Shown here in pieces: positions 1 through 64,000 of a stretch of DNA of 64,000 nt; position 1 is the stretch's first letter, and each line of letters opens with the position of its first letter. The notes under the pieces were generated by a model. That model searched no databases. It was not told the DNA's origin and saw only the letters and a list, made by a program, of their open reading frames with translations. Both the position numbers and the translations under genes were made by a program. The stretch is from NCBI GenBank assembly GCA_015146655.1, contig VKHL01000037.1, forward strand, positions 124,001 through 188,000, written 5' to 3'. The stretch comes from Ochromonas danica (Eukaryota; Sar; Chrysophyceae; Chromulinales; Chromulinaceae).

Positions 1-2591
1 GGGCTATGGCGATAGCTGAAGGATTGTATCAGCGAGGTTTGCTGTCGTATCCGCGTACCGAGACGAATTTCTTTCAGGTATGTTGTAGTTTGGTGAAGTC
101 GACCGCTACAATCATAGTGACCGTTGCTTAGCACGTGATTGGTATCACCTTGTCTGATTGATTGCTTCTAACTGTCTCATAGGATGGGTTTGATTTGCGT
201 GGACTGTTGGTTGAGCAGAGCACTCATCCACAATGGGGAGAATATGTTCAACAGCGCCTTGTGGACGAAGGAGGAGGAGGAGGCTGGCAGTGGCCTAGGA
301 AAGGAGGTAAAGATGATCAGGCACATCCTCCCATTCACCCTACCCGATGCGTCGCTCCTAATAACCTCGAGAATGATGACGAGAGAGCTGTCTACGACCT
401 CGTCAGCCGGCACTTCTTGGCAGCGTGTTCGAAAGACGCTAAAGGCAGTCAAACGACCATCGTGACGGAACTCTCTCCTCTCGAGCAAGGAGGCGATGGT
501 GAGATCTTTACTGCTTCTGGTTTAGTCGTTCTAGAACGAAATTACCTGGAAGTCTACGGAAAATATGATTTCTGGAGTGGTAGCAAAGTGCCGAAGGTTG
601 CCGTGGGAGATCGACTGGCAGTGAAAGGACTGTTATTGCGTGAAGGGCGAACTTGTCCACCTGAACTTCTCTCTGAAGCTGATCTGATTGCACAGATGGA
701 CCGCAACGGCATTGGAACTGATGCAACCATTGCCTCTCACATTTCCACCATTCAGACTCGAGGTTATGCCGTGAAAGAAGGCGCGAATCAACGCTTCCGA
801 GCCACTCCCTTGGGCGAGGCCTTAGTCGAAGGATATCAAGCTATGGGGTATCAACTCAATCGCCCCGAGTTACGTGCCGCGATTGAAAGTGATTGCCAGC
901 GTGTTGCACGAGGCGAAGCTGTCAAAGAAGAAGTCGTTCGACGTTGTCTTCAAAGCATGAAAACCTGCTTTGTTGCTTGCCAACGTGAAGTGAGCAAGCT
1001 TGATGCAGCGATGGAGAAGCATTTCCTTTTGCTGGGGAATGGAAGGGAAGACAGCTATGACATTGTTGACCCCAATCACGCAGCTTGCGGAGTTTGTCAT
1101 GAAGGCATGGAGCTGCGACAAGATCGCATGCGCGGTGACGGAGGAGGAGGGGCGGAGATTCGACGATATCTCTTTTGTACCACTTGCCGTAAATCTTATC
1201 CTTTACCTAGTCGAGGTGAATTAGCTCCACATGAAGTGAGCTGTCCAATCTGTCACTTCCAAGTTGTTGCAGTTCGACGTGATCAGTCGCAGTACTACCT
1301 CTGCCCGCATTGTCTCAACCATCCTCCTCCTCCTCCAGATGGGGTAGAGAACCTTCTGCAGGACTTCCGTTGCTTCAACTGTGCTCGAGAAGACTGTGCC
1401 TTGGCTTCACGCGTTGCCTCAGCGGAAGTTGAACTTGCTGCTTGCTGGCTGTGTGCCAACGGCAGATTGAAGTTGCGCAAATCACCCAAAGGGTTTCTTG
1501 TTGGCTGCTCTATGCAAGCATGCAAAGCCACTTGGTGGCTTCCGAAGTTCATTAAGTCAGGTTAGCTACTGTATTAATCGCTTTGACCTTCTTGTTGGTC
1601 TGACAGCAGCTGATCATGTTATCTCCCTGTTGTGTTGTTAGCTGCGGCTGAGGAAGGCAAAAAGTGCGAGCGATGCTCCATCGTGAAGTTGAATTGTGTC
1701 TTCAACCTGTCCAAAAGTCCTCGTGGATTGGAGCCACAGCGTTTGGTTTGTCCACGTTGTGACTCTCTGTGGCAGCTCGCCGACCATCCTTCGCTGCCTT
1801 TACCTTCCTCTTTGACAACGACAACGACAACGACTGCATCCATGTCGATGAGCGGTGGGGGAACAGTTGCTAGAAGAGCACCTATCGCGCCTCAGATAGA
1901 AGAAGTGATCATTGTGGGGGATGGTGGAGGAGATGCCTATAGTGCTGCTCTAGCTGGTCGAAGAACTGCAAAGAAAGCGACAACTGCCCGCCCCAATCAA
2001 CAACAACAACAGCGCGGTGGTCTTCCTCCTCTGTCAGCTGCTCCTGTGGCTGGAGCATCGCGTGCTTATCCATCGACCTCTTCTCCCTCGGACAATTCCA
2101 AAGAAAGTGAAGGACGCGTTTGCAAGTGTGGCCAAGAGGCTCGTTTGCTGCGCGTGACGAAGGAAGGGCCCAACACTGGGCGACCTTTCTTCTCTTGTCC
2201 ACAGCCGCGAGGCAGCGGTTGTGACTTCTTTGAGTGGGCCGACCAACCCCAAGCAACTGTCGCTGCTCCTGCTGGTGGTAGTGGTGCTGCCATTTCTTGT
2301 AATTGTGGACAGCCTGCCCGGTCGGTGGTAACTCAGAAGGAAGGCCCCAACAAAGGCAGACCCTTCTATACTTGTGCGATGAAGAGAGGTGGAGTAGGAG
2401 GGTGTGACTTCTTCCAGTGGGCTGACGAGGATCGCGATCGCTCTCGAGGGGGGCGATCAACTCAGAGTGGTGGCTTTGGTGGTAGTGGTGGTGGAGGAGG
2501 AGGAGGGTCGGCAGGAGGAGTGATTTGCTCTCGATGCAGAAGGCCAGGCCATTATGCTCGTGACTGTCCTTCCAAAACCTTGCCCATGTGA
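1..2591 (+). CDS. TOP3A: DNA topoisomerase III (type IA), 5'-partial
   Basis: Type IA topoisomerase that passes single DNA strands; in eukaryotes it works with a RecQ helicase and RMI1 to dissolve double Holliday junctions. The reading frame enters from outside the window. Exons are 3-77, 183-1560 and 1642-2591 (introns of 105 and 81 nt), giving about 800 visible residues. Exon 1 holds the active-site motif SYPRTET with the catalytic tyrosine. Exon 2 starts with the conserved DGFDLRGLLVEQ stretch and carries a KDDQAHPPIHPT motif. Cysteine pairs around 1090-1480 look like topoisomerase C4 zinc ribbons. Exon 3 adds two GRF-type zinc fingers (about 2115-2245 and 2300-2425), a glycine-rich linker and a final CCHC zinc knuckle (CSRCRRPGHYARDC). 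This tail fits TOP3-alpha rather than TOP3-beta. Identification is secure; the N-terminal Toprim domain is not in the window. Confidence 0.95.
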
Positions 2592-2773
2592 AGCGAAGCT
2601 ATATTGTGTGGATTGACTACACTGTACATGTAAATAACTTATGAACACAGACCATTTGACGTAACTGCTCGACATGTTAACACCGTTCCCAAGGCATTGT
2701 AATAATAGCAGAGTTGTGAAAGAACGGACTCCAAGCCACTTCCAGGCAGTTCCGGAGTTGATTGGCAAAGCCT

Positions 2774-3394
2774 ATGAGTCAGCAAGCAGCTCCAAACAAC
2801 TCAATCGGGCCAAGTCCTGTTGTGATAGCAGGTCCATCTGGAGTGGGCAAGGGCACGCTCATCAACAAGCTGCTCGAGGCCTTCCCAGACCTCTTTGGCT
2901 TCTCTGTCTCCCACACCACCCGAGCTCCTCGTCCAGGAGAGGTGAATGGTGTGCACTATCACTTTGTGAGCAAGGAGGAGTTCGAAGATGCTGTGGAACG
3001 AGGAGACTTTGTGGAGTATGCCAAGGTACACACCAACTATTACGGCACCTCCTACCAAGCCATCGATTCGATTCGTGGCCAAGGCAAGATCTGCATCCTG
3101 GACATTGACGTGCAGGGAGTGCAGACGGTGAAGAAGTCGAAGCTGGACTGCAAGTACTTGTTCGTCGCCCCTCCTTCTCTGCAGGACCTGGAGAGTCGTC
3201 TGCGTGGTCGCAACACGGAGACTGCGGAGAAGATCAAAGTGCGTCTGGAGAATGCAGTGGCCGAGCTGGCTTACTCGAAAGAAGAAGGCAATTTCGACAG
3301 CATTCTGGTAAATGCAGAGGTGGAGGAGACATTCCGACAGCTGGTGGGTGTGTTGCAGAATTGGTATCCTGACCTCGATCTCTATCTCGGCTAG
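2774..3394 (+). CDS. GUK1: Guanylate kinase
   Basis: Phosphorylates GMP (and dGMP) to GDP with ATP, a step of purine nucleotide metabolism. A single exon encodes 206 aa, the normal length for a cytosolic guanylate kinase. The P-loop GPSGVGKGTL lies at residues 19-28. It is followed by the GMP-binding region (SHTTRAPRPGEVNGVHYHFV), the YGTSY motif and the ILDIDVQGVQ segment. The start chosen is the first ATG in frame; the frame is open a little further upstream but has no other ATG near. No targeting presequence is seen, so a cytosolic enzyme is likely. The gene lies 182 bp downstream of the topoisomerase gene on the same strand. Confidence 0.96.
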   Translation: MSQQAAPNNSIGPSPVVIAGPSGVGKGTLINKLLEAFPDLFGFSVSHTTRAPRPGEVNGVHYHFVSKEEFEDAVERGDFVEYAKVHTNYYGTSYQAIDSIRGQGKICILDIDVQGVQTVKKSKLDCKYLFVAPPSLQDLESRLRGRNTETAEKIKVRLENAVAELAYSKEEGNFDSILVNAEVEETFRQLVGVLQNWYPDLDLYLG

Positions 3395-3552
3395 ACTAGA
3401 CTAGCAGTTCAATTGTTTCTTTGTGTGGTGGTTGGTGGTCACCAGCCAACCAGTCAGACAGTCACAATGGTTGTTATTTCTAGTTTAGGTTAGATTACAC
3501 GTTTCTGAGAGTATTCTTGGGATGTGTGACAGAACAGTTAAGTAGCGCTATG

Positions 3553-4899
3553 TTAGCTTCGACGACTCTTCTTGTTGACAGGTTGAGAAGAGGGGGAGGA
3601 AGGAGTAAAAGATGCTCGAAATAGAGCTGCTTCGTTGTAGGTTGTCACGCGCTGACTGCTGCGGCGAGAAGGTTTGCTGGGGGGCAGGTAGTCAGGGTTG
3701 GCGGTCTCGCAGAGGTCGCAAGCAGCACGGCGACGGTCATCGTTGATGAAGGTACAAGCTCGACAGATCCATTGCTGACCCTTGAGCTGTGAGGCCAGGC
3801 AGTCAATCTCTTGATCTTGAGTCCATTCCTTTCTATCGGGACCCGTGCAGTCCAACGCTGTTGACTCAATCACCTCCACAGAGGACGTCTCTGTAGCATC
3901 ATCCACAATAATCTGCTCGTTTGTTGGAAGCTCTTGATGTTCTGAGCCACGAGGAGGTTCTATAGAGGTCGAAGAAGCGGCAGAGGAGATCGAGGCTGTG
4001 GGGTTGAGCAATAGCTGAGGCTCGCTTTGGCTGTCGATCTCCAGTGTCTGACCTTTTTTGTCTTCCTTTGCATCATAACTATCGGGAGATATGTGAAGCT
4101 CCCCCTGCGAGGCTGACAGCTGAGTGAAGATGTGGTCCCCTTCGCTGTCTCTCTCCCCTCCTTCAGCCTCCTCCTCCTCCCGAGAAGGAGGAGTGAGAGC
4201 AAGGCGCAAGTCTCGAGGAAGTGCGAACTGACCAGTCAGAGCCTCTCGGTGGAAGAAGAAGGGTCTACCCAATCGCGCGCTGTAGGCCACTTGCCATGGG
4301 CCCAACGCCTCGACAGGCAGCTCAGACAATCTCTCCAAGAGATTCTCCACGGGAGGCGCTTCTTCAGCCGCGATAGCAGCAGATGATGATGACGAAGAAG
4401 AGGGGATCTGAGTGGGAGGGGGAGTCGCTAGCAGCACAGCAGGCTGTGTCTTCTCGGGCAGCGGAGGTCTGCAGAAGCGATGACGCCTTGGCACGTCAAC
4501 CACCTCCGCCTCTTCACTACCACAGCCACCATCCACATTCTCCTTACCAGGAGTAACCAAACGCACCCGCTTCTTGGCAGTTCCCTCCCGCGGAACCACT
4601 TGCAGCAGTGCTGGGCCAAGAGAGCGAAACTTCTCCACAAGACGAGCCAGAGAGACGTTCTTACATATCTCTGTCACTGTTACTGTCTCTTGGCAGTCAG
4701 GACAGCGCACAGTGTTCGCATCACCACCGTGTCGATGAATGCAATCCTCGCAGAAGGAATGGCCGCAATGCGTGGTGTGAGGATTTGAATAAAAAGAGTG
4801 ACAAAGAGGACATAAAAGATCCTCCTGGAAGTCATTTAGAGCCTTGCCCAAGGTGGCTTCCTTTGGCCAGTCGAATCGTGTTTGTTTCCTTGTCGTCAT
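3553..4899 (-). CDS. RING finger / WW-like / RanBP2-type zinc finger protein (putative E3 ubiquitin ligase)
   Basis: A single exon encodes 448 aa. Near the N-terminus (about residues 28-72) is a C3HC4 RING finger with CPLC, THCGHSFCEDC and CPDC elements, which in known proteins recruits an E2 ubiquitin-conjugating enzyme. Around residues 205-235 is a WW-like segment (GPWQV...GRPFFFHRE...GQFALP). Near the C-terminus is a RanBP2-type zinc finger (WICRACTFIN then CDLC), a fold that binds ubiquitin or single-stranded RNA. The rest is low-complexity and acidic. The start is the first ATG; an upstream TTG in frame was ignored. The RING placement at the extreme N-terminus recalls RAD18 and BRCA1, but no SAP or BRCT domain is present, so I do not assign orthology. 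It starts 170 bp from the divergent PsbP-family gene. Confidence 0.8.
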   Translation of the reverse strand: MTTRKQTRFDWPKEATLGKALNDFQEDLLCPLCHSFYSNPHTTHCGHSFCEDCIHRHGGDANTVRCPDCQETVTVTEICKNVSLARLVEKFRSLGPALLQVVPREGTAKKRVRLVTPGKENVDGGCGSEEAEVVDVPRRHRFCRPPLPEKTQPAVLLATPPPTQIPSSSSSSSAAIAAEEAPPVENLLERLSELPVEALGPWQVAYSARLGRPFFFHREALTGQFALPRDLRLALTPPSREEEEAEGGERDSEGDHIFTQLSASQGELHISPDSYDAKEDKKGQTLEIDSQSEPQLLLNPTASISSAASSTSIEPPRGSEHQELPTNEQIIVDDATETSSVEVIESTALDCTGPDRKEWTQDQEIDCLASQLKGQQWICRACTFINDDRRRAACDLCETANPDYLPPSKPSRRSSQRVTTYNEAALFRASFTPSSPSSQPVNKKSRRS

Positions 4900-5069
4900 C
4901 GCCAATTAATCCCTTTGCAAAGCGAAAAGGGCGGGGGGTTTGAATTTGAAGAAAAGCGACTTCTCCTTGGCAAAAGTAGCTTATGATAGAATCGCGTTGT
5001 TTTCAAGAAAACTGTTTCTTCCTGCTCACTCACTTCATGTCATGTCTTCATCTTTACAATGAGGTGAAA

Positions 5070-5882
5070 ATGATGTCAAGCCCATTTCTCGTCGTGGTTT
5101 GCTTCTTGTTGATTCCTGGCATTTCTAGCTTTGGTTTTAAGAGACTCTGTGGTGTACGAGGAAAGCTCCTGCAAGCTTCCTCATCCGCTACAGAGTCTCC
5201 AGCAAAGAAAGCTTTCGCGGCAACTCTGTTGGCATTAACAGCGACGCTGGGGACGAACTTCTTGGGAAGCACCTCCTCTTTACTCGACCTTAAACCAGAC
5301 TTGTTTCGGTCGATGAAGCTGGACCGGATCTATCCTATTGGCGGATACCTGCGCTATATGGACACCTCGTCAACCTACGAGTTCACAGTGCCCAAGAGCT
5401 GGTCACTGGATGGAAGTCTTCTTCAGGCCTCGCGTAGGCAACAGGAGACACCTGAACAGTTACGAAAGGACTTGCTTCTTCTTCCCGAAGTTGCTTTCTA
5501 CAAGGGCCAGCGAGGCAGTCGAGAGAATGTCTCACTTGTGCGCAGTCCGGTGCCGGCCAGCGGAAGTCTGCGAGATACTCTAGGTGACCCTTCACAAGCT
5601 GCAGAGAAGATTCTGCGGACCGTTATGACCCAACGAGGCAGAGAAGCAGAGCTGTTGTCGAGCGAAGAGGCTCTTCTCAATGGCCAACAGGTCTACAAGC
5701 TGGACTACATCGTGCGCTGGCTTGATAGAAATGGACAGGGATGGCAGCAACATGTACTTGCTGCCATCTCCCTGCACAAGTCAGAGCTTTACACATTCTC
5801 CGTCACTGTTCCTCAGCAACAATGGGATGCAGAGGAGAGGACCGCACGACAAATTGTACAGTCTTTTCGCCTTCTTGCTTGA
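5070..5882 (+). CDS. PsbP-family protein, plastid (thylakoid lumen) targeted
   Basis: A single exon encodes 270 aa. The N-terminus is a signal peptide (hydrophobic SPFLVVVCFLLIPG) ending in SS before FGFKRL. Phenylalanine at the cleavage site is typical of complex red-type plastids. A basic, serine-rich transit region follows, then a second hydrophobic stretch (AFAATLLALTATLG) that suggests a thylakoid lumen signal. The mature part has PsbP-type features: YEFTVPKSW, a GQQVYKLDYIV strand and the terminal LYTFSVTVP...W...QSF segment. PsbP proteins stabilise the oxygen-evolving side of photosystem II, while related PPD proteins assist photosystem assembly; sequence alone does not separate the two. 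I chose the first of two adjacent ATGs because it begins the signal peptide; an upstream ATG (4983) would bury it. Confidence 0.85.
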   Translation: MMSSPFLVVVCFLLIPGISSFGFKRLCGVRGKLLQASSSATESPAKKAFAATLLALTATLGTNFLGSTSSLLDLKPDLFRSMKLDRIYPIGGYLRYMDTSSTYEFTVPKSWSLDGSLLQASRRQQETPEQLRKDLLLLPEVAFYKGQRGSRENVSLVRSPVPASGSLRDTLGDPSQAAEKILRTVMTQRGREAELLSSEEALLNGQQVYKLDYIVRWLDRNGQGWQQHVLAAISLHKSELYTFSVTVPQQQWDAEERTARQIVQSFRLLA

Positions 5883-6091
5883 GATAAGGAGGGATATAAT
5901 TAAAAATGGGAATCTGGTCAAAGTTTTGATCGTTTAAATTTTCCGATCTTACATTCTGATCGAAGCGCTTGGAATTTGGTGGAATTGTTACTTTTAACTT
6001 CAAGAATTGAAGTTTGCAGTTTTGGTTTTGCCTGTCAACTTTTGGCTTGATGGACAAAATTCGTCTTCTTACACATATACATAAATTCCAA

Positions 6092-7103
6092 ATGCCCTTC
6101 ACCTTCTCGCAAGCCTTTGTCATCACCAGCAATGTTCTCTTGTCTGTGTCCTTGGTGATGGCCAATAAGGTGCTGGTGGAGCGGCTGGACTTTCCCTTCA
6201 TGTCCGTTTTGACAGGATTGCACTATCTCTCCTGTATGCTCCTCTGCCTGGTGCTCTTGCCCATGGGTTGTATGCGCTACAAGCTCGTAAAGAACTACTT
6301 TTTCATCTTTCGTATTGCCTTGGTTAGTGGCCATCCTTCTTGTCTACTGACTCATCCCCCATCTCACCCTGAGTGTGTTGGTCGTGAAGGGCGCTTTGCT
6401 CTCCACCCTGAGTATGAACTACTGTTTAGCACACAGCTCCATTGGGTTTTATCAGGTCTCGAAGCTGGGATGTATACCCGTCACATTGCTAATTGAGTCC
6501 ATTCTGGGCTGCAGGAAGCAACGGCTCACGAGTCGACTGATCGCTGGTTTGGTCTTGGTGACGGTTGGTATGATGTTAGTGATACAACAGGAGATCTCAT
6601 ATAGCCCACTGGGATTGCTATGGGGTATAGCTGGGATCGCCTCCACCTCCACCGCACAAATCTTTTTTGGTCCTCTCAAGAAGGAACTCGACCTGGACGC
6701 GCTGCAGCTACTCTTCCATTCTTCCCCGTGGCTGTCTTTTGGTTCTTTCATATCTACTATCATCATTCCTCACCCAAAGCAGCTTTGGGACTTCCCACTC
6801 AATGGGAATGTAGTGGGTGCTATCGCGCTGACATGCGCATTGGCAGCGCTCTTCAATCTCTCAAATTATTCAATTCTGGGTCAAATATCTCCTCTTTCAT
6901 ATATAGTATTTGGTCATGTTAAGACCTTGTTGATCATAGCATTAGGATCTCTCGTTTTTGAGACATGGCCCTCGGCCCGAATGTCTGCGGGTATGGCGCT
7001 GGCGGTGGTGGGCGTAGCGGTCTACACCGTCGAGACGGAAGCTCAGGCCAATGAGGCCGATCTTGTTCGGAAAAGCAGTGGCACGCTCTCGAGAGAGGTG
7101 TAA
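6092..7103 (+). CDS. SLC35E3-like drug/metabolite transporter (TPT/NST family)
   Basis: Membrane transporter of the triose-phosphate/nucleotide-sugar translocator superfamily, closest by eye to SLC35E3, whose substrate is not settled. Exons are 6092-6322 and 6390-7103 with a 67-nt intron starting GTTAGT, giving 314 aa. Conserved elements are NKVLVERLDFP in helix 1-2, SSIGFYQVSKLGCIPVT and the helix-9 motif FGHVKTLLIIALG. About ten hydrophobic segments span the protein. An in-frame ATG at 6050 would add 14 residues; I preferred 6092 because family members begin close to the first helix. No plastid presequence is evident, so Golgi or another endomembrane location is likely. Confidence 0.85.
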
Positions 7104-7184
7104 AGGGAAAAGCTTTGTTTAAAGTGTAAATATATATGGCAGTTAATGGCATAATTAGATTGAAAGCAGAATCTGGCAGCACAT

Positions 7185-7929
7185 TTAGCAGCAACCGCCC
7201 TTGTTGTTCTTAACAGCAGTGCCAGGAGTCAACTTTGTTCCTCGAGACTTGTCAGAAAGTGGTTGAGACTTGATGCGCGCTTTGATCTGCGTGGCCATCA
7301 GCAAGAAGGCTTTCTCCACATTGGTGCTGTTCTTCGCCGATGTCTCGACAAAGTCGATGCCCATGGACTTGGCGAACTCCTGCCCTTGCTCAAAAGTAAC
7401 CGCTCTTTTAGAGGTTAAGTCTGACTTGTTTCCTACCAAGAGCTTGTTGACGTTCTCGTTGGCATACTTGGTGATCTCATGCAACCACTGCTTGACATTG
7501 TTGAACGACTCCAAGTCCGTCACATCGTATACAACAATGATACCATGGGCACCACGATAATAGCTGGAAGTGATAGTACGAAAACGTTCCTGACCGGCTG
7601 TATCCCAGATCTGCAATTTGATAGTTTTTCCATCAACGTCTACAGTGCGGATTTTCTGATTCCCAGCAGAAGAGAAATGAGAGAAGAATTGCAAAATAGA
7701 CGTCAAAGGAAAGGCTTACAAAGTCAACTCCAATGGTTGTGATGTAACTCTCCGTGTAGGTGTCGTCTGCAAAGCGCAGCAAGAGACAAGATTTGCCTAC
7801 GCCCGAGTCTCCGATGAGCAATAGCTTGAATAGAAAGTCGCTGTTTTCATCATTAAAAATAAGATAATAAATTCCTTGGACTATCTTGGTCTGAAGAGGA
7901 AAGGGAGACACTTACTAGTCAGGATTCAT
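7185..7929 (-). CDS. RAB1: Rab1/Ypt1-type small GTPase
   Basis: Ras-superfamily GTPase that directs ER-to-Golgi vesicle tethering. Reading on the minus strand, exon 1 is only 14 nt (7916-7929). Exon 2 is 7720-7840 and exon 3 is 7185-7655 (introns 75 and 64 nt), giving 201 aa. The spliced N-terminus reads [13 protein letters not shown], almost identical to Rab1. All G boxes are present: [23 protein letters not shown] and ETSAK. The effector stretch [13 protein letters not shown] and [15 protein letters not shown] are Rab1 signatures. The C-terminus KGGCC is a double-cysteine geranylgeranylation site. Without the tiny first exon the protein would lack its start. The gene is divergent from the PH-ankyrin-FYVE gene (222 bp between starts). 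Confidence 0.95.
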
Positions 7930-8151
7930 TCTGTCGGATGGGAGGCTGAGCGGAGAGCTAGAAGGTTCTCGTAGCTATTCGTTCTAGCTGATCATGAGGA
8001 TCGTCCTCCCTCTTCACGTTAACTTCCCCAACTTTTCATAGAAAAAACGGTAAAAATGGTCGAAAAGCGCGTTTTCGGAGTTCGAGCGCATCTTTCTTGG
8101 GTCAGTCTAGTCCTGGCACAGTGAGTAGCTGATAGTGACTGTGACAGAGAA

Positions 8152-10684
8152 ATGGATGCTCTGGCAGCAGTTGATGAAGAACGCAAATTAGCAGAGTTGA
8201 AAGACTTACATGAGTCTATTCTTCTTGATGAAGCCTATTTTAATAATCGCAATCTGACGGGGAAAGGACGCAATGTCCTCCCCACAGCCAAGCAGAGGAG
8301 AGACGTGCAGCACCAGGCCTCTCTCTTGCGCTTCTCCACTCTTTCCTCTCTTCGCAGAAGATCCACTGGGAGTGTGAACGGCTCAGGAAGCGAGGATGTC
8401 TCCCTATTGGACGCCGAGGACCACATGATGTCCGAGCTGGACCTCACAGCCAAGCCACGCACTTTCGTGACCATGGGATCAGTCGTCCAGTACGACCCGG
8501 ACAAGTACTACCGCAAGAACACTCGTCGCTACCTGTTCTTGTTCAGTGACTTGCTGGTCGTGAGCACTGCGCGGGATGCGGCGGCTGAGGCCTTTGACGT
8601 GAGCATGGTCCTGCACGTCAAAGACCTGCGCCTGCGCCACTCCCACTCTGACGCGGAGGAGGAGAAGCTTTCCTTTGACTTGATTGTGGCCAAGACTCGT
8701 CAACGACCACAGAGTGAGTTGCGCTTCGTCTGCGAGGACGGCTCGGCATGGCGGCAGTGGGTAGACGACCTCGAGAACACCTTGCTGGCCTACCACCGCC
8801 AGACCGAGATTGCGAGACATGTTGGCTGGTTCCACGATATTATCCAAGGGAACTTCTATTCTGCGGCGTATTTGGGAGACGTCGCTTCGCTTAGAGGGCA
8901 TTTGAAGCGCTTGGCGGATCCTTCTGCTCACTCGCAGGCCATCGACCTTCCCGACGACTCTGGCATGACAGCTTTGCACTGGGCTGTACTTCGAGGACAT
9001 GAAGTATGTGCACGTCTGTTGTTAGATCGTGGAGCAGAAGTGGATGTCAAGCAGAAAGGCCTCAACACTCCTTTGCTGTTGGCCGCCGCCTCAGGCCACG
9101 ACCATCTCGCCCGCCTGCTGCTTCTTCGAGGAGCCGATATTAAAGTCGTTAATCATCGCGGCTTTAATGCAGTCTTTATGGCTGTTCTCTGTGGCCATGC
9201 TTCCAAAGGTCTGCCTTGGCTCTTGCAGTTGCTGCATGCCCGCGGCTTGGACCTCAATCACACAGATCGAAGTGGAGCTACCCCTTTACATCTCTGCGCT
9301 GAGCGAAATCTCGCTCGTCCTGTGAGGATGTTAGTAGATGCAGGAGCTGATGTTAACGCTCGGCATGCGGTGACACAGCTGACGCCCCTTCAAATGGCGT
9401 GCTCCTCGAAGTCGCCAGATGTGGAGACAATTCGTTCTTTTCTTGATCAAGGCGCTTATCCCAATTGGAAAGATCTTCAAGGGCGAACTGCCTTTGACTT
9501 AGCGATCAAGTCCCTTCCCACACAAACTTCTGGTGGTTTGTCTTTCTCGGCCCCACCCCCCGCGGCGATGGTTTACTCTGCTACACATGGACCAGTGGAC
9601 GTCAATGAAGTGCTGCTTAGCCCTGGAGGCTCACCTGCAGGAGAAAATGGGGATGGCTCGGAGTTTAATGGCGCTTCATCTGCGGCGGGCACAGAACGCT
9701 GGCGACCAATGGAGGCCACACTGAACCTGGTGGGTGACTGGGTTGTCCGCACATTACCTGCGCTGCTGGAGCTGTCGAAGAGAGGCTCTAGATTTGATCC
9801 TGTACGTGATCTGCAAGATCTGAGGCCATCTGTGCGCGCAGCAGTGCTAGAAGCGCATGCTGTTTGGGATAAGAAGGCGCAACCAGAGAACTTCGGAACG
9901 TTTGTGAGAACTCGGGAGTTGTCTGGGGAAGATCTGCGTCTACATCGAACAGTTTGGAGCCGTGATGACGCTTCTCCTATTTGCCAGTTGTGTGCGGATG
10001 CATTTAGTCTGACCAACCGTCGGCATCACTGCCGGGCGTGTGGAGTGCTAACTTGTGATCGCTGCTCCACCAAGCGTCTGCGACTTAGTGCAGCTGCTGA
10101 AGACGCTCTATTAAGTCCTGGTGGAAGCAATAGTGGTAAGGAGCGTCCAGGGTCCCGAAAGGACGATGGCATGGAGAGAGTGTGTGATGGATGCTTCAAC
10201 CGACTTCTGTACGAAGCGTCTCTACCTTCTCTTGATCACTTTAGAGTGCGACAGCTCAAGAAGTGTGCTTTAGACGTTGTACAGAGCTTACAGGATTTTA
10301 TTGAACGGCTAGATGGTTCCGATGCAACACCTTCGGTTAGTGGATTGCTGAGCACGCCGCAGTCCCAGGCAAGCAATGCCTTGCGCCGCGCCTCTCTCAG
10401 CCCGCAGCCGTCGTTTAGCAGTCCACCTGGTGGTGGGATTACTGAAGATCTCGTCGTGGCGACGATGAAGCTTCGACAAGGACATTTGTTAGATGTGGAG
10501 AACGTGGTAGCCAAGTTTCTTGAGGTTAGCTTTATTTGCATTGCATTGTGTTAGTGTTGCCTGACATAACCTTTCTGTCTATCTGCTCTACACCATTCAG
10601 GCTGCGGATGAATATCATAAAGTATCTAGAAAGCTAATCGAACAGAAGATCGAAAATGGTAGGCTGTGGGGTGCCTCTCGTTAG
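8152..10684 (+). CDS. PH - ankyrin repeat - FYVE zinc finger protein
   Basis: Probable phosphoinositide-binding endosomal adaptor. Exon 1 (8152-10524) joins exon 2 (10601-10684), giving 818 aa. A PH-like domain covers about residues 100-225 (RRYLFLFSDLLVV ... W..W...L), and about five ankyrin repeats cover 265-440 (GMTALHWAVLRGHE; GATPLHLCAERN). A FYVE domain lies near 610-690 with the RRHHCRACG core and paired cysteines CQLC, CDRC and CDGC. FYVE domains bind PI3P on endosomes. The final coiled segment (VVATMKLRQGHLLDVENVV) continues across the intron into EAADEYHKVSRKLIEQKIEN. The 3' end is uncertain: a second possible donor at 10659 could add another exon instead of the stop at 10682. The domain order recalls FGD/ankyrin-FYVE proteins, but no RhoGEF domain is visible. 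Confidence 0.82.
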
Positions 10685-11177
10685 TGACCGTAATTAGTCT
10701 GTCCTTGCGGGCCATTGGTTCGCAGAAGATGCAGTAGTTCACTGTTTTGGTAGTGTCTTTGCTTGTGTATTCTATTCGGTGTGCACAGGAAGTGGGATGG
10801 CCAGCATGTGATTGCCACATATGCTCAGACTTCATTGATGCAGTCTGGTAGGTTATAGAAAGCAAACTATAGCCTGACCACCCAACTCGACAGTTTGTTC
10901 CGCGCTTTTCGATAGCGAATTAGACGGAAAAATCTTGGAGAGTGCTGTGTTTCGTTAATCCCGATTCGTTTGATTTTTAATTATTTACTAACAATCCGAC
11001 GGGTTTCTTCAAAAGAAAGAAATCCACTCACACATCCACACACAACATAAAGAAGCACCACGAGATCAATCAATCAGTCCAGCAGCTTGTTGTAAACTAA
11101 AATCTATTCGCTATCCGAATTTGGAAGCCCAAACTACAAGCTGGAGAGGTCATTATCTATTCATGGAAAGTCTATCA
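10685..11177. other. Convergent intergenic region
   Basis: This holds the 3' flanks of the PH-ankyrin-FYVE gene and of the membrane protein gene on the opposite strand. A short stretch near 10790-10855 could be an alternative terminal exon of the former, but no frame joins it convincingly. I see no repeat or RNA gene. Confidence 0.4.
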
Positions 11178-12829
11178 TCACGCCATTCTTCTTCCAGCTC
11201 CTCTTCCTCCTCGCCAGTCGCTCAGCTTCCTTCGCCAATGTTGCAACGAGGTCCAGGAACGCAGATGACGAAGTGTGCGACGCTGAAGGTCTCCGCGATG
11301 GAAGGCGTTGGCCAACTGCTTGTAACGAGTCACACAACGCTGCCAAGTCACCTTCAGGGTGATCATAACATGATCGCAAACTTCGCGAAGTGGATCCTTC
11401 TGTTTGTCGCCGTCTGGTGAGAGACCCTTGGAGGCTGCTTCTGAGGCTGCCACAGCATCCACCTGTTAGATACATCGATCATAGTCGCAAACACACAAAC
11501 CATTAATGATTATAATAGATGATAACACCAATAGAAGGGTAATAATAATACCTCACAGCGAGCTTTGGCAACAGAAGCAGCAGCGGCAAACAGAGCCGCT
11601 CCAGATGGGAAAATCAACGACACCAGCGCCTGCAATTCCAAAGGACCGATCAGCGGAAGAAGCTCTACGACAGCTGCACTTGCTGCAGCACAAAGACTTG
11701 CCAAAGCAGAGGTGAAAGGCAAAATGGCGCCAGCACGAGTGCTCTGGTTCGCGTAGGTATCCGCGACAGCTGAGGCCCTCGCCTTCAGTGCGACTGCTTC
11801 GACAGACGATGCCAGGAAATACTCAGCAATGGCCAAGTAATAAGCTGCTTGAGCAGCAGCTACTGCAGCGCATACGATGGTCTTGAAGGGAAGAAGACCC
11901 GGGGTCAGCGTGGCGATGAGCGGAGCGGGCAAGACACTTATCGCGAAGGTCTTCCACTTCATTGTCGTCCTCTGAGCTGCTAACTCTACCTGCTCAGGAG
12001 AAGACAGCCATGTTCTCCCCACTGAACGCGATGAAGCAAAGCGCCTGTTGCCAAGTCCAGCAGCACGAGAAGCGATGTCTCGAGACTCTGCAGTGGCCAG
12101 ACCCGCCACGGCAGCGGCCAGCACAGAGATGAGAGGACAAAACAACAGAAGCTGTGTAGTCAGCTGTTCTGACAGATGGAAGAAGCTCAGACTGTGCAAT
12201 AGATTGGGTGCGAGAAGAGCGAAGGCGGAGGCGGTGGTCGCAATGCCCACACAGAGCGGCAGAATGGCTTTGGCGCGCTCCGCCTCGGCCATCAACACCT
12301 CCGCCTCCGCTGCCGCCTGAATCGCCAAGGCAGCGATTTCTTTGCTCTTGGACACTGCCACCTTGCCTACATACTCAGAGCTCAGGCCAATCGAGGCAGC
12401 CACGGCGGCCATGCACGGCACCAGCACTTCGACCACTTTCAACTGGAACAGAATAGGCGACGATGCGGACACTATCACAGTACCTAGGAGAATGAACAGT
12501 TCTGCTTTGGTCAACTGAGGAGTTCTAACGGCTACATTATCCAGCACATCCATGTTCTTCTCGATCTTCATTAGCGCCAGTGTGATGGGCAGGTTGCGCT
12601 GCGTGATGTTGTTGTTGATGTGCTGCACGACCTTCTCTGCCATGCCAGCCACAAGGTCGTAGGCATGATCACCAATCTGAGCGACTGTGATATTCTGAGA
12701 AGGCTTTATACTGAGATAGGCTGGCGCCAGCATAACCTTCGAAGCTGCCCAAGGATAACGAAAACAAAAATCCATTGGCACACATGCACAAAAGATGACA
12801 ATCAAGAAAGCAACCTTCATCCTTCTCAT
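11178..12829 (-). CDS. Plastid-targeted multi-pass membrane protein with internal duplication, family unknown
   Basis: I do not recognise the family. Exons on the minus strand are 11552-12829 and 11178-11462 (89-nt intron, phase 0), giving 520 aa. The N-terminus MRRMKVAFLIVIFCAC is a signal peptide followed by DFCFRYPW, fitting a red-type plastid presequence. The body is extremely rich in alanine and leucine, with at least six to eight hydrophobic helices. Two halves resemble each other: an Ala-rich amphipathic helix, then (A/R)AxAILP, then two or three membrane helices, occurring once around residues 150-270 and again around 305-430. The last exon is soluble and basic. It may be a plastid envelope or thylakoid protein; function cannot be inferred. 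It is divergent from the PET100-like gene. Confidence 0.7.
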
Positions 12830-13171
12830 CTCAACAGACAAAGTGAAGTTGCAACGTTGAAACAGAAAACAACAACAACAGCATGCGATGATGCTAGATC
12901 AGCACTACCAGTACAGTAACGTTAGTCTAGAGCAAGCAGAGCAGAGAGAAGAAATCATCTCATCGCTGACAAGAGTCAGGACTGCGTCAGCACAACCACC
13001 ATAGGAAGACTTCAAAATACAAAACTACGACTTTGATCTCAACCTATCCTATTCCCCGCGCAGAACAACAACAGTTGACCCACCTCTCGTCACACCCTCT
13101 CACGTCCAAGTGGAGCAATGCAGCAGAGTTGAGGTCCATTTCTTGTTTTGGACAGCGTTTCGATCGAGAAG
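12830..13171. promoter_or_regulatory. Divergent intergenic region between membrane-protein gene and PET100-like gene
   Basis: 342 bp between two start codons pointing outward; presumably holds both promoters. I see no clear motif, repeat or RNA gene. Confidence 0.4.
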
Positions 13172-13567
13172 ATGCCTTTGAATTTTATTAAGAACAGAGT
13201 TTTCTTCAGGAAAAAGGCTGCTTTGGTAAGACCTTTACTTATCTTTGAGGGAGAAAGAGGCGTGTGTTATTTTGATTGACTTGATGTCGTCTGCGTGCGC
13301 TGCTTGCAGGAAGTCTTCAGAATCACGCTGTGCTTGATCTTCCCTTTATCCACAGCTCTCATCTATGCCAACCCCAAGGTCATGAATGACATCAGTAAGT
13401 GCTCTCTACCTCTTCCTCTACCTCTGCCAGCCTCGTGATGGAATGACCTTGTTGGGTGTTGTCTGTCAGTCACGTATATGAGACTAGTGGAGTACCCCGA
13501 GGCTGCTCCTCCTCCGCCTGTGGGTGAGGAGATTACCCCTTATCGAAGCAAGAAGTTTCGTGATTAA
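13172..13567 (+). CDS. PET100: PET100-like cytochrome c oxidase assembly factor
   Basis: A small three-exon gene: 13172-13225, 13310-13394 and 13470-13567 (introns 84 and 75 nt), encoding 78 aa. Splicing is phase-consistent throughout. The core EVFRITLCLIFPLSTALIY followed by ANP matches the PET100 pattern (LE[IV]FRM...YL.FPV...). In that family it is a single inner-mitochondrial-membrane helix followed by a charged tail; yeast and human PET100 help assemble complex IV. Here the tail is proline-rich and ends in SKKFRD. The short basic N-terminus (MPLNFIKNRVFFRKK) could act as a mitochondrial signal. The protein is short, so the family call rests on one motif and on size and topology. Confidence 0.62.
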
Positions 13568-13694
13568 CTTCGAGGGAAGGAAGCGATTTCTTAGACCTTT
13601 ATCCTAGTCTAATGTGTAAATGTAAATGCTTGAAGTCTAAGACCTTGCCCAGACTTCTTCTACTACTGCAGAAGTAGTTCTTAACTTTTCTCTA

Positions 13695-16451
13695 TTAAGA
13701 CAAGATTTCCGGTCCTTTGTCTTTGGCCCCAATGGAGCGCGCAATGCGGAGGATGTCTCCCACTATGCCCGAGGCGGTGTTGGCGGGGTCAGACAGCGGG
13801 CCCTGCACGACGAGCGGATGCTGGGCATAGCGCTCAGTATGGAAAGAAAAATGATATACTGGGCCCTTAACGAGAGCCTGGAATGAGTCGAGTGGCACCT
13901 CTTCCAAGCGTACGGAGGCCTTTGCTTTGGCGCCTTGCCTAGAAGCGCCCATCGCTGCAGGCGGGGAACACTCAATTCTCTGAACATAGCGCAATGTACA
14001 GCCCTTCGCCGCTGCTGCCTGCAAACGCTGCTTAATATCTGCATCTTCAGCTGTGAAAACAGCGCTATCAGCCAGTCGACTCCAGGGAACTTCTCGGCGA
14101 CGGGCCAACGGCTCGATTTCAATATCATCCATACACATAGAGAAACCCAGCTCTCGAGCTAAGATGAGTAGCTTTGATGCAGCTTCTGTTCCTTCAAGAT
14201 CAAGAAATGGGTCGTCTTCGAAGAGGCCGCGCTCATAGGTCTTCGCGACGGCCTCACTGAATGTTAATCCCTGCTCTTCCACATACGTGAGGACCACTCC
14301 AGTTGAGACAGACATCAACCCCACAATCGCATGCACTGCATCACCAGAACATAGCATGTCGTTGAGAGTGGTGCGAACAGGCAGCGAAGCTCCAATAGTC
14401 ACCTCACTCATATAAAGTCGATTAGCTGCTCTTGCTGAGGAGAAAACAGAGTTATAGAGGTCCAGAGTGGATGACAAGGCTCGCTTGTTGGCCGTGACTA
14501 CATGGCATCCACTCTTTAACCAAAGAGGATGGTTTTTAGCCACTTGCTCGCTAGGCGTACAATCAATGATAATCGTATGAGGACTTGGCGCCGCCTTAAG
14601 ATGAGCGAGCAACTGCTCAAGATTCGTGGCCTGCTGTCCGTCCTTATCATCACTTAACGCGGCCTCCACATCTTGTAAAGAGGTACGAGAGGAAGATTTG
14701 CGAATACCATCCCCATTCACTTTGTTTGCGAAGAAGCGCAGCTTCTGCTTCAATGTGGAACTCAGATCCTCTCCGAGAAGCATCTTGCGGGAGTTCGCCA
14801 CACCACGGATGTGAACTTTCAATCCAAATCGCGATTCCAGGAGCTGCGTTTGCTCTAGGAGAGTTTGCAGAAGTGCGCTTCCAACTCTTCCAGTGCCTAC
14901 AACAGCGAGATTGACGTCCAAAGAAGACAACCAAAAGGCCGCGTGAACAGCGCGAAGTGCACGAGTCGAATCCTTGGTGTAGACAACTGCGGATATATTT
15001 CGTTCATCACAACCTTGGGAAATGGAGAGAATGTTGATTGAAGCTCCGCCCAAGGATCCGAAGAAAAGTGCCGACACACCAGGCACATGACTCATGCTGT
15101 CTCCGATGGCAGCAATAATAGAGCATCCATCTATCACGCGGATGTCTGAAACAAACCTCTGCTTTAATTCGTAAAAGAATGCTTCTTCAATGGCTGTTTT
15201 AGCGCGAGCTGCATGCACAGTCTTGGTGGCGAAACAGATGGAATGCTCCGAGGAAGCCTGTGCAATGAACATAACTGAGATATGAGCACTCTTCAATGCG
15301 CCAAACAAGCGATGAGCGATGCCTGGTACTCCAATCATGCCCGTTCCTTCAATGTTTAGCAGAGAAATCCCGTCCACAGTTGTGAAACCACACACCGAGC
15401 GCTCGCGCTGACTCTGACCTTTCCCTGGAGAAAGATAAATACGTGTTCCTTCATGTTCAGGTTCAAAGGTATTGCGAATGAAGATAGGAATCTTAGCGTC
15501 GATAGCAGGCGCCATCCTAAAGAGTGACAACGAACTTTAAATGGACCGGTACACTATTAAATGCAACCACAACACTTACGTCTTTGGATGGATAACTTTG
15601 GCGCCAAAATAGGCCAGCTCAATGGCTTCATTATAAGATACCTCTGGAATGATTTGTGCTTCAGGAACTCGACGTGGATCGGCAGAGTAAACGCCGCTGA
15701 CATCAGTCCAGATAGTGATAGACTTAGCGCCTAGTAACTTTCCAAATATTGACGCGCTGAAGTCGCTTCCATCTCGTTTTAGGGTAGTAGCCACGCCATC
15801 TAATGTGGATGCAATGTATCCTGTGATGAGTAAATGCGGCAAGTGTCCCGGGCTGCCAGGATGGTCCACAGCCCAGCGGCTCTCCGCAGTGGCAATGAAT
15901 TGCGCTAGTTTGCCCTTCGAGTCGTCCCAAAAGACCTTTGTTCCCATGCTTTCCTCTTCTGAGACAAACAGCACATCACGAGCATTGAGAAAGACGAAGG
16001 GTAGCCCTTCTTCTTGCAGCGCTTCAGCCAGCAAGGACGCTGACCAGATCTCTCCATATCCACTCACCAATTCCAAGATCTGTTCGTGAGCAGCTCTCAT
16101 GAGTTGCACTGCTCGAAGAAGGTCGCTGATGTCTTTTAAATCGGACTCCACGAGTTTCAATATCTTCTCCTTCCTCGATGGACAGTTGCTCAGCAGAGTT
16201 TCAACACAATCAAAATGCTTTCGATGGATAGCTTCCATTTTGGCTTGGATTTCGTCATTTCTTCCTGCAGCAGCCGCATGAACCAAATCTAGTAGCAAAT
16301 CCGTCACCTTGGGCTTTCCGCCCATGGCTGAGACAACAACGGCAACACGATGCTTGGCTAGCTCAGGTCGAATGATATTGATGCACTTTTGCATACACTC
16401 AGCACTACCCACTGACGTGCCACCAAACTTATGCACTATCCAAGAGTCCAT
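13695..16451 (-). CDS. Bifunctional aspartokinase / homoserine dehydrogenase
   Basis: Catalyses the first and third steps of the aspartate pathway towards threonine, methionine and isoleucine. Exons on the minus strand are 15580-16451 and 13695-15516 (63-nt intron), giving 897 aa, close to the usual AK-HSD length. The kinase motif KFGGTSVGS is at the start, with [12 protein letters not shown] and the HPKT/MAPAI junction split by the intron. Two ACT domains follow ([26 protein letters not shown]). The dehydrogenase part starts with the NAD(P)-binding [13 protein letters not shown] and includes [10 protein letters not shown]. The ACT domains imply feedback control by an end product. Plant and algal AK-HSD is plastidic, yet this model begins almost directly at the kinase motif with no presequence, so either a 5' exon is missing or the enzyme is cytosolic. 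Confidence 0.93.
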
Positions 16452-16876
16452 TTCCAAGAGGTGAAGCTATCAAGACTATTACTTGTTATTAGTTTTCTTG
16501 ACTGTTTTGATGTCGTCCCAACAGTCCAATTTCCCACATGCCCTCCATCTTATGACTTTAAAGTGAGAAAAAGTGACTATTGAGGAAGTGGTGCAAGTGC
16601 ACAATCTCTGCTCTGCTCAACACAGAGCGGATGATGCAGTGGATGATGATGATGGTGATGATGTGGAGGATGATACAGCGGATGATGTAAATGCATTACT
16701 GCTCATCAACCTAAATTTACATGTTCGATATCTATCATACTAGCCTTAAAGTTGCTGATCTGTGCTCGTTTGCTTTACTGAAAATCACCCTAAATTTCAC
16801 CTGAGTGTGCAGTTGTAAGCTATGATATAACACAGTTATTACAAATAGACAGCTTTTACGATACACAAGCGCTGAA
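16452..16876. repeat. Intergenic region with imperfect GAT trinucleotide repeat
   Basis: 425 bp between two minus-strand genes. About 16628-16688 is an imperfect GATGAT-rich simple repeat with GCG/CAGTG interruptions. The rest is AT-rich with no coding signal. Confidence 0.6.
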
Positions 16877-18457
16877 CTAAGCTTTCTTATCACCTTTTGG
16901 ATTGACTACTTCAGGGATGGAGGGTTCAATTCGTTGGCCCTTCATGCTAGCTTCGATAACTGCTCGAGCTGCATCAACTTGCTTGCCATAGACTAGAACG
17001 GTAGCAGTACCAGGCCTGCCAGCTCTGCCAGTACGACCAACACGACGAATGTACTCGCTAGGTTCACGTGGGAAGTCGAAGAGAACAACATGGTCCACCT
17101 GACACACATTATTGAGGGTATTGGTTATTGTCAAACAATAGTAAACGCAAACAACAGGAACTTACAAATGCTCGGTTAAAATCCATGCCTCGAGATGCAC
17201 GATCAGTGCAAATTAATACTGCTGGTTGCTTCAGTAATATCTTGGAGAACTCTGTGAGACCTTTATCTCGATCTTCATCAGCAATAGCGCTGTGATGAAT
17301 ATGTAAAGTCCTCAATCTGCTTGCTCTATCTTCTCTTTTGAGATGATTCTCCACATTACGACACTGTTCAATGGTATTGCAGAAGATAATAGTGCGCTCC
17401 ACCTTGCTGTGATCCATAAGAGCTTTATCCAAAGCTGCAAGCTTATTTCTCAACACAATCTCGTGGGACTTCTTCTGCTGGTGAAATGGCCCTGAGCAGT
17501 CAATCAACACCTCTGTGACATGAGGCGCCACACGATGCAGACCAGGACCAGACAAATTAATAGCGGTTGGGAACTCTTGCTGGATTTTAGAAACCATTTC
17601 AGCTGGCAATGTTGCAGAAGTAAACAGGAACTGCGCTTGTGCTGGGCAAGCAGCTCCAATGGGCTCCAAAGGCTGGGACTGGTCAAGGTAGAGACTGTCC
17701 ACTTCATCTAAAACAATTGTCTGTAAATCATCGAAAAGCACTTGTTTCCTCTTGAGGAGATCTAGCAGTCTGCCTGGCGTCGCCACGAGAACTTCTGCGC
17801 CGACGCGAAGCTTCTTCTGCTCCTCGTCGAAGTCACTTCGCGAGGTGAAGCAGGAAGTGCGAAACTTCAATGCATTCGCCAGACTTCTCGCTACTCGAGC
17901 AACTTGCCTATTTCAAACACAAGGTTAACACTTTAGTCGTGAATATGTTGAATTTGGTGGACGAGGTTGAAGAACACTTACGACGCCAATTCAGTGGTGG
18001 GAGTTAAGACGATGATATAAGGGGACCGCTCTCTGGGTCGACGAAGAGTGCCATTGGCATACAACTCGTCCATCCTCTGGATAACAGGAAGCATGTACGC
18101 GAGGGTTTTGCCGCTGCCCGTCTGATCACCAATGATACAGTGCTTGCCCTGATAGACCGAGGGAAAGGCAATGGCCTGGATTTTGGAAGGTCGAGTAATC
18201 TGAATTGAAGAAAGAACTTTCTCCATCTTCGGATTGACGCCAATGCTTGCGAAGGTTTTCTGACTGAAGAAAGTGCTTCTGTCTTCTGCTGGCTGAGAAG
18301 AGGACGAGGTCATGCGAACATTTATAGCACGTCGACCACTAACGATGCCACGAGGAATCAAACTATGAGAGCGAAAGCCAATACTACCACCAAATAGCAG
18401 CATGATAGTGAGCAGTGCAAGATAATATCGCAAGGGTGTGATCTCTCGACGAGCCAT
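16877..18457 (-). CDS. DEAD-box RNA helicase, plastid targeted
   Basis: ATP-dependent RNA helicase, 479 aa, in three exons: 17982-18457, 17166-17907 and 16877-17098 (introns 74 and 67 nt). The N-terminus is a signal peptide ([17 protein letters not shown]) followed by [10 protein letters not shown], a red-plastid-type presequence, so it probably acts on plastid RNA or ribosome assembly. All motifs are present in order: Q motif, GDQTGSGKT (I), PTTELAS (Ia), TPGRLLD (Ib), LDEVDSL (II), SAT (III), IIFCNT (IV), [10 protein letters not shown] (V) and [10 protein letters not shown] (VI). Motif II is DEVD rather than DEAD, a conservative variant. The tail is short and lysine-rich. Plant plastid helicases such as RH39 or RH50 are plausible relatives, not proven. 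It is divergent from UTP21 with 191 bp between starts. Confidence 0.9.
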
Positions 18458-18648
18458 TCCCTTTCGTGAATGAATCCTCCAAAAGCCAGAATCTGGCAAT
18501 TTGACGGATGAAAATCTACAAATCTCGAAAATTGTTGGTTATAACACTCATTTTTGGAATTTGAGCCCGAAAGCGGGACGTCCATTCGCTTGGCATCGAT
18601 TAGCATTGGCAAAGAAGAGATCGATTAGCATTGCCACCAACTCGTTCC

Positions 18649-21642
18649 ATGATGGAGACACAAAACGATCCTCTTCTCTATCGATCTCTTCGAACCGTTG
18701 GGATGGTAGCTGACAAAACACCCTTCGTAATGAACAAGCTGGGCGATCACACCTTCATCACCGTGGTGATTGGTGACTGCTTCCATGTCTACAACATGGA
18801 CAAGCTCGCAGTTACTTTGGTCTCGAGAGCTGCTTCTGGAGCGATTTCTCATATTCAGGTATGGACATCGCGGGGAGTTTAGTCCCTCATGGCACTTCGT
18901 CGTTCTAACTTCACTTCATTTGTCATGTCAGGCTTATTTGCAAAGCACCTTTGCTGCGGTTGGAAATCTTATCCACGTCTACTTCCGCACGAAGATCGTG
19001 AAGACTTTAGACTATCACCAGGCTTCTATTGCGGGTCTTCTGGCTGTTGGTAAGCTGCTCATCTCCTATGACGAGAGCAACCGCGTCGTCGTCTACGACT
19101 CCAAAGACAGAAAAGTCGTCTCAGACTTTCAGATCCTTCGCGAAAGCCAAATCCGCGCAGTATATCATCCAGCTACCTACCTCAATAAGCTGGTCTTCGG
19201 CTTCGAAGATGGTGGGTTGGAGCTGTGGAACATTCGCACACAGAAGTTGCTGCACACTTTCCGAGCGCTGGACAAACATCTTGCCCGGCCATCTGCTGTG
19301 AGTGCTATTGATCAAAGCCCAGCTTGTGATGTTATTGCAGTAGGTCTTGCTAGTGGAGATATTTTCTTCGTTAATCTCAAGCTGGACATCGCTCTCTTCC
19401 ACTTCAAACAAAAGGGTGCCGTGACTTCTCTGTCTTTTCGTTCGGACGTAATGGTCGATGGCAGCCCTTATCTGGCATCTGGTAGTGTGACTGGAAGTAT
19501 CTCTTTCTGGCAGATTGGTGGAGAGGCAGACCAAGATAATGAGCAACGAGGCCGCGGTCGCCTGCTGACCTCTTTGGCACAGGCTCATAATGGTGCTGTG
19601 CGACGATTAGCTTTTGCTCAGGGTGAGCCTTTACTGATCACAACGGGGGAGGATAATAGTATCAAGGTTTGGATCTTCGACACTTCTACAGGTCCTTGCC
19701 GTCTTTTGCGGTCCAGGCAGGGCTTTGCGACTTGTCCGCGCCGAATTCGCTGCTATTATGGCTCCGCTAATGGTAATACGGACTATGACAATGGAGAGGA
19801 GATTTTCTGCGCTGAAGGAAAGGGTGTTCTGCGTGCAGCAAGGTCGTCAGCACCTCATTTGTTGCAAGAGTTTTCTCGTGCTGCATTAGTGGGTCACAGC
19901 ATCCTCCCAGATTGCCTGGACTTTGATTTCAGCAGTGCTCCTCATGAGTGGGGCACACTAGCATCAATTCATGCCAACTGTTCTTCTACATATCTCTGGA
20001 ACCTCCGAGACAAAGCGGTGGTCAAGACGTTGCTGGTGAGATCTGAGGCTGATGCCCGCAAGGATCGTGGCGCTGCGCAGCATCCCAGAGGTGCCTCAGC
20101 GCTCTGTGTCACAGCATGCGGACATTACTGTGTGATTGGTTATCGAGATGGCGCAATTATTCTGTTCAACATGCAATCTGGACTTCAACGTGGCACCTTT
20201 CCAGGCAGCACTGACATGGAATTCGACGACTCATATAGCTCGCTTCACCAGGGCAAGATCACAGGATTGTCAGTGGATTTACGTAATGCTGTTATGGTCT
20301 CATGCGGTTTAGATGGTCGATTGGTTTTCTGGAACTTTTCTACTCACACTGTGTTGTTAGAGCAGAGGTTTCAGCACCCTCTCCTGCTTCTGCGTGCCAT
20401 GCCCGACACTGGTCTTGTTGCTGTGGCCGATGAACGCTCTTCAATACGTATTTTCGATCTCAATTCCTTCCGTCTCGTCCGTGTCTTTCCCCCTGCTCAT
20501 GAAACCTTGATGAGTGATTTGACATTCTCTGCTGATGGTCGACGTCTGCTTTCCGCTGCACGAGATGGTACTTTGAGAGTGTGGGAGATCTCCACGGCTC
20601 GTTGCCTTAACTACATCCTCTTCCCTCATCCCATTACTGCACTAGCTGTCGCTCGCAATGGAGACCTTCTGGTTGCGGAGGAAGGATGTCGTTTCGTGCG
20701 CATGTGCTATGATGCCTCATTGACCCAGGCCGTGCCTCTATGGAGAGAACCACTCCATCCCACTCTTCTTCTAGCCCCGCCATCTTTGATTGAGAATAAA
20801 CCGATCGGCGAGGATAATGCAGAAGACTTGGATCTCGTACGTGCTGCTCAGCAGCGAGTGGCGCGTTATCATGATGCCCGACTACAAGAGAGCGCATTGG
20901 CTACATCTGACCTTCCACGCTTACTCTGGTCGACTCTTTTCCGCAGACAAACGGGTGGTAACGAAACTGACTTGAAGATGCCAGTTGTTCGAGAGACTGT
21001 GCCGTTCTATCTGCAGGCAGCAGCTGATGTTAGCGGAAAGATTGTCTTCCAAGACAAGGGATCAGATGAGAAGAAGGAAGATAGCAAGGAGGCTGATGTG
21101 CCTAAGACAGGCAGTCGTTTACTGAGCAAGCAAAAAGGCCGCAAAGCTCTCTCATTGCACAGGTACGAATATGCCCAGCAAGGTTTTCTCTGTTTTCTAT
21201 CTCTCTAATAGGATTGCTTTTTGTCTGTCTCAGTGGGAGATTGGTGCGTGTCTTAGAATCTCTTTGGGGAGAGAGTGACCAGCGTGATGAAGCCTTGGCA
21301 GCTGTTCTCGGCTTGATTCGACAGAGCTCACCGCAACAGTGTGAGAATGAGATCCGCGGACTGTGCAAGCATGATGAAGATATCGAGGGAATGAATCTTT
21401 TGCGGAGGTTTCTCTCTCTTCTGGCAGTATTAGTACAGCGAGGCAAGGCTTTCGAGATAGTTCAAGCTTATGTGCACTTTACTCTCTCTGTACACCACCA
21501 AGTGATAGTGAGTAACTACAGTATGAAGGAGGAGGTGGAAGCATTGCAAGCTGCTCTCTTTGCCCGCGAGGAAGAGCTTCGAGGGCAAGTCAGTGCTACT
21601 CTGTGCTACCTCAAGACTATGCTTGGTGTACCGTTGATCTAG
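18649..21642 (+). CDS. UTP21: UTP21/WDR36, WD40 protein of the small-subunit processome
   Basis: Nucleolar U3 snoRNP (UTP-B) component needed for 18S rRNA maturation. Exons are 18649-18858, 18932-21162 and 21234-21642 (introns 73 and 71 nt), giving 949 aa. The N-terminus (RTVGMVADKTPFV... FITVVIGDCFHVYN) matches UTP21. Multiple WD40 blades follow, for example ITTGEDNSIKVW and DGRRLLSAARDGTLRVWE. The C-terminal UTP21 domain, starting about residue 640 (PFYLQAAADVSGK...) and ending in LETML-type helices, is split by the last intron. In-frame ATGs at 18649 and 18652 are adjacent; the first is used. Length and domain order match the family. Confidence 0.93.
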
Positions 21643-21934
21643 GCTTATGTTAGGATGTAATGAGAGTGAAATTGTAAAAGTGATTCCCTTCCACCAGTAG
21701 CTGCTCGTCACTCCTCGTGCTGGATTGATATCGAAGACTCAGTTCGCCCTGCACCAACGGTTATCAAAAGTTTCAGCCATTCACATCACTCTGTCACATC
21801 CCTGCAGTCTGCGGTGTAGTCTACAGCAGTAGAATGCACCACAGTGAGTGAAGCAGAAGAGGTCAGTTATTGTTGTGTTGCGCGGGAAAGAGAATTTGGG
21901 TGAGGTGGAAAGAGCGAAGAGCAGCTGAGCAGTC

Positions 21935-22507
21935 ATGAAGTCTGGCAGAAATTTGCTGTTGACCTTGTTTCAGCTGTCCTGCTGCGTCTTTTCAACTTCT
22001 GCTCATCAATTGATCAGAAAGGTAGGTAGTGTGAGAATGACCAGCAGCTGGATCTTCAAATCGGAGCCTAATGAGTACAGCATCGACTCGCTGGCCAAGA
22101 AGGGCACGGGCACCTGGGATGGTGTGCGCAACCACCAAGCCAAGAACTTCATAGCCACGATGAAAGAAGGAGATATCGCCTACTTTTATCATTCCAGCTG
22201 TGCTCAACCAGGTATCTATGGGAAGATGAAAGTGAGTGGTGTTGCCTATCCCGACAGTTCCGCCGTCGACCGCGACTCCAAGTATTACGACCCTAAAGCT
22301 CTGGGCAAAGATGGCAACAACCGCTGGCTGGCTGTGGACGTCTCGTTTGTGGCGAAGTATTCGCACCCTTTGCTGCTGAGTGACATCCGCTTCCTGCCGC
22401 TGGGCCCGTGCCCTCTGACCGCTCGAGGCAATCGGCTGAGCATCATCCCCTTGACCTCCGAGCAAGCACATATGATTGAAACAGAACTTTCTCGTACCAA
22501 TGCGTGA
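21935..22507 (+). CDS. EVE-domain protein (THYN1-like) with hydrophobic N-terminus
   Basis: A single exon encodes 190 aa. From about residue 38 it is a complete EVE (PUA-like) domain: WIFKSEPNEYSIDSLAKKG, WDGVRNHQAKNF, DIAYFYHSS, then YYDPKALGKD and the terminal RLSIIPLTSEQ. EVE domains bind modified bases in DNA or RNA, and the human relative is THYN1. The first ATG adds a hydrophobic signal-like leader (LLLTLFQLSCCVFSTSA). An internal ATG at residue 35 would give a plain nuclear/cytosolic protein, so dual starts are possible. If the leader is used, an organellar protein is expected, which is unusual for this family. Confidence 0.85.
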   Translation: MKSGRNLLLTLFQLSCCVFSTSAHQLIRKVGSVRMTSSWIFKSEPNEYSIDSLAKKGTGTWDGVRNHQAKNFIATMKEGDIAYFYHSSCAQPGIYGKMKVSGVAYPDSSAVDRDSKYYDPKALGKDGNNRWLAVDVSFVAKYSHPLLLSDIRFLPLGPCPLTARGNRLSIIPLTSEQAHMIETELSRTNA

Positions 22508-22919
22508 AGTGAAGAGAGCGGGCGCATTGACGTAGACTAATGCATTATCTATTGAAAAGTGATTCTCTTTGTCCCACCTACCAAGTCAACTCTTGTTAAT
22601 CTCGTCTTCTCTTGTCTTGTTGCCACTCTAAGGCATGCTTGCTGTACTCTATATGCGCACTGACAATGTCTTGTCTTCTTTCTCTTTTGTCTGTGCCTGT
22701 GAAGACTTTGTCGCGCTAACTTTGTTTGCTGTTTTCTGCCGTAATTGACTGTAATTGTAAGCAGACAGCCGTTTGACTTTGTCACATAGACTACTTCTTC
22801 ATGTGGGGACCATGGACTGTGCAAGCCGGTCACTGTTCCTCGTGAAGAATCATTTGACACCTTACAGCTACTCTATCAAGACTACTTCCTCCACCTTGTT
22901 CATCATCGCCGCTAGTTCT
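22508..22919. other. Convergent intergenic region
   Basis: 412 bp between the 3' ends of two converging genes; T/C-rich on the plus strand, with no repeat, RNA gene or further coding signal seen. Confidence 0.4.
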
Positions 22920-23440
22920 TCACGCTGAGTTAGACTCCAAAAAGGGCGCCTTCCTGTGGCCAAAGACTCGCGTGTGGCTGAAGCGCTTCTTGTGTGGCTT
23001 GGTAGGCAAAGGGCCGTAGGGCTTGTGTGAGCCAAAGAGAAGCGCGGGGACGATCTTCTTCCGGTCATTCTCATTGGTGCCCAGGTACTCCTGGAGCTGC
23101 TCGTTGGTCATTGACTTGACGTCGACGAAGGACTTGAGGTCGATGATGTCCTCGATGGACTCCAAGGGGCCGTACGTCTCGATCTTCACCTCCTTGCGAT
23201 GCTTCTTCGACTCAATGCGCAACTTCATCTTCTCTCTCCAAGAGAAGCCTATAATACCACATGATTACAGTAGGTCAGAAGGAGCGTAGAGGAGGTGAAG
23301 GAGGAGGAGGTGGAGGAGGAGGAGGCTTGCTTACTTGGACGACCACCTGGCCTGCCGCCTCCCTTGAAACGCTTTAAGATGGTCATCGCAGCCAGTGCTT
23401 GAGGTGAGGAGATACGGAGAGAAGAGAGTATCGAAGTCAT
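22920..23440 (-). CDS. Small basic protein, probably mitochondrial, function unknown
   Basis: Exons on the minus strand are 23335-23440 and 22920-23248 (86-nt intron, phase 1), giving 144 aa. The N-terminus MTSILSSLRISSPQALAAM is a good mitochondrial presequence (Ser/Arg-rich, no acidic residues) and is followed by a Gly/Arg-rich patch. The rest is highly charged: KKHRKEVKIETYGPLES, a short acidic section, then KPYGPLPTKPHKKRFSHTR. Size, charge and targeting suggest a mitochondrial ribosomal protein or assembly factor, but I recognise no family. It starts 188 bp from the divergent methyltransferase gene. Confidence 0.7.
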
Positions 23441-23628
23441 TCCTCAGTTGTCTACTGTACAGTATTTGGAGCTCTTGCTTCTCGTCTGAGATGAGGACAG
23501 CGCCGCGCTCTCTTGTTGATGGGCTGCCGGGGAAGTTAAAGCCCTTTGACAGTGCGCAATAGTGGCTTAACGGCGCGATAGATGCGCAAATGAGGTAAAA
23601 CTGTCGCGAAAGTCAAGGAAAGGTTAAG

Positions 23629-24510
23629 ATGGTGATGATGTGGAAACAACTCCTTGCCAAGAGCTCACCTTTCACGAGGAAGATGACCACAGCATCAAAG
23701 CCTTCGCCAACACAACAAGTGCGCTCTACTGCAGCCAGTGGTAGTGGAGTGTATGAGAGCAAGCGCGCTGTGGACGAGTACCTTCTCTTCCACTATGGAA
23801 CCTCCAGCTTGCTCATGCCTTACTCCTTCGGGCCTGTTGATGCGCTGGATTTCGCCGATCGCGTTGCTGAGCTAGCTTCGAGCAAGTTGAAGAAGTCCGG
23901 CAGTGGACTGCGTGCCTTGGATGTGGGCTGCGCTGTTGGCGGCCTCTCCTTCGCGTTGGCAGGCAAAGGCATCGATGAAGTGGTGGGTCTGGACTTCAGC
24001 CAGCACTTTATCGACGCGGCTAATGAGATGAAAAAGGAAGGAAGAATGGCCTTCAAGGCGCTGAAGCAAGGGACCATCTTCCTCGACTGCGAGGCCGCCG
24101 TGCCCTCCGCCATCGACCGATCCCGCGTCATCTTCCAACAAGGCGATGCTTGCAATCTGCAGAGCTCTCTTGGTCAGTTCGATATCATTGTCGCTTCTAA
24201 TCTGCTTTGTCGACTGCCCAAGCCAAAGAAGTTCTTGCAAGACGTCCCAGCCTTCCTCCGCCCTGGAGGAGTCCTTGTGCTGGTGTCTCCCTACTCCTGG
24301 TTAGAGGAATACACTGAGCCTGCTGAGTGGATAGGCGCTAGAGAAGGAGGCGAGGAGAGCTTCGCCATTGTGCGTGAGTTGCTAGGAGGCAATCCCTCTG
24401 CCACCTTACAGTTGGAACATGAAGAAGAGGTTCCCTTCCTCATCCGAGAACATGAACGCAAGTTCCAATATGGTGTCTCCCATGGAAGTGTGTGGAGGAG
24501 GCTTGCGTGA
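23629..24510 (+). CDS. Putative 4-mercaptohistidine N1-methyltransferase (OvoA C-terminal type), stand-alone
   Basis: SAM-dependent methyltransferase of 293 aa in one exon. Residues about 42-75 (YESKRAVDEYLLFHYG) and the motif-I region LDVGCAVGGLSFALA, followed by VVGLDFSQHFIDAA, match the OvoA C-terminal methyltransferase family. That family methylates the imidazole of 5-thiohistidine (4-mercaptohistidine) to make the antioxidant ovothiol A. The post-motif QFDIIVASNLLCRLPKP and the terminal REHERKFQYGVSHGSVW are also typical. In OvoA this domain is fused to a sulfoxide synthase; here it stands alone. The N-terminal 35 residues are Ser/Thr/Lys-rich and could be a mitochondrial or plastid leader. 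The start is the first ATG; another ATG lies at residue 19. Confidence 0.82.
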   Translation: MVMMWKQLLAKSSPFTRKMTTASKPSPTQQVRSTAASGSGVYESKRAVDEYLLFHYGTSSLLMPYSFGPVDALDFADRVAELASSKLKKSGSGLRALDVGCAVGGLSFALAGKGIDEVVGLDFSQHFIDAANEMKKEGRMAFKALKQGTIFLDCEAAVPSAIDRSRVIFQQGDACNLQSSLGQFDIIVASNLLCRLPKPKKFLQDVPAFLRPGGVLVLVSPYSWLEEYTEPAEWIGAREGGEESFAIVRELLGGNPSATLQLEHEEEVPFLIREHERKFQYGVSHGSVWRRLA

Positions 24511-24640
24511 TAGCATGACCCCCTCTTCCCCACCCCCAACGCTGGGATAGATGATCTGCTCTCTTTCCTTTACTATTTACACACCACTTAGAGACATGCC
24601 AACTAAACAAACTAACTCATCCACACCGATAGATCAATCA

Positions 24641-24913
24641 TTAATCATGCTGCTGATTTGTTGTGCTCAGCGCTCTTGCTTGGATCTCGTTCGTGAAGTA
24701 GTCATAGGCTAGCAGACAGCACAGAAGGCGTTAACACCGTCAAACACTAACAGAAGCCACTAGGAGTGAATAGGAAATAAAGCGCTTACCAAACTTGTTG
24801 ATGTCCTCTGGCTGGCTGCGCAGGATCTCTCGAGTGAGGTTTCGGAGAATGTCGTCAAAACCTTGGGGGATCTGGAACTCCTTGGAATACTTATTCTGGC
24901 CAGTCTGATTCAT
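24641..24913 (-). CDS. RIIa-domain mini-protein (dimerisation/docking domain)
   Basis: A short two-exon gene: 24790-24913 and 24641-24708 on the minus strand (81-nt intron, phase 1), 63 aa. The core IPQGFDDILRNLTREILR, followed by QPEDINKFAYDYF, is a textbook RIIa (R2D2) domain, the four-helix dimerisation/docking fold of PKA regulatory subunits. Stand-alone RIIa proteins in other eukaryotes (SPA17, ROPN1 and radial-spoke RSP7/11 types) bind A-kinase anchoring helices and are mostly ciliary. No cyclic-nucleotide domain follows. This suggests a flagellar or AKAP-binding role by inference only. Confidence 0.82.
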
Positions 24914-25211
24914 TATAAGAGGAAAGGATTAATAGCGGATGCTTGAGATGATGCCTTTAGATGTCAATTATTGATCGTCTTCTGCTGCTGTCAGTTGTTG
25001 CTTTGCTGGTTTGGTTGTTTGTTTGGGATGAAACGTATCGCATTCCCACGCAACTCGCAACTGTGACACAAACCACGCAAGTTGTAATCGCAGGATATGC
25101 ACCCCCACGCAACTCGTAAGCTTCGCGCGCAAGCTCATAATCGGGCAGGTCAATTGCTGGGCCTGAGAAGGATCCATTAGAAAGGTTCTCGCATAACTTT
25201 CACAGTGACCC

Positions 25212-25958
25212 ATGGCGGACGAACCTGATTGGTCAGTTTTCTTTTTGCTCTTTTCATCTTTGAATTTGAAATAATTAATGATATTTGTTCGCGACAGGTT
25301 GAAAACCTCTTCCTCGGCAGCTGCGCCCAGCAGTTCAGCGCCTGTGCGCGCCGCGTCCTCCACGCCTTCATCTGCAGTTAATGACCCCAACCCGCCCAAG
25401 CACAAGAATCTTGTGAAGTATACAATGTTAATCTTGAACCTTGGCTTCATGGTCTTCATGGCTGCTACGGGTGCTATCGGTGTGGCCAATGCCGACAGCG
25501 TAGATGACACCGGCGTCATCTTCGTGGGCATTTATATGATCTTCTTCGCAGCAATTCAATTTTTCTTTGAGATCACACAGGTCTGTCGAGATTCCTCCAT
25601 CGAGTTGATAATGAGGAAGAACTTTGGCTTCTTGTACGGATACGTCGGCAAAGGACTCTATCTTGTCTTGTGAGTCTCTCATCCCCTTTAGATTGGATTT
25701 TCGTGGGTTTTCTCTAATGTCTTCTTTGGTGTACAGTATGGGCGTCTTAGCCTTCGGTCTTGACCCCAGCGGCAGTGAGGCGCGCAGTCTGTCACTTGCT
25801 TGTGGTGTGCTCGTCTGTGCCTGGGGATTCATCCTCATTCTCTTTTACTTCAAGGTAAAAATATACGTGTGCATACCTTCTCTCTTCTTCGCTCACCTGC
25901 TCACTTGCTCTTTCAGTTTCCCCAATATTTTGATAAGCTCGAAAAGTACCAACCCTAA
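25212..25958 (+). CDS. COPI-associated membrane protein (COPI_assoc family)
   Basis: A four-exon gene: 25212-25231 (20 nt), 25298-25669, 25737-25854 and 25917-25958, introns 62-67 nt, encoding 183 aa. After a Ser/Ala/Pro-rich N-terminus come four hydrophobic helices: YTMLILNLGFMVFMAATGA, VIFVGIYMIFFAAIQFFFE, GKGLYLVFMGVLAFG and LACGVLVCAWGFILILFYF. The conserved FGFLYGYVGKGLYL turn fits COPI_assoc proteins of the Golgi. The last exon gives FPQYFDKLEKYQP. All splice phases agree, and both tiny end exons are needed for the conserved ends. It starts 298 bp from the divergent RIIa gene. The exact role of the family is unclear. Confidence 0.8.
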
Positions 25959-25974
25959 GGGCTTTTCCAGGAAT

Positions 25975-26002
25975 AGGGAACGGAACGGTTCGCTCGTTCC
26001 CT
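25975..26002 (+). terminator. Nested stem-loop just after the COPI-associated gene
   Basis: AGGGAACG at 25975-25982 pairs with CGTTCCCT at 25995-26002, and the loop contains a smaller palindrome GAACGGTTC. It lies 17 nt after the stop codon, so it would sit in the 3' UTR. A role is inference only. Confidence 0.35.
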
Positions 26003-26209
26003 TATAGACTACTCGAGGAATGATTACTTTCTAGCTGAATTAGGGCTTGGCTGTAACGTTATACAAAGTCTGCATTTTTCCACCTTTTGAAAAACTCTGA
26101 CTTTCTTGTTGGAGACATCGACTTTAAAGCTCAAATATCAATTTTTTGTGCAGTGGGAGGTTTTGTCTTTTCTCGTTTGAGTTGTAGAATTGGGAACGGG
26201 GAAGTCGCC

Positions 26210-27730
26210 ATGAACAGAGACGATAGCGAAGAGCACGAAAAGGTGAGCCGCTTCCTGTCGTGGCTAAGGCAGCATGGTGCGAGCTTTCCCAAGATCTCCT
26301 GGCCAGAGGTTGACGCTGTCAGCGGGTTGCGAGGAGCCCATGCCACAGAAGACATCGCCTCCGATGAAGTCATGCTGTCTGTGCCAGCCTGCTTGATGAT
26401 GGCGCCTCCACATGCCCACGGCGATCTAGAAGTTGGCCATGCTCTTCGTGGAAATGTTGACCTGCTGCATGGAGATTTGCTGCTGACTGTTTACCTCATG
26501 CACGAGATACGCAAAGGCTCAGCCTCTTTTTACTTCCCTTATCTCTCCATCCTACCTGAGCCACAGAATCTCACAGAATGGACTCAAGATGAGCTTAGCG
26601 AGCTACAGGATGAGAACTTAGCGCTTAGGGCGAGAAGCCGCAAACAGAGCTTGCAAGCAGCCTACGAGCGAACGATCGGAGGCTTGCAGAGACGCTACCC
26701 AGATCTCTTTCCGTTGGAGATGTTCCCCCTCAAGACATTCGTGTTTGCTTGGAATACGATTCAAGCGAGAGCCTTTGGTCGAAGACTTCCTTGGACGGCG
26801 CTTGTGCCCTTCGCGGACTGCCTCAACCACAGCAACGTGCAGACCAAATACTCTTTCAGAATGAACGGCAATCGGTCTGATTCTGTTGAAGATGAGAAGG
26901 AGAAGGAGAAGGAGCCGCTGCAAGAAGCAGTCTTTGAATTGTTTCCTTCAGGCAGCAATCACTATCTCCGTGGAGAGGAAGCCTTCAACTCCTATGGCCG
27001 TCGACCCAACAGCAATCTGCTGCTGGACTACGGCTTCTCATTGATAAACAACACGTGGGACTCTGTAGAGGTAGCACTAACGCTGCCATCCTTGGACTCC
27101 TCTGACCTTGGTCTTCGCAGGGCTCAGCGTGTGGCCTGTCTCTTTCTGCGCCTGTCGGCCTCGCACATCTTCTCCTTTGATCGCTTCCGCCTGCCCTTGA
27201 GGAGTCTTCTCTTTCAGCGTGTTGCAATAATTTCCTCTGATGAAGTGGATCTATTGGAGGACCCACAACGGCTGCATCGACCACTCGATCGTCAGCATGA
27301 GCGCCGAGCAGCCGAGGCTTTGATTCAAGCATTGAAGGGAGTGTTTGCAGAAAGGCTGGAGGACTCATTGGAACAAGATGAGGCAAAGATCTCTGAAGAT
27401 TTTCATGGCGATGGTGCGCACGAAGGCCGTCGTTTTAGTGCGCTGGTCTATCGCCTGACACGCAAGCGTATCGTGAAATGGAATTTGGAGCTGCTTCATC
27501 TCATTCTGGCCATATTGAATAGCGAGCAAGGAGAAGAGCGAGGAGCTCTTATTGAAAGGTTGCGCTCGACCTCCACCTCGTCTTATGTCAGTGAGTGGGG
27601 ACCTGCGCAGCCTCGGCCAGCTGCAGGGCCTTATGACAGCTCTGATAGCGATGAAGAAAATGGCGAGACGGGGAAGACCTCTTATCTGACTCAAGTTGAT
27701 GACTACATCGCGGCTTTGTCTTCTTTATAG
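26210..27730 (+). CDS. SET-domain protein methyltransferase (Rubisco LSMT/SETD3-like)
   Basis: Lysine or histidine methyltransferase of non-histone proteins; a single exon encodes 506 aa. The SET domain is of the split LSMT/SETD3 type: GLRGAHATEDIASDEVMLSVP near the start, then FADCLNHSN (SAM/substrate pocket) and EAFNSYGRRPNSNLLLDYGF with the catalytic tyrosine region. A Rubisco-LSMT-type substrate-binding C-terminal region follows, ending in an acidic tail (SDSDEENGE). The first ATG in frame is used; the open frame upstream has no ATG. No plastid presequence is seen, so a cytosolic or nuclear target (SETD3/SETD6-like) is more likely than Rubisco. Confidence 0.88.
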   Translation: MNRDDSEEHEKVSRFLSWLRQHGASFPKISWPEVDAVSGLRGAHATEDIASDEVMLSVPACLMMAPPHAHGDLEVGHALRGNVDLLHGDLLLTVYLMHEIRKGSASFYFPYLSILPEPQNLTEWTQDELSELQDENLALRARSRKQSLQAAYERTIGGLQRRYPDLFPLEMFPLKTFVFAWNTIQARAFGRRLPWTALVPFADCLNHSNVQTKYSFRMNGNRSDSVEDEKEKEKEPLQEAVFELFPSGSNHYLRGEEAFNSYGRRPNSNLLLDYGFSLINNTWDSVEVALTLPSLDSSDLGLRRAQRVACLFLRLSASHIFSFDRFRLPLRSLLFQRVAIISSDEVDLLEDPQRLHRPLDRQHERRAAEALIQALKGVFAERLEDSLEQDEAKISEDFHGDGAHEGRRFSALVYRLTRKRIVKWNLELLHLILAILNSEQGEERGALIERLRSTSTSSYVSEWGPAQPRPAAGPYDSSDSDEENGETGKTSYLTQVDDYIAALSSL

Positions 27731-28175
27731 TTCATATGCCATAATACTACTCTCTTCATCTGCTGCAAGTGGTCGATTTGTATCCATCGTGGTAGTCTAG
27801 AGCTAGCAGAAACTCCGCCATGCAAACAGAATACAATACATGTATAAAGCACTTTCTAGTTGTGCCTGTGATTGAAGTTTTCTTTAGTTGAAAAGTATTT
27901 CCCACAATCGTAAGCTTTGAAAAAGTCAAAATCACAATCAGATTACTGCTGTCTCTTCGGCTACTGTAGACTACAGTACATACTCAGATTCCATTGCACA
28001 AAATCGCTCCGGTGGTGGTGGTGTGTGTGTCTGTGTGGGCGGGTGGGCAAGTATTGTTGCGGAGGAAAGTGATTGTTTTTGTGAGAAGCATGCCCTCTGA
28101 CAGAAAGAATGAGAAGAGGCACAGTTGAACAGCAAACAAAAAACCACTTCAAACAACAGAAAGCAACGGGAAAAA
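27731..28175. other. Intergenic region with GT-rich simple repeat
   Basis: 445 bp upstream of the large fusion gene. A G/T-rich simple stretch lies at about 28008-28050 (GGTGGTGGTGTGTGTGTC type). Nothing else is seen. Confidence 0.45.
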
Positions 28176-31100
28176 ATGGCACTCTTCGGAGAAACTCTCG
28201 CTAATTGCTCATCTGAGCTTCTCCAAAACTCCGAACATTTTTCAGAGCTGAAATCAAAACTCAAACTGAAAATCAAGAACTTGGCTGGGTCGGCGAGCTG
28301 GTATGATTTTCTCGTTTCCGCACAACAAGACCCTGATTTGAGGGATAGAACAATTTCTGCTCTCATCTGCCCAGGGAAAAAGAAGGAAAGCACGGAGCAG
28401 TGCTTACTCTTTTGGAAAGGTTTTTTCCTGTCAGTGTGGGAAAAGAACTCCTCCAACATGGCTGGGGTTTGCGCTTCACTCAAACTGCAACCACCCACAG
28501 GCTGGCTCGACAATGATGGTAATATTGCCGATATGGCTCTGAATGCCGTTATCTCCTTGGACTTTCTTATCAGCGTGTTCTATGGAGACATGCAATCTCT
28601 GCTCGATGAAATCAGGTCCTCCACAACGCTCTTATCGAATCTCCTTCCAGGCTACAGTTCGAATGCAATGGATCAAGAAATCGAGGTATGGCATGAATCT
28701 ACTCCTTTTTCTTTTGCTCATCTATATGCTTCATAAATGGTGCTGTAGGAGGAAGAAGCACCAGCTCTTGGCCTTCCTTCCATTCTTCCCAACGTCAGCC
28801 AAGGGCCAGGGCTGTCTAAGTGGTACCCAAGAGATGATTATTGTATACAAATAATCACAGGAAACTTATTATCTAGAGACTTTCTCAGCAAAGAAAAGCC
28901 GCAAGCCATAGTAAATGCTGCCAATTCGGCCTTACTTCATGGGGGTGGGATTGCAGCTGCCATTAGCAGAGCTGCTGGCAGGCAACTTGATGAAGAGTGT
29001 CGAAAATGGAAAGAATGCTGGAAGTCGGTCGTGATGCTGCCGTGACCACCGCAGGTTATATTCCTGGAGTCCTCAAAGTAATTCACGTGGTTGGGCCTCA
29101 AATCCAAGAGGGTGTGCGACCCAATGAAGCTCAATGAAAGGACCTCTTTAATGCAGTGACAGCAGCCCTAAATGCTGTTGTCGGTAGAAACCTCTCTTCG
29201 GTTGCCTTTCCTGCCATTTCAACGGGTATCTACAACTTTCCTATGGATGAAGCGGTGGCTATTATGGTTGAAGCGGCATCTCGATTTGGCATAGAGAATT
29301 CCGCGATCTCCTTGCAGGTGTATTTTGTTCTTCTTGATGAACAGAGTAGTCAGATGTTCAAGAACGCTTTGGGTGCTTTGGATCTTTCTAAGCAAGGCTC
29401 ATTTGCGCCATCAGTTCGCATTAGAAACAACAACAAAAAGCTGCTAAAATCAGGCAGGGAAGATACCACTCAACCGCCTAACAATGAGACTAGACTATTG
29501 AAGTCTAATGAAATCATCAGGGATTATAAAGCCGCCGGTGTCGTTTTGTACACTGTAAGATCCGGTGAATTGAATATTCTGCTTGGCCTGGAAGATCGAA
29601 TCGGTGAGGGATTAGTGCTCAATGTGCTTGGTGGGAGAGCAGAGCCTCGAGACCAAGACTATCGTCACACCGCAGCTAGAGAATTTCACGAAGAAAGCAA
29701 ATCCCCGGTCAGTGAGAAGGTCCTGAAAAGAATGCTGGCATCAGAGCAGGCAACTGCTATTTACTTCGATAAGGGGCAATATGTTCTTTATCTGGTTGAT
29801 TGCCTGCCAGAGCTTGAGAAATTAGATGTCTCGTTCCAACAATCAAGTCGCCATAGCGAGATGGATAAACTCCTTTGGGTCAAGTGGAAAACTCTTTTAG
29901 AGGGCTCCAAAAAGCAACCTCCTCATATCACCATGCGTTCCTGGAGGAGAGTGGTAGACTACAACATCTCTGAGTTTCTTCAAAAACTCCTGAATTGTCC
30001 TCTAATACTTGATATTGTAGAAAGAAGGGCATGCCAAACTGCTACATCAAATATGCAATCTGAGTTTGACTCTCTCTTGAGAGAATCATGGGATCCTTTT
30101 CCCGAAGACGATAAAGAATGGAGACTTCGATTGGCTTTTCCTCCGTCAGTTTCCACCTCTTTCCCCATCATACCTCTCGAGCGCAACAGCGCAGAATACC
30201 AAGCCGTATCGCAGCGATTTAGTAGCTCTCCTCCAATTATCACCATTCGCAAAGTGAACTGTGAAGTGAGAGAGGCTGAACACGATAAATTGGTCCAAGA
30301 GCTTCAAAAGCAGAATGGAAGTGATAAAGTTCATAAAATTGAGCCTGTGTTTCATGGGACACCTGAGCGTTGGAGAGCGACTAATATTGCTCTAAAAGGC
30401 TTTGATCTTTCCATTGTTAGGAATGGAAGATCTTCCGGGAATGGTGTATACACGGCAACTGACATCCAAACCCCTCTTGGATATAGTAATAATCAGGGCA
30501 GCATTTTGCAGATGAAAGCGATACTCGCCCCAAACGACCACGGTTATCAAGCTGAAATGAAAGGACCTCCATTCACACCAGGGACTATTCTTGTCTTCCG
30601 TCAAGCAGCTCAGGTGCTACCTCGTTACGTGATCGACTTTGCGTCACCTGGGCAGGATGATGCTGCTCTTGAGAAGAAAGCTAAAGAACAGCATTTACAC
30701 GATGCAGCAGTAGCTAGAGAAGAGATGGAGAGACAGCAGCGATTGATACAAAGCATGGAGGATCAATATGCCGCGGAACGCATCCGAAATTCGCAGTCTT
30801 CAAGTAACTATTTCAAACAACGCATTGAGACTTACCAAAAGGATTTCCAAGATACTACTGAGAATGACCAGATGGCATGGAACAAGGTTGAGAAGATTAT
30901 GCGTTTGGTGGATATCGAATGCAGGCAATTTAGAAATGGCGCGCCTCTTCCTATCTACTATCGCAAACATAGTCTTATCAAGACTATTCGAGAGAATGAC
31001 GTTATTCTTGTAAGCTCTTCAACTGGTTCGGGCAAAAGCACTCAACTACCTCAATACATCCTAGATGATATTTTAGAACCTTGCAATGACCACAGGCGTG

Positions 31101-34100
31101 TGGCGGTATTAGAGCCAAAGCGATTTAACGCTATTACTCTCTGTCAACGAGTAGCAAAGGAGAGGTCTCAGCAAGTGGGCAACGAAATCGGCTACAGTTT
31201 AGGTCAAGGAGATTGTTGTGCCAGTGCAGTAACGCGAATCGAATACATGACACACGGCTTGTTTATCAATCGGGCACTCAACTCCAAAAAGTTATTGTCT
31301 GTTTATGGAGCAGTTATTCTCGATGAAGCACACGTTCGCTCTGTGGAAGTTGACCTCTGCTTCAAGTTACTTCTCAATGCCTTGAAATATAGCAAACAAG
31401 AAGGAGGAAGGTCTTTCAAGATCATCATTGCCAGTGCAACTCTTGGTGATAGGGAGATGGGTCTATATCTGAACTATTTCAAGGAAAGTATTCCTCTCTG
31501 CAGGGCAACTACTTGTGATGCATCCGGTCAGCAGTGCTTTCCTGTTCTCACCGTGCATAGAGCAGAAGCAGAGCCTGATTGGGAAGAGGCCAACAGTTTG
31601 GAGACAACCAAAGCGTTGGCAGTGCATGCTGTAGAGATTGCACTGCAGCTCATTAGAGCTTCCGACGAAGGTAACATTCTTATCTTCATGCCTGGCGAGA
31701 GTATTATCAATACTTGCCTAGCAAATATCCAGAATTGGGTTCTATTCAAAACCAAATCACAACCGACTGCAAAGCAAGGAATTCCTTGGAATAATAGCTT
31801 GGATTTTGAGTTCAAGCTAACCATAGACTCAGACGGTGGCAAAGAAAAGAAAAAAGTTATTGGAGTGTATCCTTTCCACGGAAAAGTGAGTGCGAGGTTA
31901 AGACAAAAGATGCTCTTCCACAAGGGTCAAGATCGAATCATCATTTTCTCCACCAACATAGCGGAGACAGGAATCACATTACCAAACATACGATATGTCA
32001 TTGACACTGGCTTAGAGCGTAGAGTTATTTGGAATCCAACATCTGGTATTCAAGAAATGAAAACGATGAAAGTCACTGCATCTTCCATGAAACAGCGTCT
32101 TGGCCGAGCTGGTCGCGTTGCCTCAGGTATCTGTGTTCGGTTGTACTCAGAAGATACCGCTAAATCTCTTGATGAGGAAATTCAGCCAGAGATCAAAAAT
32201 GGAATGATTCTGCGCCTGGTTTTAACAATGAAGCAGCTGGCGAAGCAAGGAGATGACGGCAAGCTTTTGACAGAGGTTCCTCCAACATCCTGGGAGTCTG
32301 CAGAGAAGATGTTGCAACTGCTTGAAGCTTTGGATGAAAACAAAGAACTGAATTCCGTTGGTCAAGCTTTGCTCACTTTGGGCCTTGATCTACGGATGGG
32401 ACGATTTCTAATTGCTTGTAATTCTGCTGGTTGTCTAGGTAGCGGCATCTTGATTACTGCCATGGTCACCCTGTCCAATAAATTGGACTTCTTGCCGTTG
32501 AAAACTGTTGGTAATTATGCTGCAAAGGAGTTTTTGGATCCTAATGGCGATCACTTTACTCTGATGGCTATTTTTCAGGCCTATCTTGGCGCCAAGAACA
32601 AAAATTCGTTCTGTTCAGACTATGACCTCGATCCAAATGTTATGGAAGAAGCCAAGCGCTCGAAAGAACATCTAGAAATGATCTGCCTAAAGATGGGATG
32701 GAGACAAATGGATCGCAAGAATGCAAAACCAGAAGACATCCGCAAGGCTTTGCGAGAAAGCCTTTGTGCCGCTTTCTTTGACCAAATAATCAATGCCATA
32801 GTGCCCGGATCTCCTGCCAAGAAATTCATTCGCATTCTCCCAAAGCAAGAATCACAACGCTTTCGTAGTAGCATGAAGAGCTTCTTGGATAGTGCAGGGT
32901 TGGGTGACAGAGAAATGCAGGGAAACTCTCCTCAGAGCTTTCTCGTCAGCAGCGGTGCATTGAAAGCTAAGTCTACACAAGATGAAGGCAACGCTGATGA
33001 TGATTACGATGACGACAATTATGATGGAAGTGACGCTTCATCTCAGGGTAGCATTTATTCCGCGAACACGAATATCACACCAACTTTGTCACCAGCTGTT
33101 CCTTCCCAACAAAAGCAACAAACGTTGACTCTCACCCAACAATCTTCTTTGTGGTTGCTTGCAGAGCAGCAAACAGCAACACCTCTCAGCTTGGCTGTCT
33201 TCACCTCGATCATGATAACCGACTCAGCTCGCGAGCCAGTTATTCATTTAGTTTCTTACATCGATGCAGATGATGTTGTAAACGGAGCGAAACAATGGAG
33301 TGAAAAGATAAACTTTGGCAAAATTTATCGCAAAATCAAGCCTATCACTAGACGCTACCCAATCTCTTCCCAGCTTGCTAAATATCTTCTTCTTCAGAAA
33401 GGCTCAGCGATGCGAAAATACTTTTCAACGTATGATTTAGTTGATACAAAAGTTGACAAGGACAAGAAGGAACTCATTGTAACAGCACCACAACATATTC
33501 TGGAATACTTCAATAACAAGATAAAGGAATTGGAGGAAGAAACTGATCGAGAAGAGTTTTGCCTGCCGCTTCCTTCGCTTACTAATACTGAAGACAAGAC
33601 CAAAATAATAAAGCTATTTGGAAGAGGCAAAGCAAAGAATGAAGAGAAAGAACATCTCGTGAATGACTTGAACAAAATGGTTCTGGATGCATTGGGGGAT
33701 CAAGGAGATTATCTTCCTCTCCAACTGAATGATGTTGGAGTTGACAATACGTCTTCCCCTTGGATGATTACGGTCCGAGTCAGTGGATCTGGCAAACAGC
33801 TAAGCAGTCTCATGTTGGGTCATATTCACAGTCTTATTGCGCAAACGCTCCGGCAACAACCCACTCAATCCTTTGACTCCGTGCAAATTAAGAATGCCTC
33901 CTCCACAGCCATACTGAGCAAGTCCAACAACTTTTTGCCAAATCTAGCATTATTTTCGACATCAGTCCCGCCAGTAGCGCCTTTTAATCACAAGAACAAA
34001 GCCATGGTATTTCTAGCTCACGAGGCTATTTGGAACGCTAATTGCAAAATATATGGCGGCTTCGTGCGCGATTTCATCATTCGCAATGAAGTAGCTAATG

Positions 34101-34645
34101 ATATCGACATTGCATATGATTCCAGAACTCAATCACTGTCACAAATTCAGCTTATTATCATTTCAGCTGCCAATAAAATCGGCCTGCGGTGCACAGACAA
34201 TTGGCGCCAGAAAGGTATGGCGCAATCCCGGCGATTCATATTGGGCAACCAATTGGGTGGATCTTCCTTTGAAGTGGATTTGGTCGACCAAAACGTGGTG
34301 AGTAGTCAAGGTCTATCTCCAGGAGTTGACTGTGATGTGGGCAACTTTATTGTGCAGAAGCCTGGTCATCAACAATTTGGTCTGCAGCTCAAGGTGAATC
34401 ATCCGATGCTCCAGACAGTCCACCAAAGCATCCGACATTGCCTGGCAAAGGAGTTTGTCTTCTATTATGATCAAAACAATCCGATTGGCCAAGCACGATT
34501 GCAGAAATATCTCCAGAGAGGATGGAAGTGTCTGACAAAGTTGCAGCCAGTTATGCAGACGTGGGCAACAAGCGCAGGCTATGCCAATCTCCTTGCTCCT
34601 CAGAAACAATACTCCAAACCTTATTACAACCTGGTTAATAGGTAA
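28176..34645 (+). CDS. Macro - Nudix - ADP-ribosyltransferase (PARP-like) - DEAH helicase - nucleotidyltransferase fusion protein
   Basis: A giant multidomain gene. Exon 1 (28176-28685) and the start of exon 2 (from 28749) encode a helical N-terminus of unknown fold and then half of a macro domain (IVNAANSALLHGGGIAAAI), the fold that binds or hydrolyses ADP-ribose. The second half (GRDAAVTTAGYIPGVLK... AFPAISTGIYNFP) lies in another frame. From 29243, the first ATG of a frame open to 34645, come four further parts. A Nudix-like domain has a box near 29630-29700 (GGRAEP...AAREFHEES). A PARP-like transferase follows at about 30340-30560 (VFHGTP, GNGVYTATD, GSILQMKAIL). An RHA/DEAH helicase has SSTGSGKST, ILDEAH, SATL, NIAETGITLP and QRLGRAGR. 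The C-terminus holds a GGFVRD...NDIDI motif as in CCA-adding nucleotidyltransferases. There is one intron in 6.5 kb. An ADP-ribose cycle acting on RNA is my inference. Domain calls are by motif only. Confidence 0.8.
29000..29137 (+). other. Frame interruption inside the macro domain of the fusion gene
   Basis: The first macro half reads in one frame up to a stop at 29043-29045. The conserved second half starts in another frame at about 29006, next to a run of A, and meets an in-frame TGA at 29135-29137 before continuing open. An intron cannot explain this, since the conserved strand lies between the breaks. It is either recent decay of this domain, sequence error, or two separate genes. Confidence 0.6.
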
Positions 34646-34967
34646 CCCACTCCAAGTGTAAAAGAATGAATCAAATCAGATGGTCTCGTACTCTCAATGC
34701 ACACCCTATCATCTTTCTTAACCCAGACCAAAGAAAACACCCATCATGACTAAACAAGTGAGCTATGGATAGGGTAGGGGTACCAAGTAAATCAGAAATA
34801 ATCTGAGGAGAAGAATCGGCAGCACTGCAACAATCCATTGAGACCATCCAAGAAACGACTTCATCGGAAACAAACAGTTTGTAAAAGTCGGTTATTGCTC
34901 TGTTTGGGCATTGAGAGGTGAAGCAGATTTCAAGACAGACATACTGACCCCGGGACCCTCACAGAAG
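34646..34967. other. Intergenic region
   Basis: 322 bp between two plus-strand genes. No repeat, RNA gene or coding signal seen. Confidence 0.4.
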
Positions 34968-37011
34968 ATGTTTCTGAAACTTGAAAAGCTTCAAGCCAGG
35001 GATCTTGTCGACACTAGCACGGTGACCGACTCTCAAGACCCTTGCTTAATCATCAAAGTTGGCAATGAAGAGCATGAGACCTCCAGGTCAGCGACTCTTT
35101 CTGCTTTCGCTTCCCTTCCCTCCCTGATTGACTGTGGCACTGTGTTGTGCTTGATATTAGGGTAAAGCATGCTGGAGCCAATGCTGACTTCATCGAGTCG
35201 TACGAGCTTGAGATTGACGGCAAAGGTTATGCAGATGGCAGCCTCGAGGTCTCTCTCCCTCGCCTGCGCTCCATCTCTTGTATATGACACTTCCCGACTG
35301 TGTGTAGATCTCTGTTGAGGTAGTGAATCGTGGCTATGGCGGCAAGCAGCGCGTGCACATTGGCCTCGCTCAGGCCTCGCTCAAAGCCTTGCTGCCTGCA
35401 CCTTCATCATCCGCCACGACGATCACGCTAGACCTCACTCACTATGCTAAGAGTGGCGAGCAAAAGAAGAAGGGCAAAGTGATGATGGTAGCTACCTTGT
35501 CTGACGTGCCCTTCGCGACGAAAGACTTGGAGCCTGTTGTCATCCAGCAGCTAAATGATGACACGAAGACGGAGCTGCTCACTCAAGCCTTCGGAGATGT
35601 GGGCGAGCTAGTTGATGGTTAGCGAACCTTCCTTATAGTTGTGCACAGTTCTTGGTGATATGATTGCTGGAACAGATTTCCACTGCGGATATATGGGTTC
35701 GTCGCTGATCTGCTATGGCCGCCTCTATGTTACCACACGTTACCTTTGCTTCTATTCGCGTCTCTTTGGCAGAGAGAACAAAGTGCGCATTCCCTTCGAT
35801 CATGTACGAGAGATCACGCGCTCGGCAGATATCTTCAAGCTCAAGGCTATCCTCAATGTTGACGCTGGGAGGAACTACCGATTCCATTCCTTTTGGGACT
35901 TTGAATCAAGTTTCCGCAGCGTTTGCCACGCCTTGGATATCTTCCGGGATCAGCGCAACCTGCTGATTCCCGTCTCTAACCAGGCCACAGCAAGCGAGAT
36001 AGTGGACGAATCTCTTCCACTGGCGGCTCGACGGGGAAGTTCATCTTCCGCGACGGCATCAACAACGACAGACGAAGGGGAGGCAGATGACGCGCTGCAG
36101 GCTTTCAAGAAGGAAGCTGAACGTTCTCGTGGGAAGACTGTGGTGCTGAGCCAGCAGCCTCTTCCAGTCACTCTAGCCACCTTCTCGCGTCTCTTCCTCG
36201 AGGACGACGCGCCCTTCAGCTTCAAAGCCTTTCACGAGTCGATGAAGGATAGCAGTGTGGCGGTCAGTTTGTGGCAAGAGGTGGTGGAGTGTGGCCTGAG
36301 ACCCGAGACTGCGCGAGAGATAAAGTTCTTCAAGCCAGTCAATCTCCCGGGACTGGCCTCCACGCGAGGAGTTAAAATGCAAAATTTGAAGCGCTTCGAT
36401 GAGGCTGGTCTGTTGCTGTGCTCCTGCACGCATCTTGAGGATGTGCCCGCCGCCGACTGCTTCTCCGTGGATGACACTCTTGAGGTCGCCTCTGCTGTTG
36501 GTGGCTCTGGAGTACTCGTCACGATCTCCTTTCAGGTGACTTTTGTCAAGAGCACGATGATGAAGTCTCTGATCGTGGGGCCCACAAACAGTGAGATGAA
36601 GAAGTGGATGACAACCTTCTTCGACTACCTCAAGAAGGTGAGAGAGATCTCTTCATGATGGGAAATCAGCCGACTTATTGAACTGTCTACTAGGCTTGTG
36701 CAGACTCTAAGACTACAGGTTCATCTTCGGGTCAGGAGAAAGACTCTACCAAGCAGCCAGTAGCAACAGCAGCTGCTGCGGGAAGTTCCTCAACACTTGC
36801 TGTCCCCACTGACACCACCACTTCCAATCCACTGACACAGTTGCCAAGTCCCTATTTGCTGACGATACTAGTTTCTTTCGCAATCTGTTTTGTCGCTCTC
36901 TTTGCCATCTTGACTGTTCTGCTCTTCTCTTTGGCGAGGGATTTGCACGAGCTAACCGCATCTGTCAATCGCTGCCAAGAACTTTTGCTGCGCCACAAAG
37001 TCGATTTTTGA
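34968..37011 (+). CDS. C2-GRAM-VASt membrane protein (Aster/GRAMD1-like)
   Basis: Likely lipid-transfer protein at membrane contact sites. Five exons: 34968-35086, 35161-35248, 35308-35617, 35676-36637 and 36694-37011 (introns 56-74 nt), 598 aa. An N-terminal C2-like domain (LEKLQARDLVD ... DPCLIIKVG) is followed by a GRAM domain (ELVDDFHCGYMGSSLICYGR then LYVTTRYLCFYSRLFG), which binds acidic lipids. Next is a VASt/START-like domain (FSFKAFHESMKDSS ... LTISF-type strands ending MKKWMTTFFDYL). One transmembrane helix near the C-terminus (LLTILVSFAICFVALFAIL) anchors it, probably in the ER. Human Aster proteins move sterols from plasma membrane to ER; plant C2-GRAM proteins share this layout. 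The acceptor at 35675 was chosen because it restores the GRAM consensus. Confidence 0.87.
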
Positions 37012-37245
37012 TTGTCTATTAGCACAAATTAGCACTTTATTACAGTATCTTATACAATGTTAATTTACTACTAACCACATACTTACATGTACATTCATAG
37101 ACTACACATACGCAGCCTCGTCTCTTGTTGGTTTCACTTGGGTTTGGGTTTGGGTTGTGTGGCGGACTGTTGGGCCGGTGTGGGCCAAGAGGACAAGGAG
37201 AGTGCAACCAATCGCTCACTCACTTTAGGTATCGCCAATAATGCG

Positions 37246-38522
37246 ATGATCACGGACAGCTCGAACTCCTCCCCTCCGTCTTTAGTGACTCTTTGCCAGA
37301 GGCAGCTGTTTTCGCAGCTGGAGAGAACGAAATTCAGTGGTCGCATGATCAACGATCTCTGCAAATATGTCCTAGACCAGCTGCTGCTGGAGCCCATCTT
37401 CGAGAAGATTCTGGCGGAAACCCGAGCCATCACTGATGTCGCACTCATCGCTTATCTTGTCCCCAACAGACTCACCTTGGTGGTCAACTCCGCCCCTCAT
37501 ATTCGTAACTCGGTCTTCAAGCTCATCGGCTTAAATTGTCCCAATTTGGTAGGACAATGGTCTTTCCTTTCTCTTTCTATCCTCCTTCTAAACTGTGTTT
37601 GCTTGTATGTTTGGGGATGTAGACGAAGTTGGACTTGTCGGATTGTGGCCAGGTCAGCAACTCCGTGGTGAGAGCTGTGCTTCAGGGCTGCGCACACTTG
37701 CAGCACATTGCTCTCGACCGCTGCCGTCGTATTACCGACAGCGCGTTTGATCTCTCTGGTGCTCCTTTTGAGCCAATGCTCGGCTGTCTCTCACTGGAGT
37801 CGATCAGCTTGCAGGGTTGTCCACAGATTACTGGTGTTGTCATTGAGACGCTCAACAAGAACTGTCGCAGTCTCACGCACCTCAACCTGAGCCTCTGTAA
37901 GCAAGTGAAGTCACCAGCCATTCAGTCTGTATTCTACCACAATCAGCTGCGAGTCCTTAACCTGGCATTCATCGATGATATTTCGGATGAAGCATTTTTG
38001 TCCCTCCCGCCAATTCCCTCTGTGCGCATTGCTGATTGTCCACTGCAAATCCTCAACCTCTGCAAATCCCGCATCACAGATTCTTCTATGCATCGCCTTG
38101 TTCGTATGCATGAGCTTCGAGAAATTCATCTGCAATGGTGTGCAGGAATAACAGATGCAGGGATTTTGGCGCTGTCTGCGAGCTGCCCTAAGCTTCGAAT
38201 AATTGATCTCAAGTCTTGTGCAGTGACAGATGCTTCGATTATTGCGATTGCAGCCAATTGCCATGACCTTCGAGAGCTGGATCTCTCCTGGTGTTTTTCG
38301 GTCACTGATGCTGGCTTGCGCAGTCTTATTCCCCAGCACGGAGAGGAGAGCTTCTTGGAGAAGCTCAGTCTCGTCTGGTGTCCTCATGTTAGTGATATTT
38401 CGCTCGAAATTCTTTGTGAGCTACCGTCTCTGCAGTGTGTATTCTTGGGTGGTTGTTCCGCGGTCACTCAAGATGGCTTAAGTCTGCTGGAGGTGCATGG
38501 AATCGACGCCACCTTTTCATAG
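37246..38522 (+). CDS. Leucine-rich repeat protein (AMN1/FBXL type)
   Basis: Exons 37246-37548 and 37623-38522 (74-nt intron, phase 0) encode 400 aa. Residues about 100-390 are cysteine-containing LRRs: LTKLDLSDCGQVSN, LTHLNLSLCKQVK, LREIHLQWCAGITDAG and LRELDLSWCFSVTDAGL. This is the pattern of FBXL ubiquitin-ligase receptors and of AMN1. No clear F-box is visible in the N-terminal 90 residues, which are helical. The frame extends upstream to an ATG at 37087, but those residues look non-conserved, so I used the ATG at 37246. A role as an SCF substrate receptor is possible but not shown. Confidence 0.75.
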
Positions 38523-38598
38523 CACTAGAGCACTTCATGTGCAATCTTATGATGTAAATTAATTGTATTTAAATGTACAAAGTGGCTCATGTCGACTG

Positions 38599-40541
38599 TT
38601 AAGCAAGAAATCGCGCCGCCTTTCCTCCTGTTGTCTGTTGAAGGTCGGCACCAGAAATACTGATCATGTCCTCAGAGAGATTCTCCAAATTATCAAAACG
38701 AATAACTTCTCCTTCTTTCTCGCTGTTTGGAAGCGACGATTTGTCCGCTGAACTTTTGAGTAAGTGGTCAGGCAGGCAACGTTCACTGGCTAGATAGCGC
38801 TTCAACAATCGAGATGGACTATCAGCGCAAGACTTCCTCACGACAGCTAGTTGGTTAGCATGATGTACTTTTGGAGCCTGCATTAATAGCCTGGGAGATT
38901 ACAGAACATGATTAATCAAGCTGAGAAGAAGCAAATATAGCAAACTTACGTGCAGAATTCGAAGAAGCAAGCTTGGACAAAGAGCTGCAATACACCCAAT
39001 ACACTGCCCTGCGCATTACAGTGTTTGTTCAATTGTTGACTGCGCAAAGCTTGAATTGCTTCCTTAGTAAACATAACCATCACACACATGAAAGGCCACG
39101 AGGTATCCTCAGAAGCCAACGCGCGTGGAAGAGCTGGTTGATCACTACCAGATAGTTTGAATACTTGCTTGAAAAATGCGGCATTGCTGTGGAGGAAGTG
39201 CAAAGCTTGAATGACTGAAAGTATCTTCATTGATCGATTGAGATCAGTGCGCGGGTCTGATCCTTGGAAGCCCAATTGTTCCCAGCGCCCGTCTGTTGGG
39301 CCCGGTGGAGCCTCAGAACTGCTTATCAAGCTGACGTAAATCGTACGCAACATTGCCAAATGCTGTGGCACAAATGGATCATAATCAAGCTGAGCCAACA
39401 GAAATGGGATTTCAATCTCCTTAGCACGGGATGCATTCAATTCCGGAGGCTTTCGCCATCCTGAAAGCCATCCCTTCTGCTGAGGCTCCTCTACAATGAC
39501 AATGCTGCTGCGAAAACGAGACAAATCCTGCGAGAGGCAAAACGAAAGAGCATCATCATACGGAAAACAGGAGAATTGCTCTTCAGAAGTGCAGGAAGCT
39601 GTTGGAACACCCCATTCATCTTGTTGAGGAGCGTCACAAAGATTTCCATTTGCAGCCGCGATATCATCAAACTCTGTCATAGCGCCACTTCTGATTTCAT
39701 CTGATCCACGATCTTCATTTGCACCCACTTCTTCCTCTTCCTCACCTTCTTCCTCATCTTCCTCTTCAATCGCATCTAAAGCGCCTCCAATCAACAATGT
39801 TGGAGGAATGGGAGAGCTGGTCTGTTGAGATGGAAGATCAAGCAGCAAAACCTCCTGATCGCCCATTCCCTGTCCATAGACGTCCACAATGTCAGTTAAC
39901 GCTTTGCGAGCATCGAGACTGATGGAGGAGACTTTTGTGGCCGTATCCAGAATGAGAGGCTCTTCAGGGTTTTGTGGAGCCACAGCCGCTGAAGGCCAAG
40001 CGAGAGCCTCGCGAAGAGAATCCTCCACAGCCAGCGCGTTGATTTCTTCCGAAAAGTCAACTCGATCATTCTTCACCAACTCGCTCTCCTTGTTGTGTGA
40101 CTGCATCAGAAGATTGCGAAGGGTTTCATCATTCGTGTTCGATGCTTCAAACACTGCGAACTCGTCGTCTTCTTCCTGACTGACGACTGCCTCTCTCTCC
40201 GTCACAACAGCCTGTGGCTCGAAGGTTACTGTAACTGATCTGTGGCTGTAACTTTCTGTTGTGGCCTTGCGGATGCCAGCGCTTTGGTCACCAGCCACTC
40301 CAACACCAGCAGTAGCGCCTTTCACCTGCTTAGGAAGGGAGTGTGCCACTTCAGGATGAGAACCAGCGGAGGTGAAAACTTCAATTTCTTCCTCGTCGTC
40401 AACAAGTCCTGCTGCTGCAGGTCGTCCAAACCCCCCATGGTCCACCTGGTCTTCATCCTCTGGTAGAGAGATTGAGGAGTCAGAGTCAGAGTCCTCCTGC
40501 AAGGCTGCGGAGAGGTCGCCCTCCACTGTGAAGGTTGCCAT
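38599..40541 (-). CDS. ELMO/CED-12 domain protein with long acidic N-terminus
   Basis: Exons on the minus strand are 38950-40541 and 38599-38890 (59-nt intron, phase 2), giving 627 aa. Residues 1-350 are disordered and very acidic (AIEEEDEEEGEEEEEVG near the middle). The ELMO domain covers about 390-540 with the signature WEQLGFQGSDPRTDLNR. ELMO domains act in GTPase control: ELMOD proteins are GAPs for Arl/Arf GTPases, and ELMO1 helps activate Rac. The arginine after TDLN sits where the ELMOD GAP arginine is expected, so GAP activity is possible. It is divergent from the permease gene with 169 bp between starts. Confidence 0.85.
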
Positions 40542-40710
40542 CTTTCTCTCTGCAGAGGACTCGAGTGCTGAAAAGCCAGGTGGAAAGAACGCGTTTTTGG
40601 GCAATCTCTCGGCGTTTGATGAGAACAACAACGATGATGCAGCGCAGGAGATCCGACCGCAAGAGAAGAGAAGGATATCGAGGACTTCTTCTGAAGGGAC
40701 AGTCGCTGAA

Positions 40711-42633
40711 ATGGATTGGAAGCATTCTCTCTATGTCTATGCGCTAGGTAACAGTCTCCCTTTAGTAATGAGAGCTGTAGTTCTTCCTAATATCAGCTTT
40801 GAATAGGCTTCTGCGTCATGAACGGAAAGCAGGCAGCAATCTGGCAGTCAGGTGGGCCTCCTCCCCTCCCCTTCCGTTACATTTCTATCCTATGTTTTGA
40901 CTCAATCATGCTGGTGCTTTTTGATTGTGGTAATAGGATTTTTGTATTATGGCGTCTGGAATTTTTTCACGGCCACTGCGGTTTGTGCGTTCTTTTATCT
41001 GTGCCTGACGTACTGTCTGGCAGAGCTGGTCTCTATTGTTCCCTTCTCTGGAGGATGCTATGGTTATGTGCGATGCACTCTAGGCCCAACCATTGGCTTT
41101 CTTACCGGCTGCTCTGAGGCGGCCAAGTACACTCTTTTCAATCTCATGACTGTGTACACTGTGGGTGTTCTCTTCCAGAACATCTATGACTTCCAAGACG
41201 ATTGGCTTCCAGTTATCTGGTTGGCTTGCTATGTTCTAGCAATAGCTCTAAAAGTCGTCCCATTGCGTTGGTCAGTCTATGTGTGGGTGGGTTTGGCTGC
41301 CATGACTCTCGTCACTCAGTGCATCTTCATCTTTGGGTCAGTTAAGGTGAGCAACTGGAAACACTTTCGAAAGGACATTAATGCTTTCGACTCCAAGCGA
41401 GATGACTTCCTCCAAGCATTGAGTTCAGCCGGTTACTTCTTCTTTGGTATTGATTCGGTTCGCACCTGCATGGACGACGAGTCCAATAAGGTAGTTCCTA
41501 AGGTAATGGTGGTTGTCACTTTCATCTCGATCTTCACAGCTCTGGCAAGTATTATTTCCATGCGTGCCTACTCCATGAATCCGCTGCTATTCGCTACGAA
41601 TTTCTTCCCTTATATGCCCGGGTTGGAAAAAGCGCTGCCGCAAGCCAATGAGAAATTGCTCAATTTGCTGGACTTGCCTTGCATTGTTGGAGCTACTTTG
41701 GGTTTCTTCTATAGTGGAGGAAAGCAAGTTAGTTCGATGATGGAATCCGGCTTACTGCCTTCTCTCTCTTTGTGTGGGATCAAGAAACATAACAAAGTGG
41801 GAGATGCTGCTGTAATGCAAGGTGGTATTATTGCCGAAAGTGGTAGCGGCAGTGTTGAGGAAACGATGACTGTGGAAAAGGTGAATCGTGTATCTCAACG
41901 AAAGGACGTGTTGGAAACCATTATCCCTTTGAGTTGTTGTGGGATCGTCTCTTATGTCTTATTAGTGGTGTGTTACTATAAAGTCAATGGGTTTCTGTCT
42001 CATGTTATACGTACGGCAATATCCTTAGCTAGCATTGAGGGCTTCTGTATGATGGGCGCGTATGTAATCTTCTCGACGAGATTTGGAAATATGGAGCGAG
42101 GGTTGAAAAGCCCCTTCGGTGCGGGTGGAGCTGTTCTGGCAATGGTTTATTGGGGTTACCTTTTTGTTGCTAACTTGTATTTTCAAGATGAGAAGGATCG
42201 TCTGTGGGAAGGGCTGTCTGTTTTGTTTTTCTTCGTCGTGTGCTTGACTTATTATATCGTCTTCGCTAGTCGATGGCAGTTCTTCTCTAAGGAAGAGCAG
42301 GAGAAGTTTTTGAAGGCTTATGTTGTTAATGGTAAGACTGTATCGTGTATGAATCAGAATCTATGGCTTGACTGATTACTTGTTCTTTATGCTATTACAT
42401 CAGCTAACAGAGATAAGAAAAGGGTGAACAAAGGGCGGAAAGAGAGTAGGATCGCCAACAGTGTGCTGAAGATCCTTTCCAACTTGCGTGCACCGACCAG
42501 TATTTCTGCATCTTCTTCCTCTGTTCGTCCAGCAGGGGTGCCATCTGTTGATCTGAATAGGCTGAGCAGCGATCGAGGCAAAGGCGGACTGTTGCCTTCC
42601 CTCGTCACGAGAAGCTCTCACGCCAATCATTAG
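40711..42633 (+). CDS. Amino-acid permease-like transporter (APC superfamily)
   Basis: Four exons: 40711-40747, 40807-40851, 40937-42331 and 42404-42633 (introns 59, 85 and 72 nt), 568 aa. The assembled start is MDWKHSLYVYALGFCVMNG followed by a series of about 11-12 hydrophobic helices. The second helix region LAELVSIVPFSGGCYGYVR resembles the APC pattern of amino-acid permeases, as does GPTIGFLTGCSEAAKY. The cytosolic tail is Ser/Lys/Arg-rich. The frame is open upstream of the ATG and overlaps the promoter area of the divergent ELMO gene, so the true start could lie in an earlier exon. Substrate cannot be told. The two very short 5' exons are supported by matching phases and by the helix they complete. 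Confidence 0.8.
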
Positions 42634-42821
42634 TTGTCAGTTTGTCAGTATTATTTCTTTTCAAACTGATGTTCAGAGTTATCTTATGTGATGGTTATAC
42701 TGAGGAATCTGTTTTTTGGTTACATGGCAATTCCTATTTTACTGTGTATATTGGTTTTCGTTCTGTTTCGTTGAGTACAATCAAAGGATGTATATATGAC
42801 TACTATTAGCGAGCGATTTCT

Positions 42822-43255
42822 ATGTGTGCGACATTTGTTGCAATAGGTTAGTATTTGAAAAGCAGCTTCCTGCCAACCGAAGCGTGGTGATTGTATTGTT
42901 TGATTCGAGCAGTGAGTATGAGAGGGAGTATGGTGGAAAGGGCTGATAATGCCACGATGATAATCCTGTGTGCAGCTCCATCGCCTCTTTTTTCTTGGTT
43001 TTGTTTGTGATCAGTGTGCAATGTACTATTTTAAGATGTGTAACTCTAGTTAGCAATCAAAATGTGTGTGATATTTGCTGCTGCAGGTTAGTATTTAAAT
43101 GCTACCAACGGAGCTCTGGTGGTTAACTATGATGACTATACGATTCCAGCAATCAGAAAAGGGGAGTGTGTGGTGGAAATAGCCGATACTGTCACGATGA
43201 TCGTGTGCATGACCTCGTCACCTTTGTTTTCTTTGTTGCGACAAGAAAGGATAAC
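42822..43255. repeat. Diverged tandem duplication, unit about 240 bp
   Basis: Two copies, starting near 42822 and 43062, share ordered blocks: TGTGTG(C/T)GA(C/T)ATTTG(T/C)TGC, then GGTTAGTATTT, then GTGGTGGAAA-like, then ACGATGAT(A)A/CGTGTGCA, then T(C)GCCTC/CACCT TTTTTTCTT-like. The copies are diverged by many substitutions and small gaps. The rest of 42634-43374 is AT-rich and non-coding. Confidence 0.6.
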
Positions 43256-43374
43256 ATTGTTGATGCTCTATGGCACGGCATGGTTTAAATGACGGTTGTT
43301 TGTTTCCCTCCCTACATTATTCTTTTGAGATATTTATATGTTTTGTAAGATAATCATGACAATCAACTTCACAT

Positions 43375-44987
43375 CTAGCGTGGGTCAAAACTCGCGTCCG
43401 GGGCAAAACTCGCGTCCGCGTTTCTACACTGTGGTCGTTGACTTGTCGTTGACAAACGACCACAGACGTCCATTGTTGATCTTTTGTCTTTAATGGCGAT
43501 ATCTTTGACAAGGAGCACCCAAGCCCCACTCCAAGCTGAATTATGATATTTCTAGGCATTTCCTATCTAAATATTATAAATTCATGCAAATCGGATGAGT
43601 ATCAAAACCATTTCAGGCGAACAACGTCTTTTTGTTGGTCCCGCTCCACCTATCAGATAGAGAATGGTAGCGATTCTTCGCCTTCCCATCGATGAAATCG
43701 TCTTCTTATGATGAACTTTTTATTTGGTAGATGATTGTTTCCCTCATCTCCATCATGAACTGTGTCGTTTTAGTGGTTTACAAGGCTCTCCTCGTTCACC
43801 ACATGTGAAGAATAGTCAAAGCCCATTTGGATAATGCACACACTCATGTGTTGCATCAACTTCGACTTGCAACCCTTCTTCTGGCAGTACCAATGAGCGT
43901 ACTGTGCATAACATGCCAAACAAGCGGACCATCCATCGTCTACCCACGACGCATTGTCGCTGTTGAGCACAGACGGGATTCGTGCAGAAGAATGGCTCGC
44001 CAACTAGGAGGTTGGGAGTGTTTCCTTTCTTGCCAGAGAGCGCTCCACTCTCCATAAGTTCCATAATGCGCTGCTTTTCTCCTTTGGTGGCAGCTTTTCG
44101 AGCTTTCTCCAGCTCGCGGCTCGCTTTCGCCTCTCGCTCCCGTCGCTTTTTATCGCGCATTTCCTCTCGTTTTTCGCTTCTTCTCTTTTTTCTTCTTGAA
44201 GTCGCTTTTCTTGCTTATGGAGGGTTTTCTCCCTGTTTTCTTAAATTGTTCTGCACCATCTTCTACCCTCTTTCGTTTCTTCCGTTCACTAGAAATCAAC
44301 ATATTCATAATGTGAGATAAAATTCATAATGTCAAAAGTGATATCATACTTTTTGAACTTCGACACAGTCACACCAAAGTGCTCACATGCTGCTTTTATG
44401 GGGATACGTTCTTCCTCAACAACATGGAAGATCATATCGCGTTTCTCAGAGTCTAACAATCCCGCAGCACTTGGGAGACTAATAACAGAAGCTGCCTAGG
44501 TACAAGTTTCCTGTGGGTCTTGAAACTAATGGATTGGGCCTTCTTCGGTCTGAGAAGTGGAGTTGTCGTTTCTTGACAGCCCTAAAAAGGTTGCATGCAT
44601 CGTTCATGACCCTCCCCAGGACGAGTGAAGAACTGCAAAAGGATAAATTGCGATTTAAGGGCTGATCTCGAGTATCTATAGCTCTAGATGGCGTCGGTCA
44701 GCAAGATTCGCCCCGCCACGATCTCTTCGGCTACTTCATCTTCGGATGGAACAGCTCGTTCTTCCTCCTGGATTGACCTCACATCACAAGTGGGAGATGT
44801 TAGACCTAGGAAGGAACCGATATTGCATAAAAGATTGATGATTTGTGCGAAATCCGATTGGAAATCAAAAGAACAAATTTGAGTGCAACATCGAGGATGC
44901 TTGCCAAAATTCCATACAGCAGCGGTCTCCCCACTGTGTGTGGTCGACGCGAGTTTTGCCCCGGACGCGAGTTTTGACCCACGCTAG
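43375..44987. mobile_element. DNA transposon, 1613 bp, 42-bp terminal inverted repeats, 4-bp target duplication
   Basis: The left end 43375-43416 and right end 44946-44987 are a perfect 42-bp inverted repeat beginning CTAGCGTGGGTCAAAACTCG. Each repeat contains two copies of a CAAAACTCGCGTC motif. ACAT flanks both sides (43371-43374 and 44988-44991), fitting a 4-bp target-site duplication. Just inside the left end, CTGTGGTCGTT (43429-43439) can pair with AACGACCACAG (43455-43465). Inside, on the minus strand, are a helix-turn-helix-like segment and short basic and cysteine-rich frames but no complete transposase, so it looks non-autonomous or degraded. The identical ends suggest recent activity. 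I cannot assign the superfamily; a 4-bp duplication is compatible with a few groups (Sola and similar). Confidence 0.85.
44150..44495 (-). pseudogene. Helix-turn-helix protein remnant inside the transposon
   Basis: On the minus strand 44350-44495 encodes LLDSEKRDMIFHVVEEERIP followed by IKAACEHFGVTVSKFKK, a helix-turn-helix pattern like that at the start of many transposases. A possible intron (44290-44349, GTATGA...TAG) joins it to 44150-44289, which is very lysine/arginine-rich (ERKKRKRVEDGAEQFKK). Another basic frame follows downstream (43816-44160), with a partly overlapping cysteine/tryptophan-rich frame (43770-44003) that looks zinc-binding. No catalytic DDE core is visible. Assignment is tentative. 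Confidence 0.4.
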
Positions 44988-45300
44988 ACATGGTTATGGG
45001 TGGTATTGAGGCTTTTGAGTACTGAGGCGAACAATCCTCCCGTCTTAACTAACTTAGACTACTCGGTCAAGACTATCCACTAGTTGTACACTTACATCTC
45101 ATAACAAAACATCTCAGTCTAATCAGCGCCACGGCACGATCCTGTGAGGAGACTTGAAGATGAGATATTACTGTAACTTTGAAACAAATCTATTTCCAGT
45201 CTTCCAGTCATCTTGAAATGAAAACCAACAACAATAATAACAAGAAATATCATATCATATCCATGCAATATCAATTTTTATTACAAAAGTCAAGACACAT
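44988..45300. other. Intergenic region downstream of the transposon
   Basis: 313 bp, AT-rich, with no coding signal. It holds the right copy of the ACAT target duplication and the 3' flank of the translocator gene. Confidence 0.4.
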
Positions 45301-46304
45301 CTACAATTTTTTAGATTCAAAGATAGCATAGGCAAGGCAGCCAGCGATAGCGATGGCGCAGCCGATAATCTTGGGCACTGGAAATGTCTCGCCCTCCGTG
45401 AAGAAATAGAGGGCAACAAAGATAGCGACGCGTTTGAGAGTGTTGCCCACTGCCGTCGAGACAGGGCCTAAACTGCCCAGAACAACATTTTGCATCTCAT
45501 TGTAGATATAGAAGCACATACCACAGCCAACGAGGTCTCTAAGCAATGTGGGAGAGGCAGAAAGGCTCTGGTAGGCCAAGGTCAACGCATTATTTCCGTC
45601 GTAGAGGAAGCAAAATGGTAAAGTAAGTAGTGCAGAGAGGATGGTCACCACAGCGTGATCATTGAGAGGGTCGAGTTTTGTACGAGTCTATAAACAGATA
45701 AATCAGATGTTGCACCAGCTATGAGGAGGGTGGGCTGTATTACCTTGAAGTCGGCAGGCAAGTTCTTCCTCAAGACAGATCGCAGAGCGAAGGAGACATT
45801 TCCGATCATGGCCATCACAGCTGCGAGGGTGGCGAACTCGCGGCTCATTGTCTGCAGATCGAGCTGGCCCAGTGTGGATGCGTAGGCCACACCATAGCAA
45901 ACAGGAACCAAGCTCAAAGCGGTGAATGGCTTCGGTACGATCCCGTTGATCAGCAAGCCGAGCAGCACGGAGACGACGGGCTCGCTCGCTTTGATCACAT
46001 GAGCAAAAGAGCCGCCCCCCTTCTGGAACATCGCCACCACCGTCGTGGTATGCCCCAAAGCATTTAATGCCGCAATAGGAAGCAATCGTAGAATGTCAGA
46101 TATGGAGAGCTTGGGCGCCTGCCGAATGCCCAACACCCACAGAGGGAGTGAGTAGAAGAGCCCCACCACCAGCTGCAGCATGGAAATGGTGACCGGAAAG
46201 GGGAAAACCTTGAGCTTGGAGTTCAGAACATTGTATCCAGCATTGAACGCATACCAAGCGACAAAAAGGGCGAACAGCTTCAAGCTATCAGCAAAGCCAG
46301 CCAT
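45301..46304 (-). CDS. Triose-phosphate/phosphate translocator homologue (TPT family)
   Basis: Exons on the minus strand are 45744-46304 and 45301-45687 (56-nt intron, phase 0), 315 aa with about ten helices. Family motifs are WYAFNAGYNVLNSKLKVFPF, the AALNALGHTTTVVAMF helix, FAHVIKASEPVVSVLL and the KR-containing VGNTLKRVAIFVALYFF. The lysine and arginine in that last helix are the phosphate-binding pair in plastid phosphate translocators. The protein starts directly at helix 1 with no presequence. In complex algae, translocators of the outer plastid membranes can lack the transit peptide, so an outer-membrane member is possible; a Golgi relative is the alternative. It is divergent from NDUFA9. 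Confidence 0.88.
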
Positions 46305-46714
46305 GAGGTGAAGTTCAAATAAAGTGAGGAGAAGTGAAAGATTGGCTCTTGTGAAAGATATGTTTTCCTGCGATTTATTCGCCGGCCCTTTCCAAATATT
46401 GTGACCAAAGGAGGTTAGAGAGAGGAAAGGTGTGATACAGTAGCAGGTAGAGGTGGATTGCGGCTGAAACCTGTTCTCTAACAGAACGATCCCATGGAAA
46501 GGAAAGGAAGAGCGCAGAGTCGAGAGAAGCGCTTCAAAAACCAGCTTTGCGAGGCAACAAACGACCTGCAGCGTGAGAAGCGAACTGCCATCTGGGAAGT
46601 TAAAGTATTTGGGAAGTTAAAGTGTTTGGGAAGTTAATGTTTGGGGACAGCCTCGCAGCAGCAAGGCGACCGACGCTCTGCTTTGCACGAGAAGAACTCT
46701 TGAAAGCAGAAACC
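46305..46714. promoter_or_regulatory. Divergent intergenic region with a 17-bp triple repeat
   Basis: 410 bp between the translocator and NDUFA9 starts. Three tandem units of TGGGAAGTTAAAGTGTT type lie at 46593-46609, 46610-46626 and 46627-46641 (the last two nt shorter). Other ATGs in frame with NDUFA9 fall just after the repeat (46637). Confidence 0.6.
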
Positions 46715-47912
46715 ATGTTCAGCTCCAGTCGAGCCGCTCGGACCCTTCATATAGTTGGCAAGCGATCCGCAAGTAGTGGTTCCTTGCTCTATGCTCCTCG
46801 ATTGGGTTTAGGGGGCAGACAGACCAACTACAGTAATATCACTGTCACAGTCTTCGGCAGCTATGGCTTTGTCGGCAGATATGTGATGGGCGAGCTGGGT
46901 AATTATTATTGATCCTTTTCGCCGTGAAGATGTCTCTGTTTCTTATGTGTTGTGTAATTTTCTTTGCTCAGGAGCGTGCGGTACTCGGGTCTACGCTCCT
47001 TTCCGCGGCGACGAGCTGGAGGTGCGCCACCTCAAGCCCATGTTTGACTTGGGACAGCTGGGTCTACTTCCTTTCAGCCCGCGTGACAAAGATTCTATCG
47101 TGGAGAGCCTTCGCAACAGCGACGTGGTGATCAACCTCATCGGCAAGCACTACGAGACGAAGAATCCCTTGCCCACCCTGCGCGAGAATGGCGAGTACTC
47201 TCGAGTCAACTACAGCTTCGAGGAGGCAAACGTCACTATTGCTGAAACTCTGGCTACTCTGGCTAAGGAGGCTGGTGCGAAGGCCTTCATCCAGGTCTCG
47301 GCAGTGAGCGCCGACAAGGACTCCGCCTCTGCTTGGTCGCGCTCCAAGGCAGCAGCCGAAGTGGCCGTTAGGAAGCAGTTTCCTGAAGCCGTCATTGTCA
47401 AGTTAGCAACCGTGTTTGGTGCTGAAGATCGCTTCTTGAATTGGATTGCTGAGTTCTCCTCTCGCTCGCTCTTCTTCCCTTTGATCAACGGGGGCCGCAA
47501 TCTCGTGCAACCTGTCTACGCTGGTGATGTCGGCAAGGGAATTCTGGAGATCGTTAAGAATTACAATGATGTCGCTGGTCAGACTTTCCAGTTTGTTGGT
47601 CCTGCTGAATACTCTCGCAAGGAGGTGGCTGAGTACGTGCAGGATGTCACTCGCTTGGGCAGGCCTCTTGTCGATGTGCCCGTCTCCTGGGCTCGAAGAA
47701 CTGCCAAGATCACGGAGCATTTCATCTCTCCTTTCTGGACTGAGGATTTCGTGGATTTGTTGCTCGAAGATGCGGTCAAGCTGAATGATCCTTCCCTCAA
47801 GACTCTCCAGGACTTGGGCGTTGAAGCCCGCAGTATGGACTCCCTCGCCTTCGACTACTTGCATCGCTTCAGAAAGGGAGGTCACTTTACTGTCGTTAAG
47901 GGTTACCATTGA
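46715..47912 (+). CDS. NDUFA9: Mitochondrial complex I subunit NDUFA9 (atypical SDR)
   Basis: Accessory subunit of NADH:ubiquinone oxidoreductase near the hinge of the two arms, with a bound NADPH. Exons 46715-46898 and 46972-47912 (73-nt intron, phase 1), 374 aa. The chosen ATG starts a good mitochondrial presequence (MFSSSRAARTLHIVGKRSAS). The NAD(P)-binding motif VTVFGSYGFVGRYVM is split from RVYAPFRGDE by the intron. Conserved further on are DVVINLIGKHYETKN, NVTIAETLATLAKEAG and VKLATVFGAEDRFLNW. In-frame ATGs upstream (46637) would lengthen the leader. Length and motifs match NDUFA9 well. Confidence 0.92.
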
Positions 47913-48072
47913 ACGCCTTCCATTAATACCACCCCTGTGTAAGTTAGTTACTGTAATTCCAAATTGGAAATGGAATTGTCACCGAAACTCTCTGTTGTTC
48001 CCACGCACCATAACAATAACTCTCAAACACCATTTGTTTGTTATTGTCATCGCACTTTGTTTCTCGCTGAGA

Positions 48073-51000
48073 ATGCCAACCAACGCCGATTTGATCAAGC
48101 AATTCCAGCAATATGACTTAGTTCCAATGGATTCAGACGAGGAACCCGGGCGGAGCAAAAGAGAGAAGAAGAAGTCCAAGAAGGCTGAGACGAAGAAGGC
48201 CAAGTATCGAGAGAGAAAGTTGGATGACGCCTCAGACGACGAAGGTGCTGTTATCGTGACCAAGACGAAGCGGATGAAAGAGAGCTCTGTGGGAAAGGGT
48301 GGAGAGGAGGAGAAGGAGGAGGAGGAGATGGACCGCGATATCGCCGCCAGAAATGATTTTGTCTCTCGCATGCTTGAGCGAGACGAAAAGCGAACGAAGA
48401 AGGGCCCTGAGGGATTGAGTGCCGAGCAGTTGCAGGAGTTTGCAATGCGCGGCCGTGTGAGTGGGGCGGCGGGGAAGGCGGAGGAGGTCTCAGCGCTGCG
48501 CGACCTCTCCAGACAGCTCTACCTCGAGAAACGAGAGGAAAAGGAGCTGAAGCTGCTGGAGAGAGGGATGAAAGAAGAGAAGGAGCTCTTCGATAACGAG
48601 CGCCTGTCGAAGGAGGAGCGACGGCGGCTGCGCCTCAACGAGAAGATCTTGAGCATGGCCACTGACAAGCACCGCTTCTCCTACAAGGACGACCACTACC
48701 ACATCCCCGATGGATATGAAGATGAGCATGGAAGAGTGAACAAGAAGAAGAAGGAATCGGTGCTGACACGGCGCTATGAAGAGGAGGAGGTAGTGCGGAC
48801 GGAGCAGGAGGTGTGGGAGGAAGGCCAGCTCAAGGTCGCCAAGGCGGCTGCGGCTCGTGACAAACTTCGAGGAAAGGGCGATCAAGATGACTATGAGTTT
48901 GTTTTTGAGGACCAAGTAGACTTTATCTCTGCTGAGATCTTGCGCAACGCGACGGCCCAGGAGCTACCGCACCAAGGAAAGGAATCGATCGATCGGCCTG
49001 AAGATATCGAAGAGGAGGAAGTCGTCAAAAAGCCTCTCACAGCTCACGAGCGCATTCTAGAAGGAAGAAAGAAACTCCCTGTTTTCGCCTATCGAGAAGC
49101 CTTTCTGCAGGCAGTGCGCGACAACAAAGTCCTCGTCGTCGTGGGTGAGACGGTGAGTGCTTTTGGATTGTTTTCGTTGCTTTTCCACTCTGATGTGTTT
49201 TTAACCGACGATTCAAATGCATTTGTGACGACAGGGCTCTGGTAAAACTACGCAAATCCCTCAGTATTTGCATGAGGCGGGGTGGTCTCAGCTGGGGCGT
49301 ATCGGGTGCACACAGCCGCGCCGAGTCGCCGCAATGTCCGTAGCAGCCCGAGTCGCTCAGGAGATGGATGTCAAACTTGGTGCTGAGGTTGGATATAGCA
49401 TTCGCTTCGAAGACTGTACGTCAGAGAACACGGTCATCAAGTACATGACGGATGGCATGCTTTTGCGCGAATTTCTCAATGAGCCGGACCTCGCGTCTTA
49501 CTCGATCATGATGATCGACGAGGCGCATGAACGAACTCTCCACACAGATGTTCTTTTTGGCCTCGTCAAAGATATCTCTCGCTTTCGCGAGGAAGATTTC
49601 CGTTTGATCATATCCAGCGCGACACTTGATGCGGAGAAGTTCTCCAAGTACTTTGACGACGCCTCCATTTTTATGATTCCTGGCCGCATGTTTCCTGTGG
49701 AAGTCTTCTACACCAAAGCTCCCGAAGCAGACTACCTTGATGCAGCTGTTGTTTCTATCTTGCAGATTCACATCACTCAGGAGTTGCCGGGAGACATTTT
49801 GCTCTTCCTCACAGGCCAAGAAGAGATCGAAGCAGCCGTCGAGATCCTCACTCAACGTACGAAGGGCCTGGGGTCAAAGATCAAGGAATTAGTCATTTGT
49901 CCTATTTATGCCAACCTTCCCAGCGAAATGCAAGCCAAGATATTCGAGGCTGCTCCTTCTGGCGCAAGAAAAGTTGTGATCGGCACGAATATCGCGGAAA
50001 CCTCTCTCACAATTGATGGCATCTGCTACGTCATCGATCCTGGCTTTTGCAAACAAAAGTCATACAATCCTCGCACTGGAATGGAGTCTTTAATAGTAAC
50101 ACCCATCTCGAAGGCTGCAGCCAATCAGAGATCTGGTCGAGCAGGTCGCACCCAAGCAGGCAAGTGCTTCCGTCTCTACACCGCCTGGTCCTATCAAAAT
50201 GAGTTGGAAGACAACACTGTTCCGGAAATTCAGCGCACAAATATGGGCAATGTGGTTCTCATGCTCAAGTCGTTAGGAATTAACGACCTGCTCAATTTCG
50301 ACTTCATGGATAAACCTCCTCCAGAAGCTCTCATGCGGGCTTTGGAGCAACTTTATGCTCTCGGAGCGCTGAATGATCGTGGTGAGCTCACGAAGATGGG
50401 CCGGAGAATGGCTGAGTTTCCTCTTGATCCCATGATGTCCAAGGCCGTGCTGGCCTCAGAGCGCTATCTCTGCACTGCCGAAGTACTCACCATTGTCTCG
50501 ATGCTCTCCATAGGATCCTCAGTCTTTTATCGACCCAAAGACCGTGCTATTCATGCTGATAATGCCAAACAGAACTTCGCTCGAGGAGGTGGAGGAGATC
50601 ACGGTGCCTTGCTTCGTTGTTTCTCTGACTGGGTGGAGACAGGCTATTCGACTCAATGGTGCTATGAAAACTATGTTCAGGTGCGCAATATGAACAAGGC
50701 AAGAGATATTCGTGAGCAATTAGAGGGTTTATGCGAGCGAGTGGAGCTGGAGCTGGTTTCCAATCCACACGACATGGACAACATCCTCAAAGCTCTCACT
50801 GCTGGCTACTTCTATCATGCGGCACGCTTCGCAAATAACGGAGAATACAAAACTATCAAAACTCCTCACACTGTCCATATTCATCCATCATCGGTACTGG
50901 CAAGCAAAGCTGAGAAAGCCGAGCCCCCACGCTTCCTGCTCTACCACGAGCTGGCGTTCACTTCCAAGGAATACATGCGTACGGTGGCACCCATCCAGCC

Positions 51001-51115
51001 AACATGGCTCACAGAAGTAGCTCCGCATTATTACAAGACAGCAGACTTCGAGCAAGCCGAAGGTAAAAAGCTACCCAAGGCTGTTGGAAAGGCTTCAGCA
51101 CCCACTGAAGAGTAA
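48073..51115 (+). CDS. DHX16: Spliceosomal DEAH-box ATPase Prp2/DHX16
   Basis: RNA-dependent ATPase that remodels the activated spliceosome before the first splicing step. Exons 48073-49152 and 49235-51115 split the P-loop codons: GET at the end of exon 1 and [12 protein letters not shown] at the start of exon 2 (82-nt intron, phase 0). The protein is 986 aa. Residues 1-290 are highly charged and Lys/Glu-rich, as in DHX16. Helicase motifs are [42 protein letters not shown] and [14 protein letters not shown]. The C-terminal HA2 and OB parts are complete. [15 protein letters not shown] and [14 protein letters not shown], together with the charged N-terminus, favour DHX16/Prp2 over DHX8/Prp22 (no S1 domain) and DHX15. 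Confidence 0.92.
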
Positions 51116-51243
51116 CGTTGTTGTTCATGAGCCCAGACAAGTCCCTGAAACACTTTGTATCATAATACACACTGTCGCCTGGCTAGCATACGCTTAGATC
51201 CGCATTGTTATCGATAAACTTACCCGATTTTAGAGCATATCGA

Positions 51244-52485
51244 TCAATTAAGGCAAGCGCGACGACTTGCTGTGTTGTCTAGCCCACGCCAACACTGCGG
51301 ACAGTTGGAAGAGTCTTTCAGCATTTCGAGCAACCCTCGGCACTCGCCTCGGCCTCGTAGGTAATCCTCTACAGCTTTGTAGTGAACCAACACTTCACGC
51401 AAGTCATCTGAACTTCTTTTGCGCCATTTCGAACGGGTATCCAGCTTAATCTCTTCCGCAGATGAGCTGTTTCCGAACAGAAAGGTAAACACTCGCTGGC
51501 AGAGAGATTACTTCAGATTGTCACAACTAAGAAGCAGATATTCAATACCTGCATCTCTCTATGTGGATCTTGCAACAAGTGCTCATAGGTTACTCGCAGT
51601 AGCTGCGGGTCCATGCCGGGCACTCGCCGCGCTTCTTGTAGCAAAGAGTGTAATCTCCTCTCCATGCCATCGATGCGAAGCTGCCAGCGACGCATCTGCT
51701 CCAGAATGACTGATGTATTTGCATTAACCAGCTCTAAGAAGCACGACTCACGCCCTTCGCGCAGATTCGAACGACCACAGCGTCTGTGCAACTCTTCCCC
51801 TCTCAGTGCTAGACAAGCAGACCACTAAGCGCAATGCATATCACATGCTGCAACCACTACAATACTAACTAACCTGACACAGCCAGTTTGACGATATTGT
51901 CTCTTGTATACACAATTATTCGAGGTGAATGATAAGAGGTGGATTGAGTGAGAGGCAGCATGACATTCTGCCAATGCACCGTGCCCTCCACGTGCTCCAG
52001 ATTGAGTGAGAAGCCGACGGCTTTCAATGGCTGAACAGCCTTCAAAGTGAACAAATAGTCCTCCAAGAAGCGAGTGCTGGGCAAATTCTCCGCTGAGAGC
52101 TTGTCAGTTGGGCGGTGGAGAGCACGTATTAAATGAGTCTGCACCTCCTCCGCAGAGAATCTTCCGCCGTCCCTGTCAGCGCCCTGAACAATCTCCTTCG
52201 AGATGAAGAGCCCAGGGATTCTGAGAAGAGGCACAGAGCAAGATATCCTTAGGACAGGTTCAACAAGAAGAACGGGGGGGGAGGGTAGATGTACTTGTTG
52301 AGCAGCTCTGTGAACCAAGTCGAGCCAGAGCGCGGCAATTTCAACACGAGGACAGGCACAGGCGCCTCCGACACGTTCACTGCCGCTCTTCCCCACCCAA
52401 GCGCTAAAGTAGAGTGAAGAGCGGCCATGGCGATGAAGCAAGTCACCACGGTGACCACCTTGGCCAGCATCTTCCATCTATCCAT
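51244..52485 (-). CDS. Type II membrane sulfotransferase
   Basis: Transfers sulfate from PAPS, probably to carbohydrate in the Golgi lumen. Four exons on the minus strand: 52295-52485, 51874-52220, 51549-51808 and 51244-51495 (introns 74, 65 and 53 nt), 349 aa. A single N-terminal anchor (LAKVVTVVTCFIAMAALHS) precedes the 5'-phosphosulfate loop LVLKLPRSGSTWFTELL. The 3'-phosphate motif follows in IIVYTRDNIVKLAVSAL, with R...S spacing. The end PHREMQRVFTFLFG is the usual region before the last helix. All phases agree. The acceptor specificity is unknown. It starts 104 bp from the divergent dynein light chain gene. Confidence 0.82.
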
Positions 52486-52589
52486 TTTCACCCCATTTGA
52501 AGGAATAAACAGTTTCTGTGGCCGTTACAACAGTTTTTTGTTGGAATGGGTCCAAATCAATCGAGAAGAGCAATCGAAGATTTCTCTGG

Positions 52590-53109
52590 ATGGCGGCCTC
52601 AGAAGTCGGTTCCGCACTCAGTGCGTTTGTCGATTACTCGGAGATGAATGAGGTGAGCGGTGGTCAATCTCTTCTTCAGGTGTGCTCTGCTCGAAGACCT
52701 CATGGTTCTGTTTTTGTCTCGCACAGGCAGACCAAACCTTAGCCATCGAGATCGCGCTGAACGCTCTCAAGACACAAGAGAAAAACGAGCGACCGGTCTA
52801 TCACAAGGATATCGCACAGCTGGTCAAGCAGCAGTTGGACACGAGCAAAGGGTAGGCACTGCCTCGACTGTTACTGTTACTGCTGTTACTGCTGTTACTG
52901 CTCCTTCATATCTCCCTCTCTTCTCTTCTACAGGGGCACGTGGCATGTGGTGGTGGGCAGCTCCTTTGGTTGCTATGTATCCAATGAGACCAAAACGTAA
53001 GTCTCTCTACTCGATGCCCTTTCCTCTTCTCATTATGACAAAACACCTGCACAGAATGATCCATTTCCATGTTGGCAGCATTTCCTTTTTGATTTGGAGG
53101 CATGGATAG
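52590..53109 (+). CDS. Dynein light chain, LC8/DYNLL-like
   Basis: Four exons: 52590-52652, 52727-52851, 52934-52996 and 53055-53109 (introns 74, 82 and 58 nt), encoding 101 aa. The spliced protein has a short leader, the helix region AIEIALNALK...AQLVKQQLDTSK, then GGTWHVVVGSSFGCYVSNE and TKTMIHFHVGSISFLIWRHG. These match the LC8 fold (TWHCIVG.NFGSYVTHETK..IYFYLG...LLFK). LC8 dimers bind dynein intermediate chain and many other partners; divergent versions are often axonemal. The sequence differs enough from canonical LC8 to suggest a divergent flagellar or cytoplasmic member. The coding exons are too short to show as a long open frame. Confidence 0.88.
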
Positions 53110-53723
53110 TCCATTGTTTAAATTGTAAATAACTTGAAGCAATACACTGTGACCCCTCACTTCTTGTTAGATTGGTGAACACAGACTTTAGATACACTTT
53201 GCATTTGCAGTCTGTTAGCTGCAGGCTTCGCAGTCTGGTCTGAGAAGCGCTGTCTTCATAGGTATGACCATATGGCTGCCTATATTAGGCAGATGCAATC
53301 GAGTTCTAATATAATGTCATGGGAAATTCGACAAAGAAGAAGAGGAAGCAAATGGTTGCTGTCGTTATTACCAGAACATGAAGAGTAACAAATGTTATTA
53401 CCACAAATTAGTTGAACAGCATAAGTTTTGTCGATAGTCTATGTCACACCAGCAGGATAACAACCAGCACCACAGAGCAGCATATGCCAGTGGAGTACTT
53501 ACTGTACATTGTAGCCTGCTGCTGTAATTTGGAAATAATTCGCTCATTCCCCGCCCCACAACTTGACAAACAAGGAAATTCTCAGTTATAAACCGCATTT
53601 TAACAGTTCCTGGAGGGTCTTGGATCTTGTCAGGCCACTCTTCTGCGCTTGCCTGCTTGGCTGCTTCTTGCTTTGCTTCTGCTCACACGGCTCTGCTCCG
53701 TTAAAATTGACTGCTGCGCTAAC
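53110..53723. other. Intergenic region
   Basis: 614 bp between the dynein light chain and sorting nexin genes. AT-rich; no repeat, RNA gene or coding signal seen. Confidence 0.4.
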
Positions 53724-55136
53724 ATGAGTGACTTCACCCTCACCTTAACCGATCCCACCAAATGCACGGATAAGTTTGGCCAGGCCTATGTCACGTAAGA
53801 TCGAGATCGCTCCCTTGCTTGTTGATCACCGTTTATGTCTCTCTCACTGAACGTTTTTCATGGTTAAAGATATAAGATTAACAGCCGCATCGATCGTCCA
53901 GGCTTCCTGTCAGGGGAGCTCACAGTGGTGAGAAGGTACAGCGACTTCTCGTGGCTGGCTGGAGAGCTGGTGGTGCAGTACCCAGGCATCATCGTGCCGC
54001 CCGTGCCTGAAAAGCAAGCTGTGGGCAGATTCTCTGCAGAGTTTATTGAATCCCGTCGACGATCACTCGAGAAGTTTTTGTTTCGTGTGTTGTCCCACAA
54101 AGAGCTGGGCCAGGCCGCTGTGCTGGTGACCTTCCTGCAGGCTGCCGAGGACAACCTCGTGCAGGCCAAGGAGGAGGCCAAGGCCAACCGCCCCAAGAAG
54201 TCGACCATTTCTTGGTTAGAAGGGACGGTGAGCACTCTGGCTAATGGCCGCGCTGAGCTTGAGAAATCGGCTGCGGACATCAAGTCCGAGGAAATCTCTC
54301 AGTTTGTGGCGCAGCAAGACAAAGTGGTTGCTGTGGTCATCAAGCATGCAGAGGGGCTATCCAAGAAGAATAATGACGTTTCTCATGCTTATTTCGACCT
54401 GGCCCAAAGTCTGAAAGGGCTGGGCGAGGCGGAGACTCAGCAGTCGCTGGCGCAAGGGCTGGCGCAGGTCAGCGGCGCCACGGACAGTCTTTCTGCCCTT
54501 CTCTCTACTCAGGCTGAAGCAGAAATTGTCAAACTTGTTGAACCTTTGCAAGAATATGCGAGAATGTTAGCATCCATCAAAATAGCAGTCAGCCAAAGAC
54601 AGGAACGACGTAACCATTATGTCCAAACGCTTTCCGAAGTCGAGGCACGTAAGACCGCCTATCGCAAGGTGATGGGTGTACCAGGCAAGGAAGCACAGGC
54701 CAAAACAAAGGAGCAACTTGTTGTGAATGCCGAGGAGGCGTGCAGCCAAGCACAGAAAGAGTTCGAGCTTGTGTCTGAGCGGTTATTGACTTCCTTCGAG
54801 GCTTTCAAAGCACAAAAAGGTCAAGATTTCAAGGAAACTCTATTGCAATTTGTATCGATGCAAATTGATTTCCATCGCAAAGCGGAGCAAGTATGGAGTG
54901 ACTTATTGCCCAAAGTTGAAATGATGCCTGTGGAGAGTGTGCAATGGCCAGAGCCACCTACAGCGCCTTCCCTTCAAACACCCTCCTCCTCCTCCGCTAA
55001 TCCCTTCGCCCCTCCTTCACCTCCTTCGACGAATCCTTTCGCCCAACCTCACTCACCTACAGATCGTCCTGTCAGTAGCCGTTCGGACTTCCAGGAACAT
55101 AGTGGTGATGAAGAGGATGAGCTGGTAGGTGTCTAA
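53724..55136 (+). CDS. Sorting nexin with PX and Vps5-type BAR domains (SNX1/2-like)
   Basis: Endosomal membrane-coat protein, likely the retromer-associated SNX-BAR. Exons 53724-53794 and 53870-55136 (75-nt intron, phase 2), 445 aa. The PX domain (about 1-130) includes the phosphoinositide-binding VVRRYSDFSWLAGEL and PPVPEKQ. Residues about 150-370 are a long coiled-coil Vps5/BAR region (e.g. SHAYFDLAQSLKGLGEAE). The tail is Pro/Ser-rich with two NPFA(P/Q) motifs, which typically bind EH-domain endocytic proteins. Family length and order are normal. Confidence 0.9.
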
Positions 55137-55288
55137 TTCTCCCTCTTGGACCATCATTTCACCATAAGCCAGAAAATGAAAGTTGGATGAAGAGACGCGC
55201 AATCTTGTCCCTGTAGAGAATAGGCACGTTGTAGACTCAGTTTAAGTGCTAAAGATAACCAAAAGAATATACAGTATAGTATATTTTG

Positions 55289-56790
55289 TTACTTCCTCGT
55301 CGAAACATACACTGGAAAAGAAGACATCATGTCACTAGGTAATGAGGTTCCCATTTCGCTCCACTGCTTTGTATAAGAATCATAATCGAGCGCCAGACTG
55401 TTAATCCAGGCAGAAGCAATTAGTTAAGTGCTGCCACAAAGCACAAATCAGCTCAACCTTACCTCCATCGCAAAAGATCAGCTTCAGCCATCTCTTCAAT
55501 CTCGTCGTCTTTTGCTTCAGCTGGCAGTCTTTTTGCATCTATTGCACCGAATGGACGCTTTTCTTCGGTTTCGGGCCACGAGATCTGTTCTTTAATGCTC
55601 TTCCCGTTAGATTTGGCATCACTTTTATACTCCATGTCCTTAGTCTCTGCAGTCAATGAATACAGCTTGACCATCCAGTCTCGTTTCCTTCTTCGTCGAG
55701 TCTGTTGCTGCAATTGTTTGCGTTGAACGCGATCGAAGTGGAAAGCTTTCGGTGGAGCCCGATAGTCATCCACAGTATCCTGAAACCAAGGAAGAGGAGA
55801 AACTTTGTCAATGAGCTGTGAAGATATAGCTCTCCAAGGATTGTTATCTTCTCGTCGGTACCACTCCTGCAATGCCTCCGGACAAGTTGTGCTGACAATA
55901 GTATCAAAATAGCGCACCCCCACCCGCATCGCGCCCGCACCTTTCCTTACTCTTAGCTTGGCATATTCAGCTTTGTTGTTAGCCAAAGTTGAATCCACTG
56001 GACGCTCTTTGACGTAGCAGCGAGGTGCGAACGCATTGACATCACAGAGCGGGCGATGTGTATATATCTTGAAGTACACTTTAGGAGGGAACATCCATCC
56101 TCCTAATCGGAAGCGAACATGAATTCCTGCCGCTCTATCTAGACAGAATGATTCTTGTGGGATTATCGTTCTAAGAAGGTCAGCCGGTGCTGCACGCAAT
56201 TTATGTTGAATAAGATCGCGAAAGTATCGATAGATGCGTCGACAGCAATAAGCTCGCCAACACCGCTGAATCTTGGACGCTGACTCAGCAAAGCGCCCGC
56301 GAGCAGATTTCTCCCTTTGTATCACAACTGATCGGCGCTCGGAGATCTCTTTCCAAAACGATTGAATGACTATGGCAGCGACCTGATTAACCAAAAATAG
56401 TCGACGCTTAAAACGCCCACGACACTTTACCATCCTCCAAAACGATTGGATTCTCACAGCACACCAAGCGGAGAAGCCTCCATTGAGCCATGGGAATGCT
56501 CTCTCGTTCGACCGTTGCTTGGTTTGGTCGAGGAAGCGCAGGTACTTGTCCAACTGTCTGTTGGCCACCTGGCGTCCGCGCTTTTCTTTCTTGCCCACGA
56601 CTGATCTGCTCCTTTGCAGCCTTCTCACAAGAAATCCTCTGATGACCTTCTGAATAGTTACTGCGGCGTAGTTGAAGACACATAAGGGCCTGATCCATGG
56701 GTTGCGCACAAGCCAACGTCGCAGGGCTTTGGACTTCCGAAATATCACCAATCTTTTGGGAGACGTAATGCCCTTCCTAATCCTTGGCAT
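55289..56790 (-). CDS. IQ-motif protein, function unknown
   Basis: Exons on the minus strand are 55463-56790 and 55289-55397 (65-nt intron, phase 2), 478 aa. The second exon (SLALDYDSYTKQWSEMGTSL) gives a more sensible end than the stop just after the donor. Several IQ-type calmodulin-binding motifs are seen: VTIQKVIRGFLVRRLQRS, VRIQSFWRMVKCRGRFKRR, IVIQSFWKEISERR and SKIQRCWRAYCCRRIYR. The protein is very basic in its first half. A central part (AGIHVRFRLGGWMFPPKVYF) looks folded but I recognise no family. Proteins with many IQ motifs in flagellates are often axonemal; that is only a guess here. Confidence 0.72.
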
Positions 56791-57005
56791 AAGACTAAAA
56801 TCGAAACCAGAACACTAAAAGTGATCGAAACAACCGTCTGAGTATGTCGATTATTCCCCAATCGAATCAAATGGAATCGAAAATCAAAACGAAATGAAAC
56901 GTTAAAACGGCACTAAAAACACCATTGAAAGAAGAAAAACAGTTTTTCCCGAAGCTTCGCTATCTTAACTTGTGTCATAACATGTTGCTCATCTGGTCAT
57001 TAAAT

Positions 57006-60000
57006 CTAAACTACAGTTAGAAGGAGTTCGTATTCTTGATCGCATCCAATGTAGCTATCACAGATTAGATAGAGATTAAGGTTATAATCTCCCGGAGATT
57101 CAGGAGCGGTAAACTCCAGCACGGCCTGCAACACATTCAAAGCGAGCAATTAAAAGCAATAAATACAATCATCAGTTAAATTCTCACCTTAAACTCCACA
57201 TTAGCGACAAATCGCTTGACCGAGTAAAGAATATTTGACGAAGGATCGCCGACCACAATCCACCAGGCCTCTTTCTTTGTGAAGGGATACTGTGCGCTGA
57301 CAACTGTTGGATCAAACGCCGCGTCATCCTGGCTATCTCTTGTGCAAGTCACAGTAATGGAAATGGTTTCCTCGGCTGAGACGGTTGCATCGTAAGAGGT
57401 ACTGTAGGAGACCTGCATCACAGGATAGGCATTGCAAAACAAAGCTATTTCGGATAGCTGAGAGGGCGAGAACGCGAGAAGCTTCTCTCTCTCATCATCT
57501 TCCATGTCCAAGAGATCAAAAACAGTCTCCACGGGCGGATCACATACTTGCAGCCTTTTCACCAGATCAACAGAAAAATGGGGAATTTGCATCAAAGTTG
57601 GGTCAGAAACCTTCATGCCCTGTACAATGCATTGGGAGACTTCCATGGCCGCCAAGGCGGGCTTGAGCCAACCTTGAGATGAAATTACATCCACCAAAGC
57701 TTGGACCAACAGTACACCTTGCTTTAGGATCTGCAGTTGATCCACTCGAAGCTCACCGTTAGCTGGCACGCGATTGAACTGACTGTGTAAGAGCAATAGC
57801 GCTTTTTTCATTCTAATATCTGCACCAGCATTCTCCCAATTGGGGGCAAAATCCATTCCAAGACTCCCTGCCAAAGCTGATAGCAACTGCTCTTCTCCTA
57901 ACCGCAAAGGCTGAGACACTTCATTTACAGCGGCCAGAATCTCCGTGATTGCTTTGAACTTCGACTTACTGGTCACACTTGAAGAGAACAGTTCCACTGT
58001 AGTATAGGATACGCTATAAAAGGCGGCTATCATGCCCAGATTGAGAGGACTGAGATCCATGTCATTTTCCACAGCCAAACATTTGCTCTCTTCCAAATCA
58101 TTCACAGCAGATTCGATCAATTCTGAAAGATGATCGGAAAGTTGATGATGCCCTGCAGAACTGAGATTATAGTAGTTTGGATTTTGAGCTAGGCGTCGAT
58201 AATAAAAAGTCCACGTCAGGAAATCCACAGCATCCGCTTTGGAAGTAATGGTCTGCGAGACTACCTCAGCATTGAGAAAATCATGCAAAGCATGGTCCAT
58301 ATGACTTTCGAGAGGGACAAGATCGTGCAGAAAAGTTCTTAGCCGCTCCTTGCGAGAAGAGTGACAGAAAATTGCACACTTCCCACGCGTATCGGCATGC
58401 CCGGCTCTTGAGACCATTTGCCAGATTTCGTTCACGCGAAGATCAACAAAACGATCACTTGCGCCATCATACACAACAGTATCCAAAATCAGGACAGTAG
58501 GCGCCCAAGTCGAAATCTTGAAAGCCATTGAATAAGGAATAATAAGAACTTTGAAACCATTGTTGGAGAACAGAGTTTCCAACACATTCATGTCCACCTT
58601 TTCCATGCTGTCATAAAGATATCCTACACCATACTCCAAGGTTTGAGCAAGAGCTTTGTCTTGGAATGGAGAGCTCTCTAGACCAAGTTCCTTCAAAGAC
58701 GACTTAAAATGTTCCTCTTTACCAGTAGCTTCCACCTGAGTGATAATATCAATAGCAAGCATCTGCGCATGTTTACGAGAAGGGGCAAAAACCAGAGTAC
58801 GCTCCCCAGATAGGACTGCGCTAATGATCATTCTAAGAGCAGGTTTTTGCACCGCTTGCAAGCGATTACTGTAGTCGATTTCATCTACTCCATGAATTCG
58901 CACATCCAGAGAAAAAGGTCTAGCATTCGGAGGGAAATTAAAGACGGCACTTGAAGCAGCGCCAATAACATCTCCTACATCTTTGGCGTTCGCGATGCAG
59001 TAAGATAGTCCCACAATACGAGCAGAATTCTGTAGTTGAGTAATCATAAATCGCGTCCGAGCTAGAGCAATCTCTAGGCAGGCTCCGCCTTCGCTCCCAA
59101 TCGAGTGCAAATCATCGAACACAAATAGCTGGATTGTACGAAAGATCTTCCTCTGTCTCCATTTCCTGCTCAAAGACTCCCAAACTGAAGGGGAAGAAAT
59201 GACTACTTGAGCACTTTTCATCAATTCTAGATCTCTCAATTGGTCTCCTTCCAACAAAGCCACAGAAACCGACAGTTTTTGAAATCTGTGGCACCAATCC
59301 TTATAGCGAACCTCAGCTTGATCCTGATTACAAGGAATATAAATTATCTTCCCAGGGCCGAGAGATAGTGCTCTGAGAATCGCCAACTCGCCGCATAACG
59401 TTTTTCCAGATCCATGTGGAGCACAGACCAGCACATTTGCGTCATTTTCGTACAATGCGATGTAGCACTGTGTCTGTACAGGATTCAAATATTGGATAGG
59501 AGCAAAGAAGTCAGAAATATCAGAATTTTTCAAAGAGGCAATAGGCAAGGCTTGGAGATCAAGCAACTCGGAAGGAGGTGGGAACTTCGGAGGCAAAACC
59601 AACCTCCTAAATGAAACAGGCGCACAGACCGTAGAGTGCAGCCAGCGATCAGCCATCACAGTTATAAAGTAATGTGGAGGTCTGGGCTCAAACAAAGGCA
59701 CAGTGAAGTCTAGAAAGTATTCCGCAGTTCTTGATCGAACCATGATGGGCTCTGAATATAGAATATGTTCACGATCTGCATCTTCCACAAAAAGCCAGAA
59801 CAGCATAGCTCGTCCATGAATCTGATCGTTTAACTCGAAGTCTAACTCAGATGTAACTTCGAAACGCAATAATGAGCGACTGAGTGGATAAACATTAACA
59901 TTGAGCTTCAGCTTTGGGATCATATGCACGAACTTGTGCAGCGTTTTGCCCATCTTTGGGATCTTAACTAACTCACCCAAATCTTGAGGAGAAAGGTCGG

Positions 60001-63000
60001 CATACTTGTCCCACGAAATTGTGCTAATCTTCTCCAGCTTGCGAGAAATTACATCAGGAATAGCAGCGAATTGTCTCAAGCTGCACTGTGATTTCCACAT
60101 CCTTCTTTCCGTCATGATGCAGAGCTCTAACAAACGTACAGCTAAAGCTGCCCATTCCTTCTTCAAGGCTATCTCAAATAAAGCTCTCAAAATACGGCAA
60201 GCTGATTGTTGGATGTATTGCATATCTGCCAAAAGAGCAAACCCCTGTTCAGCGAAGGAAAAGTTACACACGTGTGATGCAACAATCCATGACAACTATT
60301 CTATATTTTCTTACCTCCAATTTTAGCCGCGAAATATAAGCTTGAAGCAAGACATTGATTTTAGCTGAAGGCTCTTCCACGGACTCCTTGATGGGAATCG
60401 GCACGCGATAAATCAGGCTTCTCAACTCAATCTTTTCCTCGTCTCGTACATGGATGTGTTTAAACTCAGCAGATAAGCTAAATAGTCTGAACACCTCTAC
60501 TTCATTCATAGAGGAACGCAAATTCTCATTGTAGAGAGCAAGACTCTCCGCGGTGATATAGTAGTAACTAGCAATTTTGCCGAGGTAGGAAGAAGCCACA
60601 GCACCAGTCCTTCGATCATATTTTGCCAAGCCAGTTTTATCCAAACTCACAAGGGCAGCGTGAGCAAAATTGCTTCTAGCACGAATAAAGGTGGGATCAT
60701 TGGCGATATCATCCTCCGAGCAACCATACATGAGTGGCCGTCGCAACATGCGAACAAAGAAATAAGAATAACCCAACCATTCAACCGCTTCATCCAAAGA
60801 AGATACAGTACCTAATACTATTTCTGCGTTCAGTATGTCTGGAAGGCGACTGACGAGATGGCTCTCAATGGGCAACTGTTGATTCATGAGAGATAGGTAA
60901 TACTGCAGCTCGGAATGATCAGTGATGATTATTCCTTCACCTTCCGAATCTAGACCATATCTCCCTGCTCTACCCATCATTTGAAGGATATCTAAGGGAG
61001 ATAATTCGGTCCATCTGCCTAAGTTAGGGGAGTACATTTGAGTGCCTTTGATGATTACTGTTCGACAAGGCAGGTTCACGCCCCATGCAAGTGTCGCCGT
61101 CGAAATTAAAACTTTGATGTGTTTGTCTGCAAACAAATCTTCCACCAACGTACGATCCGACCTTGCAAGACCTGCATGGTGCACGGCAAAGCCATACGAA
61201 AGAAGTTCCTTGAGATCTGCATTCTTGGCATTGCCTGCTTCAACCTTAAGAATCTCGTGAGATGCACTACCTTCTTGAAGAAAGCGCGACAGAGTATCAT
61301 TATCGGCTGCCATATCTCTCAAAGCCCTAGCAGTCTTCACTGTATCGGCGCGAGAGTGAGTAAAGATCAGCAGCTGGTTTTTGGTTCCATGAACCAAGGC
61401 CTTCTCATAGCAGATTTCATTCATCAATTGAACTCTTTTTAACGCTTTCTTCTCCATAACACCAATGAATTGCTGTTGGAGAGGAACTGGTCGATAGCTG
61501 TTGTCGAAAAAGTGTAAATCCTGAGGTTTGACATGTAGGAAGGCTGCAACGTCTTTATAATTGGGCAAAGTTGCAGATAGACCAACCAATCGAACAGGAG
61601 AATGCGTAGACTCTGCATTTCTAATCATGCGGGCAACCAAAGCCTCTAACACAGGGCCGCGATCGTCATGCAACAGATGTACTTCATCGATGATAACCAA
61701 TCGCACCACCTGAGCAAAACTCCTCTCAGTCACTTTACGAGTGACAATATCCCATTTCTCTGGGGTAGTCACGATAACTTGAGTATCAACGATCTCCTGT
61801 CTACTAAGACTCTGATCTCCAGAGAGCTCTCGAACTTGCATGTTGAGGGGTGCAAGGCGTTTGCCAAATGTCAGTACACACTCCTGCACCAGAGCCTTCA
61901 TAGGAGCAATGTACACAATTTTAAAATCCTTTGTGTTGATTTTCCCATCAGCTCCTCGAAAGCGATTGATCATACCCATCATACAAAGCAACGCGACATT
62001 GGTTTTGCCTGATCCCGTGGGAGCACATAGCAACATATTGTCTTCTCCATACAAAGCGGATCCCAACAGTTTAGATTGGACGCGGTTAAAATTTCTAATA
62101 CCTTCAAAAACAGGTTGCATCCAATCTGGCAAGTCGGTCACCTGTTCGAGCTTCTCTCCTTCCACAACAGCAGGCTTGAGGGCTGGAACGTGCACCTCCT
62201 CAAAGCCTTTTTTCTGCGCACGCCAGCTTTGTTCTGGCAAAGTGCAACGTGTGTTGCTCATCAAGTGACTGCCAGCAGAGAATGAATAATCATCTAGTTT
62301 GATTGTTTTATTAACTTGCTGTAGGGCTGAAGCACGACCTCCGACTGCAGCACCATCTTCATCTTCTTCAGTCATCACATTAAGATTCTTGGAGGAACTA
62401 GATACATTCTGGGAAGTAGGGCCTTTGTTGCTGCTGTCGTTAGACTTTTCATGAACCCATCCTCCAGCAGAAACCTTTTGGTTCAGCAGTGCCAGTATGC
62501 CTTGCGCTTCTCCACCTGCTTGTTGCATTTCTTCCTCTACACGCCTCCTCTCTTCAGCACTTTGAGCTTGCTTAAGTTTGATACAATAATATATCTTGGC
62601 CCGATTGCGCAGAAGAAATTTGATGAGATCAAACTTGTCAAAGTCCAGCAGAACAACGAGTTGGTTTTCACAAAGACGCTCATCTGCAGTAGCTAAGATA
62701 GCCAGAGCTTCCTCGGCTAAGCGAGAAGAAATAGTTGCCTCACTATAGTACTTGGACAGCTGTCTTTGCAACCAATAGGCATCAATATCATGCACATTAA
62801 TATCGGTCTGCAGGGAGGTGGAGGTTTGAGCGACAGCCACATCGCCACGGCCCTGTAATCGCGCATGCTCCTCCTCCATGACCACATCTCTTGAATCTTC
62901 TTCATCATCATCATCATCTTCATCATCTAACATGGCAGCAATATCATCATCGTCGTCGTCGAAAACAACAGCCATCTCTTCATCCACGGGGCGATCGCTT

Positions 63001-63563
63001 TGAACAGGCTGTGCTTGCACCTCATCTACGAAATCGGTCACCTTGCGGCTGATGGAAGTCAATTTAGACAATGAATTTAACTGTTGTCCAGTCAATTGCC
63101 GTATCTCGGACAGTTTTTGAGCCTCAGATAGGGAGGCATTCTTTAGCACAGTGAGCACTTCAGTGGTAGCGCTCACCAGAATGTCATGAGGCTGGTCTCC
63201 AACTATAGACCTGACTTCAACCAGCATTTCTTCAAATGCAGCACGGGTTTCCGCGGATTTTGGAACATAAGACAAGGTGGAATCGGTCTCCGGCAACTCC
63301 AATTTCGCTCTTGCCACTCGATGGGTTCCATCTTCATTCGACAGCCTAGCCTTCTTAGAAGGAGGGCGAGAAAAATCTTCTTCAGACCTAGTTATGCCTT
63401 GCAAGCGATCGCCCATTTTGAAAGTTCCAAGTTTTCCTCTCAAGCTCTCAACTTCACCTTTGCCCGCCTCGCGATTGCGGCGTCCGTCTCGCTCCGCCTC
63501 CAAGACCAAGTTCGAATTGGCACCATACTCATAGAGTTTGCTACGTAAAAACTCATCGGCCAT
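57006..63563 (-). CDS. BRR2: U5 snRNP helicase Brr2 / SNRNP200
   Basis: Ski2-like helicase that unwinds U4/U6 to activate the spliceosome. Three exons on the minus strand: 60315-63563, 57188-60244 and 57006-57125 (introns 70 and 62 nt), 2141 aa, the normal size. The N-terminal plug-like region is acidic. Cassette 1 has [35 protein letters not shown] and QMMGRAGR, so it is intact. The first Sec63 unit follows, with the intron falling in [18 protein letters not shown]. Cassette 2 keeps CAPHGSGKT but has VFDDLHSIG at motif II and [10 protein letters not shown] at motif VI, consistent with the known inactive C-terminal cassette. The last exon supplies the end of the second Sec63 unit ([23 protein letters not shown]). 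Confidence 0.96.
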
Positions 63564-63759
63564 GGTATAGATTACTGCAGGTCAGGATTCCTGTAAACTC
63601 TGAATGGGAAGCCTTGGCCATCCGCTCATAGCCCAGAGCAGAAAACGCGCTTTCGAACAAACGCGTTTCCACAGTTCCACTGACTTGAAACCGTTGTTTG
63701 AGGCGAGCAATCGATTCTTTCACTTTCTGGCGTGATTGGTAATATGTCTCTCTGAAAAG

Positions 63760-64000
63760 ATGATCAAACCATCAAAGAAAGCAGTAAATAAGAAAAAATT
63801 AAAATCTCTTGAATGGACTGATGAAGCCATCGCACAGTGTAGCGCATTGAATGGCGGGAGCGCGAATGCAGCCTCGACAATGTCTTTGCAGTTTGACGTC
63901 GATGGCCAGCAGGCGGAAGACTTCACCACCATGGAGTCCAAGATCGCTCGTGTACAAGCCCGTAAGAAAGAAGCAAGGGAGAGGGAAATGAGGTTTAAAA
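63760..64000 (+). CDS. Unidentified gene, 3'-partial
   Basis: An open frame starts at ATG 63760 and runs off the window end (about 80 codons). It begins with a lysine-rich stretch (MIKPSKKAVNKKKLKSLEW), continues with a Ser/Ala-rich linker and ends in a charged helix (KIARVQARKKEAREREMRF). I do not recognise it. The basic, coiled N-terminus would suit a nuclear or nucleolar protein. It is divergent from Brr2 with 196 bp between start codons. Confidence 0.55.
   Translation, partial: MIKPSKKAVNKKKLKSLEWTDEAIAQCSALNGGSANAASTMSLQFDVDGQQAEDFTTMESKIARVQARKKEAREREMRFK

Follow-up and report, generated by a model that had tools for sequence, protein, structure and literature searches.

Helicase-KH-PARP-nucleotidyltransferase fusion proteins in Ochromonas danica and other eukaryotes: candidates for RNA-directed mono-ADP-ribosylation

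What would a protist protein do with an RNA helicase, a PARP-type ADP-ribosyltransferase (ART) and a nucleotidyltransferase (NTase) head in one chain? The question is raised by a locus on a contig of the chrysophyte Ochromonas danica, from a genome of 31.2 Mb in 337 contigs. The window, that is, the whole stretch of DNA analyzed, is 64,000 nucleotides long, and positions below refer to it. One uninterrupted ORF encodes, in this order, a Nudix domain, a PARP-type transferase, a complete DEAH helicase, then a KH-like region and, last, an NTase head of the CCA/poly(A) type. The features of the locus are as follows.

28176..28685, + strand: possible exon 1 (170 aa), read from the sequence, with no recognisable domain
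28686..28748, + strand: probable GT-AG intron of 63 nt, from sequence only
28749..29266, + strand: macro domain, disrupted; Pfam Macro in three pieces, and the genome scan matches Macro here only
29138-34645, + strand: uninterrupted ORF of 1835 codons (1835 aa)
29531..29896, + strand: Nudix domain; Pfam NUDIX 9e-4, 19.7 bits; class A profile to NUDT7 0.0092
30188..30637, + strand: PARP-type ADP-ribosyltransferase; family profile to PARP12 2.4e-14; the C-terminal boundary is set by the alignment
30941..32791, + strand: DEAH RNA helicase; DEAD and Helicase_C over the cut-off, motifs present
33320..33862, + strand: KH-like region; profile A2 to the IGF2BP3 KH 7.7e-4 and to vigilin 0.0026, boundaries approximate
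34040..34642, + strand: CCA/poly(A)-polymerase-type NTase head; PolyA_pol 0.0089 in the search with the A5 rows, under the cut-off, motifs present

The initial annotation described a single gene with one intron over 28176-34645. The part from 29138 to 34645 is indeed one open ORF, but a frame change and an in-frame TGA lie upstream of it, and in this assembly the full interval cannot be read as a single open gene. The first ATG of this ORF downstream of the TGA, at 29243, is also the start of P0001, a separate database gene model of 1800 aa from O. danica. P0001 showed 100% identity over the searched part (residues 1-560), and its full length corresponds to ORF residues 36-1835 except for two residues. 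The single intron proposed before is recognisable as the probable 63-nt GT-AG intron and is predicted only; together with exon 1 it is plausible, if unproven. Neither Pfam nor a comparison with the N-termini of nine relatives gave a credible match to exon 1, and the NCBIfam search of the N- and C-terminal parts gave no matches.

Is this domain order an accident of one genome? To this the family searches give a clear answer, although each of them scored 7999 candidates, so that all member counts are lower bounds. ORF residues 1-560 retrieved at least four proteins at E <= 0.001, namely P0001, P0002 (1.5e-33) and two animal macro-PARP proteins, one of them PARP14-like. The C-terminal part of P0002 gave at least 11 rows, P0002 included, and the profile search gave at least 18 rows at E <= 1e-60, six with the same architecture and 12 other helicases. 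We call this architecture class A; it comprises the O. danica gene, P0002, P0005-P0010, P0013 and P0015-P0017. P0009 comes from the oomycete Aphanomyces stellatus and P0016 from the unclassified Eukaryota sp. TZLM3-RCL. The class A order is present in at least 11 proteins that have the N-terminal half, that of O. danica included; the twelfth, P0013, is truncated and starts inside the PARP domain. In all 11 the PARP HGT, P-loop, DEAH, GGxVRD-type and DxD motifs are found. The alignment of P0002 with the ORF spans 1846 columns at 30% identity, a level that takes the domain order well beyond chance. Thus the locus belongs to a family and is not a single oddity.

The initial annotation knew of no described protein with this set of domains. 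At least 11 proteins do share the order; as to a description, we recognised none in a limited search of open-access literature (titles and starts of abstracts, with subscription papers mostly outside it), and we call the family undescribed provisionally. The main text of a 2010 survey of eukaryotic PARPs contains neither the word 'helicase' nor the word 'nudix' (PMC2964712).

A second architecture, class B, was found in P0011, P0012 (A. stellatus) and P0014. These proteins combine a DEAH helicase with a PARP-like domain, two WWE domains over the cut-off and the same C-terminal NTase. Their finger and RBR parts are less certain: P0011 has CCCH matches and P0012 an IBR match (0.0018), all below the cut-off, and the rest is our reading of the sequence. 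A. stellatus therefore has one protein of each class. In a helicase tree of 17 rows, built with few outside helicases and without P0015 and P0016, ten class A proteins lie on one side of a branch supported at 100/100; the three class B proteins lie opposite, together with an RBR helicase and three further rows, two of which are identical in the tree. The helicase lineage of class B thus appears to differ from that of class A. The NTase tree (15 rows) does not separate the classes, and eight of its 12 inner branches are open. Read most simply, PARP and NTase stay paired while the helicase comes from one of two lineages. When P0014 was compared with O. danica, no PARP or WWE match indicating a class B protein was found; the matches were to helicases, to the helicase and NTase of the present gene, and to C72:127525-127914, which lies in the frame of the C72 helicase and corresponds to the P0014 finger region.

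The recurrence of the class A order in a chrysophyte, an oomycete and TZLM3-RCL, and of PARP with NTase in two apparent helicase lineages, argues that the combination has a function. The gene had also been described as AT-richer than its neighbors, with horizontal origin as a possibility. Its GC (0.442) and GC3 (0.432) are in fact the lowest of the 15 ORFs in the window, but the steps are small: the next GC value is 0.450, and the GC3 of the other 14 ranges from 0.438 to 0.625, with 0.438 the next. With no clear gap to the next ORF, composition does not support horizontal origin, and we rejected it on this ground. A limited test with two short peptide patterns of the KH-NTase part found no viral or prokaryotic relative among seven viral and 53 genome matches. 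On the basis of composition and these pattern scans, nothing found supports transfer from a virus or a prokaryote.

The macro domain upstream is the part of the locus that varies most. Pfam Macro matches it in three pieces, with profile positions 1-34 in 28749-29018, 44-74 in 29021-29134 and 77-118 from 29138. All of the domain is present in the sequence, yet not in a single reading frame: the frame changes between 29018 and 29021, and the in-frame TGA at 29135-29137 separates the last two pieces. In a six-frame scan of the genome, in which spliced genes could escape, Macro was matched at this locus only; eight of 14 control genomes were positive. We considered whether splicing could rescue the domain. 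The macro frame is opened by 24 of 397 single-intron models and 1150 of 23049 two-intron models. The best model scores 216, below the 235 of the three pieces when joined by X, and requires a 32-nt GC-AG intron and another of 27 nt; the best all-GT-AG model among those listed, whose two introns measure 26 and 27 nt, scores 213. The introns of the all-GT-AG model are less than half as long as the probable 63-nt intron, and both scores are lower than for the joined pieces; rescue by such introns of 26-32 nt is unlikely. Because of the frame change and the TGA, the lower scores of these short-intron models and the start of P0001 after the TGA, the macro domain has probably been lost by mutation in O. 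danica. A working protein would then start near 29243, with Nudix as its first domain.

As a question separate from mechanism, the lesions may instead be assembly errors, in which case a full macro-containing protein is made. There are just two of them, within about 120 nt, and in two relatives, P0009 and P0010, the macro domain is intact; however, P0001 also begins just past the TGA, and its two residue differences mean that it may stem from a separate assembly. We regard such errors as possible but on the unlikely side. Among the 11 class A proteins with the N-terminal half, the macro domain is intact in these two, broken in O. danica and undetected in eight; in its place P0002, P0005 and P0006 have a KH match below the cut-off at the N-terminus. 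The macro motif of O. danica (NAANSALLHGGGIA), like that of P0009 and P0010, does not have the Asp of GGGVD, a feature of MacroD-type hydrolases. From this missing residue, the intact macro domains of the relatives may be readers and not erasers.

How well are the other domains identified? The list made before, from macro to NTase, holds for Nudix, PARP, DEAH helicase and NTase; the macro domain is disrupted here and optional in the family, and a KH-like region, which that list had omitted, is added by the profile match to IGF2BP3. For the PARP-type domain, we built the 12-row profile A6 from nine class A and three class B proteins. Besides PARP12 it matched PARP14 (1.7e-10), PARP10 (3e-10) and ZAP/PARP13 (1.8e-9), while the profile of class A only, A3, matched tankyrase-1 (5.8e-6) and PARP12 (8.8e-5). 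PF00644 was matched in all 12 A6 rows at E up to 1; the window row on its own stays below the cut-off (20.2 bits against 26.7), and a PF00644 scan of the O. danica genome carries no information, since no control genome gave a match. Judged by family profile, PARP homology is firm. The His of HGT, the GVY-type Tyr and the second Tyr, here His406 (30353), Tyr438 (30449) and Tyr449 (30482), are invariant in the 12 rows, and PARP His and Tyr are found in 14 of the 15 proteins, the exception being P0013, which is without the region.

The third position of the triad is placed tentatively at Ile484 (30587), in a strand aligned to PARP12 at only 7.2 bits. In the other ten class A proteins it is Val (nine) or Trp (one), never Glu; we take the residue of PARP12 to be Ile. 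As far as this weak C-terminal alignment goes, the Glu of poly-ADP-ribosylating PARPs seems to be missing, which suggests mono-ADP-ribosylation, if the alignment of the position is right and the enzyme is active.

The helicase is complete, with motifs I (GSGKST, 31025), II (DEAH, 31322), III (SAT, 31433) and VI (QRLGRAGR, 32093) and both RecA-like domains. It matches Prp43/DHX chains at about 1e-55, and in the relative P0016 the HrpA model is matched at 2.1e-66, under its cut-off. In the KH-like region the GxxG-type loop is degenerate in O. danica (FGRG); five of the 12 class A proteins, not including that of O. danica, have an IGKGG loop.

At the C-terminus, the ORF alone gave a weak Pfam match to the PolyA_pol head (0.076). 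The motifs are GG at 34055, DID at 34100-34108 and a third Asp at 34277. We compared them in 12 of the 15 proteins in hand (A5: nine class A and three class B), and GG, RD, DxD and the third Asp were invariant in all 12, with a gap needed to align the third Asp of P0014. GGxVRD, DxD and the third carboxylate are the head motifs of a CCA-adding enzyme or poly(A) polymerase. PolyA_pol itself was found in nine of the 12 rows at E up to 1 (best 0.0038), weak support, with the window row below the Pfam cut-off. Of the three PDB profile matches, all weak, two were to a polynucleotide adenylyltransferase (0.13) and a tRNA nucleotidyltransferase-related protein (0.76), and the third to an unrelated protein (0.81). 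The predicted NTase identity thus draws on the invariant motifs, profile support being weak. DUF5769 was matched in three of the 12 NTase rows (best 0.026). CCA-adding enzymes and poly(A) polymerases have a neck, body and tail after the head, as well as an RRDF-type motif. Here, in contrast, the protein stops 197 residues past the NTase motif, neck, body and tail are missing, and PGVDxDxxN stands in place of the RRDF-type motif. Because it ends the protein, the predicted NTase domain is not a standard CCA-adding enzyme.

What, then, could these domains do together? We see even chances that the eukaryotic family of helicase-KH-PARP-NTase fusion proteins to which the O. danica gene belongs would act as an RNA-directed mono-ART machine. 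The DEAH helicase and the KH-like RNA-binding modules would feed RNA to two end-modifying enzymes: upstream, a mono-ADP-ribosyltransferase of the PARP10/12/14 type would modify RNA ends, and at the C-terminus a CCA/poly(A)-type NTase would act on them too. The Nudix and macro modules, both optional, would serve to read the ADP-ribose mark or to trim it. Since a helicase and an NTase-like head are added to a PARP14-like ART, the fused transferase would most simply act on RNA. The enzymes may be active and, by analogy with PARP10, 11, 14, 15 and TRPT1, RNA ends may be their substrate. The role would be to survey or tag RNA that is foreign or damaged, with an antiviral or quality-control use conceivable.

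PARPs of the PARP12/14/10 type are best known for modifying proteins, and because of this an RNA substrate is something that we infer. It may be that the PARP modifies proteins or itself and not RNA, the helicase and KH-like parts sensing unusual RNA and triggering protein mono-ADP-ribosylation, as in the antiviral factors PARP12/13/14. The profile matches to PARP12, PARP14, PARP10 and ZAP/PARP13 agree with this, as do the WWE domains of class B and its weaker finger and IBR matches, as in protein-signalling PARPs. However, the invariant NTase-type carboxylates and the Nudix domain are left unexplained, and we hold a protein target to be rather unlikely.

The Nudix domain is central to another proposal, a 5'-end RNA cap editor in general RNA turnover. 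Here Nudix would strip off ends of the NAD, CoA or ADP-ribose type, PARP would attach ADP-ribose to ends that carry a phosphate, and NTase would lengthen 3' ends. In the window, Nudix falls just below the Pfam cut-off (21.1 bits); its motifs are LGGRAE at 29627 and REFHEE at 29678, the latter being the REx2EE of the Nudix box, which is kept in nine of the 11 members, with residues lost in two. Pfam Nudix was detected at E < 0.01 in nine of the 11 (not in P0007 and P0010) and over the cut-off in five. That REx2EE is so widely retained and that the nearest profile is the CoA-type NUDT7, ahead of an ADP-ribose pyrophosphatase (0.26), would suit a cap editor; but the domain is degenerate in P0007 and undetected in P0010, hence not essential to the family, and its substrate is not readable from sequence, which makes this proposal improbable. 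That the whole O. danica locus is a pseudogene, as the frame change and TGA within the macro part and the start of P0001 after the TGA might suggest, is still harder to believe, for 1835 downstream codons are fully open with catalytic motifs retained, and eight of ten relatives with the region show no detectable macro domain.

RNA-directed ADP-ribosylation, put forward when the locus was first annotated, therefore stands as the best-supported direction: the PARP, which resembles PARP12/14/10 most closely, shares one chain with an RNA helicase, with KH-like modules and with an NTase-like head. The 'self-contained' reversal that went with it is weakened, the macro domain being intact in two of 11 members and the Nudix REx2EE present in nine. 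In its fullest form the proposal is of a widespread protist system, provisionally undescribed, whose single polypeptide would move on RNA, ADP-ribosylate an end, add 3' nucleotides and, where Nudix or macro is present, process the mark, a self-contained RNA-end tagging system probably directed against foreign RNA, with PARP and NTase coupled to two DEAH helicases; so much taken together is a tentative and doubtful proposition.

Known systems offer partial parallels. Human PARP14, PARP10 and PARP12 are not known to have a DEAH helicase, Nudix or NTase. They share with our family PARP homology with His and Tyr kept; PARP14 also has KH domains, eight by prediction, and three macro domains, RNA is bound by its KH fragments, and its catalytic fragment acts on RNA or DNA with a terminal phosphate (PMC10450202). 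Prp43/DHX15 and relatives share the helicase core, including motifs I, II, III and VI, whereas the class A helicases stand apart by the 100/100 branch and contain further modules for catalysis and binding. Plant DEAH11/DEAH12 combine DEAH, RBR and KH, and weak KH_DEAH11 matches were found in P0002 (0.03) and P0006 (0.17); we know of no PARP or NTase in these plant proteins. The proposed chemistry resembles that of TRPT1 and PARP10: PARP10, 11, 15 and TRPT1 carry out reversible ADP-ribosylation of phosphorylated RNA ends (PMC6582358), and ADP-ribose at phosphate ends is taken off by macrodomain and ARH-like hydrolases (PMC11833690). There these are separate proteins, whereas the present family joins transferase, motor and NTase-like head in one chain.

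The recurring layout looks like an unstudied RNA-modifying machine and not a one-off. Most work on RNA ADP-ribosylation has used separate enzymes, and little is known of its natural targets. Where one protein unites an RNA motor with a mono-ART-like domain and an NTase head, the hypothesis of an RNA substrate becomes directly testable.

Among the relatives that share the domain order of the studied gene (class A), the Nudix domain is degenerate in P0007 and was not detected in P0010, yet both proteins retain the PARP, helicase and NTase motifs. Across the whole O. danica genome, searched unspliced in six frames, the sole matches to Pfam Macro were pieces of the broken macro domain of the studied gene. 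DUF5769 matched weakly in three of the 12 rows of the NTase alignment of class A and class B proteins (best 0.026).

Further helicase or apparent helicase frames lie in the window and elsewhere in the genome:

47785-51115 (+), a further DEAH helicase gene, within the window
57176-63581 (-), two large overlapping ORFs, from reading of the window sequence
contig C72, 125824-127914 (-), a helicase frame of 880 aa, outside the window

The first of these, apparently split by an intron, matches the helicase part of the studied gene. Judging from their sequence, the two overlapping ORFs look like a single Brr2-type helicase gene divided by a short intron.

A second architecture (class B) is represented outside the window by P0011, P0012 and P0014, which combine a DEAH helicase, a PARP-like domain and two WWE stretches with the same C-terminal NTase as in class A; their finger and RBR-like stretches are less certainly assigned. 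In A. stellatus this architecture is present alongside class A. The C72 frame additionally matches the finger region of P0014 and is possibly a finger-DEAH helicase without PARP.
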